This document shows, piece by piece, positions 1 to 64,000 of a stretch of DNA of 64,000 nucleotides (position 1 is its first letter; every line of letters starts with the position of its first letter). The translations under genes were made by a program, and so were the position numbers. The stretch comes from an uncultured Alphaproteobacteria bacterium (GTDB lineage: Bacteria; Pseudomonadota; Alphaproteobacteria; Micropepsales; Micropepsaceae), in the NCBI GenBank assembly GCA_902826695.1, contig CADEFU010000001.1, positions 359,764 to 423,763 on the forward strand, read 5' to 3'. The notes below the pieces were generated by a model. The model saw nothing but the letters and a program-made list of their open reading frames with translations. It was not told the origin of the DNA and did not search any database.

Positions 1-27
1 ACTGTAACGCCTTCGCGCGGGAATACC

Positions 28-1086
28 GTGTCGAATGTGGTGCAGTCGTTGATGCAGTTCTTGGGGCGTTGGACCGCAGGGGCGGATCCGAAGGCGCAGC
101 AGCTGTTGCCGCTTGAAGAAGGGCAGGAGCGGCTGAGCTTTGCGATCTACATGGCGGGGTTGGTTCAGCGGTTCCATCAATGTACGGAGTTGGCGAGCGG
201 CACGCGTGCGCAGCAGATTGCGCGAGCGCTCGACATGCTGCGTTTTGAGACGCAGTTCGCCGGCGATTACTTTCAGACCTTGTTTCTGCCCGCGGGCGAC
301 ACGCCGCAGCGCCGGCCGCTGATCGGTGAGAGTTCGCCGCGGCTTGTTGCACTGCTCGACCAGTACTTGGACAAGCTTTTGACGGGGATGCTTGCCGGCA
401 TGTTCGGCAACGGTGTGATTTCGGGCGAGGTGAAAGCCTCGCTGGCTGAGATTACGGTTTCCTCGTGCTTGACCGATTGGATTCCGCCAGGGGTGCCGAA
501 GACGGGAATCGTGTTCTGTGGGTATGGAGCTAGCGACGTGCGACCGGGATTCATCGAGATCCGCGTTGCTAGCGCCTTCGGTGGGATTGTGAAGCATCAG
601 CTGGTTGCGGGTGGGGCGCCCAATCAACGCGAGACGGCTATGATCCGCTCGTTCGCGCAGACGGATTTGATCGAGGCGCTGCTGCGTGGCGCGCAGCCCG
701 GCTACAAATACGTGATCTTTCAGTTGATGCGTCAGGGAATGACGTCGCTGCTCAATGCGGTCGGTGGCGAGATCGCCAAGAAAGATGCGGCGTTGGCTAA
801 ATCCGTGTCGCAGACATTCGACCAAGCGCCGCTTGCGATTGCGCGGGCGATCTTGATGGCGGGTGACGACATCGCGCGGCATGCAATGGAGATGCGGGTG
901 GCGGAAGTGGTCAATTCCGCGGCGCCGGAGGTTCTGGCGAACTATGCCGAGAAGTTGGTCCGGTTGTCGGTGATCGAGCACGAGTTGACGGGCAGTCAAA
1001 CGGTGGCGGAACCGATCGTGGCACTCCATATCAAGAAGGGGCGCGCGACATGGGTTCGCGGGTCCAAGAACGGGTCTATGGCATGA
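28..1086 (+). CDS. Uncharacterised protein (possibly 5'-truncated)
   Basis: 352-residue soluble-looking protein with no signal peptide or membrane segment. I do not recognise a domain with confidence. The middle (about residues 155-215) holds a hydrophobic strand ending in FCGYGASD, followed by a strand-rich stretch and SFAQTDLIEALLRG. This pattern faintly recalls uncharacterised Ntn-hydrolase-like bacterial proteins, but I would not assign that function. The GTG at 28 is the first in-frame start seen, yet the frame is still open to the window edge, so the true start may lie upstream. It overlaps the next gene by 4 bp (ATGA), which implies coupled translation and a shared role. Confidence 0.7.
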   Translation: MSNVVQSLMQFLGRWTAGADPKAQQLLPLEEGQERLSFAIYMAGLVQRFHQCTELASGTRAQQIARALDMLRFETQFAGDYFQTLFLPAGDTPQRRPLIGESSPRLVALLDQYLDKLLTGMLAGMFGNGVISGEVKASLAEITVSSCLTDWIPPGVPKTGIVFCGYGASDVRPGFIEIRVASAFGGIVKHQLVAGGAPNQRETAMIRSFAQTDLIEALLRGAQPGYKYVIFQLMRQGMTSLLNAVGGEIAKKDAALAKSVSQTFDQAPLAIARAILMAGDDIARHAMEMRVAEVVNSAAPEVLANYAEKLVRLSVIEHELTGSQTVAEPIVALHIKKGRATWVRGSKNGSMA

Positions 1087-1532
1087 GCAAGCACCACAGG
1101 GACAAGCGTAAGATCGTCAGCGATGTCGTGCTTGAAATACTCGAGCAAGGGCGCGCCGCGCGGGCGGACGGGCCGGCATCGGGGCTCTATGGGCGAATGG
1201 CGCAGATGTCGTCGGCGCTGACGCAGGCGGGGACATTGCTTGCGAAGATGGATCGCGGCGGCGTGTCCGGGCGCAAGCGTTCACCGCTGCAATCGCTGCT
1301 TGGATCGGTGGGAAAAGATCCGGCGCCTTCCCGGCGGCGGTCCTGGTTTTTCGCAGCGGCGACGAAGGCGGATATGCCGGATGCGCGGCGGATCGAGGCG
1401 TTGCTGAAGGCATCGGTAAAGGACGGTCAGCGGTTGGTTCTGGATATCGAGCACGCGCCGGGCGCGGCGAACAACGACCTTGTTTGCCACTTGCCGGAAG
1501 GCGCGAGCGATCCCGTGTGCGAGCCGCGCTAG
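1083..1532 (+). CDS. Uncharacterised small basic protein coupled to upstream gene
   Basis: 149 residues, starting MSKHHRDKRKIVSDVV. The ATG at 1083 sits inside the upstream stop (ATGA) and is preferred over an in-frame ATG 33 bp earlier. The protein has a lysine/arginine-rich start, a long helical-looking centre and a Pro/Ser/Arg-rich linker (about residues 85-95). No domain was recognised. It ends 9 bp before the converging LOG-family gene. The only functional hint is the translational coupling to the unknown gene before it. Confidence 0.65.
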   Translation: MSKHHRDKRKIVSDVVLEILEQGRAARADGPASGLYGRMAQMSSALTQAGTLLAKMDRGGVSGRKRSPLQSLLGSVGKDPAPSRRRSWFFAAATKADMPDARRIEALLKASVKDGQRLVLDIEHAPGAANNDLVCHLPEGASDPVCEPR

Positions 1533-1541
1533 CTATATTTT

Positions 1542-2306
1542 TCAGCGCCGTTTCGCTGCGGTGGGCGATTTCAGGCCGCTTGCGACGAGGCGGCTCCAAA
1601 TTTCTTCGGCATCTTCGGCGTAGCTGAAGAGGCGCAGATCGTCGGGCGAGATCATTTCCTCGTCGACCAGCGTTTGGAAGTTGATCAGGCTCGTCCAATA
1701 AGCGCGATCGAATAGGACGACAGGGACGCCGTCTACCTTGCCGGTTTGGCGGAGCGTGAGCATCTCGAACAACTCGTCGAGTGTGCCGAAGCCGCCGGGG
1801 AAGACGACGAGGCCGTTTGCGCGCATTGCCAGGTGCATTTTGCGCATCGCGAAATAGTGGAACTGGAACGTCAGCTCGGGCGTCGAGTAGCGGTTCGGCT
1901 CTTGCTCTTGCGGCAGGCGGATGTTGAAACCGATCGACGGCGCGCCGGCGTCGGCTGCGCCCCGATTCGCGGCTTCCATCGTGCCGGGACCACCACCGGT
2001 TGCGATGACGTTGTCGCGTTCTTTGCCGTCGCCATCGCACGCGCCGCCTTTGATCGAGGCGAGCTTGCCGAATTCGCGGGCGGCCTTATACCAGCGGTGC
2101 GTCGTCTTTGTGCGAGCTGAGCCGAACACGACGATCGTCGAGCGGATGCCGGCGGCACGCAGGTGCTCTTCAGCTTTCTCGTATTCCAGCAGGAAACGCA
2201 CGCCACGCATGGAGTCTGAGAGCAGGAACTCCGTGTCGAGAGCCGGGAGCTCGTAGGCTTGCAGGTTCGTGTTCTTGCCTGCCGACTTCGACGGCTTCTT
2301 GGCCAT
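1542..2306 (-). CDS. LOG-family / TIGR00730 Rossmann-fold protein
   Basis: 254 residues. Carries the two signatures of the LOG (lysine decarboxylase-like, cytokinin riboside 5'-monophosphate phosphoribohydrolase) family: GGGPGTMEAANRGA (about residues 103-116) and PGGFGTLDELFEML (about 169-182), the latter being the PGGxGTxxE nucleotide-binding and catalytic motif. Family members cleave nucleoside 5'-monophosphates to base and ribose 5-phosphate. The N-terminal 20 or so residues are Lys/Ser-rich and probably disordered, and the length is that of the longer bacterial subgroup. It stands alone, convergent with the preceding unknown pair and divergent from the gene at 2430. The substrate is not predictable. 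Confidence 0.88.
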   Translation of the reverse strand: MAKKPSKSAGKNTNLQAYELPALDTEFLLSDSMRGVRFLLEYEKAEEHLRAAGIRSTIVVFGSARTKTTHRWYKAAREFGKLASIKGGACDGDGKERDNVIATGGGPGTMEAANRGAADAGAPSIGFNIRLPQEQEPNRYSTPELTFQFHYFAMRKMHLAMRANGLVVFPGGFGTLDELFEMLTLRQTGKVDGVPVVLFDRAYWTSLINFQTLVDEEMISPDDLRLFSYAEDAEEIWSRLVASGLKSPTAAKRR

Positions 2307-2394
2307 TTGTGTTAGTCGCGTGTTTGAGGTGGAACAAATCTTAATGCAAATTCATTGATGCTTGATTGATGACCCACGGTTGTATGCCCCGGGC

Positions 2395-2423
2395 TTTGGC
2401 TTTCCGGGGACAGTGCCTATACT
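2395..2423 (+). promoter_or_regulatory. Candidate promoter for a leaderless transcript
   Basis: TTTGGC (2395-2400), 17-bp spacer, TATACT (2418-2423), then only 6 bases before the ATG at 2430. The -10 lies inside a short palindrome, GTGCC-TATACT-GGCAC (2413-2428). No Shine-Dalgarno sequence fits between this -10 and the start, so a leaderless mRNA is likely if the promoter is real. The same layout occurs before rpiA. Inferred from sequence only. Confidence 0.35.
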
Positions 2424-2429
2424 GGCACG

Positions 2430-3251
2430 ATGACGACGGCGGCGCTTGTTATCGTTTTGGGTTCGGCCTTGGTGTTTGGCGCGATCGCGTTTGCGGCGGC
2501 CTGGGCCGCTTCACGGCGATGGTTCCTGCCGGTGCCAGCCTATGGCTTTGCGGCGGCCGGTGCGGTGCTGGGTTTGGTGATCGGTTACGGTGTGACCGCA
2601 GGGTGGTTCAGCGGCGCGCTTTGGAACGAGCGGGTTCCGGTGGCCAGGGTGCTGCCTTACATGCAGGCCATCAGCAAGTACGAGCCGTCGCTCTTCGAGC
2701 GGTTGGAAACGTCCATCCTGCGCGATCAGCAGGAGGGCCGGTCGGCGGAAGAGGTGCGCGCCAATGCGAAAGCGCTCGTGCACTCGTATGTGGCCGACAA
2801 GACGGTGGGGCTGCCCGACGAGTTGGTGTACGAGCTTTATTCGGCGCAGCGGGACAGCCTTGCGTATCTCGCCGAGCGTAACCAGTACCAGGCGTGTGCG
2901 GACTTTGCCTTGGGCCGATTTAGGGGCGACATCGACACGCTCTTGAGCGGGGAGCTGGCGGAGCGGAACGCCAGCAACGTGACGCGTGTTCTGGCCATGA
3001 CGGCCGATCCTGGGATGGCGCGGATGCCGTCGGAGCAATTCACGCAGCTTGTCGCAGATTCGTTTGCCGGGGCGTCGCAAGCGACGGGAATTCCACTCGA
3101 CCTGGATGCGGTCGACACGGTGCTTGCCGGGAAGGCCGATCCGGCACGGACCTGCCGCCTGATGAAGTCCTTCTTCGATGCGATCCTATCGCGGCCGGTG
3201 GATGTCGCGGCGTCGGCGCTGCGCACGCTGTCATCGGGCGAGCGGTACTAA
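2430..3251 (+). CDS. Membrane-anchored uncharacterised protein
   Basis: 273 residues with two N-terminal hydrophobic segments (about residues 4-26 and 36-58) followed by a mostly helical soluble domain of about 210 residues. Three cysteines fall in the soluble part (ACADF, near 156, and TCRLM, near 237), compatible with a periplasmic domain. No catalytic motif was recognised. The ATG lacks a ribosome binding site but sits 6 bases after a TATACT box, suggesting leaderless expression. Monocistronic, ending 4 bp from the convergent SDR stop. Confidence 0.75.
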   Translation: MTTAALVIVLGSALVFGAIAFAAAWAASRRWFLPVPAYGFAAAGAVLGLVIGYGVTAGWFSGALWNERVPVARVLPYMQAISKYEPSLFERLETSILRDQQEGRSAEEVRANAKALVHSYVADKTVGLPDELVYELYSAQRDSLAYLAERNQYQACADFALGRFRGDIDTLLSGELAERNASNVTRVLAMTADPGMARMPSEQFTQLVADSFAGASQATGIPLDLDAVDTVLAGKADPARTCRLMKSFFDAILSRPVDVAASALRTLSSGERY

Positions 3252-3255
3252 CCGC

Positions 3256-4101
3256 CTACGACGTACGCGTGCCGCGCAGGCCGGTCATGTTTTGGATCAA
3301 GGCGTCGGAGGCTTCGGTCGGCAGGAACTCAGCCAGCGCGATCAGTGCGCGGTTGCGAAGGAACGGAACGACGTAGCGCGCGCGAGGCTTTTCGGTTTCG
3401 ACGGCGTGCACGATGGCGCGGGCGGCGACTTCCGGTTTGGCCGCATTCGGGTGAAGGTCCTTTTGGAAAGCGATGACCTTGGCGATCTGTTCGGCATAGG
3501 GCGCGCCCGGCTCGCCGTGTTGTTCGAGGCCTTTGCGTTCGATTTCGCCGAAGCCGGTTGAGATTGCGCCGGGCTCGATGATGACGACGCGGATGCCGAA
3601 GGGGCGCAGTTCGTTGCGCAGAGCGTCGGACATGGCTTCGAGCGCGTGTTTGGTGGCGTTGTAGGGGCCGAAGAACGGAAGCGCGAGGCGGCCGACAACG
3701 CTTGAGATGTTGATGATGCGGCCGGATTTGCGCTGGCGCATTTGCGGAAGGAACGTGCGGATCATGCGCATCGGGCCAAAGACGTTGGTTTCGAATTGCG
3801 CTTTCAGGTCGGCGTCGCTGACGGATTCGAGCGGACCTGTAAGGGCGTAGGCGGCGTTGTTGATCAGAACGTCGACTTGGCTTGTGAAGGTCGCGATCTC
3901 TTTACTTGCTGCATCGACGGAGTCTTGCGACGTGACGTCGATCGCAAGCGTATCGACGCGACCCTTCGTCGTGCGCTTGATTTGCTCCAAGGCCTGAACA
4001 TTGCGGGCGGTGGCAATGACGTGGTGGCCGCGTTCGGCCAAGCGGACGGCGGTTTCGCGTCCGATGCCTGCGGATGCGCCTGTGATGAGTACGGTGGGCA
4101 T
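3256..4101 (-). CDS. Short-chain dehydrogenase/reductase
   Basis: 281 residues, classical SDR. N-terminal TGASAGIG (about residues 7-14) is the TGxxxGxG dinucleotide motif; NNAAYA follows near 86-91; the active-site set is Ser in INISSVVG and YNATK (Tyr-x3-Lys, about 152-156). The start at 4101 (MPTVLITG) has an AGAGGA ribosome site 6 bases upstream; a longer open frame reaches back to 4377 but has no family similarity. The C-terminal extension resembles the SDR subgroup acting on acyl or retinoid-like substrates. Substrate unknown. Likely single gene. Confidence 0.9.
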   Translation of the reverse strand: MPTVLITGASAGIGRETAVRLAERGHHVIATARNVQALEQIKRTTKGRVDTLAIDVTSQDSVDAASKEIATFTSQVDVLINNAAYALTGPLESVSDADLKAQFETNVFGPMRMIRTFLPQMRQRKSGRIINISSVVGRLALPFFGPYNATKHALEAMSDALRNELRPFGIRVVIIEPGAISTGFGEIERKGLEQHGEPGAPYAEQIAKVIAFQKDLHPNAAKPEVAARAIVHAVETEKPRARYVVPFLRNRALIALAEFLPTEASDALIQNMTGLRGTRTS

Positions 4102-4152
4102 TGCTTTCCTCTGGGCAGGCGTCGGATTTAGCACAGAGGTGTGCGCAAAAGA

Positions 4153-4178
4153 AAAGAGCCGCGAAACCGCGGCTCTTT
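4153..4178 (-). terminator. Intrinsic terminator after the autotransporter gene
   Basis: Perfect 11-bp inverted repeat (4153-4163 with 4168-4178) around a 4-base loop. On the minus strand it is followed by a T-rich run (TTTTCTTTTG). It lies 24 bp past the autotransporter stop and well before the SDR start, so it terminates the autotransporter transcript. Confidence 0.85.
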
Positions 4179-4201
4179 CGCTGTCGCTTTGTGGGCGACT
4201 G

Positions 4202-6382
4202 TTACCAGTAGAGCTTCGCGCCGATGCCCGCGCGGTAGCCGGAGATGTCTTTGCCCAGACTCTCGTTGTAACCGCCGTCGAGGTAGAGGGCGAGGTTCTC
4301 GTCAAGATAGGCCTGCATGCCGGCATCGAGCGAGAGGAGCTCGTCGTTCGTGTCGGAGACGACGGTGTTGACGCCACCGGTCACCGTGTTCACGCCGTCG
4401 GACAAGACCGTCGAGTAAGCGACCTGTGCCCACGGACGGATCGAACCGCCCCAGGTCACGCCGTCGAAGCGCAGCGCGCCCTTGGCCTCAATGAGGCCGG
4501 TGTCTTCGGTGACTCTGAACCCGAAGCAAGTGTCGCCGCAATTTGTGCCGTCATAGCTGACGGTACCGATCAGCTTCACAGCGAGCGGTTCAAGGCCGAG
4601 GCCGACACCGGCTTGCGCCGAACCGATGAAGCCGCCCGATGATGCCTCATTGGATGAGCCGGCCAGCGTGCCGTTGTACATCCAATCCATGTCAGCGTAG
4701 CCGGCCGAAATGTTGAGGAAGAAGGCCGAGCTGGTGAAGGCTGCGTAGGCTTCGATCACGCGCGCATCGCCGTCGAGCTTGGCTGGGCCGGCAGTTGCGA
4801 TGAAGTCGCTGGTCGAGCTGCCGAAGCCGCCCGACACGCCACCGAACCAACCGGCGCCCATGCGCCAGTCCATGCCGCCGGTCGTACAGCTGAAGTCTTG
4901 GTCTTGTTCCACGCCAGTATCGGCGCCGAATGACGAGTTGCCCTGACGATAGCCGAACCAAGCGCGGCCGTAGGTGGCGCCCTTGGGGCTGTCGGGGATG
5001 CGCTGCTCGTCGCGGAAGCAGCCGCGGATCAGGTTCTGACCGGCCGAGAGCAGTGCCGCGTGACCGGTAAGTTCGTCGCGCGCGGCGGACTGCAAGAAGT
5101 AGCCGTCGTCATTGGCGACGTTGTAGTTCGGCACGTGGGTCAAGAAATATTGATAGGCGCCGGCAACGAGCCAACCGGGCTGCACAAAGTTGTTTGCGGC
5201 GCTTGTGCCGCCGACGCGGATAACTTGGATACCATTGCCGGTCGTCGGTGCGCCCGCTGCGGTCGAGAGGAACGAGGCGACTGCAAATGTCGTCGTGCCC
5301 GTGACGTTGCCGTCGATGTTGAGGAAGTCGTGAGTCGTGCCCGGCGTGCCGCCCGCGGGGGCTGCCGCATCGATGTTGATAAACATCCCGACATAGGCGT
5401 TCGTGCCGGTGGATGCGTAGTTGCCGGTGACATTGATCGTGCCCATGTCTTGGCCGGGATTCTCGCGCGTGTCGCCGGGCGGAACCGAGGTGTTGCCCGG
5501 TTGCAGGCCGCCGTTGCTGCTGACGTCGCCGTTGATCGTCGCGTTGCCGGTGAGGCGGCCCGCGGTGATCGTGAGGTTGTTCAGGTTGTAGTTCGCGACG
5601 GATTTGGATGTTATTTCGCCGCCGTTGATCGTCACCGACGACGAGTTGTCGATCGCCCCAGCGTTCTGAATCTCAAGCGTGCCGCCAAGGACGGTGGTCG
5701 CGCCCGTGTACGAATTGTTGCCGGTGAGGATCCACTTGCCTGCAGCCAGTACGGAGAGGTTGCCGGCTCCGCTGATCAGACCCGAGAAGGTGTTCTCGGC
5801 GCCGCCAACCGTGAATGTGCCACCGATCAGGTCGACTGTACCTGCGCCGGAGAGAGCGCCAATGCGCTCATTCTCGTAAACTTCAAGTAGGCCGCCCGCA
5901 GCTACTGTGACAGCGCTGCCGTTGCCGATTATGTCATTGGCGTCGCCAGTTGCTGTGGATGCGCTGTTCAGGCGAAGGATGCCGCCGCTGTCGATGGTCC
6001 AAATCAAGTTCCGGGAGGCGTCAAGATTGTCGCCGTCGTTCAGGATCAACGTCGTGCCATTCCGCACGATCGCATTTTCGAAGTTTTGGAATTGGGCTGT
6101 ATTGGCCGTCGTGAACGCAAGGTTCGTGAATGTCAGGCTCTCGGGGCCGGGGCTGATCCCAAACTCGAGCGTGTCGTCGCCCGCTTGGCCGTCGTGGTTG
6201 TCGGCCAAGTTGGCGTTGACGAGAGAGATAACGCAGGTGTTGTTGCCAGTCGTTGTTGCGCAAGACGCCGCGGACGCGGCGGGCGTTAGCGCGACCAGCA
6301 AGCCCATTGACGCTGTCGCCATAAGGGCCGCACGAAGGTTCGCAACTACAAAGGGAACGGCACGCGATTCCGCGGTCGTCAT
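4202..6382 (-). CDS. Autotransporter with beta-strand-repeat passenger
   Basis: 726 residues, type V secretion. The start at 6382 has AAGGAG 8 bases upstream; an ATG 18 bp earlier lacks this. A hydrophobic signal peptide ends near an Ala-rich ASAASC site (about residue 41). The passenger is Gly/Asn/Thr-rich and carries autotransporter-associated strand repeats such as LSGAGNLSVLAAGKWILTG and NNSYTGATTVLGGTLEI, typical of a beta-helix. The last 270 or so residues form the outer-membrane barrel: alternating aromatic strands and a final aromatic residue (KLYW). Four cysteines lie in the barrel region, unusual but not unique. Likely adhesin or surface protein; ligand unknown. Followed by a strong terminator, so monocistronic. 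Confidence 0.88.
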   Translation of the reverse strand: MTTAESRAVPFVVANLRAALMATASMGLLVALTPAASAASCATTTGNNTCVISLVNANLADNHDGQAGDDTLEFGISPGPESLTFTNLAFTTANTAQFQNFENAIVRNGTTLILNDGDNLDASRNLIWTIDSGGILRLNSASTATGDANDIIGNGSAVTVAAGGLLEVYENERIGALSGAGTVDLIGGTFTVGGAENTFSGLISGAGNLSVLAAGKWILTGNNSYTGATTVLGGTLEIQNAGAIDNSSSVTINGGEITSKSVANYNLNNLTITAGRLTGNATINGDVSSNGGLQPGNTSVPPGDTRENPGQDMGTINVTGNYASTGTNAYVGMFINIDAAAPAGGTPGTTHDFLNIDGNVTGTTTFAVASFLSTAAGAPTTGNGIQVIRVGGTSAANNFVQPGWLVAGAYQYFLTHVPNYNVANDDGYFLQSAARDELTGHAALLSAGQNLIRGCFRDEQRIPDSPKGATYGRAWFGYRQGNSSFGADTGVEQDQDFSCTTGGMDWRMGAGWFGGVSGGFGSSTSDFIATAGPAKLDGDARVIEAYAAFTSSAFFLNISAGYADMDWMYNGTLAGSSNEASSGGFIGSAQAGVGLGLEPLAVKLIGTVSYDGTNCGDTCFGFRVTEDTGLIEAKGALRFDGVTWGGSIRPWAQVAYSTVLSDGVNTVTGGVNTVVSDTNDELLSLDAGMQAYLDENLALYLDGGYNESLGKDISGYRAGIGAKLYW

Positions 6383-6680
6383 CCGAGACTCCTTACCCAC
6401 ACCTTAAGGCGGCTTTGGTTAGCTCTAACTCTGGGGCGATTTCATCGGAACCGGCACCGACAAGCAACGTAAAGCCGGGGGGATGGCAAACGCTGCGGCG
6501 CGAATCCCAACGGCTGTCACCGGAACGCTTCACCCCTAGCGGTTGTGCGGGCGGACTTGGATAACCACTATTTGGTTAGGCCTGACGTTTACGACGTCAC
6601 GGCAAGGCGGTTGTGCTGGCGATTCTGCGAGTGATTCCAAACGATTGGCTGGGACTGGCCTCTCCGGTCACACGTAAGGC
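6383..6680. other. 298-bp stretch without a gene
   Basis: Separates the autotransporter start from the end of the small-membrane-protein operon, both on the minus strand, so it should hold the autotransporter promoter. It contains the AAGGAG ribosome site at its left end. I see no convincing -35/-10 pair, no credible small coding frame and no strong hairpin. Confidence 0.5.
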
Positions 6681-6926
6681 TCAACCGGCGCGCCACAGTT
6701 TGCGGCCGGCTCTGAAAACGGCGTAACCGCCCGCGGCTGCGCCGCCGGCAACCGCCAGCACGAAGACGATCGAGCCGATTGCTCCGCCGAACGAACCGGC
6801 TTCAGTGAAGACCGTTGTGAGCACGCCAAGCGCGCACATACCGCAGAGCGCGATCAAGAGGACACCGGCGCTCATGAGAGCAAGGCCGAAGAAGCGCTTG
6901 AGCGAGTCTGTGCCTGGTCCGGTCAT
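6681..6926 (-). CDS. Small membrane protein, tandem paralogue 3
   Basis: 81 residues with two predicted membrane helices (about residues 13-37 and 46-68) and a basic C-terminus. It shares a signature with the two preceding genes: FGLALMSAGVLLIALCGMC aligns with their GLxLIxxGVLWxAxxGLC, and the ending xAGRKLWRAG aligns with their GRxLRP. It overlaps the previous gene by ATGA (6923-6926) and is the last gene of the operon led by the HGG and radical SAM genes. No characterised family was recognised. Likely an inner-membrane partner or subunit; possible homo- or hetero-oligomer with its paralogues is inference. Confidence 0.75.
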   Translation of the reverse strand: MTGPGTDSLKRFFGLALMSAGVLLIALCGMCALGVLTTVFTEAGSFGGAIGSIVFVLAVAGGAAAGGYAVFRAGRKLWRAG

Positions 6927-7177
6927 GCTTTTGGTCTTAGTGCGCGGCCGACAATGTAGACGACGAATCCGATGCCGGCGGAGAAGCCACCGACCAAAAG
7001 GACCATGGGCGTGATGCTCAATACCTCTCGTGCATCGGCTGGGCCCTCCGTCAAGAGCGTGGCGAAGAACGCAGCGGTGCACAGACCGGAGGCTGCCATC
7101 CACAAGACGCCCGCGGTGATGAGGATGAGGCCGATGATCCGGCGGATCGAGGCGGGCGGCGGTGCGCTGTCGGTCAT
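6923..7177 (-). CDS. Small membrane protein, tandem paralogue 2
   Basis: 84 residues, two membrane helices (about 14-42 and 56-78). Contains RRIIGLILITAGVLWMAAS followed by GLCTAAF, the shared signature of this set, and ends VGRALRPKA. Start at 7177 chosen because its ATG overlaps the stop of the upstream paralogue (7174-7177, ATGA); the frame continues upstream without family similarity. The conserved cysteine in GLC is kept in all three copies. Function unknown; genetic linkage to the radical SAM gene is the only clue. Confidence 0.78.
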   Translation of the reverse strand: MTDSAPPPASIRRIIGLILITAGVLWMAASGLCTAAFFATLLTEGPADAREVLSITPMVLLVGGFSAGIGFVVYIVGRALRPKA

Positions 7178-7410
7178 TGCGTGGGCCTCAACCAACGGCC
7201 TGCTGCATAGAGGATGCTGCCGATAATAGCAGACGGCACGGCGACGATGAAGATCGTGCTGATATCGCCGGAGGTGATGCCGTAGGCTTGGACGACAAAG
7301 GCGACGAAGACAAGCGTGCAGAGGCCGGTGGTCGCGAGCCAGAGCACGCCAACGACGATGAGGGCGAGGCCGATAAACCGAGTTGGCGTGTTCGGGTGCG
7401 GGTTGTCCAT
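7174..7410 (-). CDS. Small membrane protein, tandem paralogue 1
   Basis: 78 residues, two membrane helices (about 12-40 and 48-70). Contains RFIGLALIVVGVLWLATTGL then CT, and ends AAGRWLRPTQ, matching the two downstream copies in both the first helix and the C-terminal motif. Begins 36 bp after the preceding unrelated small membrane gene and is coupled to the next copy by an ATGA overlap. Three copies in a row argue for local duplication. No known family was recognised. Confidence 0.78.
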   Translation of the reverse strand: MDNPHPNTPTRFIGLALIVVGVLWLATTGLCTLVFVAFVVQAYGITSGDISTIFIVAVPSAIIGSILYAAGRWLRPTQ

Positions 7411-7446
7411 CGAAGTGCCGTGTTTGTTGGGGCTGAGGCTCGTCGA

Positions 7447-7665
7447 TCATTGTTTTCGCTGGAGCCAGAGACCCACGGTGATGCCCGCTATGGCTAGCGC
7501 ATCTACGATGCACATAAAGGTAAGATCATTCGTCCAACGTCCTCCTGTGCCAACTACTAGGACAAAGAATGGCCCCCAGCCGTATATCAAGAGAACAACA
7601 GCGCCCAATGCAATGAACACCTTGCCCACGGCAGCGTCCGGTAGTTTGCTTGCTGGCTCATTCAT
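7447..7665 (-). CDS. Small membrane protein coupled to radical SAM gene
   Basis: 72 residues with two hydrophobic segments (about 14-38 and 50-67) separated by a short polar loop (GTGGRWTND). It lacks the GVLW/GLC signature of the three genes downstream, so it is a separate type. The ATG at 7665 overlaps the radical SAM stop by 4 bp (ATGA), so its translation should follow that of the enzyme. No homologous family recalled. A membrane tether or partner of the enzyme is a reasonable but untested guess. Confidence 0.68.
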   Translation of the reverse strand: MNEPASKLPDAAVGKVFIALGAVVLLIYGWGPFFVLVVGTGGRWTNDLTFMCIVDALAIAGITVGLWLQRKQ

Positions 7666-9092
7666 CGACGGATACCGGCCGCTTGGCCCACCGCGCCCTC
7701 GCGGTAGAACGTGTTGAAGGTGTCGAAGGGGTAGATTTTGCCGTCGGGTTCGACGAAGTGCACGCAGCTTCGTTTCACGCCGCCGAGGTCGAAGTTGAAG
7801 CGGTCCATGAACTGCACGATGACGACGCGGAACGTGTGTGCGTATGCGATCTCTTGCGGGACGGCCGCTTCGGGTAGGCAGCAAAGGACGGCGGCGAGCT
7901 TTTCCGACGTGTCGGCGGCGGCGGTCGAGAGCGAGAGCAGGTCGAACATGCGTTTGCGCAGTTCGGGGAAGTTCTCGAACGTCACGGTGTTTGGGGCCGC
8001 TTCGACCAACACCTCGCGCGGGATCATCGACGTGATTGGCGCCACCTGCTTTCCGTTGCGCAGCCCGTAGCCGATCGAGATGGCGTCGGGGTTGCAGGGG
8101 AGCGGGATCATGTCTTCGAGGGCGAAGACGCCGGCCTTTGCCACCTCGCGGCGGACGTCGGAGAGCAGCACGCGGTTCTTGCGCGGATCGAAGCCGTCGT
8201 TGCGGCCGGCGTCTTGCACGGGCTGCAGCGTCACGCCGCGCACGCAGCGCCATTCCAGCGCGTGGCGGACGATGTCGGGCACCTCTTCGTCGTTCACGCC
8301 TTTCTTTACGGTGACGACGAGTGTGGTCGAGATGTTGTGTTTCTCCAACGCTTCGAGGGCTTGTTGGCGCACGCTGCGCAGGTCGGCGCCGCGCAGGTTC
8401 ATCAGCGCGTCGCGCTTCAGCGAGTCGAACTGCAGGTAGACTTCGAAGCGCGGCATGTAGGTCGCAAGGCGTGCCGCGAACTCAGGCTCGCGCGCGATGC
8501 GGATGCCGTTCGTGTTGATCATCAGGTGGCGGATCGGGCGGCGCTTGGCGGCGTCGAGGATTTCGAAGAACTGCGGATGGATCGTGGGCTCGCCGCCCGA
8601 GATTTGCACGAGGTCGGGCTCGCCTTCGCTCTGCACCAGCGTGTCCATCATCGCTTCGATGGTGACGAGGTCGCGGTGGCCGGTGCGCTTTACCGATGAA
8701 TCGGCGAAGCAAACGGGGCAGGAGAGGTTGCAGGCTTCGTTCACCTCCAGGATCGCGAGGCACGAGTGCTGTTCGTGATCGGGGCAGAGGCCGCAGTCAT
8801 AGGGGCAACCGCGCTCGGTGTGCGTTTGAGGTGCTAGCGGGCGGTCGCCGGGTTTGAGGTAGTCCTTGCAGCTCTTCCAATAGGTCGCGTCGCTCGAGAT
8901 CAACGTCTTTTGTACGCCGTGTTCGGTGCAACGCTTTTGGTAGAAGACGTCATCACCCTCGATCAGGATTTTTGCGGGCACGAGTTTGAGGCAGGTCTCG
9001 CAGAGGCTCGTCGTCTGCGCGTGGAAGAGGTAGGGCGCCGACTTGCGGATGGGGAGGGCGGTGGTTGCGGTGAGATCGAGGGGCTTGTTCAT
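7662..9092 (-). CDS. COG1964 radical SAM enzyme, tetraether-synthase (Tes)-like
   Basis: 476 residues. N-terminal CETCLKLVPAK ... RCTEHG (about 31-59) is a C-x2-C/C-x2-H metal site of rubredoxin type. GCPYDCGLCPDHEQHSC (about 94-110) is a cysteine cluster that may bind an auxiliary Fe-S cluster. ACNLSCPVC (about 119-127) is the CX3CX2C radical SAM motif, followed by QISGGEPT. Conserved C-terminal elements include PLPCNPDAISIGYG and RSCVHFVEPDGKIYPFDTFN. This order is that of COG1964, the family of archaeal MJ0619/Tes, which joins lipid chains through C-C bonds at terminal methyl carbons. In a bacterium the substrate is unproven; a lipid chain fits the context (ceramidase-like and Lgt-like genes upstream, membrane proteins downstream). 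Coupled by ATGA on both sides. Confidence 0.85.
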   Translation of the reverse strand: MNKPLDLTATTALPIRKSAPYLFHAQTTSLCETCLKLVPAKILIEGDDVFYQKRCTEHGVQKTLISSDATYWKSCKDYLKPGDRPLAPQTHTERGCPYDCGLCPDHEQHSCLAILEVNEACNLSCPVCFADSSVKRTGHRDLVTIEAMMDTLVQSEGEPDLVQISGGEPTIHPQFFEILDAAKRRPIRHLMINTNGIRIAREPEFAARLATYMPRFEVYLQFDSLKRDALMNLRGADLRSVRQQALEALEKHNISTTLVVTVKKGVNDEEVPDIVRHALEWRCVRGVTLQPVQDAGRNDGFDPRKNRVLLSDVRREVAKAGVFALEDMIPLPCNPDAISIGYGLRNGKQVAPITSMIPREVLVEAAPNTVTFENFPELRKRMFDLLSLSTAAADTSEKLAAVLCCLPEAAVPQEIAYAHTFRVVIVQFMDRFNFDLGGVKRSCVHFVEPDGKIYPFDTFNTFYREGAVGQAAGIRR

Positions 9093-9454
9093 GCGTTGAT
9101 TGTAGCACTTCCCCGGGTAGTACAGGCGTTCGTGGCTGTGAGACCACGCGGGGTGGGGGATACCCCGGCGTGATTTGGGCGAACAACCCCATGTACCCTG
9201 GCGTCAAGAGCCGAAACGAGCTGGCGCGCTTCGCGGACGAGCCCGCGCAAGGCGTCCGCTTCGCGCAACCAAGCGCTGCCCCGGGTGCCGTGCTTCCATG
9301 CGTTGCGATTGCCCCCGCGAGCTCCGCCGCGCGCGCCGTGAAAGCGGCAAACGCGATAGCCCCGAACCGCCGGGGCCCGGCACGGCCGCTGCGTTCGCTT
9401 CGAGCGGGCATGGCAACGCGGTGCTGCTTGGAGCCTTCTTACGCTTGAGCACAT
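9089..9454 (-). CDS. HGG-type small basic protein (CxARSKRTxxPCRAPAV family)
   Basis: 121 residues. RCHARSKRTQRPCRAPAV then CRFHGARGGA and GNRNAWKHG (about residues 13-58) is a conserved small-protein signature common in Alphaproteobacteria, with Cys and His residues spaced like a small metal site. Function is not established; many relatives sit near phage or mobile DNA, but no such genes are here. Start at 9454 preferred over a GTG at 9484 because AAAGGA lies 7 bases upstream. First gene of the radical SAM operon, coupled to it by an ATGA overlap; the C-terminal 40 residues look unstructured and may reflect extension up to that overlap. Confidence 0.75.
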   Translation of the reverse strand: MCSSVRRLQAAPRCHARSKRTQRPCRAPAVRGYRVCRFHGARGGARGGNRNAWKHGTRGSAWLREADALRGLVREARQLVSALDARVHGVVRPNHAGVSPTPRGLTATNACTTRGSATINA

Positions 9455-9512
9455 GTACGTTTTCCTTTCGTGGCGGCGAGGCACATCTGCTTAGTTTGCC
9501 ATAAGTTGAAGA

Positions 9513-9541
9513 AATATAGAACTAAACAAGAACTTAGGCAA
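9513..9541 (-). promoter_or_regulatory. Sigma-70-like promoter for the radical SAM operon
   Basis: Read on the minus strand: TTGCCT (-35, 9536-9541), exactly 17 bp, TATATT (-10, 9513-9518). It sits in an AT-rich island unusual for this GC-rich window, about 50 bp before the start of the HGG gene. It separates the radical SAM operon from the Lgt-like gene, so the two lipid-related operons can be expressed independently. Confidence 0.6.
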
Positions 9542-9569
9542 GTGCAACAGTAGACCTGGTCGCGGTGCC

Positions 9570-10286
9570 TCAGGTGGTGCTCGTCGATCGACGGATCATG
9601 AGGAATCCATAGATCACGAGGCCCAAGCACATCAGATGGAAATGATTTAGCGGTCCCACCAGGGGCGGATAGGGCTTGAGGAATTCCCAGACAAAGCGTT
9701 GGGCGCCGTAGGCGATGGCTAGCCAGTAGAAGCCATCGCGCATGGCCCACGGTTGGCGGCTGCGCAGGCCCGAGATGAACGCGGCGAGAAAGAGGGCCAT
9801 TGAGAGTGACTCGTAGACCTGCACGGGGTGGCGGCCGATGCCGTCGCCAAGGTCTACGGCCCAGGGTAATGGTGTCGGCGTGCCGAACGTGTGGTCAGGG
9901 AGGCCCGCGAACAGGCAGCCCCAGCGACCGACCGCGACGCCTGCCGCGAACGGGCCGGCGAAGACGATGCCGGTGGACATGCGGATGCCGCAGGCGAGTT
10001 TGTAGAGCTCGACGGCAACGATGGCGCCGACGAGAGCGCCTGCCACCGAGTGCGCGAGGGCGAAGACGGCTTGGCCGACGAACGTGAACGTGCCGGCGAG
10101 ATACGCGCCCGCAATGGCGCCGACGGCGAGGCTGGCGAAGTAGCCGCCGTCGGCGACGCGCGCGACCTCGGCCGTCGCTTCCTTCAGACGCCAACGATAG
10201 AGCGCGACGCCCACTGCCATGCCCGCACCCCACGCCAGCGCATCGAAGGCGAGGTGGTAAGCGGGGTTCGTGGGGATCGCGATCAT
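9570..10286 (-). CDS. Short Lgt-like prolipoprotein diacylglyceryl transferase family protein
   Basis: 238 residues, about six to seven membrane helices. The segment VGRWGCLFAGLPDHTFGTP then PWAVDLGD and RHPVQVYESL (about residues 121-158) matches the Lgt core (GRxGN ... PW ... HPxQxYE), and AHSVAGALVGA (near 80-90) matches the region of Lgt that carries the essential His. True Lgt transfers diacylglycerol from phosphatidylglycerol to the lipobox Cys. This copy is shorter than the usual 260-300 residues and has Cys in place of the usual Asn of GRIGN, so it may be a paralogue with another acceptor. Coupled to the ceramidase-like gene by ATGA (10283-10286). Confidence 0.82.
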   Translation of the reverse strand: MIAIPTNPAYHLAFDALAWGAGMAVGVALYRWRLKEATAEVARVADGGYFASLAVGAIAGAYLAGTFTFVGQAVFALAHSVAGALVGAIVAVELYKLACGIRMSTGIVFAGPFAAGVAVGRWGCLFAGLPDHTFGTPTPLPWAVDLGDGIGRHPVQVYESLSMALFLAAFISGLRSRQPWAMRDGFYWLAIAYGAQRFVWEFLKPYPPLVGPLNHFHLMCLGLVIYGFLMIRRSTSTT

Positions 10287-10963
10287 GCGGCTTTTGCAGC
10301 AGCTTCCGTGCTTCGGCCGGTTTCGAGCGTGATCAGCGCTTGCATAACTGCGAACGCTGCTGCCGAAAGGAAGACGTGCCACAGGAAGTGCGTGCCCATG
10401 GGAACGGTGTCGCACATGCTGCCGTCAATCGAACGGAAGGTTAGCGCGGCCATTGCGGAGGTTATGGCGATTCCTCCGATCAGCGCGGCTTTTTTGGACG
10501 CGGCGTAGCTGCGGACGATGAGCCAGATCGCGATCGTGATGATGAACGGTGCCATCACGGACCAGCCGCCGCGCACGGGTAGGTCGGCGAAGCGCACAGC
10601 GACTGCGAGCGCGATGGCGCCAGCGGTCACGAGGACACCCTCGCGCCACGGGGCGACGTAGCGTGCCCACAAGACGATTGCGACGGCTACGAAGACCAAC
10701 GCTGGGAGAACATCCAACGTTAATGCCCAGCGCGTTCGCAGGCCGTGCCACAGGATGCTCCCGAGGCCGTTCGTAATCAGCAGCGCGCAAAGGGCGTAGA
10801 ACGACAGTGCGTTGGGTGTCCGGCGCATGACGCTGACGAGCGCGAAGAGGCCGAAGACGACGATGATGCCGCTGGAGATGGCGTTCGCGGGTTCGACGGG
10901 GAAGATGCCGGTGATTGCTGCAGGGGTCTCGCAGTACTGCGGGCCGAACGGTGGGGTGCTCAA
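10283..10963 (-). CDS. Alkaline ceramidase-like (CREST family) membrane hydrolase
   Basis: 226 residues, seven predicted membrane helices. CREST-superfamily landmarks are present: YCETPAAITGIFPVEPANAI (about 10-29) with the conserved Glu/Asn pair, NGLGSILWHG (about 65-74) with Ser and His, an Asp near 84 (TLDVLP), and GTHFLWHVF (about 191-199) with the His-x3-His pair. These residues build the zinc site in ceramidases and related amide hydrolases. Substrate could be a ceramide or another N-acyl lipid; sphingolipids do occur in some Alphaproteobacteria. Translationally coupled to MOSC upstream and the Lgt-like gene downstream. Confidence 0.8.
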   Translation of the reverse strand: MSTPPFGPQYCETPAAITGIFPVEPANAISSGIIVVFGLFALVSVMRRTPNALSFYALCALLITNGLGSILWHGLRTRWALTLDVLPALVFVAVAIVLWARYVAPWREGVLVTAGAIALAVAVRFADLPVRGGWSVMAPFIITIAIWLIVRSYAASKKAALIGGIAITSAMAALTFRSIDGSMCDTVPMGTHFLWHVFLSAAAFAVMQALITLETGRSTEAAAKAA

Positions 10964-11496
10964 ACGGGTTTCAGCCTTTCGTGGGGTGCGGTGGGCAATT
11001 CGGCTTGGATAGGATCACCGTTAGCAACATCGCCGGTTTTGATGACGATTGCCATCACGCCCGCCTTTCGGATTAAGCCGTCGGGCGTGCGTTCCAGCAG
11101 CGCTTCCATGAGCCCTGGTTGAATGCCGTCGAGTTGGGTGCACGGATTGCGCAAGCCCGTGATTTCGATCGCCGCATCTCCCAGGTGCAGGCGCGTGCCG
11201 CGGGGCAGGGCTAGGAGATCGATTCCGCTGGTCGTGATGTTTTCGCCCATCTGGCCCGGCGCGATGTCGAAGCCTTTCCCGCGCAGTTCGTCGAAGAGTT
11301 CTGCGTGGATCAGGTGGACTTGGCGCAAGTTCGGTGCGGATGGATTGGCGGCGACGCGCGAGCGGTGTTTTACCGTCGTGCCCATGTGGGCGTCGCCTTC
11401 GACGCCGAGCCCCTCGAGCAGGCGGATACGATCGCGCGTCGGCTTCGACATTGTGTGCGTCGGGCTGATGGCAAGAGCTATGACGCGTGCGCTCAT
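10960..11496 (-). CDS. MOSC domain protein
   Basis: 178 residues, a single MOSC (molybdenum cofactor sulfurase C-terminal) domain. Recognisable parts are [13 protein letters not shown] (near 27-39), [21 protein letters not shown] (near 84-94), and the conserved cysteine in [10 protein letters not shown] (near 114-123), proposed in the family to handle sulfur or bind the molybdenum cofactor. The N-terminal MOSC beta-barrel domain (MOSC_N) is absent. Stop overlaps the ceramidase-like start, and its own start overlaps the DUF1289 stop, both ATGA. Enzymatic role unknown. Confidence 0.9.
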
Positions 11497-11711
11497 GTAC
11501 CGGGGAGCCTGTACAACTTCGCACGAGCATCGCGGTCGGCGATCTTTTCCTTGCGTGCCTCAAGCTGGTTCATGATCGCGCGGCGGCGGTCGGATGGGAG
11601 CGAACTCCAGCCACCGATCTCAGCCATCGACCGGCCGCAACCCAGGCACCAACCTGTCGTAGCGTCAATGGCGCAGACCTTAATGCAGGGGCTTTCGATG
11701 GAGGTGGTCAT
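11493..11711 (-). CDS. DUF1289 cysteine-cluster protein
   Basis: 72 residues. [20 protein letters not shown] carries the DUF1289 pattern C-x3-C-x8-C-x2-C (about residues 7-23), probably an Fe-S or zinc site, followed by the usual [18 protein letters not shown]. Start at 11711 (MTTSIESP) has AGAGGG upstream; the frame extends further to 11780 without similarity. First gene of a four-gene operon joined throughout by 4-bp overlaps. Biological role of DUF1289 is not known; pairing with MOSC suggests sulfur or cofactor handling. Confidence 0.85.
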
Positions 11712-11751
11712 GCCCTCTGGTAACGCGACCTCAGTGCGCTCACAAGCTGCT

Positions 11752-11780
11752 TTGAAACTGGGCGAGCGGGCCGTTATCAT
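11752..11780 (+). promoter_or_regulatory. Sigma-70-like promoter for the ACAD pair
   Basis: TTGAAA (11752-11757), 17-bp spacer, TATCAT (11775-11780). The predicted transcript would start near 11787, leaving a short leader with AAGGA before the ATG at 11810. The promoter lies in the divergent gap between DUF1289 and the acyl-CoA dehydrogenase genes. Confidence 0.6.
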
Positions 11781-11809
11781 CAGGCTCGAACCTCCTAAGG
11801 ATTGCAGCC

Positions 11810-13003
11810 ATGAATCTTGACTTGAACCCCACTGACGAGGCCTTCCGCAAGGAGGTTCGCGCGTTCATCGCCGGTGCTATGCCAAAGCAACTGAAGGGCA
11901 AATCGCGACGCGAGTACGAGGGCAAGTCCGACTTCTTGGCGTGGCACAAAGCGCTGTACGAGAAGGGTTGGGTGGCACCTTCGTGGCCGAAGGAATACGG
12001 CGGCACCGGCTGGACCTCGACGCAAAAGTATATCTTCAGCGAAGAATGCGCGGCGGCCGACACGCCCATGACGCTGCCGTTCGGGCTCGCGATGGTGGGG
12101 CCGGTCATCTACACCTTCGGCAACGAAGAGCAGAAGAAGGAACACCTGCCGAAGATTCTCTCGGGCGAGCGCTGGTGGTGCCAGGGCTATTCGGAGCCAG
12201 GTTCGGGCTCGGACCTTGCGTCGCTGAAGACGACGGCGGTGCGCGAAGGCGACCACTACATCGTCAACGGCCAGAAGACTTGGACGACGCTGGCGCAGTA
12301 CGCCGACTGGATATTCTGCCTCGTGCGTACGGATGCGAAGGCGAAGCAACAGGAAGGCATTTCGTTCCTGCTCATCGACATGAAGACGCCAGGCGTCACC
12401 GTACGCCCGATCATCACCATGGACGGCGCACATGAGGTGAACGAGGTCTTCCTCGACAACGTGAAGGTTCCGGTCAAGAACTTGATCGGCAAGGAGAACG
12501 AGGGTTGGACCTACGCGAAGTTCCTGCTGGGTCATGAGCGCGCGGGGATCGCGGGCGTCGCGCGTTCGAAGCGCGGGGTCGAGCGACTCAAGAAGCTCGC
12601 CGGTGCGGAGCAGGATGGCGCCGGCAAGAAGCTCATCGACGATCCGCTGTTCGCACGGCACATCTGCGAGCTTGAGATCGACCTGTTGTCGCTCGAGTTC
12701 ACCGAGTTGCGCACGCTGGCGCGGGAGTCGAAGGGTGGGCACGGGCCAGAGGCTTCGATCCTGAAGATCAAGGGTACGGACATTCAGCAGCGGCTGACCG
12801 AGCTTACGATGGAAGCGATCGCCTATTACGGCAACCCGTACCAGCCGTTCGCCCACGACAAGATGACGAACGAATACGTGCCGGGGCCGGACTATTCGCA
12901 CGGCGCCTCGCAAAACTACTTCCTGACGCGGCGTACGTCGATCTACGGCGGCTCGAACGAAATTCAACGCAACATCATTGCGAAGATGGTGCTGGGGCTC
13001 TGA
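11810..13003 (+). CDS. Acyl-CoA dehydrogenase, PimC-like large subunit
   Basis: 397 residues, flavin-dependent acyl-CoA dehydrogenase. [10 protein letters not shown] (about 57-66), [19 protein letters not shown] (about 123-141, the FAD/acyl-CoA contact loop) and the C-terminal [14 protein letters not shown] (about 380-393) are diagnostic. Sequence style matches the large subunit of pimeloyl-CoA (dicarboxylyl-CoA) dehydrogenase and related two-component FadEs. It is followed 61 bp later by a PimD-like partner, and the two likely form a heteromer oxidising acyl- or dicarboxylyl-CoA. AAGGA lies 9 bases before the ATG, and a good promoter lies upstream. The chain-length preference cannot be read from the sequence. 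Confidence 0.9.
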
Positions 13004-13064
13004 TTGCGCCCCCGCGCCCAATTCGCTATCAGCATCGCAACTCAGACATACGGAAGCGCCCCAA

Positions 13065-14195
13065 ATGGATTTTTCCTTCACCGAAGAACAGACGCTGCTT
13101 CGCAATAGCGTCCAGAAGTTCGTGCAGAACGGTTACACGTTCGACATGCGCCGCGCGATCGCGAAAAGCGAGACGGGCTGGAAGCGGGAGAACTGGAAGC
13201 AGTTCGCCGAGCTCGGCCTCTTGGGGGCGCCGTTTGCGGAAGATTTCGGCGGCTTGGGCGGCGGTCCGGTCGAAACCATGATCATCATGGAAGAGTTCGG
13301 CCGCGGAATGGTGATCGAACCGTATCTGGGAACGGTCGTCCTTGCCGGTGGGTTTCTGTCCCACGGGGCGTCGAAGGCGCAGAAAGAGCACTTCATTCCT
13401 GAGATCATCGAGGGCAAGCGCGTGTTCGCGTTTGCGTTCGCCGAACCGCAGGGGCGCTACAACTTGGCCGATCTCGCCGTGACGGCGAAGAAGTCGGGCG
13501 CAGGCTACACGTTGAACGGCCACAAGGCGGTCGTGATCGGTGCGCCGTGGGCAGACAGCCTGATCGTCACCGCACGCACGGGCGGCGGACAGCGCGACGA
13601 GAAGGGCGTCTCGGTCTTCGTCGTCGATAAGAAGGCCAAGGGCGTGTCGTGCCGCGACTATCCGACGGTCGATGGTTTGCGGGCTTCGGAAGTGACGTTT
13701 GAGAACGTGGCGTTGGGTGCCGACGCATTGATCGGTCACGAAGGCGACGGGCTGCCGCTGGTCGAGCGCGTCGTCGATGAAGGGATCGCCGCACTGTCGG
13801 CGGAAGCCATCGGCGCGATGAAGGTCTTGAACGACGCGACTGTCGAATACTGCAAGACGCGTAAGCAATTCGGCGTGCCGATCGGTAAGTTCCAAGTGCT
13901 GCAGCACCGCATGGTCGACATGTTTATGAACTACGAGCAGTCTGTGTCGATCACGTACATGGTGACGCTGAAGCTCAACGAGAGCGACACGGAGCGCAAG
14001 AAGGCCGCCTCAGCCGCGAAGGTTCAGATCGGCAAGGCTGGTCGCTTCATCGGTCAGAACGCGGTGCAGCTGCATGGCGGCATGGGCATGACGGACGAGC
14101 TCAACGTCGGCCACTACTTCAAGCGCCTGACCATGATCGACACGATGTTCGGGAACGTGGATCACCATTTGAAGCGGTATGCTTCGCTCGACTAG
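13065..14195 (+). CDS. Acyl-CoA dehydrogenase, PimD-like small subunit
   Basis: 376 residues. LGLLGAPFAEDFGGLGGGPV (about 53-72), FAFAEPQGRYNLADLAVTAK and the C-terminal LHGGMGMTDELNVGHYFKRL (about 334-353) match the small-subunit branch of pimeloyl-CoA-dehydrogenase-like enzymes. The S-G-S-D loop of the large subunit is replaced by QGRYNLAD, typical of this branch. Start at 13065 (MDFSFTEEQ) chosen for family fit over an in-frame ATG 87 bp upstream inside the previous gene. Probable complex partner of the preceding enzyme. Its stop overlaps the convergent sensor-kinase stop by 3 bp. Confidence 0.88.
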   Translation: MDFSFTEEQTLLRNSVQKFVQNGYTFDMRRAIAKSETGWKRENWKQFAELGLLGAPFAEDFGGLGGGPVETMIIMEEFGRGMVIEPYLGTVVLAGGFLSHGASKAQKEHFIPEIIEGKRVFAFAFAEPQGRYNLADLAVTAKKSGAGYTLNGHKAVVIGAPWADSLIVTARTGGGQRDEKGVSVFVVDKKAKGVSCRDYPTVDGLRASEVTFENVALGADALIGHEGDGLPLVERVVDEGIAALSAEAIGAMKVLNDATVEYCKTRKQFGVPIGKFQVLQHRMVDMFMNYEQSVSITYMVTLKLNESDTERKKAASAAKVQIGKAGRFIGQNAVQLHGGMGMTDELNVGHYFKRLTMIDTMFGNVDHHLKRYASLD

Positions 14196-15649
14196 AGAAC
14201 GGTCGCCAACCTGATCGGTACCGGTTGCGGTGCGCTGAGGCGTTCCCGAGGGAACGTGCAGATCACGGTCGTGCCTTTGCCGAGCACGCTATCGAGCGTG
14301 ACCTTGCCGCCGTGGGCTTCGACGAGTCCGCGGACAATGGGAAGGCCGAGGCCCGTGCCCTTTTCGCGTGTGGCGACGTCGTGCCGGCCTTGGCCGAACG
14401 CTTCGAAGATCGTGTGGACGTCAGCAGGGTCGATACCGGTGCCGGTGTCTACCACGCCGATCGTCATGCCGCCGCCCTGAGCACGTCTGGCAAAGACGGT
14501 GACAGTGCCTCCGGCCTTTGTGAATTTCACTGCGTTCGAAAGAAGGTTCAGCAGAATTTGACGGAAGGCGCGGTCGTCCGCGAGCAGATGCGGCAGGTTC
14601 GCATCGATGTCGGCGCGCAGCGCGATCGCCGATTGCCCGACGCGCACCTCGAACATCGTGAGCGCGTTCGCGATGGCCTTGGCGACATCAATCTCCTCGG
14701 CGCGGACAACGAAGCGGCCAGCCTCGATCCGCGACAGGTCGAGCACGTCGTTGATGAGGCCCAGGAGATGCTGACCGCTCTCGTGGATGTTGCCGGCGTA
14801 GTCCAGATATTGTGGCTTCCCGAGCTTGCCGAAGACCTCGTCCCGCATGATTTCCGAGAAACCCAAGATGGCGTTGAGTGGCGTGCGCAGCTCGTGGCTC
14901 ATGTTGGCAAGGAATTCCGACTTCGCCTGACTTGCGGCTTCGGCGCGTTGGCGCGCCTTGTCGGATTCGATTTTGGCCGCGGTCAGCTGCTCGATGAGTT
15001 CGTTCTTGTCTTCGCGCAACGAGAACATGTCGCACGACGTGAGATAGAGTTGCCGCGCGAGGTACGCCATGAAGAGGCATAGGCCGACGCCAAGCGTGGC
15101 CAGGCCGAAGTAGAACGAGGTGCCCTCGAACAACGGCGGCAAGATCAACGCCATCGTGTAGGGAACCTGCGTTGAGACCAGCATAGGTGGGCTCGACGAC
15201 TGAAGTGCCGCGCACGCCGCCACGCTGCAGGCGTAGACGAGTGCAATCAGCAAGTGCCCGGTCATCGGGCAGTAGCTCCAAAATAGCAGCGCAGGTGCCG
15301 TCCAAGCCATTGCCGACATTGCGCCGACAAATGCTGCCGCGGTCGTCCAGCGAGGGAGGTCGGCGAGATGCTTTTGGGTGCGGTTGAAGACCGAGTATAC
15401 GGCGAATTGGACTATGGACGTGACAGTGAGAACCGCCACCCAGGTCGCCAATTGCCAGCCGGGCACCCAGGGCGCGAGCATAAGGCTCATGACCGTGCCG
15501 AACACCGGCATGGCGAACGCCGTCGGTCCCAGATTGCGCAGCACCAACTCAAGCTGATCGTGCTGGAGCTTTGCCAATCGTGCAGGCGAAAGCGCTCGCG
15601 TTTGCGCGAAAGCGGTGTCGCCAATGTATGCAGCGGCCTTCCCGAGCAC
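14192..15649 (-). CDS. Membrane sensor histidine kinase
   Basis: 485 residues. Five to six membrane helices (about 40-205), a short coiled-coil (about 211-245), then a HisKA domain with phospho-accepting His252 in NMSHELRTPLNAI and an HATPase_c domain with the N box (NLLSNAVKF), G1 box (VVDTGTGID) and G2 box (GTGLGLPIV). No periplasmic sensing domain of size is visible, so the signal is probably sensed in or near the membrane. Starts with GTG at 15649 behind GGGGAA. There is no response regulator next to it (orphan kinase). PleC/DivJ-type alphaproteobacterial kinases have this layout, but no specific identity is claimed. Confidence 0.9.
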   Translation of the reverse strand: MLGKAAAYIGDTAFAQTRALSPARLAKLQHDQLELVLRNLGPTAFAMPVFGTVMSLMLAPWVPGWQLATWVAVLTVTSIVQFAVYSVFNRTQKHLADLPRWTTAAAFVGAMSAMAWTAPALLFWSYCPMTGHLLIALVYACSVAACAALQSSSPPMLVSTQVPYTMALILPPLFEGTSFYFGLATLGVGLCLFMAYLARQLYLTSCDMFSLREDKNELIEQLTAAKIESDKARQRAEAASQAKSEFLANMSHELRTPLNAILGFSEIMRDEVFGKLGKPQYLDYAGNIHESGQHLLGLINDVLDLSRIEAGRFVVRAEEIDVAKAIANALTMFEVRVGQSAIALRADIDANLPHLLADDRAFRQILLNLLSNAVKFTKAGGTVTVFARRAQGGGMTIGVVDTGTGIDPADVHTIFEAFGQGRHDVATREKGTGLGLPIVRGLVEAHGGKVTLDSVLGKGTTVICTFPRERLSAPQPVPIRLATVL

Positions 15650-15799
15650 GTGCCGTTCCCCAATACGAAATCGGGCGATCTTCGCATGGCAGCCGTTAAA
15701 GAAGGCTGGGGCAGGGCGGCTTCTCCGCGAGCTTGGCGCTTGCTTCGCGTGCTCGCATGGTTACGTTTGTCTAAACATCCCTGCGGAACGGATCAGGTC

Positions 15800-16600
15800 A
15801 TGAACGAAGTGTTGCTTTTTGAAACGAACGGACCGGTGGTCACGTTGACGATCAACCGCGCCGAGTCGCGTAACCCGCTGGGTCACGAGGGCGACGGCGA
15901 GGTGTTTGCGGCGGCCGCCGCACGCATCAATGCCGATCGCGGCGTGCGCGCGGTGATCCTGACGGGCGCGGGCAAGGCATTCTCCGCCGGGGGCGACGTG
16001 AAGGCGATGCGCGACAAGGGCGGTGCTTTCGCCGGCCCCGGCGTTACGATCCGCGAACGCTATCGCAACGGCATCCACAAGATCGTGCGCAGCGTCTGGG
16101 GGATCGAAGTGCCGGTGATTGCGGCCGTGAACGGGCCGGCGATCGGACTCGGCAACGACGTCGCTTGCTTGGCGGATACGCGCATTGCCAGCGATACGGC
16201 GATCTTCGGTGCGACGTTCTTGAAGATCGGTCTGATACCGGGCGACGGCGGCGCGTGGTTGTTGCCGCGTGTGATCGGCATGGCGCGAGCGAGCGAGCTT
16301 CTCTACACGGGCGACACTGTCGACGCGCAGACCGCGCTTTCTTGGGGGCTTGTTTCGAAGGTGGTGCCGGCCGGCGCGCTGATGGATGAGGCGATAAAGC
16401 TCGCGCAGCGGATGGCGGCACAGCCGCCTGACGTCTTGCGCATGACCAAGCGGCTGCTGCGCGAGGGACAAGCGACGAGCTTCGACAACATCATGGAGCT
16501 TTCGGCAGCGATGCAGGCCTTGGCGCATCACACGGAGGACCATGCCGAGGCGGTCAACGCATTCTTCGAAAAGCGGCCCGGGAACTACAAGGGGCGATGA
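15800..16600 (+). CDS. Crotonase / enoyl-CoA hydratase family protein
   Basis: 266 residues, crotonase fold. Oxyanion-hole region GKAFSAGGDVKAMRD (about 56-70), NGPAIGLGNDVACLADTRIA (about 112-131) and LKIGLIPGDGGAWLLPR (about 139-155). The two catalytic glutamates of classical enoyl-CoA hydratase are not in place: the first position reads Asp (GND), and the PE motif before IGLIPG is replaced. The GDGGAW variant is a recognised crotonase subgroup whose chemistry differs or is unassigned. Start at 15800 chosen for family fit; the frame is open far upstream. Overlaps the acetyltransferase start by ATGA. Confidence 0.87.
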   Translation: MNEVLLFETNGPVVTLTINRAESRNPLGHEGDGEVFAAAAARINADRGVRAVILTGAGKAFSAGGDVKAMRDKGGAFAGPGVTIRERYRNGIHKIVRSVWGIEVPVIAAVNGPAIGLGNDVACLADTRIASDTAIFGATFLKIGLIPGDGGAWLLPRVIGMARASELLYTGDTVDAQTALSWGLVSKVVPAGALMDEAIKLAQRMAAQPPDVLRMTKRLLREGQATSFDNIMELSAAMQALAHHTEDHAEAVNAFFEKRPGNYKGR

Positions 16601-17100
16601 CGGCGCCGCCTATCATTCCCGGTTTCGACGTTCGGCCGCTGCTGGCGAGCGACGTGCCGGCGCTTGAGGTGTTGTTCGACGCGGACCCCGAGTATTTCGA
16701 GATCAACGGCCGGCGGTTTCCGGTTGAGGAGATGCGCACCGCTTTGCCGCCGGGCCGGACCTTCGATGACAAATTCGCCTATGTGCTCGAACGCGACGGT
16801 CACCCAGAGGGGATGATGGATGTCATCCGCGGCTATCCGGAGCCGCCTGTTTGGTACCTGGGCTTTATCTTTCTTTCGGTAGGCGTTCGGGGCGGCGGTC
16901 AAGGACGACGCTGCCTGCGTGCGCTTTATGATTGGGTGCGCGCCCAAGGCGGGGCCGCGATCCGTCTCGGCGTTGTCGAGCCGAACCTCAAGGCGCGCCA
17001 TCTCTACGCTACGGAAGGCTTTACGTTCGAGGCTATGCGCGAGGTCGATCCCGAGGCCAAGCGCATGCGCCGCACGCTTGTACTTCGCCGCGCGCTCTAG
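16597..17100 (+). CDS. GNAT-family N-acetyltransferase
   Basis: 167 residues. The acetyl-CoA site is recognisable as VGVRGGGQGRRCLRAL (about 94-109; R/Q-x-x-G-x-G/A pattern) after a hydrophobic strand (WYLGFIFLSV), followed by AIRLGVVEPNLKARHLYATE with the usual Asn-x3-Ala-x2-x-Tyr near residues 130-139. Acceptor unknown. Coupled to the crotonase gene by ATGA, but such operon pairing does not by itself imply a shared pathway. Confidence 0.85.
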   Translation: MTAPPIIPGFDVRPLLASDVPALEVLFDADPEYFEINGRRFPVEEMRTALPPGRTFDDKFAYVLERDGHPEGMMDVIRGYPEPPVWYLGFIFLSVGVRGGGQGRRCLRALYDWVRAQGGAAIRLGVVEPNLKARHLYATEGFTFEAMREVDPEAKRMRRTLVLRRAL

Positions 17101-17140
17101 TCTACTCTTGGCCAAATCGTCATTCACATCGGAGAGCAAC

Positions 17141-17431
17141 ATGACCATCGGCATCGTCGCCACGCTGAAGATCAAACCCGGGAAGGAACAGGAATTCGAA
17201 GCCGTGTTCCTGGAGTTGCAGGCTGCGGTGAAGAAGAACGAACCCGGCGCGCTGCAGTATGAACTGTTCAAGTCGAAGGCTAACGCGTCGACCTACATCG
17301 TGATGGAGCAGTACAAGAGCGAAGCAGATTTGGTGGCGCACCGGACGACACCGCACATGGCGGCGGCCGGGTCAAAGCTTGGCGCCGTGCTCGACGGGCG
17401 TCCGGGTGTCGAACTTCTGGACAAACTCTGA
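17141..17431 (+). CDS. ABM-domain quinol monooxygenase-like protein
   Basis: 96 residues, one antibiotic-biosynthesis-monooxygenase (ABM, dimeric alpha/beta barrel) domain. IVATLKIKPGKEQEFEAVF at the N-terminus, CEP-like region replaced by EPGALQYELFKSK, then YIVMEQYKSEADLVAHRTTP and HMAAAGSKL match YgiN-type putative quinol monooxygenases. Start at 17141 has GGAGAG 4 bases upstream; the frame continues upstream as a shadow of the acetyltransferase. Nine bases separate it from the next ACAD gene, so the two are probably co-transcribed. Confidence 0.88.
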   Translation: MTIGIVATLKIKPGKEQEFEAVFLELQAAVKKNEPGALQYELFKSKANASTYIVMEQYKSEADLVAHRTTPHMAAAGSKLGAVLDGRPGVELLDKL

Positions 17432-17440
17432 GGATTCCCG

Positions 17441-18649
17441 ATGGAACTGTCGTTCAATCAGCAAGATCTGAAGTTCCGCGACGAGGTTCGCGCTTTCATC
17501 GCCGAGAAGTACGACGAAGATCTGCGCCGCAAGATGGCGTTCTCGAAGAACGGCTATCTCGACAAGGAAGGGCAAGTGAAATGGCAGAAGGCGCTTTATG
17601 AGCGCGGCTGGGCTGCCGTCAATTGGCCGAAGGAATATGGCGGTGCGGGCTTCACCGCGAACCAGAAGTATATATTCGACCTTGAGATGTCGGCCGCGGG
17701 CACCCCGATCGTGAGCCCGATGGGCTTGAAGATGGTTGCGCCCGTGATCATGGCGTTCGGCAACGACACGCAGAAGAAGAAGTACCTGCCGCCGATCTTG
17801 TCGTCGGACATCTGGTGGTGTCAGGGCTACTCCGAACCGGGGTCGGGGTCTGACCTTGCCAGCCTGCAGATGCGGGCCGAGGACAAGGGCGATCACTACA
17901 TCTGCAACGGTTCGAAGATTTGGACGACGCACGCGCAATGGGCAGATTGGATTTTCTGCCTCGTACGCACGACGCCGGGCGGGAAACCGCAAGAGGGCAT
18001 CTCGTTCATCCTGATCGACATGAAGACGCCGGGCATCACGGTGAAACCGATCGTGACGCTCGATGGTCCGACGGAAGGCTTGCAGGAGGTCAATCAGGTT
18101 TTCTTCGACGACGTGCGCGTGCCGAAGGAGAACCTGATCGGCAAGCAGGACGAAGGCTGGACCTACGCGAAGTACCTGCTCGAGTTCGAACGGGGCAACG
18201 CCTATGCGCCCGGTCTCAAGCGTTCGCTGAAGAAGGTGCGCACGATCGCTGCGGCCGAAGGCATGGACGGCAAGCGGCTGATCGACGACGCGGACTTTCG
18301 GCGCAAGATCGAAGATGTCGAGATTCAGCTCCACGCAATGGAGTACACGGAGCTTCGCGTGTTCTCGAAGCTTGCGACCGGCGGCAGGCCGGGGGCGGAG
18401 TCTTCGCTGTTCAAGACGCGTGGCACCGAGCTTCAGCAAGCGATCACGGAACTGGCGCTCGAGGCGGTGCAGTACTCGTCCATGCCGTTTGTGGCGAACC
18501 CGTTGGCGCGCGTGAACGAGCCCTGGCCGCAGCCGGACTATGCCGTGACCACGGCGCCGTACTACTTCAATCTGCGTAAAGCCGCGATCTATGCCGGGTC
18601 GAACGAGATCCAGCGGAACATCATGGCAAAGCTGGTGCTTGGGCTTTGA
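17441..18649 (+). CDS. Acyl-CoA dehydrogenase, second PimC-like enzyme
   Basis: 402 residues. NWPKEYGGAGFTANQKYIF (about 61-79), [19 protein letters not shown] (about 127-145) and [19 protein letters not shown] (about 384-402) place it in the same large-subunit family as the enzyme at 11810. The two share most motif positions, so they are paralogues with probably different acyl-CoA preference. It has no small-subunit gene directly after it; it may act as a homomer or use the PimD-like protein at 13065. Preceded by an ABM gene at 9 bp and followed by a strong palindrome. Confidence 0.9.
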   Translation: MELSFNQQDLKFRDEVRAFIAEKYDEDLRRKMAFSKNGYLDKEGQVKWQKALYERGWAAVNWPKEYGGAGFTANQKYIFDLEMSAAGTPIVSPMGLKMVAPVIMAFGNDTQKKKYLPPILSSDIWWCQGYSEPGSGSDLASLQMRAEDKGDHYICNGSKIWTTHAQWADWIFCLVRTTPGGKPQEGISFILIDMKTPGITVKPIVTLDGPTEGLQEVNQVFFDDVRVPKENLIGKQDEGWTYAKYLLEFERGNAYAPGLKRSLKKVRTIAAAEGMDGKRLIDDADFRRKIEDVEIQLHAMEYTELRVFSKLATGGRPGAESSLFKTRGTELQQAITELALEAVQYSSMPFVANPLARVNEPWPQPDYAVTTAPYYFNLRKAAIYAGSNEIQRNIMAKLVLGL

Positions 18650-18664
18650 TGGGGATAGGGGGCA

Positions 18665-18700
18665 GGGAATGGTGTTTAGGGCATCCTAAACGCCATTCCC
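18665..18700. repeat. 16-bp-armed intergenic palindrome
   Basis: Left arm 18665-18680 pairs with right arm 18685-18700 (one G-T wobble) around GCAT. Flanking G-rich and C-rich sequence (GGGATAGGGG ... AACCCAATCCCT) extends an imperfect outer stem. No T run follows on either strand, so it is not a classical terminator; it resembles a dispersed intergenic repeat or an mRNA-end stabilising hairpin for the ACAD transcript. Confidence 0.6.
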
Positions 18701-18730
18701 GAAAACCCAATCCCTCTTAAGGCGCACCGA

Positions 18731-19594
18731 ATGTCGAAGTCCAACAAAGTTGCCATCATCACAGGAGCTGCGCGCGGTATTGGCGCGGGCGTCGCCACCG
18801 CGCTTGCGAAAAAGGGCTATGCGGTCGGTCTGGTTGGGCTTGAGGGCGAACTGCTGCGGCAGAACGCGAAGGCGATCGGCGAGCGGGCGGTTGCCTTCGA
18901 AGTCGATATGACGGACCGGCAAACGGTCGGCAGCGCGTTCGAGGGTGTGCGGGAGCGGTTCGGGCGGATCGACGTGGTCGTGTCGAACGCGGGGATTTCA
19001 AACTTCGATCTGCTGACGACGATGTCGCCGACACATTTCCGGCGCGTGATGGCTGTCAATGTCGAGGGAACTTTCAACGCGATCCAGGCGTCGATCCCGC
19101 ATCTCGTCGACACCAAGGGTTACTTTGTCGGCGTCGCCTCGATCGCGGCGGCATTGGCGCCGCCAGGGATGGCGGCCTATGGCGCGAGCAAGGGGGCAAC
19201 CGAAAACCTGCTCAACACGTTTCGCGCCGAGGTCGTGCACAAGGGCGTCGATGTCGGCGTCGCGTATTTCGGATGGTTGGCGACCGATCTGGTAAAGAGC
19301 GGTGGTGAGCATCCGGCGTTCACGTATGTGCGCGAACATTTGCCAGGGCCGCTCAAGACGATCGCGCCGGTCGATATTGCGGTGCGCGCGATCGCGCACG
19401 GCGTCGACAAACGCAAGCGGCGAGTTATGGCACCAAGCTGGCTCAGGCTCGCGCTGGCGCTGCGTTGGTTCGTATCCGCTAACCCTTCAGGTTACAGAGC
19501 TCATATGCCCGAGATCGAGCGCTTGTGTGCCGAGGAGCTAAAGAAGCGCGGTGGTCCCAACGGGGCGCTCATCACCGAGCCGGAGCGCAACTAG
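18731..19594 (+). CDS. Short-chain dehydrogenase/reductase
   Basis: 287 residues. TGAARGIGAGVATAL (TGxxxGxG, about residues 12-19), NAGISN (about 86-91), catalytic Ser in GVASIAAALAPPG and YGASKGATE (Tyr-x3-Lys, near 151-155). The C-terminal extension past 220, rich in Arg and ending with an acidic tail, resembles SDRs acting on lipid-like substrates in mycobacterial/alphaproteobacterial clusters. It follows ACAD genes, and its product may act on a beta-oxidation-related hydroxy/keto compound; this is inference. Ends directly against the convergent HPP gene. Confidence 0.9.
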   Translation: MSKSNKVAIITGAARGIGAGVATALAKKGYAVGLVGLEGELLRQNAKAIGERAVAFEVDMTDRQTVGSAFEGVRERFGRIDVVVSNAGISNFDLLTTMSPTHFRRVMAVNVEGTFNAIQASIPHLVDTKGYFVGVASIAAALAPPGMAAYGASKGATENLLNTFRAEVVHKGVDVGVAYFGWLATDLVKSGGEHPAFTYVREHLPGPLKTIAPVDIAVRAIAHGVDKRKRRVMAPSWLRLALALRWFVSANPSGYRAHMPEIERLCAEELKKRGGPNGALITEPERN

Positions 19595-20068
19595 TTAGGT
19601 CCACCGTTCGGGCCAGTCCTCGCCCGAGAGCCGGTGGAAGAGGAAAGCGAATCCGACGAGGACTAGCGCGCCGGACAGCACCGGTGTCAGCAGGAACAAC
19701 GGCGTTGCGTGCACGCTTGTGATGATGAGTGGGCTGATGCCGGCGGGCGGGTGGAAGGCGTCGGCTGCGTGCATCAAGGCGATCGCGAGGCCGACGCCGA
19801 CGGCCGAGACCCAGAACGCGTCACCGAACATCGTCGCGCACGCTATACCGGCGACCGCCGAGAGAATGTGGCCGCCGACGACGGCACGCGGTTTTGCCGG
19901 CGGCGCTTCCGGCGAGCCCATGACAAGCACGATCGAGGTTGCGAACGGCACCATCATTAGTGGCTGACCAGACGCGTGCGCGAGCGTTGCCATGATCGCG
20001 ATGCCGAGCGCGCCGCCGACGGCGCGCCCGGCGATCTGCGAATAGGGGAGGGGCGTTCTACTTCCCAC
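19595..20068 (-). CDS. HPP family membrane protein
   Basis: 157 residues, four to five membrane helices. HAADAFHPPAGISPLI (about 97-112) is the HPP signature that names the family; SPEAPPAKPRAVVGGHILSA is the second conserved segment (SxxxxxxxPxxxxxGH). Some HPP proteins are linked to nitrite transport in plastids, but bacterial roles are unclear. GTG start at 20068 overlaps the end of the upstream SDR gene by 11 bp; no better start is seen. Confidence 0.85.
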   Translation of the reverse strand: MGSRTPLPYSQIAGRAVGGALGIAIMATLAHASGQPLMMVPFATSIVLVMGSPEAPPAKPRAVVGGHILSAVAGIACATMFGDAFWVSAVGVGLAIALMHAADAFHPPAGISPLIITSVHATPLFLLTPVLSGALVLVGFAFLFHRLSGEDWPERWT

Positions 20069-20960
20069 TAATGCGGGCGAAGAATTTTTGCGTTTGCTCG
20101 CCGCCCATGAAGTAGGCCTTGGCGCCCGTCATGTCGGCGATCTTGGACCAATTGTCGGCGACCTTTTCGGCAGTCAGGCCTTCATGGCCCAAGAACGCGC
20201 CGTTGGATTCCACGATCTGCGCCACCGCAAAGGCGCCGCCGCCGGCGGCCAGGATCACGCCGTTCGGCGCGTCTTCGCTGACCAGGTAAATCACGCCCGG
20301 GGTCACGAATTCGGGTTTGAGCGCTTCGAGCGCTTGGGCGGGCATCAGGTTCTCCGTCATGCGCGTGCCGGCCACGGGGGCAAGCGCGTTCACGCGGATG
20401 TTGTCCTTCTGGCCTTCGAGCTTCAGCGTGTTCATGAAGCCGACGAGGCCGAGCTTGGCGGCGCCGTAGTTCGTCTGCCCGAAGTTGCCGTAGAGGCCCG
20501 AAGATGACGACGTCATCACGATGCGCCCGTACTGTTGGGTCTTCATCGTTTCCCAGCACGCCTTCGTGACCTTCACCGAACCGACAAGGTGGACGTCGAG
20601 CACGAATTGGAAGTCCTTGATCTCCATCTTCGTGAAGCTCTTGTCGCGCAGCACGCCGGCGTTGTTGATCAGGATGTCGATGCGGCCGAACTCGTCGAGC
20701 GTTTGCTTGACGAGACCCGCGACGCCCGCGTCGTCGGTGACCGAGGCGCCGTTCGCGATTGCCGTGCCGCCGAACGCCTTGATCTCTTCCACCACTTTCT
20801 TTGCCGCTTCCGACGAGCCGCCGGAGCCGTCGACGGTGCCGCCCAGATCGTTGATCACGACCTTGGCGCCGCGGCGGGCGAGATCGAGCGCGTGGGCGCG
20901 GCCCAAGCCGCCTCCGGCGCCGGTGACAATGGCGACTTTGCCGTCGAAGCGAATGGACAT
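20058..20960 (-). CDS. MFE-2-like (3R)-hydroxyacyl-CoA dehydrogenase (SDR)
   Basis: 300 residues. TGAGGGLGRAHALDLARRGA (about 14-33), VVINDLGG followed by a Gly/Ser-rich loop (DGSGGSS), NNAGVLRDKSF (about 97-107) and NYGAAKLGLVG (Tyr-x3-Lys near 164-168) match the dehydrogenase domain of peroxisomal multifunctional enzyme type 2 and its stand-alone bacterial versions. The C-terminal 60 residues after VSEDAPNG also fit that subgroup. Expected reaction: oxidation of (3R)-hydroxyacyl-CoA to 3-ketoacyl-CoA with NAD. AGAGGA precedes the ATG. Fits the nearby ACAD and crotonase genes as a beta-oxidation set. Confidence 0.88.
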   Translation of the reverse strand: MSIRFDGKVAIVTGAGGGLGRAHALDLARRGAKVVINDLGGTVDGSGGSSEAAKKVVEEIKAFGGTAIANGASVTDDAGVAGLVKQTLDEFGRIDILINNAGVLRDKSFTKMEIKDFQFVLDVHLVGSVKVTKACWETMKTQQYGRIVMTSSSSGLYGNFGQTNYGAAKLGLVGFMNTLKLEGQKDNIRVNALAPVAGTRMTENLMPAQALEALKPEFVTPGVIYLVSEDAPNGVILAAGGGAFAVAQIVESNGAFLGHEGLTAEKVADNWSKIADMTGAKAYFMGGEQTQKFFARISGK

Positions 20961-21049
20961 GTGTGTGGTTCCTCTGAATGCTGCAGTTGCGAAGTGCGCT
21001 TGTTCTGCCCCGGATTTTGGGTGAAATCAACTGGCTGAGGGGATATCGC

Positions 21050-21508
21050 GTGACGAAGGTGCTCAAGAGCCAGATCGAGATCCGTGCGTCCGCCCGGCGG
21101 GTGTTTGAGGCGTTTTCGAACCCGTTGTGGTTGGCTGCGGGGTTGCCCATCGAAGTTCGTATTGAAGTCGATCCGCCGGGGCCGATACGCCACGGTACGC
21201 GCCTTCGCGCCATCGGCCGTATTTCCGGAAAGGATCAAGCGGAACCGCTCGATATCGAAGTCACAGAAGTCATAGCGCCGCGCGTCGTCGAGATCGCCGG
21301 TTTCCTGTCGCCGAAGCAATCACGAGGCCGGTCTGTCTCGCGCTACGAGATCGAGCAGTATGGCGAGCTGTCGGTGCTGAAGGTGACGAGCCGCACCGAG
21401 TTGGACAGTTGGCTTCTCTGGCTGGCGTGGCCTTTGATGCTTCCGTTCATCAATTTCTATGGGATGCGCCAGTTGAAGGCGATCAAGGCCGAGGCCGAAA
21501 AGGCTTAG
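21050..21508 (+). CDS. SRPBCC (START/PYR-like) domain protein
   Basis: 152 residues. SQIEIRASARRVFEAFSNP at the start is the typical opening strand and helix of SRPBCC proteins, followed by alternating strands (EPLDIEVTEV, RYEIEQYGELSVLKVTS) and a long C-terminal helix ending MRQLKAIKAEAEKA. The family binds hydrophobic ligands. Start GTG 21050 has GAGGGG 7 bases upstream and gives the expected N-terminus; an ATG at 20978 would add 24 unrelated residues. Divergent from the MFE-2-like gene; tail-to-tail overlap of 4 bp with the next gene. Confidence 0.8.
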   Translation: MTKVLKSQIEIRASARRVFEAFSNPLWLAAGLPIEVRIEVDPPGPIRHGTRLRAIGRISGKDQAEPLDIEVTEVIAPRVVEIAGFLSPKQSRGRSVSRYEIEQYGELSVLKVTSRTELDSWLLWLAWPLMLPFINFYGMRQLKAIKAEAEKA

Positions 21509-22029
21509 GTTGTGTTTCGGCGGGCGGCTTCGTCGGCGACGACGATTATCCGATAGAAAAGCGAGCACATCAGGTATTGCAGATAGAATAGCCCGACGAA
21601 GTAGGCGCCCCGTCCTGGGAGGGAGCCGCTTGTGCCCAAGAGGGTAACGAGAAACCCGACCGCGGCCACCGTGGTGTTGAAAGCGAAGAGCGGGCGCGAA
21701 AGGCCGGAGTCTCTGCCCGCGGCTTTCATGCGAAATCGGTTTTGTGTTTGGTGAATGAGAATCCAGCTCTGGCTGATCGCGGATGTCATGCAGGCGAATT
21801 GCCAAAGGCTCATTGGAAGCAATTCCAAAGCATCGAGCAGGATCGGTTGCATCGCGAGCAGGACAGACAGTACGGCCGCGAGCACCAGATTTCGCACGCG
21901 GAAGGAAATGACTTCATCCGTCGCCATCGCGGTCCGCCGGTCGATCGACGTGACGATGCCGGCGAATCCGGCTAGCGCCACCGCCGCGGCGAGGAAGCTC
22001 AACAGGACGGCGACGTCATTCCCGGTCAT
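21505..22029 (-). CDS. Four-helix membrane protein of unknown function
   Basis: 174 residues with about four hydrophobic segments (near residues 7-27, 48-65, 74-92, 117-160). Short charged loops (IDRRTAMATDEV, HQTQNRFRMKAAGRDSG). No conserved motif recognised. Similar small four-helix proteins are common as hypotheticals in Proteobacteria. Convergent with the SRPBCC gene and divergent from the nucleoside transporter; single gene. Confidence 0.72.
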   Translation of the reverse strand: MTGNDVAVLLSFLAAAVALAGFAGIVTSIDRRTAMATDEVISFRVRNLVLAAVLSVLLAMQPILLDALELLPMSLWQFACMTSAISQSWILIHQTQNRFRMKAAGRDSGLSRPLFAFNTTVAAVGFLVTLLGTSGSLPGRGAYFVGLFYLQYLMCSLFYRIIVVADEAARRNTT

Positions 22030-22089
22030 TTCGCTCTCTCATGTACGATTGGCGTCGATTCGCACTTTAGCCGACTCGGTTGCATAAGG

Positions 22090-23349
22090 ATGACACACGC
22101 GATGGACTTTCCCCCGCAGCTACAGAGCGCCCTTGGGCTCGTCGTGTTTGTCGCCATCGCGTGGGTGCTGTCGGAGAACCGGCGGGCTTTTCCGTGGCAG
22201 ACGGTGGTGGTCGGGATCGGGTTGCAGATTGGGCTCGCGGCCGTGCTGCTTGGGATTGCGCCGGTGCGCGAGGCGCTGTTGTCGTTGAACGTCGTGGTCG
22301 ATGCGATCCAGAGGGCGACGGCGCAAGGGTCGTCGTTCGTGTTCGGCTACGTGGGCGGGGGCACGCCGCCGTTCGAGGTGAAGAACCCGAACGCGATGGT
22401 GACGATTGCGTTCACGATCTTGCCGATCGTGCTCGTCATGTCGGCGTTGTCGGCGTTGCTCTGGCATTGGCGCATTCTGCCGCTGGTCGTGAAGGGGTTT
22501 GCGCTCGCGCTCGAGCGGACGATGAAGATCGGCGGGGCGCTGGGCGTTGGGTGCGCGTCGAACATTTTCCTCGGCATGATCGAGGCGCCGCTCTTGATCA
22601 AGCCGTATCTCGAGAAGATGACGCGGAGCGAGCTGTTCACGCTGTTCACGTGCGGGCTGGCGAACGTCGCGGGCACCGTGTTGGTGCTGTTTGCGAATGT
22701 GCTGAACCCTGTGATCCCCGGCGCAGTCGGGCACATCATCGTGGCGTCTCTCTTGTCGTTGCCCGCGTCGATCCTGCTTTCGAAGGTGATGATCCCGGGC
22801 GACGCGACGACGCCCGCGGCGCTCGGTGAAGTGCGGCTCTATCGTTCGTCGATGGACGCGGTTGCGACGGGGGCCGAGGACGGGATGAAGATGTACCTCA
22901 ACATCATCGCTATGCTTGTCGTGATGATCTCGCTGGTGGCGCTTGCAAACATCATCTTGAGCAATGTCGAGGTCGGTGGCGCGGCGCTGTCGTTCGAGCG
23001 GATCGTCGGTTGGTTGTTTGCGCCGATCGTGTGGCTGGTCGGCGTGCCGTGGGCCGACGCCGCTACCGCGGGCAGCCTGATGGGCACGAAGGTGATCCTG
23101 AACGAGTTCATCGGCTACCTTAATATGGCCGCATTGCCTGCGGATGCTCTCGGCGAACGGTCGGAGTTGCTCATGCTCTACGCAATGTGCGGGTTCGCGA
23201 ACCTGGGGTCGGTTGGCATGGTCATCGCGGGCGTCAGCGCGCTGGCGCCGTCCAGGCGCGAGGAGATCGTTCAGCTGTCGCTTTGGTCGATCATTCCCGG
23301 AAACTTGGCCACGTGCATGACGGCAGCGGTGGTGGGGTTGTTGCCGTGA
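22090..23349 (+). CDS. Concentrative nucleoside transporter (CNT/NupC family)
   Basis: 419 residues, about ten membrane segments. FLGMIEAPLLIKPYL (about 159-173; the GxxEAPL nucleoside-binding motif) and GTKVILNEFIGYLNMA (about 333-348) are CNT hallmarks, as is GFANLGSVGM near 380. Imports nucleosides with H+ or Na+. The ATG at 22090 or the one at 22102 (better placed after AAGGA) may be the start. The stop overlaps a GTG that opens the DUF559 gene, but that gene is probably a later insertion, so functional coupling is doubtful. Confidence 0.92.
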   Translation: MTHAMDFPPQLQSALGLVVFVAIAWVLSENRRAFPWQTVVVGIGLQIGLAAVLLGIAPVREALLSLNVVVDAIQRATAQGSSFVFGYVGGGTPPFEVKNPNAMVTIAFTILPIVLVMSALSALLWHWRILPLVVKGFALALERTMKIGGALGVGCASNIFLGMIEAPLLIKPYLEKMTRSELFTLFTCGLANVAGTVLVLFANVLNPVIPGAVGHIIVASLLSLPASILLSKVMIPGDATTPAALGEVRLYRSSMDAVATGAEDGMKMYLNIIAMLVVMISLVALANIILSNVEVGGAALSFERIVGWLFAPIVWLVGVPWADAATAGSLMGTKVILNEFIGYLNMAALPADALGERSELLMLYAMCGFANLGSVGMVIAGVSALAPSRREEIVQLSLWSIIPGNLATCMTAAVVGLLP

Positions 23350-23873
23350 GTAAGAGCCCACAGATCAGCCCTTCCCCCCTTGAGGGGGAAGGTGGCGAGC
23401 GGCGCAGCCGCGAGACGGATGGGGGGCGGTCGTATACTGATCTCAGTCAAAAGCGGGCACGCGAACTCCGGCGGAAGATGACAGACGCGGAGCAGCGACT
23501 CTGGTCGGCGCTGCGGGCAGGTCGTTTGCGGGGCCTGAGGTTCCGCCGTCAGCAGCCGATCGGGCACTACATCGCAGACTTCTTCTGCGCGAAAACACGG
23601 CTGGTCATTGAGGTCGATGGCGGCCAACACAGTGATGAGGATGCGCTGTGGTATGACTATCATCGAACCAAGTGGCTGGAGTCGAAGGGCTATCGCGTCG
23701 TTCGCTTTGCGAACTATGACGTCTTGAAGCACACGTCGGCGGTGGTTGAGCGGATTTGGGAAGAGATTTCTCCGCCGGTGCATTGTATGCGGGAGGTGGG
23801 GGCTCGTGTTGACAGCCCCCCATCAGTCGCGCCTTTGGCGCGCCAGCTTCCCCCTCAAGGGGGGAAGCGCTGA
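23346..23873 (+). CDS. DUF559 (Vsr-like) endonuclease-domain protein
   Basis: 175 residues. The core (about 32-145) has RRKMTDAEQRLWSALRAGRL, RRQQPIGHYIADFF and VIEVDGGQH, the DUF559 pattern of a PD-(D/E)xK fold related to Vsr very-short-patch endonucleases. The first 28 residues (SPLEGEGGERRSRETDGG) and the last 20 (SPPSVAPLARQLPPQGGKR) are translations of the two flanking inverted repeats rather than of a protein domain. GTG at 23346 overlaps the transporter stop; the real start may be internal, for example nearer the ARELRRKM segment. Probably carried by a repeat-bounded element; substrate unknown. Confidence 0.83.
   Translation: MSKSPQISPSPLEGEGGERRSRETDGGRSYTDLSQKRARELRRKMTDAEQRLWSALRAGRLRGLRFRRQQPIGHYIADFFCAKTRLVIEVDGGQHSDEDALWYDYHRTKWLESKGYRVVRFANYDVLKHTSAVVERIWEEISPPVHCMREVGARVDSPPSVAPLARQLPPQGGKR
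23371..23427. repeat. Left inverted repeat of the DUF559 element
   Basis: About 55 bp. Contains an internal palindrome (CTTCCCCC-CTTGA-GGGGGAAG region) followed by GGTGGCGAGCGGCGCAGCCG and ends in GATGGGGGGC. It is imperfectly complementary to 23816-23868 at the other side of the DUF559 core. Confidence 0.75.
23816..23868. repeat. Right inverted repeat of the DUF559 element
   Basis: Starts GCCCCCCATCAGTCGCGCC and ends TTCCCCCTCAAGGGGGGAAG. Its two ends match the reverse complement of the left repeat closely while the middle (TTTGGCGCGCC) has diverged. The DUF559 stop codon lies just outside it. Confidence 0.75.
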
Positions 23874-23889
23874 CATCGAGGAGGCGCTT

Positions 23890-24270
23890 GTGCAGAAGCA
23901 GATCGGGAAGCTGCAATCCTGGATGCTCTGGGTGGCCGGGGTGCTCGCCGTGCTTGGCTCAATCGGATTGGCGGCGTTGCCGCTGCGGCTCTTGTTCTTG
24001 CATGTTAACATTCTGCCGCTGATCGTTGGGGGCTTGTGCCTCGCCAGCGCCTTTGCGTCGAGCGAGCGGGCGGCACTTGACTTGGCGTCACCCTCGATCA
24101 GCCGGCGCGTCCGGATTTACGCCTTGGTTGTCCTAGCGGCCGCCAGTTTTGCGACCATGTTGCCGTTCATAGCGCTGCCGGTAGGCTTGCCACTGGTGCA
24201 GTTCGATATGCTAATGCTGCTGGTCGGGTTTGGGTGCCTGTTCTTTGCGTATGTGGGCACGCGATCCTGA
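23890..24270 (+). CDS. Small membrane protein of unknown function
   Basis: 126 residues, about four hydrophobic segments (near 9-30, 35-54, 70-92, 97-122). Start at GTG 23890 preceded by GAGGAG 7 bases upstream; the frame is open back to 23746 through the DUF559 repeat, so the original upstream boundary may have been changed by the insertion. No family recognised. Same direction as the following transporter. Confidence 0.65.
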   Translation: MQKQIGKLQSWMLWVAGVLAVLGSIGLAALPLRLLFLHVNILPLIVGGLCLASAFASSERAALDLASPSISRRVRIYALVVLAAASFATMLPFIALPVGLPLVQFDMLMLLVGFGCLFFAYVGTRS

Positions 24271-24312
24271 GCACCTCTTAGCCTACCCCGTCCGGAAATT
24301 CAGGAGTTGACG

Positions 24313-25773
24313 TTGCGACCAGTCGAGAGCGCCGCCGCCGCGCGCGTTACGTGGCCTGTTCTTCTCGGCTTCGGCCAGCTTGCGGTGCCGCTGGCGTTCG
24401 CCAGCTTGCCGATTGCGATTTTCGTCACGCGGTTCTACGCGCAGGATTTGCAGATCGGCATCGCGGATGTTGGGTTCATCCTCCTCGTCGCGCGGCTCGC
24501 GGACATCATCGTCGACCCGATCATCGGCTTCGTCAGCGACAAGCTGAAGTTGCCGTTCGGGCGTCGTAGAAGTTGGGTTCTCTTAGGCGCGCCTGTCTTC
24601 GCGCTGGGCGTCTATATGCTGTTTCTGCCGCCGACGAGCCTCGCCGAGGCGAGCGAGGACGCGCGGCGGCTCTATCTGCTCACCTGGATCGCGGTCTTCT
24701 ACCTCGGCTGGACGATGATCACGATCGCCTACGGCGCGTGGGGCGCGGAGCTTTCGGACGATTACAACGAGCGCTCAAGCATCACCGGCGTGCGCGAGGT
24801 GTTCACACTTCTGGGTCTGGGCGTTGCGGGCGCCATTCCGGTGATCGTTGGCGTGCCGCAAGAGGTGTGCGTCGACGGTGCGGTGCAAATCCAGCAGAAC
24901 GGGCAGGGCGGCTATTGGCAGATCATGCAGGTGATGGGAATTACCATTATCGCGCTCGTGCCGGTCGCGCTCGCCTTTCTCTATCTGACGACGCCGGAGC
25001 CGCCCGTACGGGAGGAGAAGCACATTTCGTTCCTCAAGGGCGCGAAGATTGCGGCGACGAACCTGCCGTTCGTGAACTTGTTCTTCATCACGCTCGGCAT
25101 CCGGATGGGATCGCGCGCGGTGGAGGGGCTGCTGACGTTCTATCTTGTCAGCGCCGTGATGTTCACCGAGCAGCAGGCGAGCTCGGCGGTGCTTGCGCTG
25201 CTTGTGCCGGCGATCGTGTTTGCGCCGTTCTGGATTTGGGCCGGTAAGGCGTGGACGAAGCACAAGGCCCTTGCGATCGCGCTCTTCATCGGCACGATCA
25301 CGTTCTGCGTTTTGCCGTTCCTGCGCGATGCGGGCTATGTCGTGAACTTATTGGCTTTCGCGGTGCTGGGGTCGGTGTTTTCGGCACCGTTTACGCTCGG
25401 TCAGTCGATGGCGGCGGACGTTATCGACCTCGACAGTCTGAAGAGCCGTCAGCCGCGCGCGGGGCTTTTGATCTCGTTCTTCCAGCTGGCGGTCAAAGCG
25501 GGCGATGCGATCGGTGTTGGCGTTTCGCTGATGCTCGTCGGATGGCTCGGATTCATCGCGCGCAAATGCGCGGTGAATACGCCGGAAGCGATCGATGCGC
25601 TGGCGAACGTCTATGTGCTGTTTCCGATCGTGCTCTGGGTGCCGGCGATGATCCTGCTTTGGAACTTCCCGATCACGCCCGCGGTGCAGAAGCGCATTCG
25701 CCGTCTCATCGAGCGGCGCATCGCTATCGAGGAGCAAGTCCGCAAGCGGCGGCAAGCAGCTCATACGACCTGA
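24313..25773 (+). CDS. MFS transporter, GPH (glycoside-pentoside-hexuronide) type
   Basis: 486 residues, twelve membrane helices. ARLADIIVDPIIGFVSDKLK (about 57-76) and YGAWGAELSDDYNERSSITG (about 139-158) are typical of the GPH/MelB branch, which carries sugars or related compounds with H+ or Na+. A TTG start at 24313 lies 6 bases after AGGAG; another TTG at 24307 is too close to that site. The C-terminus is highly basic (RRLIERR ... KRRQ) and its last 50 bp overlap the 3' end of the convergent monooxygenase gene. Substrate not predictable. Confidence 0.88.
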   Translation: MRPVESAAAARVTWPVLLGFGQLAVPLAFASLPIAIFVTRFYAQDLQIGIADVGFILLVARLADIIVDPIIGFVSDKLKLPFGRRRSWVLLGAPVFALGVYMLFLPPTSLAEASEDARRLYLLTWIAVFYLGWTMITIAYGAWGAELSDDYNERSSITGVREVFTLLGLGVAGAIPVIVGVPQEVCVDGAVQIQQNGQGGYWQIMQVMGITIIALVPVALAFLYLTTPEPPVREEKHISFLKGAKIAATNLPFVNLFFITLGIRMGSRAVEGLLTFYLVSAVMFTEQQASSAVLALLVPAIVFAPFWIWAGKAWTKHKALAIALFIGTITFCVLPFLRDAGYVVNLLAFAVLGSVFSAPFTLGQSMAADVIDLDSLKSRQPRAGLLISFFQLAVKAGDAIGVGVSLMLVGWLGFIARKCAVNTPEAIDALANVYVLFPIVLWVPAMILLWNFPITPAVQKRIRRLIERRIAIEEQVRKRRQAAHTT

Positions 25774-26749
25774 GTCTTGCCTTGAAGTCGTAGGTGATCG
25801 TGAGCGCGATCACCTCTTGCGCGCCGTACTCCGCGGCAAGGCGTTCGAGACCTAGCTTGACCCGGTCCGGCGTGCCGGTGATGCCCCGGCTCGCAATGCC
25901 GCGGATCATGACGCGGTCTTCGTGGGTGTAGGGATAGGCCTCAGCTTCCTCCGGCGATGGGAAGGCGCCCGCCTGGTTGCGCAGCAGCTGCATCACCCAG
26001 AGGTTTCGTGTTGTGCAGAGGCGGTCGGCTTCTTCTTCCGTTTCGGCGCAGAGCGTGAAGACCGCGACGCTGACGTGGGGCTTGTCGCCTTCGCGGTGCG
26101 GCTTGAAGTGCTTGCGATAGAGTTCGGCTGCGTCCGGTCCGCTGCCGTCGGGTGAGATGAACTGTGCGAATGCGAGCGGTAACCCAAGTTCGGCCGCGTA
26201 CATCGCTCCGTTCATGCTGGACGCCAGCATCCACATCTCGGGCATGCCGGGGCCGCGCGGGCTCGCGTGGACGCTGCGATAGGCGTGACCCTCTGGCCAT
26301 TGCGCGAGCCCTGCGGCTTCTTCGAGATAGTGTCGGAGCAGGGCCGCCTGTTGCGGGAAGACGCCGACGTCCCAGGTTTGCGGACCTGCTTGCAGCGCGA
26401 CGCTGGTGCGGCCGTCGGCGCCGGGGGCGCGGCCGAGCCCCAAGTCGATGCGGCCGGGATAGAGCGTTTCCAGCATGCGGAAGTTTTCGGCGACTTTTAG
26501 CGGCGAGTAGTGCGGCAGCATGATGCCGCCGGAGCCTATGCGAATGTGCTTCGTTTCTGCCGCCACGCGCGCGATCAACACCTCCGGGGTGGAGCCAGCG
26601 AACGAGGACGTATTGTGGTGCTCGGCCAGCCAATAGCGTGCGTAGCCGAGGCGCTCGCAGGCTTTCGCAAGCTCAATCGTTTCGTGCACCGCGTTGGCTG
26701 CGGTGCCGCCTTTGCGGATCGGCGATTGGTCGAGGGCGCTCAAGATCAT
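25724..26749 (-). CDS. LLM-class flavin-dependent oxidoreductase (luciferase-like)
   Basis: 341 residues. LDQSPIRKGGTAANAVHETI at the N-terminus, RYWLAEHHNTSSFAGSTPEV (about 38-57), IRIGSGGIMLPHYSPLKVAE (about 70-89) and GRIDLGLGRAPGADGRT identify the MsnO8-type subgroup of bacterial-luciferase-like monooxygenases (FMN-dependent TIM barrel). Substrate not known for most members. Same strand as the upstream membrane protein and CoA transferase but separated by the palindrome at 26785-26887. Its 3' end overlaps the convergent transporter gene by 50 bp. Confidence 0.9.
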   Translation of the reverse strand: MILSALDQSPIRKGGTAANAVHETIELAKACERLGYARYWLAEHHNTSSFAGSTPEVLIARVAAETKHIRIGSGGIMLPHYSPLKVAENFRMLETLYPGRIDLGLGRAPGADGRTSVALQAGPQTWDVGVFPQQAALLRHYLEEAAGLAQWPEGHAYRSVHASPRGPGMPEMWMLASSMNGAMYAAELGLPLAFAQFISPDGSGPDAAELYRKHFKPHREGDKPHVSVAVFTLCAETEEEADRLCTTRNLWVMQLLRNQAGAFPSPEEAEAYPYTHEDRVMIRGIASRGITGTPDRVKLGLERLAAEYGAQEVIALTITYDFKARLRSYELLAAACGLAPR

Positions 26750-26784
26750 GGAAGTGATCGTAGAGTATGAAGCCTGGTGAACGC

Positions 26785-26887
26785 CAGTCTGGGAGCGCGG
26801 GCGTCCCGCCCGCTCTTGCTGAGCGTTTTATGCGCGGTGAGTTGACGAGGCTTAGAGAGCGGGCGGGACGCCCGCGCTCCCAGACTG
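26785..26887. repeat. REP-like palindrome with 32-bp perfect arms
   Basis: Arms 26785-26816 and 26856-26887 are perfect reverse complements around a 39-base loop. The core GGGCGGGACGCCCGCGCTCC is self-similar (GGGCG...CGCCC), a look shared with abundant dispersed repeats in many genomes. The right arm encodes the last 11 residues of the gene at 26852, whose stop lies at the edge of the loop. No transposase nearby. Confidence 0.85.
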
Positions 26888-27277
26888 CGTACGGTCGGCG
26901 AGCAGGCTGGTGGCGAGGCCGACCAGCGTCACCACGAACAGCGTCGCGATGATAATCGTGAGCATCGGTTCGTCGGTTGCGGATTGGATGTTCGACAGCG
27001 AGAACGGCACACCGGTCTTGGCGATCTCGTTGATGTGGCCGAACAGGGACATGTAAAACATCGCGGCCGTGAAGCCCCAGCCGGCGGTCAGGATGCCGAC
27101 ACCGCGGTCGTTCGGCGTCCAGAGCACCGAGAAGGCGCCCCATTGCAGCAGCGCGACGGCGACATAGTCGACGACCCAGAACGGCCACCATTGGATTACG
27201 CCGCCATTGCGGATCACCTCCGCCACAGCGAGGAACGTTCCGAAGCCCAGCGCGAGCCACGCAGAAAACTGTTTCAT
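26852..27277 (-). CDS. Small membrane protein with repeat-derived C-terminus
   Basis: 141 residues, four hydrophobic segments (about 5-22, 30-48, 60-82, 105-125). The sequence between them is rich in aromatic residues (WWPFWVVDYV). The final QSGSAGVPPAL is encoded by the right arm of the palindrome, so the original C-terminus was probably shorter or different. No known family recalled. Its ATG overlaps the stop of the CoA-transferase gene (27274-27277), so the two are coupled. Confidence 0.75.
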   Translation of the reverse strand: MKQFSAWLALGFGTFLAVAEVIRNGGVIQWWPFWVVDYVAVALLQWGAFSVLWTPNDRGVGILTAGWGFTAAMFYMSLFGHINEIAKTGVPFSLSNIQSATDEPMLTIIIATLFVVTLVGLATSLLADRTQSGSAGVPPAL

Positions 27278-28506
27278 GCCCCTTGCGGCTTCGTCCGAAC
27301 CGCCCCCAGTGCGATCAGACGCTCGATCGCTTGGTCATCATACCCCGCAGCCTGCAACACTGCGCGGTTGTCTTGACCGAAATCCGGCGGGATGTGACGC
27401 GTGGACGATTTGGTGCGGGACATTTTCACCGGCGAGGCGATTCCCTTGTAGCCGTTTCGCTCCACAAGCATGCCGTTGGCGGCAGTCTGCGGGTCGTTCA
27501 GAACTTCACCGATCGTGTTCAGCGTGCCTGCGGGCACGCCGGCGCTCAGAAGCTCAGCCGCGATCTTTGCGCCGTCGAGTTTTGCGAAGGCTTTGGTCAG
27601 CAGGTCGGTGAGCACAGCGCGGTTGGCGTTGCGGTCGGCGTTCGTCTTGAAGCGCGGGTCGGCGGCGAGTTCTGGCAGACCAAGCAAGGGCATCGCCTTC
27701 TTGAACTGCGCGTCGTTGCTGGTACCGAGCAGGATTGGCCGTGTTGCGGTCGGGTAGAGATCGTAGGCCGCGATGTTCGGGTGCGCGTTGCCGAGCAGCT
27801 TCGGCAGGCGGCCGTCCATCAGATAGTTCCCGGAGTGCGGATGCAGGATCGACAGGCCCGCATCGTAGAGCGAAACCTCGACGAATTGGCCTTTGCCGGA
27901 GCGGTGGCGTTCGTTTAGTGCAAGCAGGATGCCGATCGTGAGGTTCAAGCCGGTCGTCATATCGACGATCGGCACGCCGACTTTGAGCGGCCCGGACGCC
28001 GGCGAACCGTTGCAATTCGGCAGGCTCACGATCGTCTGCACAACGGCGTCGTAGCCCGGCATGCCGCCCATCGGACCGCTCTCGCCGAAGCCGGTGACGC
28101 GCGCGTGGATCAGTTTCGGGAAACGCGCGGAGAGCGCGTCGTAACCCATGCCCCAACGCTCCATCGTGCCGAGCTTGAAGTTCTCGACCAGCACGTCGGC
28201 GTCTTCGAGCAGCTTCCAGACGACTTCGCGGGCTTCGGGTTTGGTGAGGTCCAGTGCGATGCCGCGCTTGTTGCGGTTGATGTTCGTGTAATAGGCGGAC
28301 GGCCCGCGCTCGCCCGATGCTTCGCCCCGGAACGGCGGTCCCCACTCACGCGTCTCGTCACCCAAGGGCGGCTCGACCTTGACGATTTCAGCGCCATGGT
28401 CGCCCAGGATTTGCGTCGCGTAGGGGCCCGCGAGGACGCGGGAGAGGTCGAGGACTTTGACGCCCGCGAGGGCGCCGGTATTGTGGGCTTTGGAAACTTC
28501 GTTCAT
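27274..28506 (-). CDS. Family III CoA transferase (CaiB/BaiF)
   Basis: 410 residues from ATG 28506. VLDLSRVLAGPYATQILGDH (about 18-37), EIVKVEPP (about 40-47), NINRNKRGIALDL, and MGGMPGYDAVVQ with the catalytic Asp expected in GYD (about 160-163) are standard family III motifs. Moves CoA between carboxylic acids, which fits a role in activating an acid for the beta-oxidation genes around it. A GTG at 28521 would add five residues; no ribosome site decides between them. Coupled to the small membrane gene downstream. Confidence 0.92.
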   Translation of the reverse strand: MNEVSKAHNTGALAGVKVLDLSRVLAGPYATQILGDHGAEIVKVEPPLGDETREWGPPFRGEASGERGPSAYYTNINRNKRGIALDLTKPEAREVVWKLLEDADVLVENFKLGTMERWGMGYDALSARFPKLIHARVTGFGESGPMGGMPGYDAVVQTIVSLPNCNGSPASGPLKVGVPIVDMTTGLNLTIGILLALNERHRSGKGQFVEVSLYDAGLSILHPHSGNYLMDGRLPKLLGNAHPNIAAYDLYPTATRPILLGTSNDAQFKKAMPLLGLPELAADPRFKTNADRNANRAVLTDLLTKAFAKLDGAKIAAELLSAGVPAGTLNTIGEVLNDPQTAANGMLVERNGYKGIASPVKMSRTKSSTRHIPPDFGQDNRAVLQAAGYDDQAIERLIALGAVRTKPQGA

Positions 28507-28620
28507 AGCGCGTTGATACACGAGGTCGGACTTGCGGGGGAGTAGCTTCCAGATCGATTGGTGGTGGTTCGCTCTCGTTGTCGCCGTGGATGCTATCGCC
28601 GCAGCAGCGTTAGCTGCGCC

Positions 28621-30474
28621 TCACTCCCACAGCTTCATGCCGATCCACCCGTATGCGTAGAGGTAACCGGAGAAGATCAGCACTGCGATGCCGCTGAGCC
28701 AGGCAGTGCCGCGCGCGAAGAGGTTTGCGTCGGGGGCGCCCATGACGGCGCGGAGTAGGGTCAGTACGCCCAAGGCAGGTGCGGCGAGTGTTGCGCCGTA
28801 GAGGACCCAGCCGAGGGTGCTTGGCCGTCCGATTTGATCGAGGCTGGCGCCGGAAAGTGCGACGGCTACGATCCCCGTGACTGCGACCGTCGAGAGCATC
28901 GCCAGCCAGGGCAAAAGGCGCAGCGTCACGCCGCCGCGTTCGGCCAACCGGCCCATGAACGCGCTTGGAATCCAGATCAGCATGTATAGCGCCGACAGAA
29001 CGAGGGCGAGGAGGTAGACCGCGGCCATCGCGGCTTTGCCGACGATCTCGGTCAGTGGGACTTTGCGGTCCGCGCCGATCGCCGTGAACATCAGCATGTC
29101 GTCGCCCTTGGGCACGAACACGATGTTCGGCACGGCCTTGTCGGTCTTCTGGAAAGTGTTGTTGCCGACGTGGAGGCGCTTTGTGCCGTTGAAATCGAGC
29201 TCGCCGTCTTTGGCTTGCGCGGTTTGCCAGCCGAAGATGCTTTCGAGGATCGCGAGCTTTTGCTGACGTGGCGTGATCGACTGGTAGAAGCCCGTCAGGC
29301 GCTCAAGGTCGGCTGGCGCGAGCGGTGCGACGGTCGGCTTTGCTTCCGGGAAGTTCCGTTCGAGATAGCTTCTGATTTCCTCGCCTGCGGTGAATACTTC
29401 GGATGTGCCGAGGTTGGCCATGACGACAAAGCCCGCACCTTGTCCGGGCGCGTATTCGTACTTGGATACGAAACCGTCGATGCCGCCATCGTGGCCGTAG
29501 AAGATGCCCTTCTTGCCGGCATAGACCATATTGCCGAGGCCGTAGCCGTACTTCAAACCGGCGCGCGCGCCGTCGTTTGTTTCGGGGCGTTCGATCCGTT
29601 CGACCGAGGCGGTGCTGATGTACGCGCGCCCGTCCAGCGTGCCGCGGCCGAGCATCAGGAGCGGAAGCTTCGCCAGGTCCTTTGACGTGACGTTCAGCGA
29701 GCCCGAGGGCCGCGCCAGGATTTCGACGAACGGTTCTTCTGTGCCTTCTGTATCTCTGTAGCTCTTCGAGAGGCGGTCCGTGATTTGGGGTTCGCGCGTC
29801 CAGTAGGCGCTTTCCATGGCAAGCGGGCCGGTGAGCCGCTCTGCAATGAAATCTTGGAAGCGTTTGCCGGTGACCTTTTCGATGATACGGCCGGCGATGA
29901 CGGGGCCAGCGTTGCAGTACGACGTCATCGTGCCGGACTTCCAGCGGCTTTTGTAGGGGCCGTATTTGTCCACCGCGTCGGACAGGGGCACGTCTTTGCC
30001 TTCGAGCAGGTAGTGGTGGAACGTGATGTCGTCGAAGCCGGTCGTGTGTTCGAGCAGATGGACGAGGCGGATCGGGTCGGTCTTTTCCCAGGGGTTGTCG
30101 TATTTCAGCTCCGGCATCAGGTCGGAGAGCTTCGCGTCGAGGCTGAGCTTGCCTTCCTCGACCAGCATCATGATCGCGATGCCAGTGATGCTCTTGGAGA
30201 TCGAGCCCGCGCGGAAGACGGTCTCCGGCGTGACCGCCTTCTTCGTCTTAAGGTCGGCGAAGCCGTAGCCCTTGGTGAGAACGATTTGGCCGCCTTCGAT
30301 GATGGTCACCGAGACGCCCGGTACTTTGGCCTTGGTGAACGTCTCGGCGAGGCGCTTGTCCAGTTCCTCTAGGGAAGCGGCGGGGGGCTTGGGCTTATCG
30401 TCGGCCGCTTGTGCGGCGACAACATTGGCGAAGAGCGCGACGATTGCCATCGCCGCTGCAAAGAACGGTTTCAA
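28621..30474 (-). CDS. Beta-lactamase-fold serine hydrolase with C-terminal membrane domain
   Basis: 617 residues. Signal peptide (about 1-23, cut after AQA). Class C beta-lactamase/DD-peptidase fold: SISK catalytic tetrad residues (about 92-95), SYCN as the YxN motif (near 186-189) and GHDGG as the HxG/KTG equivalent (near 329-333). An interdomain segment (about 380-480) is followed by four membrane helices (about 487-505, 522-545, 555-580, 590-612). The hydrolase would face the periplasm. Substrate may be an ester, peptidoglycan peptide or D-amino-acid compound. Faces away from the next operon; single gene. Confidence 0.88.
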   Translation of the reverse strand: MKPFFAAAMAIVALFANVVAAQAADDKPKPPAASLEELDKRLAETFTKAKVPGVSVTIIEGGQIVLTKGYGFADLKTKKAVTPETVFRAGSISKSITGIAIMMLVEEGKLSLDAKLSDLMPELKYDNPWEKTDPIRLVHLLEHTTGFDDITFHHYLLEGKDVPLSDAVDKYGPYKSRWKSGTMTSYCNAGPVIAGRIIEKVTGKRFQDFIAERLTGPLAMESAYWTREPQITDRLSKSYRDTEGTEEPFVEILARPSGSLNVTSKDLAKLPLLMLGRGTLDGRAYISTASVERIERPETNDGARAGLKYGYGLGNMVYAGKKGIFYGHDGGIDGFVSKYEYAPGQGAGFVVMANLGTSEVFTAGEEIRSYLERNFPEAKPTVAPLAPADLERLTGFYQSITPRQQKLAILESIFGWQTAQAKDGELDFNGTKRLHVGNNTFQKTDKAVPNIVFVPKGDDMLMFTAIGADRKVPLTEIVGKAAMAAVYLLALVLSALYMLIWIPSAFMGRLAERGGVTLRLLPWLAMLSTVAVTGIVAVALSGASLDQIGRPSTLGWVLYGATLAAPALGVLTLLRAVMGAPDANLFARGTAWLSGIAVLIFSGYLYAYGWIGMKLWE

Positions 30475-30594
30475 GAGAGCCCCCTTAGGTCGGTCTCCCG
30501 ATCATATATGAAGGCGCGGACAGGGGCGAAAGGCTCAAGCCCTTGAATCCGAGGCGAAACGTGTGAAAGGTGCACCCGCTAAAAGGGGAATCCG

Positions 30595-31743
30595 ATGGCT
30601 CTCGACCTCGAAACTCGCGAACAGTTGATCTCCTCCGTCCGGCGCTTCGTCAGCGAGCGGCTGGTGCCGCTGGAGGACAAGGTCGCGCGGGACGATCTGG
30701 TGCCCGACGATGTCGTTCGCGATTTGCGCGAGCTCGGGCTGTTCGGGATGTCGATCCCGGCCGAGTATGGCGGGCTTGGGCTCACTATGGAGGAAGAGGT
30801 TCTGGTTTGCTTTGAGCTGGGGCAGACGTCGCCCGCGTTCCGGTCGGTGATCGGGACGAATGTCGGCATCGGTAGCCAAGGCGTCGTCATGTTCGGGCGT
30901 GACGACCAGAAGCGCGAGTGGCTGCCGAAGCTTGCGAGCGGCGAGGCGATCGCCAGCTTCTGTCTGACGGAACCGGGCGCGGGGTCGGACGCCGCGTCGC
31001 TGCGCACGACGGCGATCCGGCAGGGTGATCACTACGTCGTCAACGGGACGAAGCGCTACATCACGAACGCGAATAAGGCCTCTGTGTTTACGCTGATGGC
31101 GCGTACCGATCCTGGCAATAAGGGTGCGGGCGGCATCAGCGCGTTTTTCGTGCCGTCGAATCTGAAGGGCATCACGATCGGCAAGCCAGAGCGCAAAATG
31201 GGCCAGCAAGGCGCGCACATCTGTGACGTGGTGTTTGAAGACTGCCGCGTGCCGGCGAGTTGTTTGCTCGGGACGGAGGGGCAGGGGTTTCGCATCTCGA
31301 TGCAGGTGCTCGACCGCGGGCGGTTGCACATTTCGGCGGTTTGCGTGGGTGTGGCCGAGCGGCTCATCCACGATGCTGCGAAGTACGCGCTGGAGCGTGA
31401 GCAGTTTGGGCAGAAGATCGCCGAGTTCCAGCTGATCCAGGCGATGCTCGCGGATTCGAAGACGGAGTCCTACGCGGCGCGCTGCATGGTGCTCGACGCT
31501 GCGCGCAAGCGCGACGCGGGTGAAAGTGTGACGATGGAGGCGGCCTGCGCGAAGTACTTCGCGAGCGAGATGGTGGGCCGTGTCGCCGACCGTGCAGTGC
31601 AAATCCACGGTGGTGCGGGCTACGTCAGCGACTACGGTGTCGAGCGGTTCTATCGCGACGTGCGGATTTTCCGGATTTATGAGGGCACGAGCCAGGTGCA
31701 GCAGTTGGTGATCGCGCGCAACCTTCTCAAATCGCTGGGTTAA
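30595..31743 (+). CDS. Acyl-CoA dehydrogenase
   Basis: 382 residues, homotetrameric-type ACAD. MSIPAEYGGLGLTMEEEV (about 52-69), CLTEPGAGSDAASLRTTAIR (about 123-142), YALEREQFGQKIAEFQLIQA (about 264-283), VQIHGGAGYVSDYGVERFYR (about 335-354) and IYEGTSQVQQLVIARNLL at the end. The catalytic Glu lies in YEGTS (near 364), as in short/medium-chain and isovaleryl-CoA-type enzymes. Three bases separate it from the AtuA gene, so they form an operon; by analogy with Atu/Liu clusters it could oxidise a branched or isoprenoid acyl-CoA. A purine-rich GGGGAA site precedes the ATG. Confidence 0.92.
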   Translation: MALDLETREQLISSVRRFVSERLVPLEDKVARDDLVPDDVVRDLRELGLFGMSIPAEYGGLGLTMEEEVLVCFELGQTSPAFRSVIGTNVGIGSQGVVMFGRDDQKREWLPKLASGEAIASFCLTEPGAGSDAASLRTTAIRQGDHYVVNGTKRYITNANKASVFTLMARTDPGNKGAGGISAFFVPSNLKGITIGKPERKMGQQGAHICDVVFEDCRVPASCLLGTEGQGFRISMQVLDRGRLHISAVCVGVAERLIHDAAKYALEREQFGQKIAEFQLIQAMLADSKTESYAARCMVLDAARKRDAGESVTMEAACAKYFASEMVGRVADRAVQIHGGAGYVSDYGVERFYRDVRIFRIYEGTSQVQQLVIARNLLKSLG

Positions 31744-31746
31744 GAC

Positions 31747-33540
31747 ATGACCAAGACTATCCGCATCGGTTGCGCCAGCGGCTTTTGGGGCGACAGTTTC
31801 TTTTCAGCGCCGCAGTTGGTGATGAAGGGGAACATCGACTACCTCGTCTTCGACTATCTGGCCGAGATCACGATGTCGATCATGGCGCGGGCGCGGGAGA
31901 AGGATCCGAATGCCGGCTATGCGCATGACTTCGTGACGGTCACGATGGCGGGTATCGCGCGCGATGTCGCGGCGAAGAAGATCAAGGTCGTGACCAACGC
32001 GGGCGGTGTGAATCCGAAGGCGTGTGCGGCGGCCCTTGAAGCGTTGCTGGCGAAGCAGGGCGTGGCGTTGAAAGTCGCTTACGTCGATGGCGACGACGTG
32101 TTGCCGCGGCTCGACACGTGGAAGGCGCAAGGCGTCAAGGAGATGTTCACCGGCGCCCCCCTACCGGAAAAGCCGATCAGCATGAACGCCTATCTTGGCG
32201 GCTTTCCGATTGCGGCAGCTCTTGCGAAGGGCGCGGATGTCGTGATCACGGGGCGGTGCGTGGATAGCGCGGTGACGCTTGGGGCGTGCATCCACGAGTT
32301 CGCGTGGGGTCCTAAAGACTACGACAAGCTTTCGGGTGGGAGCCTCGCCGGCCATATTGTCGAGTGCGGGGCGCAAGCTTGCGGCGGCATCTTCACCGAT
32401 TGGGACCAAGTGCCCGATTGGGACAACATCGGCTACGCGATTGCCGAAGTGTCCGCTGACGGGTCGTTTGTCGCGACGAAGCCCGACGGCACAGGCGGGC
32501 TCGTCAGTGTGGGCACGGTCGGCGAGCAAATGCTCTACGAGATCGGCGATCCGCAGGCTTACATGCTGCCCGATGTCGTGTGCGACTTCTCTCAGGTGAA
32601 GATCGAGCAGCAGGGCAAGGATCGCGTGCGCGTGTCGAACGCGAAGGGTCATGCGCCGACTGCGACGTACAAGTGCTCGACGACGTACGAAGATGGCTAT
32701 CGCGTCGGCAATCTGGTTGCGATCGGCGGCATCGATGCAGCAGCGAAAGCGCGGCGCACGGGCGAGGCCGTCTTGAAGCGCATGGAGGGTGTTCTGCGTG
32801 CGCGCAACTGGGGGCCGTTCACGGAGACCTCCATCGAAGTGCTGGGCGATGAGGATTCTTACGGTCCGCACAAGCATCACCTTGGTGGGCGTGAGGCGAT
32901 CCTGAAACTGGCGGCAAAGCACGCGCGCAAGGAGCCACTTGAGATCATGATGCGGGAGCTCACGTCTTCCGGGACGTCGTTCGCACCGGGCACGTCGGGC
33001 TACGCCGGTTTGCGGCCGAAGGTGACGCCGGTCGTCCGGCATTTCTCCTGTGTGATCCCGAAGAAGGAAGTGACCGCGACCGTGCATATGGCGGGCGACA
33101 GTTTTAGCGTGCCGATCGACACGGCAGGTGGGTTCGACCCGAAGATGCTCGTGCGGCCGGTCGTGGATGCGAAGACAGAGCCTGCGGCTACGACGGTGCC
33201 GCTCATCAAGATCGCGTTCGCGCGGTCCGGCGACAAGGGCAACAACTCGAACATCGGCGTGATGGCGCGTAAGCCAGCCTATTCGCCTTACATTCGCGCG
33301 GCGCTCACTGAAGCTGCGGTCGCGAAGTGGTTCGTGCACTTGTTCGAAGGCGGCAAGGGCAAAGTGGAGCGCTGGGATCTGCCGGGTACGCATGCGCTGA
33401 ACTTCCTGCTGCACGATGCGCTGGGCGGTGGCGGTGTTGCGAGCTTGCGCAACGACCCTCAGGGCAAGGCCCTGGCGCAGCAACTGCTGGAGTTTCCTAT
33501 TCCCCTGCCGCGCGAACTGGCTGCGGAAGCTGGGGCTTAA
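31747..33540 (+). CDS. AtuA family (acyclic terpene utilisation, DUF1446) protein
   Basis: 597 residues. IRIGCASGFWGDSFFSAPQL (about 5-24), NIDYLVFDYLAEITMSIMAR (about 29-48), TNAGGVNPKACAAALEALL and GADVVITGRCVDSAVTLGAC are DUF1446/AtuA motifs. After a linker near 480 comes the second AtuA-like ferredoxin-fold domain, starting IKIAFARSGDKGNNSNIGV. AtuA is needed for growth on citronellol and geraniol in Pseudomonas, but its biochemical step is unknown. The rest of an atu cluster (AtuCF geranyl-CoA carboxylase, AtuE) is not in this window. Co-transcribed with the ACAD. Confidence 0.9.
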   Translation: MTKTIRIGCASGFWGDSFFSAPQLVMKGNIDYLVFDYLAEITMSIMARAREKDPNAGYAHDFVTVTMAGIARDVAAKKIKVVTNAGGVNPKACAAALEALLAKQGVALKVAYVDGDDVLPRLDTWKAQGVKEMFTGAPLPEKPISMNAYLGGFPIAAALAKGADVVITGRCVDSAVTLGACIHEFAWGPKDYDKLSGGSLAGHIVECGAQACGGIFTDWDQVPDWDNIGYAIAEVSADGSFVATKPDGTGGLVSVGTVGEQMLYEIGDPQAYMLPDVVCDFSQVKIEQQGKDRVRVSNAKGHAPTATYKCSTTYEDGYRVGNLVAIGGIDAAAKARRTGEAVLKRMEGVLRARNWGPFTETSIEVLGDEDSYGPHKHHLGGREAILKLAAKHARKEPLEIMMRELTSSGTSFAPGTSGYAGLRPKVTPVVRHFSCVIPKKEVTATVHMAGDSFSVPIDTAGGFDPKMLVRPVVDAKTEPAATTVPLIKIAFARSGDKGNNSNIGVMARKPAYSPYIRAALTEAAVAKWFVHLFEGGKGKVERWDLPGTHALNFLLHDALGGGGVASLRNDPQGKALAQQLLEFPIPLPRELAAEAGA

Positions 33541-33597
33541 GGCAGGGATTTCCGTGCCGAGTGTGACCGCGGGCACGCAGGTCATTTTGCGCGCGTG

Positions 33598-33669
33598 CTA
33601 AGAGCGGCATCAACCAAGTCGAATCTTGGGACCGATAACAGGCGCGGCGATCAAGCCTCGCGCTCTTAG
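33598..33669 (+). promoter_or_regulatory. Leader inverted repeat before lectin gene
   Basis: CTAAGAGCG (33598-33606) is perfectly complementary to CGCTCTTAG (33661-33669), 54 bases apart. The right arm runs into the AGGAGAGG ribosome site of the lectin gene, so pairing could limit its access. It may equally be coincidental. Confidence 0.3.
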
Positions 33670-33681
33670 GAGAGGAACTAA

Positions 33682-34704
33682 ATGTTTCGATATCTTGCCG
33701 CGGCGGTGCTCGCCGTGGCTTTGCAATTCGCGACGGGAACGGTCTCGACTGCCGAAGCGAAGCCCACGTGTGTGTCGTGGTCGGCCAACAGGATCGATTG
33801 CTTCGCGCGGGGCAGCGATAACGCGATGTGGCACCGCTGGTGGAACGGCGCCGCTTGGGGCGGCTGGGAGTCGCTTGGCGGCGTGTTGACCAGCGACATC
33901 AGCTGCACGAGCTGGGGGCCCAATCGTATCGACTGTTTTGGGCGCGGTCTCGACAATGCGATGTGGCACAAATGGTGGGACGGTGCGGCCTGGGGCGGTT
34001 GGGAGAATCTCGGCGGTGTGCTGAAGAGCGACCTCAGCTGTACGAGCTGGGGCGCCAATCGCATCGACTGCTTTGTCCGCGGTACGGACAATGCGATGTG
34101 GCACAAGTGGTGGAACGGTGCCGCTTGGGGCGGATGGGAGAAGCTCGGCGGCATTCTGCAAGGCAAGCCTGAGTGCGTGTCGTGGGGACCGAACCGCATC
34201 GATTGCTTCGTCAAGGGTCCGCTGAACGCGATGTGGCATCGCTGGTGGGACGGCGCGAGCTGGGGCGGTTGGGAAAACCTCGGCGGCGTGCTGACCGGCG
34301 ATCCGGAGTGCGTGTCGTGGAGCGCCGGCCGTCTCGACTGTTTCGTGCGCGGGCTCGACAAAGGCCTTTATCACACCTGGTGGGCAGGCGGCGGTTGGGG
34401 CGCTTGGGAGAATCTCGGCGGCAAGTTCAGCGGCGAGATCGAGTGCACCGCGTGGGGACCGAACCGTCTCGACTGCTTCGTGCGCGGTACCAATGGTGCG
34501 ATGTGGCACCGCTGGTGGAACGGCGCGGCCTGGGGCGGCTGGGAGGAGCTCGGCGGCGTGCTTGGCGGAAACCTGTCGTGCACGTCGTGGTCGGCAAACC
34601 GGATCGACTGTTTCGTGAAGGGGCCGCTTAATCGGCTGTGGCATCGCTGGTGGGATGGCGCCAACTGGGGCGGCTGGGAAGATCTCGGCGGCGTCATCAA
34701 GTAA
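33682..34704 (+). CDS. Secreted seven-bladed PLL-type beta-propeller lectin
   Basis: 340 residues. Signal peptide (about 1-26, cut near AEA-K). The rest is seven repeats of exactly 45 residues, beginning at Cys30, 75, 120, 165, 210, 255 and 300, each like [12 protein letters not shown][24 protein letters not shown]. This is the blade pattern of the Photorhabdus luminescens lectin PLL, which binds fucose or methylated sugars between blades. Unlike the PLL sequences I recall, each blade has two cysteines 10 residues apart (C...IDCF), giving 14 in all, placed for one disulfide per blade. Blade 5 is the most divergent ([15 protein letters not shown]). AGGAGAGG precedes the ATG and a strong terminator follows; single gene. 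Confidence 0.87.
33769..34704 (+). repeat. Seven tandem 135-bp coding repeats (propeller blades)
   Basis: Seven units of 135 bp, the last 12 bp short, with identical phase. Each encodes one 45-residue blade. Divergence is mostly at third codon positions and at a few surface residues, so the array is under protein-level selection and is not a DNA-level satellite. Confidence 0.85.
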
Positions 34705-34727
34705 AGCGCTCAATTGTGCGATACTGG

Positions 34728-34764
34728 CCTCGCGCGACCATCCAGTTGCGCGAGGTTTTTTTTT
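34728..34764 (+). terminator. Intrinsic terminator after lectin gene
   Basis: CCTCGCGC (34728-34735) pairs with GCGCGAGG (34748-34755), with some extra inner pairing, followed by nine T residues (34756-34764). It lies 24 bp after the lectin stop and 15 bp before the UDG-like start, and clearly separates the two transcripts. Confidence 0.92.
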
Positions 34765-34778
34765 GAGGATGCCGGGGC

Positions 34779-35369
34779 GTGGGGCAGAGTTTTGTGATGC
34801 TGCTGCATGAGATCCGTGCTTGCCGGATCTGCGCGCTGCATCTACCGCACGAACCTCGGCCGGTGCTGCGTGCGAAGCCGTCGGCGCGCATCGTGATTGC
34901 GGGGCAGGCACCAGGCACGCGGGTGCATGCGAGCGGCATGCCGTTCACCGATCCGTCGGGCGACAGGCTGCGCGATTGGATGGGCGTCGACAAAGAGACG
35001 TTCTACGACGACACTAAAGTTGCCATCGTGCCGATGGGGTTTTGCTTTCCCGGCCTTGATGCGAAGGGCGGCGATCTTCCCCCGCGCAAGGAGTGCGCGC
35101 CGGCGTGGCGGGAGAAGCTTTTCGCTGGGTTGAAGAACGTCGAACTCACACTGCTTGTCGGCCTCTATTCGCAAGCCTGGCATTTGGGCGATCGCGAGAA
35201 GGAAACGCTGACCGATACGGTGAAGGCTTGGCGCTCGTATGGGCCTGCGCTGATCCCCCTGCCGCACCCTTCGTGGCGCAACAACGCGTGGGTTAAGAAA
35301 AATCCGTGGTTCGAAGAGGAGCTTCTGCCACACCTCAAGCGGCGGGTTTCGCGTATTCTGAAGGCATGA
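34779..35369 (+). CDS. Uracil-DNA glycosylase-fold family protein
   Basis: 196 residues. IVIAGQAPGTRVHASGMPF (about 39-57) corresponds to the GxxPG motif A of the UDG superfamily, DPSGDRLRDWMGV follows, and PLPHPSWRNNAW (about 164-175) is motif B (HPS). Cysteine pair CRICALH at the N-terminus (about 15-21). This COG1573-like subgroup is widespread, but its base-excision activity is not well studied. GTG at 34779 or ATG at 34797 may be the start. Stop overlaps the hydrolase start (ATGA). Confidence 0.85.
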   Translation: MGQSFVMLLHEIRACRICALHLPHEPRPVLRAKPSARIVIAGQAPGTRVHASGMPFTDPSGDRLRDWMGVDKETFYDDTKVAIVPMGFCFPGLDAKGGDLPPRKECAPAWREKLFAGLKNVELTLLVGLYSQAWHLGDREKETLTDTVKAWRSYGPALIPLPHPSWRNNAWVKKNPWFEEELLPHLKRRVSRILKA

Positions 35370-36313
35370 TGCGGGCGTTTGTTGTTGCATTGAGTTTGTT
35401 GCTTGGTGGCTGTGTGGCGGAGCGGCTGGCGGCGGGGCCTGGTGCTGCGACGCCTGCGTTCGTCGACCAGGGGCATTGGCGCTCCAACGACGGCTATGTG
35501 CTGGGCATGAGCCAGTGGCAAGCGGAGCGGCCGCGTGCGGTAATCGTCGCGCTGCACGGTATGAACGACTACGGGCAGTTCATCGAAGCGGGCGCAAAGC
35601 ACTGGCAGGGACGGGGGATCACGACCTACGCCTACGATCAACGAGGGTTCGGACGTACGGAAGGTAACGGTCGTTGGCCGGGGCATGAGGCGATGGCGCA
35701 GGATGTGCACGCGTTCATCGGTTTGGTCCGCGCGCGCCACCCCGGTGTGCCCGTCTACCTGGTCGGCGAGAGTATGGGTGGTGCGGTCGCGATGGTTGCG
35801 GCGGCGGGACGTGCGGAGCCTATTGCCGATGGCCTCGTCCTGGTGTCACCGGCGCTTTGGGGGTGGTCGAATCTTGACGTCATCAAGCGGTCCGCCCTGT
35901 GGGTCATGATGCAGATCGCGCCGGGCAGCCGGCTCAGCGGGCGCGGGCTCAACATCAAGCCATCGGACAACGAGCAAATGCTGATTGCGCTCGGGCGCGA
36001 TCCTTATGTCATCAAAACGACGCGTGTCGATGCCGTGTACGGGCTTACCAATCTGATGGAGGCCGCGTGGCAAGCGGCGCCTGGGGTGCGGATGCCGACG
36101 CTTGTGCTTTACGCGGACGGCGACGAAGTCGTGCCGTCGAAGCCGATCGTGGACGCGGCGGCTGCGATGCCGGGGACCAAACAAGTCGTCTGTTACGACG
36201 ACGGCTTTCATATGCTGCTCCGCGACCTGAAGCGCGAGCGCACGTGGGCTGCGATCGAGGCGTTTGCAGGCGGCGGACTAGCGGCCGACAGCGCGTGCAA
36301 AGTCTCGCGTTAG
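35366..36313 (+). CDS. Lipoprotein alpha/beta hydrolase (lysophospholipase-like)
   Basis: 315 residues from the ATG that overlaps the UDG stop. Lipobox LLGGC gives acylated Cys16, so the enzyme is membrane-anchored, probably in the periplasm or outer membrane. HGMNDYG (about 71-77) supplies the oxyanion loop, YDQRGFGRTEG follows, GESMGG holds the nucleophile Ser (near 136), and the acid and His are expected in LYADGDEVVP (Asp) and DDGFHMLL (His, near 280). This is the monoacylglycerol-lipase/PldB-like branch. The final 36 bp overlap the convergent nitronate monooxygenase gene. Confidence 0.88.
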   Translation: MMRAFVVALSLLLGGCVAERLAAGPGAATPAFVDQGHWRSNDGYVLGMSQWQAERPRAVIVALHGMNDYGQFIEAGAKHWQGRGITTYAYDQRGFGRTEGNGRWPGHEAMAQDVHAFIGLVRARHPGVPVYLVGESMGGAVAMVAAAGRAEPIADGLVLVSPALWGWSNLDVIKRSALWVMMQIAPGSRLSGRGLNIKPSDNEQMLIALGRDPYVIKTTRVDAVYGLTNLMEAAWQAAPGVRMPTLVLYADGDEVVPSKPIVDAAAAMPGTKQVVCYDDGFHMLLRDLKRERTWAAIEAFAGGGLAADSACKVSR

Positions 36314-37330
36314 TTCGCCTGCGGGCGCTTCGCGGGCAAAGCGCGGGCTTTGGCCGGACCAGAGCGGGGTGAAGTCGCTTGAACCTTGCGCTTCGGCTCT
36401 TATGCGCAAGGGCAACATGGCGTTCGTCGCATTCGGGAAGGCCGGCGCGATGGAGCTGATCGGGCCGAGTTCGCGCGTGGCGCGGTTCGCGATACCGCGT
36501 GCGGGGCGACCGGTGAAGACGTTGGTCAGGACAGTGTCGTGGCCGTCGGCGCGCTTCAGCGCGGCGCGGTAGAGCGGCGAGATTTTCGACTCCGGGCAGA
36601 GCAGATAGGCGGTGCCGATCTGGACGGCTGAGGCACCGAGAGTGAACGCGGCGTTGATCGTGCGCGCGTCGCCGATGCCGCCGGCTGCGATGACGGGCAC
36701 TTTGACAGCGTCCGCGATCGCGGGAATGAGGGCGAATGTGCCGACTTGGTTCGCGATGTCGGTTTCGACGAACATGCCGCGGTGGCCACCGGCTTCGACG
36801 CCTTGGGCGATGATTGCATCGACGCCCTGGGCATCCAGCCAGCGAGCTTCGGCGGCGGAGGTGGCGGATGAGATGACGCGCGCGCCGGTGCGCTTCACCC
36901 GATCCAGCAGGTGTGGTTCGGGCAAGCCGAAGTGGAAACTGACGACCGGTGGTTGAAGCGCTTCGACGATCATGCAGGACGCTTCATCAAAGGGTGCTCG
37001 GCCTCCTTTGACGGTCGCTTCGGCGATACCCAGTTCGTCGCGGTAGGGGGCAAGTTTGGCGATCCACGTCGCTTCGCCGTCGTAATCAGGCTTCGGCGCT
37101 GTGTGACAGAAGAAGTTGAGGTTGAACGGTTTGCTCGTGCTGCGCCGGATGGCTTCGATCTCGGCGCGTATTTGATCGGGCGAAAGCAGAGCGCAGGGGA
37201 GGGAACCCAAGCCGCCGGCATTGCAGACGGCTATTGCGAGTTCGGCGCCTTGGGCGCCGGCCATCGGTGCTTGGATGATCGGGTGTTCGACGCCGAATAG
37301 AGACGAAAGTGAAGACATGAGGCTGCTCAC
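36278..37330 (-). CDS. Nitronate monooxygenase (2-nitropropane dioxygenase family)
   Basis: 350 residues, FMN-dependent TIM barrel. HPIIQAPMAGAQGAELAIAV (about 17-36), VSFHFGLP (about 126-133), AQGVEAGGHRGMF (about 176-188, with the catalytic His in GGH) and AGGIGDARTINAAFTLGAS (about 217-235) are family motifs. Detoxifies nitronates such as propionate 3-nitronate. Start taken at GTG 37330, which overlaps the upstream kinase stop (GTGA); ATG 37318 is an alternative. The coupling to the sensor kinase may be positional only. Confidence 0.88.
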   Translation of the reverse strand: MSSLMSSLSSLFGVEHPIIQAPMAGAQGAELAIAVCNAGGLGSLPCALLSPDQIRAEIEAIRRSTSKPFNLNFFCHTAPKPDYDGEATWIAKLAPYRDELGIAEATVKGGRAPFDEASCMIVEALQPPVVSFHFGLPEPHLLDRVKRTGARVISSATSAAEARWLDAQGVDAIIAQGVEAGGHRGMFVETDIANQVGTFALIPAIADAVKVPVIAAGGIGDARTINAAFTLGASAVQIGTAYLLCPESKISPLYRAALKRADGHDTVLTNVFTGRPARGIANRATRELGPISSIAPAFPNATNAMLPLRIRAEAQGSSDFTPLWSGQSPRFAREAPAGELTRDFARAVGR

Positions 37331-39192
37331 GCGGGCAGCAGTATCTTTAGGCAGGTTTCATTGTGGCCGCTAGTCACATCGAGTGTGGCACCGATCGATG
37401 CAGCGCGTTTGCGCATGTTTGCGAGGCCGCGACCGGTTGTTTGCGTGTGGGGATCGAAGCCGATGCCGTCGTTGCTTAGCGTGAGCGCCGTGGTGCCCGT
37501 GTTTGGGTCGCGCGTCAGCGTGAACGTGACGCGCTTTGGCTTGCCATGGCGGATGGCATTGCTCAGTCCTTCCTGCAGGATGCGATAGACCTGCAAGACG
37601 GCTGCGGGGCCAAGCGCCTTTGTTGCGGGGGCATCGTCCATTTTCCAGGAGATTTCGATGCCCGCGGCCGTGCACTTCGGTTCGATGCGGGTGCGGAACG
37701 TACCGAGCGCGGTTTCCAGGGAGCCGTCGATGCCGTCGAGCGAGTCGATAACGAGATAGAGGTCGTCGATAGCGGCTTGGAGGCCGGTTGCCATCGCGTC
37801 GGGCTTTCCGCTGCCGCTGCGGGCCTGGACGAGGAGGCCAAGTAGCTGCGAGCCGATGCCGTCATGGACGTCGCGCATGATGCGGCTGCGCTCCGTGGTC
37901 AAGACGCGCTCGCGTTCTTGCGCCCTGAGAAGCGCGTGGTTGGCTTCGATCTCGCGCTCCTTGTCGCGTACTTGACGAGCTAGCGTTTCGTTGTTGAGCG
38001 CGGCCAGTTGGTAGATGCCGATGCTGTGGCGGGCGATGCCGACGGCGATGAAGACGATAATCGTGATAGCGCCTAGCTGCGAAAAAGCTTCGCCCTGCGG
38101 CATGTTGATGGGGCGAAGCACCTCGATGGCGGTTTGCGTGGCGACGGAGGCGCAGGCCATGCCTAAGCCTATGCCGGCGACGAAGATTTCGGGGGCTGCG
38201 GTCGGCGGTGCGCGGTAGTAGTGGCGCGCTAAGCGTTGGATCATAAAGCCCAGGGCGAAGAGACCGGTCAGCGACTCGAGCGGCCCGGCGACAGAGTTTG
38301 CCTGCATGGGAGGCAACGTCGCGAACGCGACGAGGATCACGAGCCACGCGAGGCAAGCGGCGGCGGCAAGCCAGGGCCGGTAGTTTCTAGGGCCGTTCGT
38401 CCACTCGTTGATGAAGGCGATGCACGACAGCCAAATCGGGATAGCCGTTGCGTGCAGATACATATCGCGAAACGGTTGGGGCCATGACACGTCAGTCCAT
38501 AGCGTGTGCAGCAGACGCGCAAGGAAGAATCCGAGGGTCAAGGCTATCGTCAGCGTGAGTGCTGGGCGCACAAGCGGCGAGAGCGCGAGAGCGAATAGCA
38601 GCACGATCCCAGCCGCAAGCGCCGCTATCTCGGCGTTGTCGTGGATGATCGCAAGGGCATGCGTGTGCTCAGGCTCGAGTCTCGCCGCAGGGCCGAGGTA
38701 GATCTGGTGCACCGTAATGTACGGGCTGTTGCTGGCGCACAGGATGTCGATCGTGTTGGTGCCCTGCACAAGCAGCGACGGGGGGATACGCACCAGGCGC
38801 GGGTGGAAGCCGTGCAGCGTTGGGGAACTACCCAGCGCGCCCGGTGCGGCGGCCGCGAGTTGGCCGTTGACGTAGACGGCGTAGTTGTCGCGGATGCGTC
38901 GCGACAGAAGCGCCAAATCCGCTGTTTGCGGGTCCGCGACTTCGTAGGTCAGCCGCGCGACGCCGAAGCGGCCGTCGCGCCGAAAGGGCCGTGTCTTTGT
39001 TTCGAACGTGGCGGTCGAGGCGTCGGCGATGTTGGGGCGCGCGAGCGGGGCAAACTGGATGCGCTCGACCAGCAGGTCGCGGACGCTCGGAGCCCCGACA
39101 TCCACCCAGGCGATGAGCAGCCAGCTGACGAGGCCCGCGAGGGCGAGGGCTGCTATCTTCTCCCAACCATGCGGAAAGGCTGCGAGAGGCAT
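37327..39192 (-). CDS. Membrane sensor histidine kinase (NarX/HisKA_3 type), copy B
   Basis: 621 residues. One N-terminal membrane helix (about 15-31), a periplasmic domain of about 150 residues with a beta-sandwich look (YAVYVNGQLA ... TNTIDILCASN), then seven helices (about 185-395), a coiled-coil (395-430) and a HisKA_3 domain with His443 in IMRDVHDGIGSQLLGLL. HATPase ends with GRGLANMRKRAASIGA (near 590-605). The 7TM plus extracellular sandwich layout is that of 7TMR-DISM-like receptors. Close paralogue of the kinase just upstream, 8 bp away. Probable phosphodonor for the response regulator at 41075. Confidence 0.9.
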   Translation of the reverse strand: MPLAAFPHGWEKIAALALAGLVSWLLIAWVDVGAPSVRDLLVERIQFAPLARPNIADASTATFETKTRPFRRDGRFGVARLTYEVADPQTADLALLSRRIRDNYAVYVNGQLAAAAPGALGSSPTLHGFHPRLVRIPPSLLVQGTNTIDILCASNSPYITVHQIYLGPAARLEPEHTHALAIIHDNAEIAALAAGIVLLFALALSPLVRPALTLTIALTLGFFLARLLHTLWTDVSWPQPFRDMYLHATAIPIWLSCIAFINEWTNGPRNYRPWLAAAACLAWLVILVAFATLPPMQANSVAGPLESLTGLFALGFMIQRLARHYYRAPPTAAPEIFVAGIGLGMACASVATQTAIEVLRPINMPQGEAFSQLGAITIIVFIAVGIARHSIGIYQLAALNNETLARQVRDKEREIEANHALLRAQERERVLTTERSRIMRDVHDGIGSQLLGLLVQARSGSGKPDAMATGLQAAIDDLYLVIDSLDGIDGSLETALGTFRTRIEPKCTAAGIEISWKMDDAPATKALGPAAVLQVYRILQEGLSNAIRHGKPKRVTFTLTRDPNTGTTALTLSNDGIGFDPHTQTTGRGLANMRKRAASIGATLDVTSGHNETCLKILLPA

Positions 39193-39200
39193 CGGCGGTC

Positions 39201-41078
39201 CTATTTTTGCAGCCGGATCGAGATCCGGGATCCCGGACTCAAGTTGTCGATCGCCAGCATGGCGCCGATAGAGGCTGCGCGCCGTTTCATATTGGCAAGG
39301 CCGCGGCCGACAAGCTGCATGGTGGGATCGAATCCTTTGCCGTCATCGGTGACGGATATTTCGATCGCCGATGGGTCGGCGGCGTTGTGCAAGCTCAGGT
39401 GGAGTTTACGCGACCCGGCGTGTCGAATCGCATTGCTCAACGCTTCTTGGAGGATGCGGTAGATCTGAAGGATGGCAGCTGGGCCGATGGATGGCGTTTC
39501 GCCGATGTGCTCCACTGACCAATCGACGGAAATGCCGGCGGCGCGGCATTTGGGTTCGATGCGGTTGCGGAATGTGCCCAATGCGGTTTCGAGCGAGCCT
39601 TCAACTGTGTCGAGCGAGTCGATGACGAGGTAAAGGTCGTCGATTGCGGCTTGGAGGCCGGCCGAGATCGTTTCGGGCTTTGCGTTGCCGGCGCGGGTTT
39701 GGATGAGCAAGCCTAAGAGTTGCGAGCCGATGCCGTCGTGGACGTCGCGCATGATGCGGCTGCGTTCGGTGTCCAGGGCGTCTTTGCGGTCGCGATCGCG
39801 CAGGAGGGCATGGTTCGCTGCGATCTGGCGTTCCTTCTCGTCCACCTTGCGCGCAAGCGCTTCGTTGTTCAGCGTCGCCAGCTGGTAGATGGCAATGCCG
39901 TGGCGCGCGAGGCCGACCGCGATGAAGACGATGATTGCGATCGTGCCAAATTTCGTGATCGCGCGGCCCTGATTGGCGGCCTGCGACGGCAGCGGCTCGA
40001 TCAGTCCGGTCTGGGTGAGTAGCAACACGAGCGCCATGACAAGACCTACGGTCGCAACCGCTATCTCTGCCGCGGTCGAAGCGTCGGCGTGGTAGTAGTA
40101 GCGAACAAACCGTTGGACCATAAATATGAAGGCGGCTGCGCCGAGTATCACCACGATGGCGTTGCTGACTTCGATCGCCTCGCGCATTGGCAAGGTGAGA
40201 TAAATTGCAGCCGCAAGAGTAGCGCCGACCGAACCTGCGGCTAAGAACCAATATCTGTATCGGGGAGGGCCGCTGGTCCATTCATTGGCAAACGCACCTA
40301 TGGAGGCCCAGAGCGGAGCGCCGATCGAAGTCAAGACGAGGTGCTCCAATAGCGTAGGCCACTGATAGTTCACCCAAAGGCCAAATATCTCGTTCAGCAG
40401 AGTGAAACTGAGTGTTAGCCCTATCGTCAGCGTGAGGCCCGGGTTTTGGATGACTGATGCGAGTGCCAACGCGAAAACCAGCACGACGGCGGCGACGATG
40501 GCGGCGACGAGGCCACTTTCGCGCGTGAGCATGTAGGTATGGCGGTAAACGGGCTGTAGACGTGCGGTCGGTCCGAGGTAGGCATCGTAAACAACCGCGC
40601 GTGGCACATTGCGCGCGACAATGATGTCGATGGTGTTCTTTCCTTCGACCAACATGGCCGGCAACAGTCTGACCAGACGCGGTTCGGTGCCGTGTAGTGT
40701 CGAAAGCGTGCCAACAACGCCCAGGGTCTCGGTCGCGAGGTGGCCGTTCAAGTAGATGTTGTAGTTGTCGCGGGCGCGAGTCACGAAGAGCGCTAAGTCG
40801 GATGTTGCCGGTGCTTCGACCTCAAACTCGATTCGTGCCGCGCCGAACTGACCGTCGGGCCAGATCGGTAGTGCGTAAGGCCTGAACGTCGCGTCGGCTA
40901 AAGCGTCGATGTGAGGCCGCGGAAGCGACGCGACCAACGTGCGCTGCGGACGAAGGTCGGTGATCTGTGTCAGGCCGAAGTCAACCCAGAGGATGAGGAA
41001 GACGCTAACGACGATGCCGATGAGAGAGGCTGTCAGCTTTTGCCAGCCCGCAGGCAGCCACTTTTGCATCCGGCTCAA
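39201..41078 (-). CDS. Membrane sensor histidine kinase (NarX/HisKA_3 type), copy A
   Basis: 625 residues with the same architecture as copy B: N-terminal helix, periplasmic beta-sandwich (NYNIYLNGHLATETLG, KNTIDIIVARN), seven membrane helices, coiled-coil and HisKA_3 with the His in RIMRDVHDGIGSQLLGLLIQ (near 447). C-terminal GRGLANMKRRAASIGA. The cytoplasmic halves of A and B are far more alike than their periplasmic domains, so the two may read different signals and feed one regulator. ATG at 41078 overlaps the regulator stop (ATGA). Confidence 0.9.
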   Translation of the reverse strand: MSRMQKWLPAGWQKLTASLIGIVVSVFLILWVDFGLTQITDLRPQRTLVASLPRPHIDALADATFRPYALPIWPDGQFGAARIEFEVEAPATSDLALFVTRARDNYNIYLNGHLATETLGVVGTLSTLHGTEPRLVRLLPAMLVEGKNTIDIIVARNVPRAVVYDAYLGPTARLQPVYRHTYMLTRESGLVAAIVAAVVLVFALALASVIQNPGLTLTIGLTLSFTLLNEIFGLWVNYQWPTLLEHLVLTSIGAPLWASIGAFANEWTSGPPRYRYWFLAAGSVGATLAAAIYLTLPMREAIEVSNAIVVILGAAAFIFMVQRFVRYYYHADASTAAEIAVATVGLVMALVLLLTQTGLIEPLPSQAANQGRAITKFGTIAIIVFIAVGLARHGIAIYQLATLNNEALARKVDEKERQIAANHALLRDRDRKDALDTERSRIMRDVHDGIGSQLLGLLIQTRAGNAKPETISAGLQAAIDDLYLVIDSLDTVEGSLETALGTFRNRIEPKCRAAGISVDWSVEHIGETPSIGPAAILQIYRILQEALSNAIRHAGSRKLHLSLHNAADPSAIEISVTDDGKGFDPTMQLVGRGLANMKRRAASIGAMLAIDNLSPGSRISIRLQK

Positions 41079-41743
41079 CTTTGCAGGTTGATCAGACCGC
41101 TTTGCATCGCTTCGAAGACAGCTTGGCTTCGCGAGTTCACGGACAGTTTGCGGTAGATCGCCTTCACGTGGTCGGCGACGGTGTGGTGCGAGATGCGCTG
41201 GCGGATCGCGACTTCCTTGTAGGAGAAGCCGCGGGCGAGGTCCGTCAGGACCTCTGTTTCCTTTTCCGTCAGCGGGCTGATCGACGGCACGGGGTGCGTT
41301 TCGGCGCTATTCCTGACGCGCGCCAGGATGTGGCCCGCAACGGCGGGGCTGATCGGAGCGCGACCGGCGACGACGTCGCGAATGGCACGCTCGGTGTCTG
41401 AAATGTCGCCGCCCTTTAGCAGGTAGCCGTCGGCACCGGCTTCGATCGCGGCGACGACGTTGCGAACATCGCCGAAAACGCTGATGACGATGATCTTGAG
41501 CGTGTCCATGCCACGGGTACGCGCTTCGCGAATGACATCGAGGCCACTGCCGTCGGGCAGGGCGAGGTCCAGCAACAGAACATCACAGTCCGCGTTCAGG
41601 AGTTCGCGGCCTTGGTCGCGGGTGGCGCCTGCGCCTGCGAGTTCGAACCCTTCGACGCGGGTGACGATCTCGAGCAGGTGGCCGCGCAGGACGGGGTCGT
41701 CCTCGACGATTGCGATGCGGATGTTTGGCTCAAGCACGGTCAT
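41075..41743 (-). CDS. NarL/LuxR-family response regulator
   Basis: 222 residues. Receiver domain with acidic pair in IAIVEDDPVL (about 10-19), phospho-acceptor Asp59 in LLLDLALPDGSG, Ser/Thr near 89 (IVISVFG) and Lys in YLLKGGD (about 110). C-terminal LuxR-type helix-turn-helix (about 155-215) with LTEKETEVLTDLARGFSYKE and SHHTVADHVKAIYRKL. First gene of the regulator-kinase A-kinase B operon. A 16-bp palindrome about 160 bp upstream matches one upstream of the RTX gene, which suggests autoregulation and RTX control. Confidence 0.93.
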   Translation of the reverse strand: MTVLEPNIRIAIVEDDPVLRGHLLEIVTRVEGFELAGAGATRDQGRELLNADCDVLLLDLALPDGSGLDVIREARTRGMDTLKIIVISVFGDVRNVVAAIEAGADGYLLKGGDISDTERAIRDVVAGRAPISPAVAGHILARVRNSAETHPVPSISPLTEKETEVLTDLARGFSYKEVAIRQRISHHTVADHVKAIYRKLSVNSRSQAVFEAMQSGLINLQS

Positions 41744-41894
41744 GGGCGAGAAGTGGCCTTGATCCGGGGCTGAAGTGACGAAGCGGATCTACGTTGCGCA
41801 TTGTCGAAGATCGCAAAGGGGGCAGCAAGCGACGCTGGCGGCAGGATCGTGGACGAAGGGGGGGCGTGTGACCTCAGTCACCAGCGGCATAACA

Positions 41895-41910
41895 CCCCAT
41901 AAACATGGGG
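41895..41910. promoter_or_regulatory. 16-bp palindrome upstream of response regulator
   Basis: CCCCAT-AAAC-ATGGGG, a perfect 6-bp inverted repeat. It matches 43870-43885 (TCCCAC-GAAC-ATGGGA) at 12 of 16 positions. Two such sites in front of the regulator and the RTX gene, and a two-fold symmetry, fit binding by a LuxR-type dimer. Confidence 0.55.
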
Positions 41911-41922
41911 GAACGAGAGAGT

Positions 41923-41962
41923 GGCGGCGCGTGACACGCTAGGGATTTAGTCACGCGCCGCC
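41923..41962 (-). terminator. Hairpin after the RTX gene
   Basis: Perfect 13-bp inverted repeat (41923-41935 with 41950-41962), loop of 14 bases, 46 bp past the RTX stop. No T run follows on the minus strand, so it is either a Rho-assisted terminator or an mRNA-stabilising stem. It lies between the RTX gene and the operator-like palindrome of the regulator. Confidence 0.5.
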
Positions 41963-42007
41963 GGGACGAACAGCAGGGATGGTCGTGGGCCTTGCCGCCG
42001 TTCGCCG

Positions 42008-43798
42008 TTAGATGATGATGTCGGCTTGCGTGATGAGGCCGAAGCCGACGCCGGGCAGGCTCAGCTCGAAGGCATCGCCGGTCGTTGTGTTCCAGAAATC
42101 GAAGAGCACACTGCCATCGTATGCGGCACCCTGTGCGCCTTGCCACCCAGGCTGGTTCAAGAAGGTCAGATCGAGCAAGTCGAGACCGTCTTCGAAACCG
42201 GCCCGGATGAGGGTGCCCGAAGACTGCGGCTGGATTACGAAGATGTCCGCAACACCGTTACCGCCGTTGGTCGGGTAGGTCGGCGTCGGCGGGATCAGTG
42301 CCGTCGTGCCGCCGATCATGTCGCTCAAGGATAGGTTGTGGCCGCCCGAGACGCCTTGCAATTGGATCGTGACGACTTCTTGGGCCTGGCCCGTGAGTGT
42401 CAGCGTCGTGACCGTCAGCGCGCTTTGGCTGGCACTCGCCGTCCAGTAGTTGCTGCTGCCGAGGTTGAACGCCGAGACGTCGAGTTTGTCGATGCCGAGC
42501 TCGAAGTCGCCGATCGTCACCGTGCCTGCGTTCGTGCCGATGACAAACGTGTCGCTCGAATTGTCGCCGAAATCGAAGCGGGAGTAGTCGCCGTTCAGGT
42601 AGTCGTTGCCACCGTCGGCAATCAACGTGTCGCTGCCGGCGCCGCCCCAGATTTCGTCGTTGCCGAGGCCACCGGCAACCGTATCATTGCCTTCCATGCC
42701 GTCGAGGATGTTGGCGACGGCGTCGCCAGTGAGGCTGTCGTTGTTCGCACCGCCGAACAGGTCGTCGATGTTCGTCATCGTCCCGTGATTGTTGGCGTCG
42801 AAGCTGTAGGTGCCGGTCGCCAGGCTTGCGGTAACGCCGGGTTGGCCGGTGAAGTAGACGGTGTCGTGGTTGCCGGTGTCGCCATTATAGACATCGACAC
42901 CTTGCGTTGCGAAGAACGCGTCGGAGCTTGCGCCGCCATTCAGCGCGTTATTGCCGGCGTTGCCGGTCAGATGATCGGTGAAGTCGCTGCCCGTCAGATT
43001 TTCGATACCGATGAGCGTGTCGGTGCCGCTGCCGCCGGTTGACGTTCCGGTCGTCAAATTCGCGAAGGCGCCGCGATTGAAGGGCGCATTGATGTTGCCC
43101 GATAAGACTGCCGTGTCGATGCCGGCGCCGCCCGAGATGATGTCGTCGCCGAGCCCGGCGTCGATGACGTTGTCGCCGGCATCGCCGGTCAGCGTGTCGG
43201 CAAAGGCCGTCCCCGTCATGTTCTCGATGCTGTTCAGGGTGCCGGTCGCGCTGGTGGCGCTATAGGTGCCGGATGCCAGGCTTGCCGTAACACCGCTGGT
43301 GAGGGCGGTGAAGCGGATGGCGTCTGTGCCAATGCCGCCTCTGATCGTATCGGTTCCTTGGGTTGCGATGAAAGTATCGTTGCCAGCGGCGCCGTCGAGG
43401 ACATTGTTTGCGGCGCTGCCTTTGATCGTGTCGGCAAAGCTTGAGCCGAGCACGTTCTCGACGCTGAAGATCGTGTCGTTACCCTGGCCGGTCGCCGTGC
43501 CCGCCGTGAGATCGACGTTCACCGCGGCGCCACCGTCAAAGTCGACCCAGTCGGTGCCGGTGCCGCCGTCGAGCTGATCGTCGCCGTCGCCGCCGTTCAT
43601 GCGGTCGTTGTTTGCGCCGCCGAACAGTAGATCGTTGCCTCGGCCGCCTTTGAGCGTGTCGTTGCCGTTGCCGCCAAAGACCGTGTCGTTGCCGTCGCCG
43701 GCGTCAACGACGTCGTTGCCCCCTTTCGCGTCGATAATGTCGTCGAGCGGCGTTCCGAATAGATTGTTCGCTTGCCCGTTGCCGTTGATGACAGCCAT
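42008..43798 (-). CDS. RTX-type calcium-binding exoprotein
   Basis: 596 residues, acidic, almost no Lys or Cys, no signal peptide. Tandem GGxGxDxxx nonapeptides (NDVVDAGDGNDTVFGGNG, LFGGANNDRMNGGDGDDQLD; about residues 29-80) and further clusters near 200-240, 340-400 are calcium-binding RTX rolls. Repeated units reading FADTLTGDAGDNVID and NALNGGASSDAFFATQG suggest several internal duplications. No protease, lipase or lectin domain was found. Proteins like this leave by type I secretion via a C-terminal signal; no T1SS genes are in this window. GAGGGG precedes the ATG. Operator-like palindrome 72-87 bp upstream. Confidence 0.88.
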   Translation of the reverse strand: MAVINGNGQANNLFGTPLDDIIDAKGGNDVVDAGDGNDTVFGGNGNDTLKGGRGNDLLFGGANNDRMNGGDGDDQLDGGTGTDWVDFDGGAAVNVDLTAGTATGQGNDTIFSVENVLGSSFADTIKGSAANNVLDGAAGNDTFIATQGTDTIRGGIGTDAIRFTALTSGVTASLASGTYSATSATGTLNSIENMTGTAFADTLTGDAGDNVIDAGLGDDIISGGAGIDTAVLSGNINAPFNRGAFANLTTGTSTGGSGTDTLIGIENLTGSDFTDHLTGNAGNNALNGGASSDAFFATQGVDVYNGDTGNHDTVYFTGQPGVTASLATGTYSFDANNHGTMTNIDDLFGGANNDSLTGDAVANILDGMEGNDTVAGGLGNDEIWGGAGSDTLIADGGNDYLNGDYSRFDFGDNSSDTFVIGTNAGTVTIGDFELGIDKLDVSAFNLGSSNYWTASASQSALTVTTLTLTGQAQEVVTIQLQGVSGGHNLSLSDMIGGTTALIPPTPTYPTNGGNGVADIFVIQPQSSGTLIRAGFEDGLDLLDLTFLNQPGWQGAQGAAYDGSVLFDFWNTTTGDAFELSLPGVGFGLITQADIII

Positions 43799-43869
43799 GT
43801 CCGTTCCCCTCGTTTGGCGCGTGAATCGCGTTGCACGCTGACTGTCGGGGAAGGCGACTGGCGCTAGAA

Positions 43870-43885
43870 TCCCACGAACATGGGA
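43870..43885. promoter_or_regulatory. 16-bp palindrome upstream of RTX gene
   Basis: TCCCAC-GAAC-ATGGGA; the outer five bases of each arm are perfectly complementary. Centre lies about 79 bp before the RTX start, a normal place for an activator site. Shares its spacing and AAC-ATGGG half-site with 41895-41910. Confidence 0.5.
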
Positions 43886-43901
43886 GAGCGATCGTGAACG
43901 T

Positions 43902-43920
43902 GCGCGCTGTCACAGCGCGC
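43902..43920 (-). terminator. Hairpin after the TerC gene
   Basis: GCGCGCTG (43902-43909) pairs with CAGCGCGC (43913-43920) around three bases, 26 bp past the TerC stop. No T run, so termination by this stem alone is uncertain. Confidence 0.4.
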
Positions 43921-43945
43921 TGCATGGTTGCCGATTTTGGCCGTG

Positions 43946-44716
43946 CTAAACGTCGTCTTGCTTGTCAGGGTGGTTGGCGGCCAGCGTATCCATCTGCCGC
44001 TCGCTGTGGTCGGCCCAAAAAATGAGGCCCTGCACCAGTCCGGCAAAGCCGAGCGCGAAGTAGAGGTAACCCTTCGGGATCGGCGTTCCCATCGCTTCGG
44101 CCACCAGGATGAAGCCCACCAGCAAAAGGAAGCTCAAGGCGACGATCTTCAGTTCTTTGTGCTCGTCGATGAAGTGCGAGATCGGGTTGATTGCGACCAT
44201 CATGACAAAGACGGCGATGATGATCGCCATGGCCATGACCTCGATGTGCTCTGCGATTCCGACGGCGGTGATCACGCTGTCGATCGAGAAAACGATGTCG
44301 ATGATCGCGATTTGAACGATGATCCAGGCGAATGCTGTGCGAGCGGTGCTTGCCTTGCTTTCTTTCTTCTTCGACTTGTGCGGGCGCACGGCCTCGTTCA
44401 TTTCGACGATCGCCTTCCAGATCAGGAAGAGACCGCCCAGCCCCAAGACGACATCGCGCCAGGAGAGTTCGTGGCCGAAAATGCCGATGCCAATCTTGCC
44501 CTCAAGATGCGAGAGGTAGAACAGCGTCGTGAGCAAGAGTAGGCGCGTGCCGAGTGCAACCGAGAGGCCAATCTGGCGAGCGGCGGGGCGATCTTCTGGA
44601 GGGAGGCGGCCGGCGAGGATCGCGATGAAGACGATGTTGTCGACGCCTAGAACTATTTCGAGCGCGGTCAGCGTGAGAAAGGCGAACCAAACTTCGGGGC
44701 TTGCCAGAAAATCCAT
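43946..44716 (-). CDS. TerC family membrane protein
   Basis: 256 residues, seven to eight membrane helices. ALEIVLGVDNIVFIAIL (about 18-34) and IDIVFSIDSVITAVGIA (about 138-154) are the paired E/D-rich motifs of TerC, with conserved acidic residues proposed to bind metal; HKELKIVALSFLLLVGFILV follows. TerC/Alx-like proteins act in metal export (notably Mn2+) linked to exoenzyme secretion; tellurite resistance is the historic label only. No other ter genes are present. Single gene between tRNA-Val and the RTX gene. Confidence 0.92.
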   Translation of the reverse strand: MDFLASPEVWFAFLTLTALEIVLGVDNIVFIAILAGRLPPEDRPAARQIGLSVALGTRLLLLTTLFYLSHLEGKIGIGIFGHELSWRDVVLGLGGLFLIWKAIVEMNEAVRPHKSKKKESKASTARTAFAWIIVQIAIIDIVFSIDSVITAVGIAEHIEVMAMAIIIAVFVMMVAINPISHFIDEHKELKIVALSFLLLVGFILVAEAMGTPIPKGYLYFALGFAGLVQGLIFWADHSERQMDTLAANHPDKQDDV

Positions 44717-44780
44717 GCTGCGCCGAAGGCTCCCTAGATCGAACCAAGGTGGCGCAGGAGCGCTTGACCAGGTGTAATGA

Positions 44781-44855
44781 TGGTGGGCGCTGCTGGGATT
44801 GAACCAGCGACCCCTACCGTGTGAAGGTAGTGCTCTCCCGCTGAGCTAAGCGCCC
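44781..44855 (-). tRNA. tRNA-Val(CAC)
   Basis: Complete cloverleaf on the minus strand: acceptor GGGCGCT/AGCGCCC, D stem GCTC/GAGC, anticodon stem CTACC/GGTAG with loop TTCACAC (anticodon CAC, reading GTG), T arm GCTGG-TTCAATC-CCAGC, discriminator A and an encoded CCA. No insertion is seen in or beside it. Confidence 0.96.
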
Positions 44856-44893
44856 GTTTCCGGAAGCGGTAGCCTATAGTGGCGGGGCCTTCC

Positions 44894-45613
44894 TCAAGTC
44901 AAGCGCGCCAGGCCATTAAGTGCTTGTTCGAGCGCGTCAAAATGGTCGATCACGGCGTCGGCGCCGAGGTCGTGCGGTGGAATTTCGGTGTAGCCGAAGC
45001 TGACGACGATCACAGGGACGTTTGCGGCACGGGCCGTCTTCACATCGGTTTCGCTATCGCCGATGAGGACGGCGCTGGCCGGGGTGCCGCCGAGGGCTTC
45101 GATCGTATCGAAGAGGTGGCGCGGATCGGGCTTTTTGTAAGGGCGGCTGTCGGCGCCGAGGATGACAGGGAAGAGTTCGCGCAGGCGCAATTCGCCGATC
45201 AGCTTCAATGAGAGCGCTTCCGGCTTGTTTGTGCAGATGCCGAGCTTGTGACCGCGATCGCGAAGCTGCCTCGTCACGGTCTCTGCGCGTTCGAACGGCC
45301 GGCTCGTCTCGGCGATGTTGGCGTCGTAGTGCACGATGAAGCGGCGGACGAGATCGTCGAGGTCTGCCTGCTTGGCGGGCGCGCCGGTCGCTTCCATCGC
45401 GCGTTCGATCAGGTGGCGCGCGCCGCGGCCGACCATGTGGCGGACGTCGGTCAGCGGCACTTGGCGCCTGCCCAGCGAGCGCATCACGGCGTTCAGCGCA
45501 GCCGTCAGATCCGGGGCCGTGTCCACAAGCGTGCCGTCGAGATCGAAGATAATCGTTTCGGGGAGGGGCAAAGCTGTTAATGCTCTCAATGGCTTAGTGC
45601 CGCGATCTCGCAT
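44894..45613 (-). CDS. HAD hydrolase, phosphoglycolate phosphatase-like
   Basis: 239 residues. FDLDGTLVDTAPDL (about 21-34) holds the nucleophile Asp and acid/base Asp, ICTNKPE is motif II, KKPDPRHL motif III (Lys) and LIGDSETDV motif IV. The cap (about 35-105, ALNAVMRSLGRRQVPL ... ERAMEATGAP) is of the Gph type, so the likely substrate is 2-phosphoglycolate, released in DNA repair. The start at 45613 leaves 20 residues before the fold; the frame continues upstream without similarity. Divergent from glmU with a 75-bp gap, as seen in several Alphaproteobacteria. Confidence 0.88.
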   Translation of the reverse strand: MRDRGTKPLRALTALPLPETIIFDLDGTLVDTAPDLTAALNAVMRSLGRRQVPLTDVRHMVGRGARHLIERAMEATGAPAKQADLDDLVRRFIVHYDANIAETSRPFERAETVTRQLRDRGHKLGICTNKPEALSLKLIGELRLRELFPVILGADSRPYKKPDPRHLFDTIEALGGTPASAVLIGDSETDVKTARAANVPVIVVSFGYTEIPPHDLGADAVIDHFDALEQALNGLARLT

Positions 45614-45688
45614 GAGCGCGGCAAGAAAGCGAAACAATTTTTTATTTCGCCGCCGAGTCGCAGCGTGTAAGCGTGCTGCAGCGCCGAA

Positions 45689-47098
45689 ATGGCGGAAGTC
45701 CCTCGATTTTCTAACGGTTTGGATTTGAGCACTCCCTCTTATCGCAGCCAGCTGGCGGCGATCATCCTGGCTGCGGGCAAAGGCACGCGGATGAAGTCGG
45801 CGTTGCCGAAGGTCCTGCACGGCGTGGCGGGCCTGCCGATCCTCGGCCACATTTTGGTCGCGCTGAAGGCGCTTGGGGTCGGCAAGCTCGTCGTCGTGGT
45901 CGGTCCTGGCCAGGATGACGTTGCCGCTTTCGCACGTGGCTATGGCGCGGAGATTGCTGTGCAGACGTCGCAGCAGGGGACGGGCGATGCGGCGCGTAGC
46001 GCGCTGCCGGCGCTTGCGGGCTTCAACGGCGATGTCAGCGTGCTCTATGGCGATAACCCGCTGCTCACGCAGTCTACGCTGGAAATGCTATTCGCGGCGC
46101 GCGCTGCGGGAGCTGATGTGGCGCTGATGGGGTTCAAGCCAGAAGACGCATCGCCGTATGGGCGGTTGGTGCAGCTTGCGAACGGTGATTTGGATGCGAT
46201 CGTCGAGGCGCGGGATGCGACGGCGGAGCAGAAGCGGATCGTCTTTTGTAACGCGGGCGGATTCACCCTTGATACGGCGCTGCTGCGCTTGTTGTTGGGC
46301 GAACTCAAGAACGATAACGCGCAGAAGGAATTTTACCTCACCGATATCGTCACGGGCGCCAGGCAACGCAAAATGCGCTGTGTTGCGGTCGAAGTGCCGG
46401 CAGAGGATGTGCTCGGGATCAACTCGCGGGTGGAACTTGCGGAGGTCGAGCGGATCATGCAGCGGCGCTTGCGCGAACGGGCGATGCTCGACGGTGCGAC
46501 GATGGTCGATCCGCAGACGGTATGGCTGAGCCACGATACGAAAATCGGGCGCGACGTTGTGATCGGACCGAACGTGGTGTTCGGGCCGAAGGTCGTGGTC
46601 GCAGATAACGTGCGTATCAACGCGTTCTGTCACTTCGAGGAGTGTTCCATCGGCGAGCGTTCGATCGTGGGACCCTATGCGCGGCTTAGACCCGGCGCGC
46701 AGATCGGGCGCGACGTGCATATCGGCAATTTCGTCGAAGTGAAGAAGGCCGTGATCGAAGACGGCGCGAAGGCCAATCACCTGTCCTATATCGGCGATGC
46801 GAGGGTCGGCGCGAAGGCGAACATCGGCGCCGGCACGATCACCTGCAATTACGACGGGTTCGACAAGCATTTCACCGACATCGGCGCGGATGCGTTCATC
46901 GGCTCGAACACCGCGCTGGTGGCGCCGGTGAAGGTGGGCGACGGGGCGAATGTCGGTGCGGGCAGCGTGATCACCAAGGATGTCGAGAAAGACGCGCTCG
47001 CGGTCGAGCGTGGCGAGCAGCGGCAAATCCCCGGGTGGGCCGCCAAGTTCCGAGCGAAGAAGCGGGCGGAGAAGGCCCAGAAGAGTAAGAAGGAGTAG
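45689..47098 (+). CDS. glmU: Bifunctional GlmU: UDP-GlcNAc pyrophosphorylase / GlcN-1-P acetyltransferase
   Basis: 469 residues. N-terminal nucleotidyltransferase: LAAGKGTRMKSALPKVLH (about 28-45, the LxxGxGTxMxSxxPK signature), QQGTGDAARSALP and LYGDNPLLT (Mg-binding Asp near 118). C-terminal left-handed beta-helix of hexapeptide repeats (about 265-440; VIGPNVVFGPKVVVADNVRI), with NHLSYIGDARVG and IGAGTITCNYDGFDK typical of the acetyltransferase site. Makes UDP-GlcNAc for peptidoglycan and LPS. About 20 extra N-terminal residues precede the fold; an internal start cannot be excluded. Followed 5 bp later by glmS. Confidence 0.97.
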   Translation: MAEVPRFSNGLDLSTPSYRSQLAAIILAAGKGTRMKSALPKVLHGVAGLPILGHILVALKALGVGKLVVVVGPGQDDVAAFARGYGAEIAVQTSQQGTGDAARSALPALAGFNGDVSVLYGDNPLLTQSTLEMLFAARAAGADVALMGFKPEDASPYGRLVQLANGDLDAIVEARDATAEQKRIVFCNAGGFTLDTALLRLLLGELKNDNAQKEFYLTDIVTGARQRKMRCVAVEVPAEDVLGINSRVELAEVERIMQRRLRERAMLDGATMVDPQTVWLSHDTKIGRDVVIGPNVVFGPKVVVADNVRINAFCHFEECSIGERSIVGPYARLRPGAQIGRDVHIGNFVEVKKAVIEDGAKANHLSYIGDARVGAKANIGAGTITCNYDGFDKHFTDIGADAFIGSNTALVAPVKVGDGANVGAGSVITKDVEKDALAVERGEQRQIPGWAAKFRAKKRAEKAQKSKKE

Positions 47099-47103
47099 GT
47101 CCC

Positions 47104-48927
47104 ATGTGCGGCATCGTTGGAATCGTGGGGAAGGCTGACGCTGCACCGGTGATTTTAGAGTCGCTGAAGCGGCTTGAATATCGCGGCTATGACTCGGCCG
47201 GGATCGCGACGCTTGTGAACGGGCAGATCGAGCGGCGGCGCGCGCCGGGCAAGCTTTCGGGCCTCGACAAGGTTTTGCATGAGAAGCCGTTGCCGGGTTC
47301 CACCGGCATTGGTCACACGCGTTGGGCGACGCACGGCGTGCCGAACGAGACGAATGCGCATCCGCATGTCTCGGATCGGGTCGCGGTCGTGCACAACGGG
47401 ATCATCGAGAACTTTCGCGAGTTGCGCGAGGAGCTTGAGGCCAAGGGCCACAAGTTTCACACGGAGACCGATACGGAGGTTTCCGTCCATTTGATCACCG
47501 AGTACCTGCAACAGGGTCTTGAGCCTGTCGCGGCCGCGACGAAGGCGATCCGGCGGCTGCGCGGAGCGTTCGCGCTCGGGATCATCTTCAAGGATCACGA
47601 GGGGCTTGTGATCGGTGCGCGGCTTGGGCCGCCGCTGGCCGTCGGGTTCGGCGATAAGGAAATGTATCTCGGGTCGGACGCGTTTGCGCTTGCGCCGCTG
47701 ACGAACCGGATCGCCTATTTGGAAGACGGCGATGTTGCCGTTGTGCGCGCCGACAGCGTCAGTATCTTCGATGTGCAAGAACGGCCGGTGAACCGCGAGG
47801 TGCAGACGACGACGGTGTCGGCGAGCCTCGTCGACAAGGGCTCGCACCGGCATTTCATGGCAAAGGAGATTTTCGAGCAGCCCGAGGTCGTGGGCCACAC
47901 ACTGCATTCGGTGATCAATTCGGTCACGCAAGCCGTCGCCTTGCCGAAGACGTCGTTCGACTTTGCGAACTTGCCGAAGATGACGATGGTGGCGTGCGGG
48001 ACTGCGTCCTACGCAACGCTCGTCGGCAAGTATTGGTTCGAGAAGCTTGCGCGCATGCCGGTCGAAATCGACGTGGCGTCGGAGTTCCGCTATCGCGAAG
48101 CGCCGATGCCGCGCGGGGGCTTGGCGCTCTTCGTGTCGCAATCGGGCGAAACCGCCGATACGCTCGCGGCGCTGCGCTACTGCAAGGAGCAAGGGCAGCA
48201 TATCGCCTCGATCGTAAACGTGCCCATGAGTTCGATCGCGCGCGAGTCCGAGGTCGTTTTCCCGACGCATGCAGGGCCCGAGCTCGGCGTTGCCTCGACC
48301 AAGGCGTTTACTTGTCAGTTGGCAGTGATGGCATCGCTTGCCATTGCTGCGGGGAAAGCGCGCGGCACAGTGAGCGTCGCCGAAGAGGCACGGCTGACGC
48401 AGGCGCTGATGGAAGTGCCGCGGCACATGCTGACGCTGCTCGCGCAAGATCCCGTCTATCAGGCGCTGGCGCACGAACTCGCGAAGGCGCGCGACGTGCT
48501 CTATATCGGGCGCGGATTGTCGTATCCGATTGCGCTCGAGGGTGCGCTGAAGCTTAAGGAAATCTCCTACATTCACGCCGAAGGCTATGCAGCCGGCGAG
48601 ATGAAGCACGGGCCGATTGCGCTGATCGACGAAAACGTGCCGGTCGTCGTGATCGCGCCGCACGATGCGTTGTTCGAAAAGACGATCTCGAACATGCAGG
48701 AGACGATGGCGCGCAAGGGTAAGATCGTTCTCATCTCGGACAAAAAGGGCTTGGCCGCAGCCGGCGACAAGGTGTGGGCGCGTATCGAAGTGCCGGATGT
48801 CGACCCGTTCGTGACGCCGCTGCTCTACTCGATACCGGTGCAACTGCTCGCGTATCATACCGCGGTCGTGAAGGGCACGGACGTGGATCAGCCGCGGAAC
48901 TTGGCGAAGTCGGTGACGGTGGAGTGA
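47104..48927 (+). CDS. glmS: GlmS: glutamine-fructose-6-phosphate aminotransferase
   Basis: 607 residues, full length. Cys2 after Met (MCGIVGIVG) is the Ntn glutaminase nucleophile; GHTRWATHGVPNETNAHPH is the glutamine site. Two SIS domains follow: SQSGETADTL (near 345-354), VASTKAFTCQ, and GRGLSYPIALEGALKLKEIS (near 469-488), ending LAKSVTVE. Catalyses the first committed step to UDP-GlcNAc, directly upstream of GlmU in the pathway. AAGGAG overlapping the glmU stop serves as its ribosome site. No glmS ribozyme-like leader is visible. Confidence 0.97.
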   Translation: MCGIVGIVGKADAAPVILESLKRLEYRGYDSAGIATLVNGQIERRRAPGKLSGLDKVLHEKPLPGSTGIGHTRWATHGVPNETNAHPHVSDRVAVVHNGIIENFRELREELEAKGHKFHTETDTEVSVHLITEYLQQGLEPVAAATKAIRRLRGAFALGIIFKDHEGLVIGARLGPPLAVGFGDKEMYLGSDAFALAPLTNRIAYLEDGDVAVVRADSVSIFDVQERPVNREVQTTTVSASLVDKGSHRHFMAKEIFEQPEVVGHTLHSVINSVTQAVALPKTSFDFANLPKMTMVACGTASYATLVGKYWFEKLARMPVEIDVASEFRYREAPMPRGGLALFVSQSGETADTLAALRYCKEQGQHIASIVNVPMSSIARESEVVFPTHAGPELGVASTKAFTCQLAVMASLAIAAGKARGTVSVAEEARLTQALMEVPRHMLTLLAQDPVYQALAHELAKARDVLYIGRGLSYPIALEGALKLKEISYIHAEGYAAGEMKHGPIALIDENVPVVVIAPHDALFEKTISNMQETMARKGKIVLISDKKGLAAAGDKVWARIEVPDVDPFVTPLLYSIPVQLLAYHTAVVKGTDVDQPRNLAKSVTVE

Positions 48928-49577
48928 TGGCGGGCGGATCGTCCAAGTCGTTGGGCGCGGTCGTTCGGCGGTACGGGCCATTGTTCGCTTTGCCGGCGTT
49001 GGCGGTTGGCGTGTTCGCGCTAATCGCGTGGGCGCGGATCGTCCACGGGATTAGTATTCTGGCATTGACCAGGGATATGGCGACCGTCGCGCAATTGCCG
49101 CCCTATGCGTCGATCGCTTCAAGCCTTGGTGCGTTCGTGATGTGCGCGGCTGCCACGTCTTGCTTGTTTGCATTCTTTGCTATCCGAGGTGCCGGGCGTA
49201 ACCCGCCGTGGCACATTTTGGCCGTCGGCCTTTTTTCGCTTTATTTTATGCTGGACGATTTCTACGAACTCCACGATCGGGTGTTTCCCGACGATCTTGG
49301 GATTCCGCAGCAGCTTATCTATGCGCTCATCGCGGCGACTGTTGCAGCGATCCTGATTCGCTGGCGGCACGTCTTCCTGGGATTTCGCCCGTGGCTGCTT
49401 GCGGCGGCGTTGTTGTCCTTGGGAGCGTCGCTGGCGTTCGACATCTTCGATGTGCAGCTCGTCGCCTTGCTCGACGAGTGGCAGTACTTTTGGGAAGATG
49501 GCGCGAAGCTGATGGGTATCAGCCTTTGGGCGACGTATCACATCGCCCTTGCACAGCGCGAATTGCGGACGTCCTGA
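48927..49577 (+). CDS. Six-helix membrane protein of unknown function
   Basis: 216 residues, about six hydrophobic segments (near 18-40, 62-85, 92-108, 124-142, 150-170, 190-207). Acidic-aromatic stretch YFMLDDFYELHDRVFPDD (about 106-123) and DEWQYFWEDGAKLMG (about 183-197) are the most distinctive parts; paired acidic and His residues could sit at a metal or lipid site. No family recalled. The start at 48927 shares one base with the glmS stop (TGATG), so it probably belongs to the glmU-glmS operon. Confidence 0.75.
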   Translation: MAGGSSKSLGAVVRRYGPLFALPALAVGVFALIAWARIVHGISILALTRDMATVAQLPPYASIASSLGAFVMCAAATSCLFAFFAIRGAGRNPPWHILAVGLFSLYFMLDDFYELHDRVFPDDLGIPQQLIYALIAATVAAILIRWRHVFLGFRPWLLAAALLSLGASLAFDIFDVQLVALLDEWQYFWEDGAKLMGISLWATYHIALAQRELRTS

Positions 49578-49589
49578 GCGGTAGCCCGC

Positions 49590-50276
49590 TTAGTTCGCGG
49601 CCATCGCGACTTCGTTGAAGATCGCGAAGTAGTGGCAGCCGGCGGCGATCAGAACCAGCCAGTGCCAGATCGCGTTCTGGTAGGGCAGGCGATCCCACAT
49701 ATGGAACACCACGCCGACCGAGTAGATCACGCCGCCGATGGCGATGAGGTACAAGCTCTGCATTGAGACGGCTTGGAGCAGCGGGTTGAAGGCAGCAACG
49801 ATCGTCCAGCCGAGGCCGAGATAGAGCGCCAACGTCAGCTGTTCCCAACGGCGCGGGAAGGCGAGCTTGATGCCCGCGCCAATCAAGGCCGCGGTCCAAA
49901 CAAAGATGAGCAAGCCCACACCCCATTCGCCGCCCATGCGGTTCAGCAGCAGCGGTGTGTACGTGCCTGCAATCATAATGAAGATCGCGGCGTGGTCGAA
50001 GCGGCGCCACAGTTCCTTCGTCGGCGAGGGTGGCCACATGTTGTAGCCGGCCGAGCAGGTCAGCATGGCGAGAAGGCCCAAGCCGTAAAGGCTGGCGCCT
50101 AGGATCAGGATTGCTTCGTTGTTGTGAGAGGCAGTGACGACCAGAGCGATCGTTGCGATGAGGCCGAGGAACAACCCAGTCACGTGCGCGGCGTTGTCAG
50201 CCAGCACTTCCCCGCGCGTGTAGCGCGGGAAGGGGAATTCGTTCCTAGTGTCGTTCTCCATCGTCATGACACCCAC
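49590..50276 (-). CDS. trhA: TrhA/hemolysin III family (PAQR-like) membrane protein
   Basis: 228 residues, seven membrane helices. AAHVTGLFLGLIATIAL (about 26-42), CSAGYNMWPPSPTKELWRRF followed by DHAAIFIMIAGTYTPLLL (about 90-107), and C-terminal IWHWLVLIAAGCHYFAIF match hemolysin III/TrhA proteins. The conserved Ser, Asp-His and C-terminal His pair fit the PAQR/CREST zinc site, so it is a distant relative of the ceramidase-like protein at 10283. Linked in E. coli to membrane energetics and homeostasis; the hemolysin name is historical. GTG 50276, behind AAGGAG, or ATG 50267 may be the start. Confidence 0.88.
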   Translation of the reverse strand: MGVMTMENDTRNEFPFPRYTRGEVLADNAAHVTGLFLGLIATIALVVTASHNNEAILILGASLYGLGLLAMLTCSAGYNMWPPSPTKELWRRFDHAAIFIMIAGTYTPLLLNRMGGEWGVGLLIFVWTAALIGAGIKLAFPRRWEQLTLALYLGLGWTIVAAFNPLLQAVSMQSLYLIAIGGVIYSVGVVFHMWDRLPYQNAIWHWLVLIAAGCHYFAIFNEVAMAAN

Positions 50277-50392
50277 TTCATCTCGGCTCCTTGTCCAAAA
50301 AATGGCGGGCCGTTTCTTGAGCGCATTCCAACACGCGCTTGTGACACACTGCCACGAAATCGTTCAGGAACCGTCAATGCGCGTCGACTTGT

Positions 50393-50428
50393 CCATTTCG
50401 CATTGACACACATTTAACCACGAAATGG
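50393..50428. promoter_or_regulatory. Inverted repeat around a TTGACA box
   Basis: 8-bp perfect arms CCATTTCG (50393-50400) and CGAAATGG (50421-50428) with 20 bases between them that include TTGACA. It may be an operator over a promoter in the trhA-rpiA gap; the direction of control is unclear. Confidence 0.3.
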
Positions 50429-50653
50429 CGGATCTTCCGCGTGACCGTTGTCACCTTCCGCATTTGAGACCTAGCGCCCTGGCCATCGCGACAAGCCTGA
50501 AATAATCGGTGTTTCTGCTGCTGCCGCGTTTGCCGGAGTTGGTCGCTTCTAGTGACCCTTGTGTTTTGTGCCGGGCGGGGTCGGGATTCAAGGTATGGAT
50601 GCGATAGACATTGAGTTTTGGCGCGGCGTACACAGAGAAATCGACTGCGGCTC

Positions 50654-50682
50654 TTTGGTCATCCGTCACATCTGACTATAGT
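50654..50682 (+). promoter_or_regulatory. Candidate promoter abutting rpiA
   Basis: TTTGGT (50654-50659), 17-bp spacer, TATAGT (50677-50682), then 7 bases to the ATG. If used, the mRNA would begin at or just before the start codon. The layout mirrors that before the gene at 2430. GGAG just before the ATG may instead act in transcripts from further upstream. Confidence 0.4.
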
Positions 50683-50689
50683 GGAGCGC

Positions 50690-51409
50690 ATGAGCAAACA
50701 TCTTACTGTTGACGACCAGAAGCGAGCCGCAGCCGAAGCGGCGCTTGAGTATGTGAAGCCCAACATGCGTTTGGGGCTGGGTACGGGATCGACCGCCGAG
50801 CACTTTGTGCGTGCACTGGCGCCGCGTGTGAAGGCGGGGCTAAAGGTCACCACGGTTGCAACGTCCGAACGCACGGCCGCGCTTGCGCGGGAGCTTGGGA
50901 TTGCCGTCGGCAATCTCGACGACGTGCGACATCTCGATATGACTGTCGATGGCGCGGACGAGATCGGGCCCAATCTGGTTTTGATCAAGGGCGGTGGCGG
51001 GGCGCTGCTCCGCGAGAAGATCGTGGCGGCAGCTTCGGATCGCATGATTGTGATCGCAGACGCGGCGAAGGTCGTCGATACGTTGGGGCGGTTTCCGCTG
51101 CCGGTTGAGATCGTGCCGTTCGCGCATCTGGTCACGATGGAGCGGGTTGCGGACGCGGCGGCGCGTGCAGGCTGCGGGCAGAATCTGATGCGGCTGCGCG
51201 GCGGCGAGGCGCATCCGTTCAAGACCGATAGCGGCAACTACATTGCTGATTGTTCGGCCGATGCGATTCCCGATCCGGAGCGTCTGGCGCGGATGCTTGA
51301 GGGCATTCCGGGGGTTGTCGATCACGGGCTGTTTTTGGGGCTTGCCACCGCTGCATTGGTGGGCACGGCGAATGGGGTATCGGTGATAGAGCCGCCGCGC
51401 CGGGAATAG
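50690..51409 (+). CDS. rpiA: Ribose-5-phosphate isomerase A
   Basis: 239 residues. LGLGTGSTAEHFVRAL (about 26-41; phosphate-binding loop), DMTVDGADEIGPNLVLIKGG (about 84-103; catalytic Asp and Glu) and GGALLREKIVAAAS (about 104-117; Lys that binds substrate) are RpiA motifs; NYIADC lies near 182. Interconverts ribose 5-phosphate and ribulose 5-phosphate. Start at 50690 fits the family; the frame is open 72 bp further upstream. Next to class II DAHP synthase, which uses erythrose 4-phosphate from the same pentose-phosphate route. Confidence 0.96.
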   Translation: MSKHLTVDDQKRAAAEAALEYVKPNMRLGLGTGSTAEHFVRALAPRVKAGLKVTTVATSERTAALARELGIAVGNLDDVRHLDMTVDGADEIGPNLVLIKGGGGALLREKIVAAASDRMIVIADAAKVVDTLGRFPLPVEIVPFAHLVTMERVADAAARAGCGQNLMRLRGGEAHPFKTDSGNYIADCSADAIPDPERLARMLEGIPGVVDHGLFLGLATAALVGTANGVSVIEPPRRE

Positions 51410-51502
51410 GGCGGTTACGTTTGCAACCAACCTTATTGTTCGATTAACCGCGCGGCGTTGTGGAACTGGCTTTGCCCAAGGGTGCGCGCTATTTAACCGT
51501 GC

Positions 51503-52876
51503 ATGAATTGGAGTCCCGCCAGCTGGCGTAACAAGCCCGTCGTTCAGGTGCCGGTTTATCCGGACGCCGAAGCGCAGTCGCGCGTCGAGACAAAACTAAA
51601 GTCGTTTCCGCCGCTCGTGTTTGCGGGCGAGGCGCGCAACCTGAAGAAGTCCCTTGCCGAGGTGGCGGAAGGGCGTGCTTTCCTGCTGCAAGGCGGGGAC
51701 TGCGCAGAGTCGTTCGCTGAGTTTCATCCCGACAACATCCGCGACACGTTTCGCGTCATTCTGCAGATGGCGATTATTCTGACCTTTGCGGGCGCGATGC
51801 CGGTTGTGAAGGTCGGTCGGATCGCCGGGCAGTTTGCGAAGCCGCGGTCGAGCGATATGGAAGCGGTGGACGGGGTGGAACTGCCATCCTATCGCGGCGA
51901 CATCATCAACGCCTCGCCGTTCGACCTCGCGTCGCGCACGCCGGAGCCGGAGCGGATGATGCAGGCGTATGCGCAGGCAGCGTCGACGCTCAATCTTTTG
52001 CGCGCGTTCGCTCAGGGCGGTTACGCGGACCTGCACAACGTGCACCGGTGGAACCTTGGCTTCATCGCGGGCTCGTCCTCCGTCGAGAGGTACCGCGCTT
52101 TGGCGGATAGGATCTCGGAGACGCTCGAATTTATGGAGGCGTGCGGGATTACACCTGCCTCGACGCCGCAATTGCGCACGACGGATTTCTACACGAGCCA
52201 CGAGGCGCTGTTGCTGGGCTACGAGCAGGCAATGACGCGCATCGACTCCACGACGGGCGATTGGTACGACACGTCGGCGCATCTGCTGTGGATCGGCGAT
52301 CGTACGCGCCAGCCCGATGGGGCGCATGTTGAGTTTATGCGCGGGATCAATAACCCGCTGGCCGTGAAGTGCGGGCCGTCGTTGTCGAACGACGATCTGA
52401 TCCGTCTATGCGATGTGTTGAATCCTCAAAACGAGGCTGGGCGGCTGACGCTGATCGCGCGCTTTGGTGCGGACAAGGTTGAGGAGCATCTGCCGCGCTT
52501 GATCCGTACGATCAAGCGCGAGGGGCGCAAGGTCGTTTGGTCGTGCGATCCCATGCACGGCAATACGGTGAAGGCCGGCAGCGGGTACAAGACGCGTCCG
52601 TTCGACCGGGTGCTGAAAGAGGTGCAGAACTTCTTCGTCGTGCATCGGGCGGAAGGCTCGCATGCGGGCGGCGTGCATTTGGAGCTGACCGGACAGAACG
52701 TGACGGAGTGCACCGGCGGGGCGATGGCGATTACGGATGCCGATCTTTCCAGCCGGTATCACACGCACTGCGATCCGCGGTTGAATGCGAACCAGTCGCT
52801 TGAGCTCGCTTTCCTGGTGGCTGAAGGAATCCGCGCAGAACGGTTCAAGACGCCGCGGCCAGTCGCCGCGCAATAG
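51503..52876 (+). CDS. Class II (plant-type) DAHP synthase
   Basis: 457 residues. [15 protein letters not shown] (about 53-67; metal-binding Cys in GGDCAE), [14 protein letters not shown] (about 107-120), [20 protein letters not shown] (near 271-290), [12 protein letters not shown] (near 347-358; metal-binding His) and [20 protein letters not shown] (about 386-405) are diagnostic. Condenses phosphoenolpyruvate and erythrose 4-phosphate, the first step to aromatic amino acids. Class II is the common type in Alphaproteobacteria. Feedback regulation cannot be judged from the sequence. Confidence 0.96.
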
Positions 52877-52951
52877 CGGCCGCCACTTGCAGCTGGCGGC
52901 GAGCGCCGCCTAGCCTTCGTTCCTCGGCTTGACCTTTGGGGCGCGCTTCGG

Positions 52952-53650
52952 TTGCGGCTTTGGCTTTTCATCTGGTGTGCGCTTGGGCTTGGGCTGATAG
53001 GGCTCAAGGCGCATCTTGATCGCTCGGTACTCAAGTATCCCGATGTCGCGGTGCGCGTCGGCGGCGAGACCTTTCTCATTCCACGGGCGTTGATCGCGAG
53101 CGACGCAGGGTGGCGCACGGATCTGCGACGTCTTGCTGGCTGCTGGGACGCGCGCGAAGGCGGGGTCGTGCAAGCGGCGTCGTCCGTTGCCGGATGCGAT
53201 CAGCCACTCGCATTTCGTCTGAAAGTTCCGCCGCAAGCGATCGGTGGCGACGCATCCGGGCAGCCGGTCGAGGCGGTGTTCTGGACGGCGTACGCGCCGC
53301 CGGCCGAGCACCTTCCGCAGCTCATGCAAGCCTGGCGCGGCGACGGCGAATGGGCTGGGCGGCGGCTTGTCATGCGGCCCGATTGGAGTGTCGTAAGGCT
53401 TGAAAGCGGCTCGTCGCCTTGGGTGCATTTGCTCGCGCGGGAGCCGCGCGCTGGCGAGCGGATTCAAGAGCTATACGCTGGGCGTTGCTATCGGCCAGAG
53501 CCGCTGAGCGATGCCGGCATGACTTGCACAGCGGTGGTTCGGATCGGCCACAGTGCGGCGTTCGAATATTCGCTGGGGCCGGACGAAGTGATGGGATTTG
53601 GGGTTTTGCGAGTGGGGTTTGATGCCCTCGCGCGGCGTTGGCGGCGCTGA
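52952..53650 (+). CDS. Membrane-anchored uncharacterised protein
   Basis: 232 residues with an N-terminal hydrophobic anchor (about 3-18) and a probable periplasmic domain containing four cysteines (near 63, 81, 179, 193) that could form two disulfides. The domain is Trp- and Arg-rich (WRTDLRRLAGCWD, WVHLLAREPRAG). No motif recognised. TTG at 52952 is the only reasonable start giving the membrane anchor and has no clear ribosome site, so start is uncertain. Follows the DAHP synthase by 75 bp. Confidence 0.65.
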   Translation: MRLWLFIWCALGLGLIGLKAHLDRSVLKYPDVAVRVGGETFLIPRALIASDAGWRTDLRRLAGCWDAREGGVVQAASSVAGCDQPLAFRLKVPPQAIGGDASGQPVEAVFWTAYAPPAEHLPQLMQAWRGDGEWAGRRLVMRPDWSVVRLESGSSPWVHLLAREPRAGERIQELYAGRCYRPEPLSDAGMTCTAVVRIGHSAAFEYSLGPDEVMGFGVLRVGFDALARRWRR

Positions 53651-53843
53651 GAAACCCAATTCCCCAGGCGGTTGCGCGGCTATCATGGCGCACATCGTTT
53701 CTATTGTTACCTAGAAGACGCTGTGCACCGAAATCGCCGCAACTTGAGGTCGGCGCGCGTTGACTCGTTGGGGTGCGGGTCGAAAAATTCGGACTGGGAG
53801 CGGTGTCGGCTGGGGGGCTGGGCCGCCGATGGGGAACGACAAG

Positions 53844-55409
53844 ATGATCACGACAGAAGTGCGCGCGACCTTGCTCGCGACGACGGCAGTGCTCACGTTG
53901 ATTGCGAGCGCGAACGCGGCGGGGCCGAACTTGGTGCTCGATGCTGGGTTTGAGTCGGGTGCTTACGGCACTTGGGTAAACTCCGGCGGCGACGGCAACA
54001 ATCTCATCAACGGGGCCAATCCCCGCACCGGGTCATTCTCGTTTAGCGGTGGCTGCATCGGCGTTGGCTGCGTGACGGTCGGCGCGACGGGTGTTGGCGG
54101 TACCGGAAGGATCCATCAAACAATCAATCTTCAGCCTGGTATCTATGCGGGCTCATTCCACATCCGGCATAACGCTGGCACGCCAAGCCAGTTTGCGGCG
54201 AGCCTCGGGAACAATGTTGTCTACAATCGCGTGGATGCGGCGAACAACCCAGCTTATGAGCCGGTGACGTTTATCTCGGCTGCTTCGGGCGGCGCGACGC
54301 AGTTGAGAATCGGCGTTCGCCAGGATCCCGGTTTTACGCAGATTGACGATGTCAGCCTGCGATTGGTCGACGATGGTCAAGGGAACAACATTGCTGCAGC
54401 ATCGCAGACGGTTGCCGTGCAGGCTTCGCGCGACCTTCTCGATCGCTTGCACGACCGCTTTAGCCATGCGGGTTCGCCGATCACGACCGCGAGCGTGCGC
54501 GAGACGGTGCTCGCGTCGGCCGGTGGCGCGTATGTCAACGCGGGCGGCAAGTACCGTGCGTTCATGAGCGTGTTCGGTAGTGAGGGCGATTGGGACGACT
54601 CGAATACAAGCGCCGAGCGGCGGGGTTTGAGCGCGGGCTTCGAGTTCGCGGCCGGCCGCGGCATCGATTTGGGTATAGCGCTTGCGATCAGCCAATCGGA
54701 CTTTCGGACGCGCACGCTCTTTACGGGCAATCATGGCGAGGCGGACGAATATCTGGGTGCGGTCTACGCGCACTGGAGTGCCGCGTCCGTTCCGCTCTAC
54801 ATCAACGCAATCGGCGGGTACGGTCAGAGTTCTACCGATTTTGCGCGGATCAGTTTAGATCAGGTTCTGTTCCCGGGTGGAGCGGAGGCACGCGACGTGG
54901 ACACCAAGCAGTGGTTTGCCAGCGGCGAGATCGGCTGGGATTGGGCCGTGTCGCAACGGCTGCGTCTGACGCCGTATGCGCGCGTCGATGCAGCGTGGGT
55001 CGAGCAGGACGGCTATGCGGAGACTGCCTCCGGCGCGTTCATTCCGGCGGTTGTCGCTGGGCGTGAGTTCGAAGCTGTCCGCACCGTCCTCGGCGCACGA
55101 GCCGAAGCCGATCTGAATATCGGCCGGCGCGGCGCGAAGGTTGGCGCGAAGGTCGGTTGGGCGCACGAGTTCGAGGACGACCGCTTTGTTACGTTCACGG
55201 AGACCACGCCATCGTTGGTGCCTGGAACGTCGGTGACATTCGCCGGCGTCGGCACGGCGGCGCGGCCGGACAAGGACTCCGTCGTTGCCGGTGCCAACAT
55301 CGAAATGGGCGTCAGCGACGATGCCAGCCTCTACGTCGGCTACAACGGCAGCTATGGCGACACGACCAAGGTTCACGCGGGCGAGGTGGGCCTGCGCGTG
55401 ACCTGGTAA
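53844..55409 (+). CDS. Small autotransporter with jelly-roll-like passenger
   Basis: 521 residues. Start at 53844 has GGGGA 8 bases upstream; signal peptide ends at SANA-A (near 25). The passenger is short (about 26-180): NLVLDAGFESGAYGTW, then IHQTINLQPGIYAGSFHIRH and FTQIDDVSLRLVDDGQG, a pattern of galactose-binding-like/CBM jelly-roll domains; CIGVGC near 73 may be a disulfide. A helical linker (AASQTVAVQASRDLLDRLHD) leads to an autotransporter barrel (about 250-521) ending GLRVTW. Likely displays a sugar-binding domain at the cell surface. A terminator follows; single gene. Confidence 0.85.
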   Translation: MITTEVRATLLATTAVLTLIASANAAGPNLVLDAGFESGAYGTWVNSGGDGNNLINGANPRTGSFSFSGGCIGVGCVTVGATGVGGTGRIHQTINLQPGIYAGSFHIRHNAGTPSQFAASLGNNVVYNRVDAANNPAYEPVTFISAASGGATQLRIGVRQDPGFTQIDDVSLRLVDDGQGNNIAAASQTVAVQASRDLLDRLHDRFSHAGSPITTASVRETVLASAGGAYVNAGGKYRAFMSVFGSEGDWDDSNTSAERRGLSAGFEFAAGRGIDLGIALAISQSDFRTRTLFTGNHGEADEYLGAVYAHWSAASVPLYINAIGGYGQSSTDFARISLDQVLFPGGAEARDVDTKQWFASGEIGWDWAVSQRLRLTPYARVDAAWVEQDGYAETASGAFIPAVVAGREFEAVRTVLGARAEADLNIGRRGAKVGAKVGWAHEFEDDRFVTFTETTPSLVPGTSVTFAGVGTAARPDKDSVVAGANIEMGVSDDASLYVGYNGSYGDTTKVHAGEVGLRVTW

Positions 55410-55425
55410 GGCATTGAGAATGCGG

Positions 55426-55452
55426 AAAGCGGCGCCCTTGGTGCCGCTTTTT
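55426..55452 (+). terminator. Intrinsic terminator after small autotransporter
   Basis: AAAGCGGC (55426-55433) pairs with GCCGCTTT (55443-55450), with two or three further inner pairs and a small loop, followed by TTTTT CG TTT. It lies 16 bp after the stop and just before the convergent MDR gene. Confidence 0.88.
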
Positions 55453-55459
55453 CGTTTGC

Positions 55460-56473
55460 CTATCCGGCGACGTGCACCAGTCGTCGGCCAAAGCTTTCGC
55501 CGGTGAAGAGGCCGACGAAGGCCTTCGGCGCTTGCTCCAGGCCTTCGATGATTTCTTCGCGGTAGGTGAGTTTGCCGGTGCGCACCCACTCCGCCATCTG
55601 CGCGCGGGCGTCGTTGAATTGGACGCCGTAGTCGTAGACGACGAGGCCTTCCATCTTCAGGCGCTGGGTGATGAAGGGCAGGGTGTGGCGGATGCCGCGC
55701 GGGTTTTCGCCGGCGTTGTACTCGGCGATTTGGCCGGAGACGACGATGCGGCCATGCTTCTTCATGTTTAGGATGGCGGCGTCGAGCGTTTCGGCGCCGA
55801 CATTGTCGAAGTAGATGTCGATGCCTTTCGGCGCCGCCTGCTTGAACGCGGCGGTCAGGTCGCCCGCGGTCTTGTAGTTGATCGCGACGTCGAAGCCGGT
55901 CTCCTTGAGATAGGCGCATTTCGCATCCGAGCCCGCGAGGCCGATCGTTGTGCAGCCTAGGATCTTGGCGATCTGGCCGGCCGTCGCGCCGACGGTGCCC
56001 GCGGCGGAGGAGATAAGGACGACGTTGCCTTCCTTCGGCTTGCCGATTTCGAACAGGCCGAAGAAGGCGGTGAGGCCCGGGATGCCGAAGACGCCGATCG
56101 CGGCGGTGGGCTTGATCTTGTCCTTGTAGATCTCCGGATCGAGCGCCTGGACGCCGCGACCGTCGCTGATGAAATGGCTCTGCCAGCCGAAACCGCCCCA
56201 GACAAGGGCGCCTTCCTTCAGCTTCGCGTTGCGCGAGGCCAAAACCTTGCCCACGCCCGCGCTTTCGATCGTCTCGCCGATCGCCATGGCGGGCGCATAG
56301 GAATCGCCCGAAAGGCGCGAGCGCATGCCCGGGTCGACGGAGATGTGGTCGACCCGGATCAGCGCCTGACCGTCTTGCAGCTCGGGCAGGGTTACCTGCT
56401 CAAGCTTGAAGTCGTCCGCGTGCGGCACGCCTTGTGGCCGCTTCGCCAATACCCAACGCCGGTTCGTGGTCAT
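55460..56473 (-). CDS. Zinc-free MDR reductase (PTGR/CurA-like), copy 1
   Basis: 337 residues. SVDPGMRSRLSGDSYAPAMA (about 46-65), GVFGIPGLTAFFGLFEIGKP (about 126-145) and AAGTVGATAGQIAKILGC (about 156-173; NADPH motif) are typical of the leukotriene B4 12-hydroxydehydrogenase/CurA branch of medium-chain reductases, which reduce alpha,beta-unsaturated ketones or enones. No zinc ligands are present. Paralogue of the gene at 56989, about 40 percent alike by eye, with the same strand. Confidence 0.9.
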   Translation of the reverse strand: MTTNRRWVLAKRPQGVPHADDFKLEQVTLPELQDGQALIRVDHISVDPGMRSRLSGDSYAPAMAIGETIESAGVGKVLASRNAKLKEGALVWGGFGWQSHFISDGRGVQALDPEIYKDKIKPTAAIGVFGIPGLTAFFGLFEIGKPKEGNVVLISSAAGTVGATAGQIAKILGCTTIGLAGSDAKCAYLKETGFDVAINYKTAGDLTAAFKQAAPKGIDIYFDNVGAETLDAAILNMKKHGRIVVSGQIAEYNAGENPRGIRHTLPFITQRLKMEGLVVYDYGVQFNDARAQMAEWVRTGKLTYREEIIEGLEQAPKAFVGLFTGESFGRRLVHVAG

Positions 56474-56603
56474 CGTGCCCTCGTCGAATCTGCCACTGCG
56501 TAATTGGTGGTCACGTTGCAGCTTGTGACAAGGTGCGAGGCACGGCTTCGGACGACAATTTTCGCGCGTGACAATGCGATACGGTCAGTAACGACAACCT
56601 GTA

Positions 56604-56978
56604 TCAGTCATCTACAACCTGAAGGTCTTCTTTGGCGGCTTCGAGCTTAAGTTCGAATTGTTTGCGGTAGGTTCCTCTGAAGCCCCGGCGGAACGTCTCA
56701 ACCGATACAACTTCCACCTCAACCGGTTTGGGTTTGGCGCGGCCTCGCTCCAGTTCGAACGTAACCACGCGGTTATCGTCAATCAGTATCGAGTAGATGT
56801 CTTCGAGTTGGTCGGGCGTATGGAGGACCACGTAGTAGACGCGGCCCGTCTCGCCGATCGAGGCCAGTGCTTCCAGCAAGCGCTGGCTCGATGGTCTTAA
56901 GGGTGAAAGGCGCGCCGCACGTGCTTCGGCGCGCCACTTCAGTCTTTGCTCGGAAACGCGTTGCTTCCCGGAAGGCAT
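56604..56978 (-). CDS. Uncharacterised small protein
   Basis: 124 residues. Very basic N-terminus (RVSEQRLKWRAEARAARLSP), then a compact alpha/beta-looking region: VYYVVLHTPDQLEDIYSILI followed by VVTFELERG and EVEVVSVETFRRGFRGTYR. No recognised domain; could be a small nucleic-acid-binding or toxin/antitoxin-like protein, but nothing supports that beyond charge. Begins 10 bp after the MDR copy 2 stop, so it is probably co-transcribed with it. Confidence 0.62.
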   Translation of the reverse strand: MPSGKQRVSEQRLKWRAEARAARLSPLRPSSQRLLEALASIGETGRVYYVVLHTPDQLEDIYSILIDDNRVVTFELERGRAKPKPVEVEVVSVETFRRGFRGTYRKQFELKLEAAKEDLQVVDD

Positions 56979-56988
56979 CTAGATTCGG

Positions 56989-58020
56989 CTAGACCGCCTT
57001 ATCCGGTCCGATCTTCACGAGCGCCTTGCCGAAGTTTTCGCCCTTGAAGAGACCCAGGAACGCCTTCGGTGCGTTCTGTAAGCCCTCGGTCACGGTCTCC
57101 TGCCACTTCATCTTTCCTTCGGCGACGAGTTTGCCCATCTCCTGATGGAACTTCGGCAGCAGGTCGAAGTGGTTCGAGACGACGAAGCCTTCGATGCGCA
57201 AGCTCTTGGGGATCGTCATGATGATGTTCCACGGTCCCGGCGCCGGGGCAGTGTTGTTGTACTGCTCGATCATGCCGCAGACGGCGATGCGTCCGAACAC
57301 CTTCATGTGGTTCAGCGCGGCCTCCAGGTGCTTGCCGCCGACGTTCTCGAAGTAAACGTCGATGCCCTTCGGGAATGCGGCGCCGACCGCTTTGTCGAGA
57401 TCGGGCGTGGTCTTGTAGTTAATTGCCTTGTCGATCTTCGCTTCTTTCAAAAGCCACTGGCACTTTTCGTCGGAACCTGCGGAGCCAACGACGTAGGCGC
57501 CATGTGCCTTCGCGAGTTGGCAGACGATCGAGCCCACGGCGCCGGAGGCCGCCGATACGAATACGGTTTCACCGGGCTTGAACGAGCCGACTTTGAAGAG
57601 GCCCGCATAGGCGGTCAGGCCCGGCATGCCGAGTGCGCCGAGGAAGCTCTGCACGGGTGCGAGTTTGGGGTCGATCTTTTGCGGGAAGCTCATCGTGTTG
57701 ACGACGGCGTATTCGCGCCAGCCGAGCATGTGCTGAACGTAGTCCCCGACCGCGAATGGCGCGCCTTTACCGGTGGCGATGACCTGGCCCACGGTGCCGC
57801 CCTGCAGCGCCTGGCCGACTTGGAACGGCGGCACATAGCTTTCGCGATCCACCATGCGGCCGCGCATGTAGGGGTCGACCGACATCCAGATGTTGCGGAC
57901 GAGAACTTCGCCGTCCTTCGGCTCCGCGACGGGGGCTTCGACGTATTCGAAGTTGTCGTCGGTCGGCATGCCGACTGGGCGGCTTTTGAGTCGAATTTCG
58001 TGACCCTTCAAATTGCGCAT
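56989..58020 (-). CDS. Zinc-free MDR reductase (PTGR/CurA-like), copy 2
   Basis: 343 residues. SVDPYMRGRMVDRESYVPPF (about 47-66), LGALGMPGLTAYAGLFKVGS (about 127-146), SAASGAVGSIVCQLAKAHGA (about 155-174) and NYKTTPDLDKAVGAAFPKGI followed by DVYFENVGG. Same family as copy 1; the conserved YFxNVGG is kept in both. Probable NADPH-dependent enone reductase. Upstream of the unknown gene at 56604. Confidence 0.91.
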   Translation of the reverse strand: MRNLKGHEIRLKSRPVGMPTDDNFEYVEAPVAEPKDGEVLVRNIWMSVDPYMRGRMVDRESYVPPFQVGQALQGGTVGQVIATGKGAPFAVGDYVQHMLGWREYAVVNTMSFPQKIDPKLAPVQSFLGALGMPGLTAYAGLFKVGSFKPGETVFVSAASGAVGSIVCQLAKAHGAYVVGSAGSDEKCQWLLKEAKIDKAINYKTTPDLDKAVGAAFPKGIDVYFENVGGKHLEAALNHMKVFGRIAVCGMIEQYNNTAPAPGPWNIIMTIPKSLRIEGFVVSNHFDLLPKFHQEMGKLVAEGKMKWQETVTEGLQNAPKAFLGLFKGENFGKALVKIGPDKAV

Positions 58021-58220
58021 GTGGATAAGTCTCCGGTGTGTTGCTTAAGGGGATGGCATCAACCATGTATTTGGCCTGGCGGTGCGGGCAGGGGAAGGGC
58101 CTGACGTGACAGGGCTGCAATATTTGTTGAAGCTCTGCGGCACATCCGCGGGTAGGCGCCAAAAATTCAAACAAGTAAACATGGGCGCACGTGAGGGTTG
58201 CGTTTCGTGGCGGAACTATC

Positions 58221-59195
58221 GTGAGCTTACTTTCAGACGTTAATCGCGAGATCAAAGCGGGTGTCATCGGCGCCGGCGCCTTTGGGCGTTTGCATGCGCA
58301 GAAGTATGCGAGCCTGCCGGGCGTGAAACTGATCGGCATCGCGGATGCCGATGTTGCACGTGCACAAACGCTGGCGAACGACTTCATGGTGACGGCCTAT
58401 CCAGGCTGGCGCTCGATTCTGCCGCATGTCGAGGTCGTGACGATTGCGACGCCGGCGCGCTTTCACGGCGAGATCGGCGTTGGTGCACTGAACGCCGGCA
58501 AGCATGTGTTCGTGGAGAAGCCTTTGGCCGCGAACCTGCGTGAGGCTGACGCGCTCGTGCGCCTCGCCGAGCAGCGCAATCTTGTTCTGCATACCGGTCA
58601 CCAGGAACGCTTCGTGATGAAGCACCTCGGGCTCTTCGACGGCGACGTGAAGCCGCTCAAGATCGAGTGCCATCGTGCCTCGCCGTTCAGCCCGCGTAAC
58701 ACGGACGTTAGCGTCGTGCTCGACCTGATGATCCACGACATTGATTTGGTGCATCAGTTGAACCCGGCCGAGGTGATCGATATTCGCGCGAATGAACGCT
58801 TCGTGAGCGCGCGGTCGGATGAGGTCTCAGCGACGGTGACATTTGCCGACGGCATGGTGGCCGAGTTGTTCTCGAGCCGCATGGCCGAGGGGCGCAAGCG
58901 GTTCATGCGCGTGATCTTTCCGGACGGCGAGATCTACATCGACTTTCTGACGCGCGAGATACAGAACTCGACACCGCGCAAGCTGAAGGCGTTGGGCAGC
59001 GCTTCGGCGGCTCTCTCCGGTTTGCCTTGTCCGTCGACCGATCCGCTAGGCCACGGGGTGGCGCAGTTCGTGCGCTCCGTTCGCCAAGGATTGCCGGCTT
59101 CGATCGCTCCGCGCGAGGCGCGCCGGGCGCTCTCTACCGCCCTTTCCATCCTGGACGCCGCAAGGCTGCCGCAGAAGAGGCTGGCTCATGCCTGA
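58221..59195 (+). CDS. Gfo/Idh/MocA family oxidoreductase
   Basis: 324 residues from GTG 58221. AGVIGAGAFGRLHAQKYASL (about 13-32; Rossmann GxGxxG), ATPARFHGEIGVGALNAGKH, VEKPLA (EKP motif, near 106), and DLMIHDIDLVHQL (near 169-181, catalytic His). NAD-dependent sugar dehydrogenase, in WbpB/WlbA-like use for UDP-GlcNAcA 3-oxidation when beside a DegT enzyme. GTG at 58191 (ten residues longer) is an alternative start. Overlaps the DegT gene by 8 bp. Confidence 0.88.
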   Translation: MSLLSDVNREIKAGVIGAGAFGRLHAQKYASLPGVKLIGIADADVARAQTLANDFMVTAYPGWRSILPHVEVVTIATPARFHGEIGVGALNAGKHVFVEKPLAANLREADALVRLAEQRNLVLHTGHQERFVMKHLGLFDGDVKPLKIECHRASPFSPRNTDVSVVLDLMIHDIDLVHQLNPAEVIDIRANERFVSARSDEVSATVTFADGMVAELFSSRMAEGRKRFMRVIFPDGEIYIDFLTREIQNSTPRKLKALGSASAALSGLPCPSTDPLGHGVAQFVRSVRQGLPASIAPREARRALSTALSILDAARLPQKRLAHA

Positions 59196-60351
59196 AGCAA
59201 AGAACGCCGACACCCGCACCGCGGAAGCGGATGCGGGCCCGATCCGCTTTTTCGACCTCGAAACGCCGAAGAAGATGCTGCGCGCCGACATCGAGAAGCG
59301 CTGGCAGAAGATTTTGGATCACGGCGCGTTCATCGGTGGCCCTGAGGTCACCGAGCTTGAGGCGGCGCTGGCGGCGCGCACGGGTGCGAAGCATGCGCTG
59401 GCCGTTGCCAGCGGGACCGACGCGCTCGTGATCGCGCTCATGGGTGAGGAAGTGACGTCGCGTGACGCGATCTTCATTCCGGGCTTCACCTACAACGCGA
59501 CAGCGAATGCTGTGCTGGTTGCGGGGGCGACGCCGGTCTTCGTCGATGTCGACGCGCACACCTGCAACATGGACCCCGCGCATCTTGAGGCGCAGGTCGA
59601 GGCGGTCATTCGCGAAGGCAAGTTGACGCCGAGAATGGTCATTGCGGTCGACCTTTACGGTCTGCCGGCGGATTACGCAGCGATCGGTCGGATCGCGAAG
59701 AAGCACGGCATGCTTGTGATGGCGGACGCGGCGCAAAGCTTTGGCGGCGCGCAGGGCGGGCGGATGATCGGTGCGATTGCCGATATGACCACGCTTAGCT
59801 TCTATCCGTCGAAGACGCTCGGTTGCTACGGCGACGGCGGGGCGATGACGACGGATGACCCAGCGCGCTTCGACCGCTGGTCCTCGATCCGCTGGCACGG
59901 GACGGACGCGCAGAAGAAGGAATCGATCCGAGTCGGCGTCAACGGGCGGCTCGACTCCGTGCAGTGTGCGGTGCTGCTGTCCAAGCTCACGATCTTCGGC
60001 GACGAGATGAAGGCGCGGGAGCGAATCGCTCAGCGCTATCGCGCGGGCCTCGGCAATGCTGTGGAGATGCAGCACGTACCGGCCGGTAGTCAGAACGCCT
60101 GGGGTCTGTTCACGATCATGGTCAACAACCGTGATGCGGTGATGAAGGCGCTGCAGGAGAAAGGCGTGCCGTCGTCGATCTACTATTACAAGGCGCTGCA
60201 TCAGCATAAGGCGTTCGCGCCTTACGCGCCGAAGGGCGGCCTGCCGGTATGCGAGAAGCTGGCGGCGCGCGTGCTCAGCCTGCCGATGCACCCCTACCTT
60301 ACGGATGGCCAGGTCGACCGCGTCGTCGCGGCGGTCAAGGCGGCGGTGTAA
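59188..60351 (+). CDS. DegT/DnrJ/EryC1/StrS sugar aminotransferase
   Basis: 387 residues, PLP-dependent. IRFFDLETPKKMLRADIEKR (about 19-38), GGPEVTELEAALAARTGAKH (about 50-69), ALAVASGTDALVIALM (about 70-85), MADAAQSFGG (about 183-192) and SFYPSKTLGCYGDGGA (about 205-220; PLP-binding Lys in SKTLG). VNGRLDSVQCAVL follows. Family members put an amino group on keto-sugars, as WbpE does in UDP-2,3-diaminouronate synthesis. Coupled with the Gfo/Idh/MocA gene, so the pair probably oxidises and aminates the same nucleotide sugar. The rest of a surface polysaccharide cluster is not in the window. Confidence 0.92.
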   Translation: MPEAKNADTRTAEADAGPIRFFDLETPKKMLRADIEKRWQKILDHGAFIGGPEVTELEAALAARTGAKHALAVASGTDALVIALMGEEVTSRDAIFIPGFTYNATANAVLVAGATPVFVDVDAHTCNMDPAHLEAQVEAVIREGKLTPRMVIAVDLYGLPADYAAIGRIAKKHGMLVMADAAQSFGGAQGGRMIGAIADMTTLSFYPSKTLGCYGDGGAMTTDDPARFDRWSSIRWHGTDAQKKESIRVGVNGRLDSVQCAVLLSKLTIFGDEMKARERIAQRYRAGLGNAVEMQHVPAGSQNAWGLFTIMVNNRDAVMKALQEKGVPSSIYYYKALHQHKAFAPYAPKGGLPVCEKLAARVLSLPMHPYLTDGQVDRVVAAVKAAV

Positions 60352-60381
60352 CAACGCTGCGAAGCGGTGTACGTTGAGCGC

Positions 60382-62040
60382 ATGACGTCATCACTCAAGA
60401 TCGCGTTCGCGCAGCTGAACCCCACGGTTGGGGATGTTCAGGGCAACTTGGCGAAGGCGCGCAAGGCGCGCGCCGAGGCAGAGGCTATGGGCGCGGATAT
60501 CGTGCTCTTCAGCGAACTGTTCATTGTGGGCTATCCGCCGGAGGATTTGGTGCTGAAGCCTGCGTTGCAGGCCGACGCGCGGGCCGCGGTCGAGGCGCTG
60601 GCGAAGGAGACGGTGGCTGGGCCTGCGGTGTTGATCGGGACGCCCTGGGTCGAGAACGGCAAGCTCTACAACGCGTTCGCTTGCCTCGACGGCGGGGCGG
60701 TGAAATCGCTGCGCTACAAAGTGGACCTGCCGAACTACGGTGTGTTCGACGAGAAGCGGGTGTTTGCGCCGGGGCCGATGCCCGGCCCGATCGAGGTGCG
60801 CGGCGTCCGTATCGGCGTTCCGATCTGCGAAGATATTTGGAAGGGCGATGTTGTCGAGTGTCTGTCCGAGACGGGCGCGGAGTTCCTCTTGGTGCCGAAT
60901 GGGTCGCCGTTCGAAGCCTCGAAGGAAGAGACGCGGCTCAACATCGCCGTCTCGCGGGTGGTCGAGAGCGGGCTTGCGCTCGCCTATCTGAATCAGGTCG
61001 GCGGACAGGACGAGTTGGTGTTCGACGGCGGTTCGTTTGTGCTCAATCCGGATCGCAGTCTTGCGGTACAGATGCCGGCGTGGGCGGAAGCTCTGACGCT
61101 CACGCACTGGCGGCGTGAGGGAAAAGGGTGGGTGTGCGCGCCAGGGCCCAAGGCGGCGCTGCCGGAGGGGCTTGAGTCGATCTACCACGCGACGATGCTG
61201 GGGCTCGGCGATTACGTGCGGAAGAACCGGTTCCCGAGCGTTGTGCTGGGTTTGTCGGGCGGCATCGATTCCGCGCTTACGGCTGCGATAGCGGCGGACG
61301 CGTTGGGGCCCGATCGGGTTCGCTGCGTGATGATGCCGTCGCGGTATACGTCGCAGGACAGTCTCGACGACGCGGCAGGTGTGGCGAGACTCTTGGGCAC
61401 GCAGCTCGACACGATCCCGATCGAGGAGGCGGTGAAGGCGTTCGGCGGAATATTGGGGCCGCTGTTCCACGGGCGCAATCCGGACACGACGGAGGAAAAC
61501 ATCCAGTCGCGTATCCGCGGCGTGACGCTGATGGCGCTCTCGAACAAGTTCGGGCCGATGGTTCTGACCACCGGCAACAAGTCGGAGATGTCGGTCGGTT
61601 ATGCGACGCTCTACGGCGATATGTGCGGCGGCTACAATCCGCTGAAAGACCTTTACAAGATGCAGGTGTTCGCGCTGTCGCGCTGGCGCAATCAGCACAA
61701 GCCTGTGGGCGCGCTGGGGCCGTCGGGGCGCGTGATGCCGGAGCGCGTGATCGACAAGCCCCCGAGTGCGGAGCTTCGCGCGAATCAGAAGGACGAGGAT
61801 TCGCTACCGCCCTATCCGAAGCTCGACGACATCCTCGAGTGTCTGGTCGAGAACGAGATGCCGGTCGAGGAGATTATGGCGCGCGGGCACGACCTCGCCA
61901 CGATCAAGCGGGTGGAGCATTTGCTCTCGATCGCCGAATACAAGCGCCGCCAAGCCCCACCGGGCGTCAAAATCACGCGCAAGAATTTCGGGCGGGATCG
62001 GCGTTATCCGATCACGAATGCCTTTCGAGACGCGACCTGA
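60382..62040 (+). CDS. nadE: Glutamine-dependent NAD+ synthetase
   Basis: 552 residues. N-terminal nitrilase-fold glutaminase: catalytic Glu in LFSELFIVGYPPEDL (near 47), Lys in YKVDLPNYGVFDEKR (near 115), Cys in GVPICEDIWKG (near 150). C-terminal synthetase: VLGLSGGIDSALTAAIAADA (about 289-308; ATP-pyrophosphatase P loop), TTGNKSEMSVGYATLYGD. Makes NAD+ from deamido-NAD, ATP and glutamine. Start at ATG 60382 is preferred to GTG 60367. Gene order nadE-gltX-cysS resembles housekeeping blocks in related bacteria. Confidence 0.95.
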   Translation: MTSSLKIAFAQLNPTVGDVQGNLAKARKARAEAEAMGADIVLFSELFIVGYPPEDLVLKPALQADARAAVEALAKETVAGPAVLIGTPWVENGKLYNAFACLDGGAVKSLRYKVDLPNYGVFDEKRVFAPGPMPGPIEVRGVRIGVPICEDIWKGDVVECLSETGAEFLLVPNGSPFEASKEETRLNIAVSRVVESGLALAYLNQVGGQDELVFDGGSFVLNPDRSLAVQMPAWAEALTLTHWRREGKGWVCAPGPKAALPEGLESIYHATMLGLGDYVRKNRFPSVVLGLSGGIDSALTAAIAADALGPDRVRCVMMPSRYTSQDSLDDAAGVARLLGTQLDTIPIEEAVKAFGGILGPLFHGRNPDTTEENIQSRIRGVTLMALSNKFGPMVLTTGNKSEMSVGYATLYGDMCGGYNPLKDLYKMQVFALSRWRNQHKPVGALGPSGRVMPERVIDKPPSAELRANQKDEDSLPPYPKLDDILECLVENEMPVEEIMARGHDLATIKRVEHLLSIAEYKRRQAPPGVKITRKNFGRDRRYPITNAFRDAT

Positions 62041-62057
62041 ACCGCTAAACACCGCCC

Positions 62058-63395
62058 ATGACAACGGTCGTTCGCTTCGCTCCCAGCCCTACGGGCAAGA
62101 TTCACGTCGGCAATATTCGCGCGGCGCTCACCAACTATTTGTTTGCGCGCAAGACGGGCGGCAAGTTTCTGCTTCGCCTCGACGATACGGACACAGACCG
62201 GTCGACGGTGGCGTTCGCGCAGGGGATTTATGCCGACTTGGCTTGGTTGGGGCTGAAGCACGATCTTTTTGCGAAGCAGTCGGAGCGTGCGGCGGAGCAC
62301 AATGCGGCGGCGGAGAAGTTGCGCGCGGCTGGCCGGCTCTATCCTTGCTATGAAACGGCGGATGAGCTTGACCGGCGGCGCAAGCGCCAGCTCGCGCAGC
62401 ACAAGCCGCCGGTCTACGACCGCGCTAGCCTGAAGCTGACTGCGGAGCAGCGGGCGGCCTTTGAGGCGCAGGGGCGTAAGCCGCATTGGCGGTTCCTGTT
62501 GTCCGGGAATCAGGTTGAGTTCAACGACGTCATCCGCGGTCCCGTGCACATCGATACGGCGTCGCTGTCGGACCCGGTGCTGATCCGCGAGGATGGGCGG
62601 TTCCTCTACACGCTGCCCAGCGTCGTGGACGACATCGACTTCAAGATCACGCACATCATCCGCGGCGAGGATCACGTCACGAATACGGGCGTGCAGGTCG
62701 AGATCTTCGAGGCGCTGGGCGCGGCCGTGCCGGTGTTCGCGCATTTCTCGATGCTCGTCGGTGCGGGCGGGGAGGCGTTGTCCAAGCGGCTCGGGTCGCT
62801 TGCCATCGAAGGGTTACGCGAGGATGGGATCGAGCCGCAGGCGATCAACAGTCTGCTTGCGAAGTTGGGTACGTCCGATCCGGTCGTTGTGCGGGCGACG
62901 TTGGAGGAGCTCGTTGCCGACTTCGATCTCGCGAAGTTTTCGCGCGCTCCGGCACATTTCGATCCAGCGGATTTGAAGACGCTGAATCACAAGCTGCTGC
63001 ACGGTATGTCGTTCGATGCCGTGGCGGGCGACTTGCAGAAACTCGGTGTGGGCGGCGGGGCTCAGTTCTGGGAAGCAGTGCGGGACAACATCGAGCTGCT
63101 GAGGGACGCGCGCGGCTGGTGGCAGGTGGTCGAGGGACCGCTTGAGCCGGTGATCGAGGATGCGGCCGTGGCGGCGGCGGCGCGCGAGCTGTTGCCCACG
63201 GGCTCCTTCACGGACGCTACCTGGGGCGAATGGACCGCGGCGGTTTCGGCCAAAACCGGGGCAAAAGGTAAGGCTTTGTTTAGGCCGCTGCGCTTAGCGT
63301 TGACCGGGCAGCCCCATGGACCGGAGATGCGAAAGCTGTTACCTCTCATTGGTCCTGAACGGGCGGCAAAACGGCTGGCCGGTCAGGCTGCATGA
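62058..63395 (+). CDS. gltX: Glutamyl-tRNA synthetase
   Basis: 445 residues, class I aa[22 protein letters not shown] (about 6-25; HIGH-equivalent HVGN), [31 protein letters not shown] (about 199-218) and [12 protein letters not shown] (KMSKS equivalent, about 239-250). Short C-terminal anticodon domain. A second gltX is usual in Alphaproteobacteria; whether this is the discriminating copy cannot be told. Starts 17 bp after nadE. Confidence 0.95.
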
Positions 63396-63572
63396 GGCAG
63401 AACTTGAGCAATCGGACGACCATTTCTGGCCTGTCCACCGCGGCGAGCTCTTCGCGCGCGGCGATTTGTATTTGCGGCTAACGAACCTTAGCGGCCGCGC
63501 TCACCGATTCTATTCTCGTCAGAGACCGAATCCCAAAGGCCCGGCCAAACGGGACTTTTCGAGGATTGGACT

Positions 63573-64000
63573 ATGGCACTGACGATCTACAACACTTTGG
63601 CCCGCGAGAAGCAGGTCTTCAAACCGATCGACCCGAAGAACGTGCGCATGTACGTCTGCGGACCGACGGTCTACGACTTCGCGCATATCGGCAACGCGCG
63701 GCCGGTGATCGTGTTCGACGTGCTGTTCCGGCTGCTGCGCCATACCTACGGCGAGAGCCATGTCACCTATGTCCGCAACATCACGGACGTCGAGGACAAG
63801 ATTATCGCGCGTGCGGCGGAGCGCGGGGTGTCGATCCGGGAGCTGACCGAAGGGACGGCGAAGGTCTATCAGGAAGATGCGCTGGCGCTCGGCAACTTGG
63901 CGCCTTCGATCGAGCCGCGCGTGACGGAGACGATGCCCGAGATCGTTTCGATGATCTTGGCGCTCGTGCGCAACAACCACGCCTATGTGGCGGAGGGGCA
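63573..64000 (+). CDS. cysS: Cysteinyl-tRNA synthetase (5' part, runs off window)
   Basis: First 142 codons; no stop before the window edge. [20 protein letters not shown] then [20 protein letters not shown] (HIGH motif as HIGN; Cys in YVCGPT is a zinc ligand), [18 protein letters not shown] and later [20 protein letters not shown] are CysS hallmarks. GAGGA lies 8 bases before the ATG. Begins 177 bp after gltX; nothing else seen in that gap. Confidence 0.94.

What the first reader, a model, noticed from the sequence alone, without database searches (positions are those of the whole stretch)
7447..9454. Tetraether-synthase-like radical SAM enzyme in a coupled bacterial operon
The 476-residue protein at 7662 has, in order, a rubredoxin-like C-x2-C/C-x2-H site, a CPYDCGLCPDHEQHSC cluster and the CX3CX2C radical SAM motif, plus C-terminal elements that match the COG1964/MJ0619 family as I recall it. 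Archaeal members (Tes) form C-C bonds between inactive lipid methyl ends. Here it is translationally fused, by 4-bp overlaps, to an HGG-type small protein and a small membrane protein. A bacterial lipid-coupling or lipid-modifying operon would be notable.
Basis: partly seen in the sequence, partly recalled or inferred. Interest (0 to 1): 0.68.

Follow-up and report, generated by a model that had tools for sequence, protein, structure and literature searches.

The report
Bacterial tetraether-synthase-like cassette with Lgt relative
A bacterial relative of the archaeal enzyme that welds lipid tails together turns out to be tied, across many bacterial phyla, to a membrane enzyme related to the one that attaches lipids to proteins plus a tiny membrane protein; this points to an undescribed lipid-modifying system in ordinary aerobic bacteria whose product nobody has yet identified.

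Summary
The 476-aa protein at 7662-9092(-) is a full-length relative of archaeal tetraether synthase (Tes, MJ0619/GDGT-MAS): profile E=6e-91 to PDB 7tol/7tom, and its predicted fold matches end to end (TM 0.79). The rubredoxin, N-cluster and radical SAM ligands are all kept. It is not a Tes orthologue: it scores below the NCBIfam Tes and TrsS cut-offs, sits in a separate bacterial clade, and the C-terminal cluster site is rebuilt (Tes C438, M439, C455, Y459, C470 replaced; own Cys 333, 404, 405, 443). Bacterial Tes homologues were already reported (Zeng 2022). What I found no record of is the cassette. An Lgt-like gene (9570-10289) accompanies it in 84 of 87 loci, the other three being cut by contig ends. 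In 299 Pseudomonadota genomes the same 10 carry both genes and 289 neither. A small two-to-three-helix membrane protein follows in 66 of 83 loci (3.5% at control ORF ends). The Lgt relative keeps the phosphatidylglycerol-activating residues but always lacks the lipoprotein-acceptor His103. The HGG ORF is an inserted dispersed element, not a partner. Best reading: a lipid-tail-modifying cassette acting on phosphatidylglycerol-derived lipid; tail coupling is plausible but unproven.

The parts
7662..9092 (-). Tes-like radical SAM protein, 476 aa: rubredoxin-like site, N-terminal [4Fe-4S] site, radical SAM core, altered C-terminal auxiliary domain
9570..10289 (-). Lgt-like membrane protein, 239 aa; R143, E202, Y235, R239 (E. 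coli numbering) kept, H103 lost, N146 to Cys; conserved upstream partner
7447..7665 (-). small two-helix membrane protein 1, 72 aa; ATGA overlap with the radical SAM gene at 7662-7665
7174..7410 (-). small two-helix membrane protein 2, 78 aa, with a TM cysteine (TTGLCTL)
6923..7177 (-). small two-helix membrane protein 3 (ASGLCTA); ATGA overlap with protein 2 at 7174-7177
6681..6926 (-). small two-helix membrane protein 4 (LCGMCAL); ATGA overlap with protein 3 at 6923-6926
9089..9454 (-). HGG-type ORF in an inserted dispersed repeat between the Lgt-like and radical SAM genes; not part of the conserved cassette
10283..10963 (-). ceramidase-family (PF05875) membrane protein overlapping the Lgt-like gene; not found next to the cassette in relatives

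Best explanation
This is a three-part lipid-modifying cassette: an Lgt-like membrane enzyme, a Tes-like radical SAM enzyme and one or more tiny hairpin membrane proteins. SHOWN: the genes travel together across phyla; the radical SAM protein has the full-length Tes architecture; the Lgt relative keeps the residues of the phosphatidylglycerol-activating centre but has lost the histidine needed for lipoprotein transfer. INFERRED: the Lgt-like protein binds phosphatidylglycerol and either presents it or transfers its diacylglyceryl group to a non-lipobox acceptor (a second lipid, or the membrane cysteine of the small protein). INFERRED: the radical SAM enzyme draws the saturated acyl chain of that lipid into a Tes-like tunnel, abstracts hydrogen from an unactivated carbon with the 5'-deoxyadenosyl radical, and functionalises it. 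Joining two chains, as Tes does, is the single most likely outcome (my estimate about 0.35 within this explanation); methylation, C-S bond formation or dehydrogenation are the alternatives. The confidence given is for 'acts on a lipid tail together with the Lgt-like partner'.
For: Full-length homology to GDGT-MAS (E=6e-91) and end-to-end predicted fold match (TM 0.79; the next hits share only the radical SAM core, TM 0.38 or less). All rubredoxin, N-cluster and radical SAM ligands, plus R234, Q290 and R297 at the 5'-dAH site and closing loop, are invariant in 45 homologues. The Lgt-like gene lies beside the radical SAM gene, nearly always directly upstream on the same strand, in 84 of 87 loci, the rest being cut by contig ends. 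Phylogenetic profile: the same 10 of 299 Pseudomonadota genomes carry both genes, 289 neither. The Lgt subfamily keeps R143, E202, Y235 and R239 in 39/39 and loses H103 in 39/39; in E. coli R143/R239 form the PG-activating centre, and H103, in the motif proposed to bind the lipobox peptide, tolerates no substitution tested (PMC4728403). A separate canonical Lgt exists in the genome. A small TM protein follows in 66/83 loci against 3.5% at other ORF ends.
Against: No lipid product, no mutant and no biochemistry. The Tes C-terminal [Fe4S4] site, whose cluster is thought to carry the C-S intermediate, is not conserved residue by residue. Well-studied host genera (Bradyrhizobium, Paenibacillus, Caulobacter) are not known to me for membrane-spanning lipids. 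The Foldseek search with the Lgt model did not return the solved E. coli Lgt among the listed hits, so partner homology rests on sequence profiles. Lgt works from the periplasmic side while Tes is a soluble enzyme, so how they would share a substrate is unexplained.
Confidence: 0.62

Rival explanations
1. The small membrane protein is the substrate. The Lgt-like enzyme or the radical SAM enzyme modifies its membrane cysteine (lipidation, thioether or crosslink), so the cassette is a protein-modification system of lipoprotein or RiPP type.
For: The small ORF directly follows the radical SAM gene, often with an ATGA overlap (38 of 83); 68 of 68 predicted small proteins contain a cysteine past residue 15 and within the two large clades it is at a fixed TM position; actinobacterial plasmid cassettes also carry Lgt-family plus small TM proteins ending ...G-x-CTGLN. 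An Lgt lacking the usual acceptor His would fit an unusual acceptor.
Against: A shared [G/A]-x-C motif across unrelated small proteins is not clearly above shuffled expectation (10 of 16 clusters against a mean of 6.6, maximum 13). The protein that overlaps the radical SAM gene in this window lacks the motif. 17 of 83 loci have no detectable small protein. Tes has a lipid tunnel and no peptide-binding element is known to me for this family.
Confidence: 0.17
2. It belongs with the TrsS / methyltransferase-associated branch and works on a cofactor or small soluble substrate, not on membrane lipid.
For: Slightly higher score to NCBIfam TrsS (305-330 bits) than to Tes (264-297) in this clade. Haloarchaeal and Mycolicibacterium relatives sit next to methyltransferases.
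Against: All scores are far under the TrsS cut-off of 490 bits; no methyltransferase is conserved next to this clade; the near-universal partner is a membrane enzyme of a lipid-binding family.
Confidence: 0.12
3. It is a true bacterial tetraether synthase that makes brGDGT-like membrane-spanning ether lipids as the archaeal enzyme does.
For: Full-length homology and fold; Zeng et al. proposed this for bacterial homologues (PMC8941075).
Against: Below the Tes cut-off; Tyr459, Cys438, Cys455 and Cys470 replaced throughout and Met439 in most rows; separate clade; a later survey notes that the bacterial homologues' activity is unconfirmed (PMC11868695).
Confidence: 0.07

Closest known systems
Tetraether synthase Tes / GDGT-MAS (MJ0619, PDB 7tol/7tom; NCBIfam NF045702)
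   Same: Four-domain architecture in the same order; rubredoxin, N-cluster and radical SAM ligands with matching spacing; predicted fold along the whole chain.
   Different: 269 bits against a 450 cut-off; C438, C455, Y459 and C470 replaced, M439 mostly so; new invariant or near-invariant Cys 333, 404, 405 and H109/C111; Lgt-like partner that I did not find described for Tes; separate clade.
Bacterial membrane-spanning lipid synthase Mss
   Same: Radical SAM enzyme reported to share the Tes catalytic architecture by model superposition (PMC13274423).
   Different: Reported together with Ger/PlsA, largely from anaerobes; no Mss sequence was at hand, so relatedness was not tested.
Radical SAM (seleno)protein TrsS (NCBIfam NF045646)
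   Same: Best single NCBIfam match (305 bits) over nearly the whole length.
   Different: Cut-off 490 not reached by any of seven proteins tested; no methyltransferase conserved beside this clade.
Prolipoprotein diacylglyceryl transferase Lgt (PF01790, E. coli 5azb)
   Same: PF01790 in 39/39; R143, G154, E202, Y235, R239 kept.
   Different: H103 lost and N146 replaced by Cys in 39/39; shorter; the genome carries a separate canonical Lgt.

Membership tests
Tes / GDGT-MAS | Rubredoxin-type site C-x2-C-x20-C-x2-H | tested here: met
   C31, C34, C55, H58; 45/45
Tes / GDGT-MAS | N-terminal [Fe4S4] ligands C73, C77, C80 + His | tested here: met
   C96, C100, C103, H106; 45/45
Tes / GDGT-MAS | Radical SAM CX3CX2C and Tes full-length fold | tested here: met
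   C121, C125, C128; TM 0.79 to 7tom over 489 columns
Tes / GDGT-MAS | Met439 and Tyr459, reported as completely conserved in 1000 archaeal homologues | tested here: not met
   window V426 and F446; Met in only 12 of 45 and Tyr in none of 45 bacterial rows
Tes / GDGT-MAS | C-terminal [Fe4S4] cluster domain with its cysteines | tested here: inconclusive
   C438, C455, C470 lost; C456 kept; other conserved Cys 333, 404, 405 could make a different site; model confidence is low at 387-411
Tes / GDGT-MAS | Curated equivalog score of at least 450 bits | tested here: not met
   269 bits; other proteins tested 168-297
Tes / GDGT-MAS | Makes a C-C bond between saturated lipid chain ends | not testable with these tools
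   needs enzymology and lipidomics
TrsS | Curated equivalog score of at least 490 bits | tested here: not met
   305 bits; others 237-330
Lgt (functional lipoprotein transferase) | PF01790 domain and PG-activating residues R143, R239 | tested here: met
   39/39
Lgt (functional lipoprotein transferase) | Essential His103 in the HGGL motif | tested here: not met
   V/A/L/E/I in 39/39
Mss | Sequence relatedness to Mss | not tested

The most novel reading that the evidence does not exclude
A widespread, undescribed lipid system of ordinary bacteria: a non-lipoprotein Lgt relative moves diacylglycerol from phosphatidylglycerol onto a new acceptor (a second lipid, or the membrane cysteine of the tiny partner protein), and the Tes-like radical SAM enzyme, with a rebuilt auxiliary cluster, then joins or functionalises its saturated tail ends, giving a membrane-spanning or protein-tethered lipid in mesophilic aerobes.
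Probability: 0.25. Interest if true: 0.9.

Novelty: new variant of a known kind. Interest (0 to 1): 0.6.

Why it matters
Hundreds of bacterial Tes homologues were reported in 2022 with no tested function, and they are cited as candidates for the bacterial brGDGT lipids used as climate proxies. Showing that one large clade is locked to an Lgt relative with an altered acceptor site and to a tiny membrane protein gives that clade a concrete, genetically testable context. It argues against simple annotation as tetraether synthase and points to a phosphatidylglycerol-dependent reaction. If a coupled lipid is found, membrane-spanning lipids would extend to common aerobic mesophiles such as Bradyrhizobium, Caulobacter and Paenibacillus.

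Tried and rejected
HGG protein as operon partner: rejected, dispersed element. MOSC, DUF1289 and ceramidase-like genes as cassette members: rejected; MOSC/DUF1289 were seen only in close relatives and the ceramidase-like gene in none of them. Viral relatives: none found. A universal [G/A]-x-C motif in the small proteins: not significant across clusters. Foldseek with the Lgt model: no hit with E<=0.001 and E. coli Lgt not among the 50 listed; kept as a caveat, since sequence profiles do link them. Searches from an acidobacterial centre and annotation of the Cylindrospermum record were not possible, so archaeal Tes is represented in the tree by MJ0619 only and the deep branching is unsure (long branches). 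Literature searches for a link between Lgt and Tes-like enzymes found none, but only open-licence papers are held.

Full report
WHAT WAS CLAIMED AND CHECKED. The ORF list and sequence confirm a 476-aa ORF at 7662-9092(-), a small membrane ORF at 7447-7665 overlapping it by ATGA (7662-7665), and an HGG-type ORF (9089-9454 from its likely ATG) overlapping its start by ATGA (9089-9092). The protein matches Pfam Zn_ribbon_HMPTM (23-67) and Radical_SAM. Its best NCBIfam matches are TrsS (305 bits, cut-off 490) and Tes (269 bits, cut-off 450), both under their curated cut-offs. In the PDB its only full-length relative is GDGT-MAS/Tes from M. jannaschii (phmmer 5.5e-62; profile 6e-91 across the whole chain).

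ANATOMY OF THE RADICAL SAM PROTEIN. Using the ligands published for MJ0619 (PMC9433317) and an alignment in which the published numbering checks out, every rubredoxin ligand (C9, C12, C33, H36), every N-cluster Cys (C73, C77, C80) with the following His, and the radical SAM triad are kept in all 45 bacterial rows compared, as are R210, Q268 and R275 near 5'-dAH. The C-terminal cluster domain is different: C438, C455 and C470 become I/V, S/T and D/E; labile Met439 becomes V, S or I in 33 of 45; Tyr459 becomes F, I or M; C456 is kept. The bacterial clade has its own invariant or near-invariant C333, C404, C405 and C443, and H109/C111. AlphaFold2 (mean pLDDT 84, low at 387-411) gives a model whose closest solved structures are 7tom/7tol over the whole length (TM 0.79), while the next hits share only the radical SAM core (TM 0.38 or less).

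NEIGHBOURS: THE REAL PARTNER. In relatives of the same genus and family the HGG ORF and the ceramidase-like gene are absent beside the cassette, but an Lgt-like gene (window 9570-10289) always lies beside the radical SAM gene. A scan of genome contigs returned 80 loci from Alpha-, Beta- and Gammaproteobacteria, Bacillota (Paenibacillus, Brevibacillus, Aeribacillus), Cyanobacteriota, Melainabacteria-type lineages, Bacteroidota (Chitinophaga), Acidobacteriota (Chloracidobacterium), Verrucomicrobiota and Planctomycetota (phyla as printed). In these and seven further relatives, an Lgt-like gene was found near the radical SAM gene in 84 of 87 loci: directly upstream on the same strand in nearly all, about 1.9 kb upstream in L093 and downstream in the divergent L023. 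In the three without it the radical SAM ORF begins within 330 bases of the contig end. No other gene is conserved across phyla at that level. In 299 Pseudomonadota genomes searched with each protein, exactly the same 10 genomes have both and 289 have neither, and the two genes lie close together in all 10.

THE LGT-LIKE PROTEIN. All 39 members match PF01790, and their profile finds E. coli Lgt 5azb (4.3e-13). The window's genome has a separate canonical Lgt. Aligned to that canonical copy, R143, G154, E202, Y235 and R239 are kept in 39/39; N146 is Cys in 39/39, R246 is Lys in 39/39, and His103 of the HGGL motif is absent in 39/39. In E. coli, R143 and R239 form the centre that activates phosphatidylglycerol; no H103 substitution tested complements, and the HGGL region was proposed to bind the lipobox peptide (PMC4728403). 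Inference: the phosphatidylglycerol end of the reaction is kept and the acceptor is changed, so this is probably not a lipoprotein transferase. Caveat: Foldseek with the confident model (pLDDT 93.7) did not list the E. coli Lgt structure. I did not test how common N146C is in PF01790 at large.

THE SMALL MEMBRANE PROTEIN. An ORF of 50-170 aa with at least two predicted TM segments starts within -24 to +60 bases of the radical SAM stop in 66 of 83 loci, 38 of them with the exact ATGA overlap; the same test at the ends of other long ORFs gives 45 of 1304 (3.5%). The window carries four such ORFs in a row (7447-7665, 7174-7410, 6923-7177, 6681-6926), the last three joined by ATGA overlaps. Every predicted small protein has a cysteine beyond residue 15 and within the large clades it is fixed in a TM segment, but a common motif across unrelated clusters is not clearly above shuffles.

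THE HGG ORF. Its sequence recurs in four places in this genome (one with a stop) and at other places in two relatives. DNA similarity of about 73-80% covers roughly 260-330 bases of the stretch between the Lgt-like and radical SAM genes, and relatives have about 30-60 bases there instead. It is an inserted dispersed element.

RELATIVES AND NAMES. A maximum-likelihood tree puts the 45 core bacterial rows in one group (100/98) apart from MJ0619, but long branches make the deeper order unsure. Outside this group, haloarchaeal and one Mycolicibacterium homologue are paired with a methyltransferase. Actinobacterial plasmid homologues (Mycobacterium branderi, M. avium) have an Lgt-family protein and small TM proteins beside the radical SAM gene but have lost the N-cluster cysteines. 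So the Lgt link is wider than this clade, while the N-cluster is dispensable elsewhere.

WHAT IS KNOWN. Bacterial Tes homologues, including many in Proteobacteria and Acidobacteria, were reported and proposed for brGDGT synthesis (PMC8941075); a later survey states that their function is unconfirmed (PMC11868695). Mss is the tested bacterial membrane-spanning lipid synthase (PMC13274423); I had no Mss sequence to compare. Searches of the held open-licence papers found no report of the Lgt-like/Tes-like pairing.

MECHANISM COMMITTED TO. The cassette modifies the hydrocarbon tail of a phosphatidylglycerol-derived lipid by radical SAM chemistry, with the Lgt-like protein supplying or transferring the lipid and the hairpin protein acting as acceptor or scaffold. 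Shown: linkage, co-occurrence, architecture, ligand conservation, loss of the lipoprotein acceptor residue. Inferred: lipid substrate, order of steps, identity of the acceptor, chain coupling as outcome. I do not file it as a member of Tes, because defining residues and the curated cut-off were tested and not met; that it works on lipid tails like Tes remains the best explanation.

Noticed in passing
window 9089-9454 and G000:C2:388080-388376, C6:158492-158767, C10:22962-23273: HGG-type ORF is a dispersed repeat in this genus, about 73-80% alike at DNA level, here inserted inside a conserved operon; one of the four copies in this genome has a stop.
   Followed up: partly
window 10283-10963: A ceramidase-family (PF05875) gene overlaps the Lgt-like gene in this genome only; relatives have other genes there (G007 carries a 368-aa ORF that looks agmatine-deiminase-like, L014 2712-3818; not tested).
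   Followed up: partly
window 6681-7665: Four small two-helix membrane proteins in tandem; three are clearly paralogous, and the one overlapping the radical SAM gene lacks the GxC motif of the other three.
   Followed up: partly
L136-L138, L140-L142: Haloarchaeal and Mycolicibacterium relatives pair with a methyltransferase; M. branderi and M. avium plasmid relatives pair with an Lgt-family protein and small TM proteins but lack the N-terminal cluster cysteines.
   Followed up: partly
L023 6728-9056: A TrsS-like homologue in the same family of genomes (31-32% identical) has a divergent Lgt-like gene (Lys at the Arg143 position) downstream and a 97-aa membrane ORF between them.
   Followed up: partly
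window 4202-6400: Large ORF with autotransporter-like repeats next to the cassette, matched in one close relative (54.7% identity).
   Followed up: no
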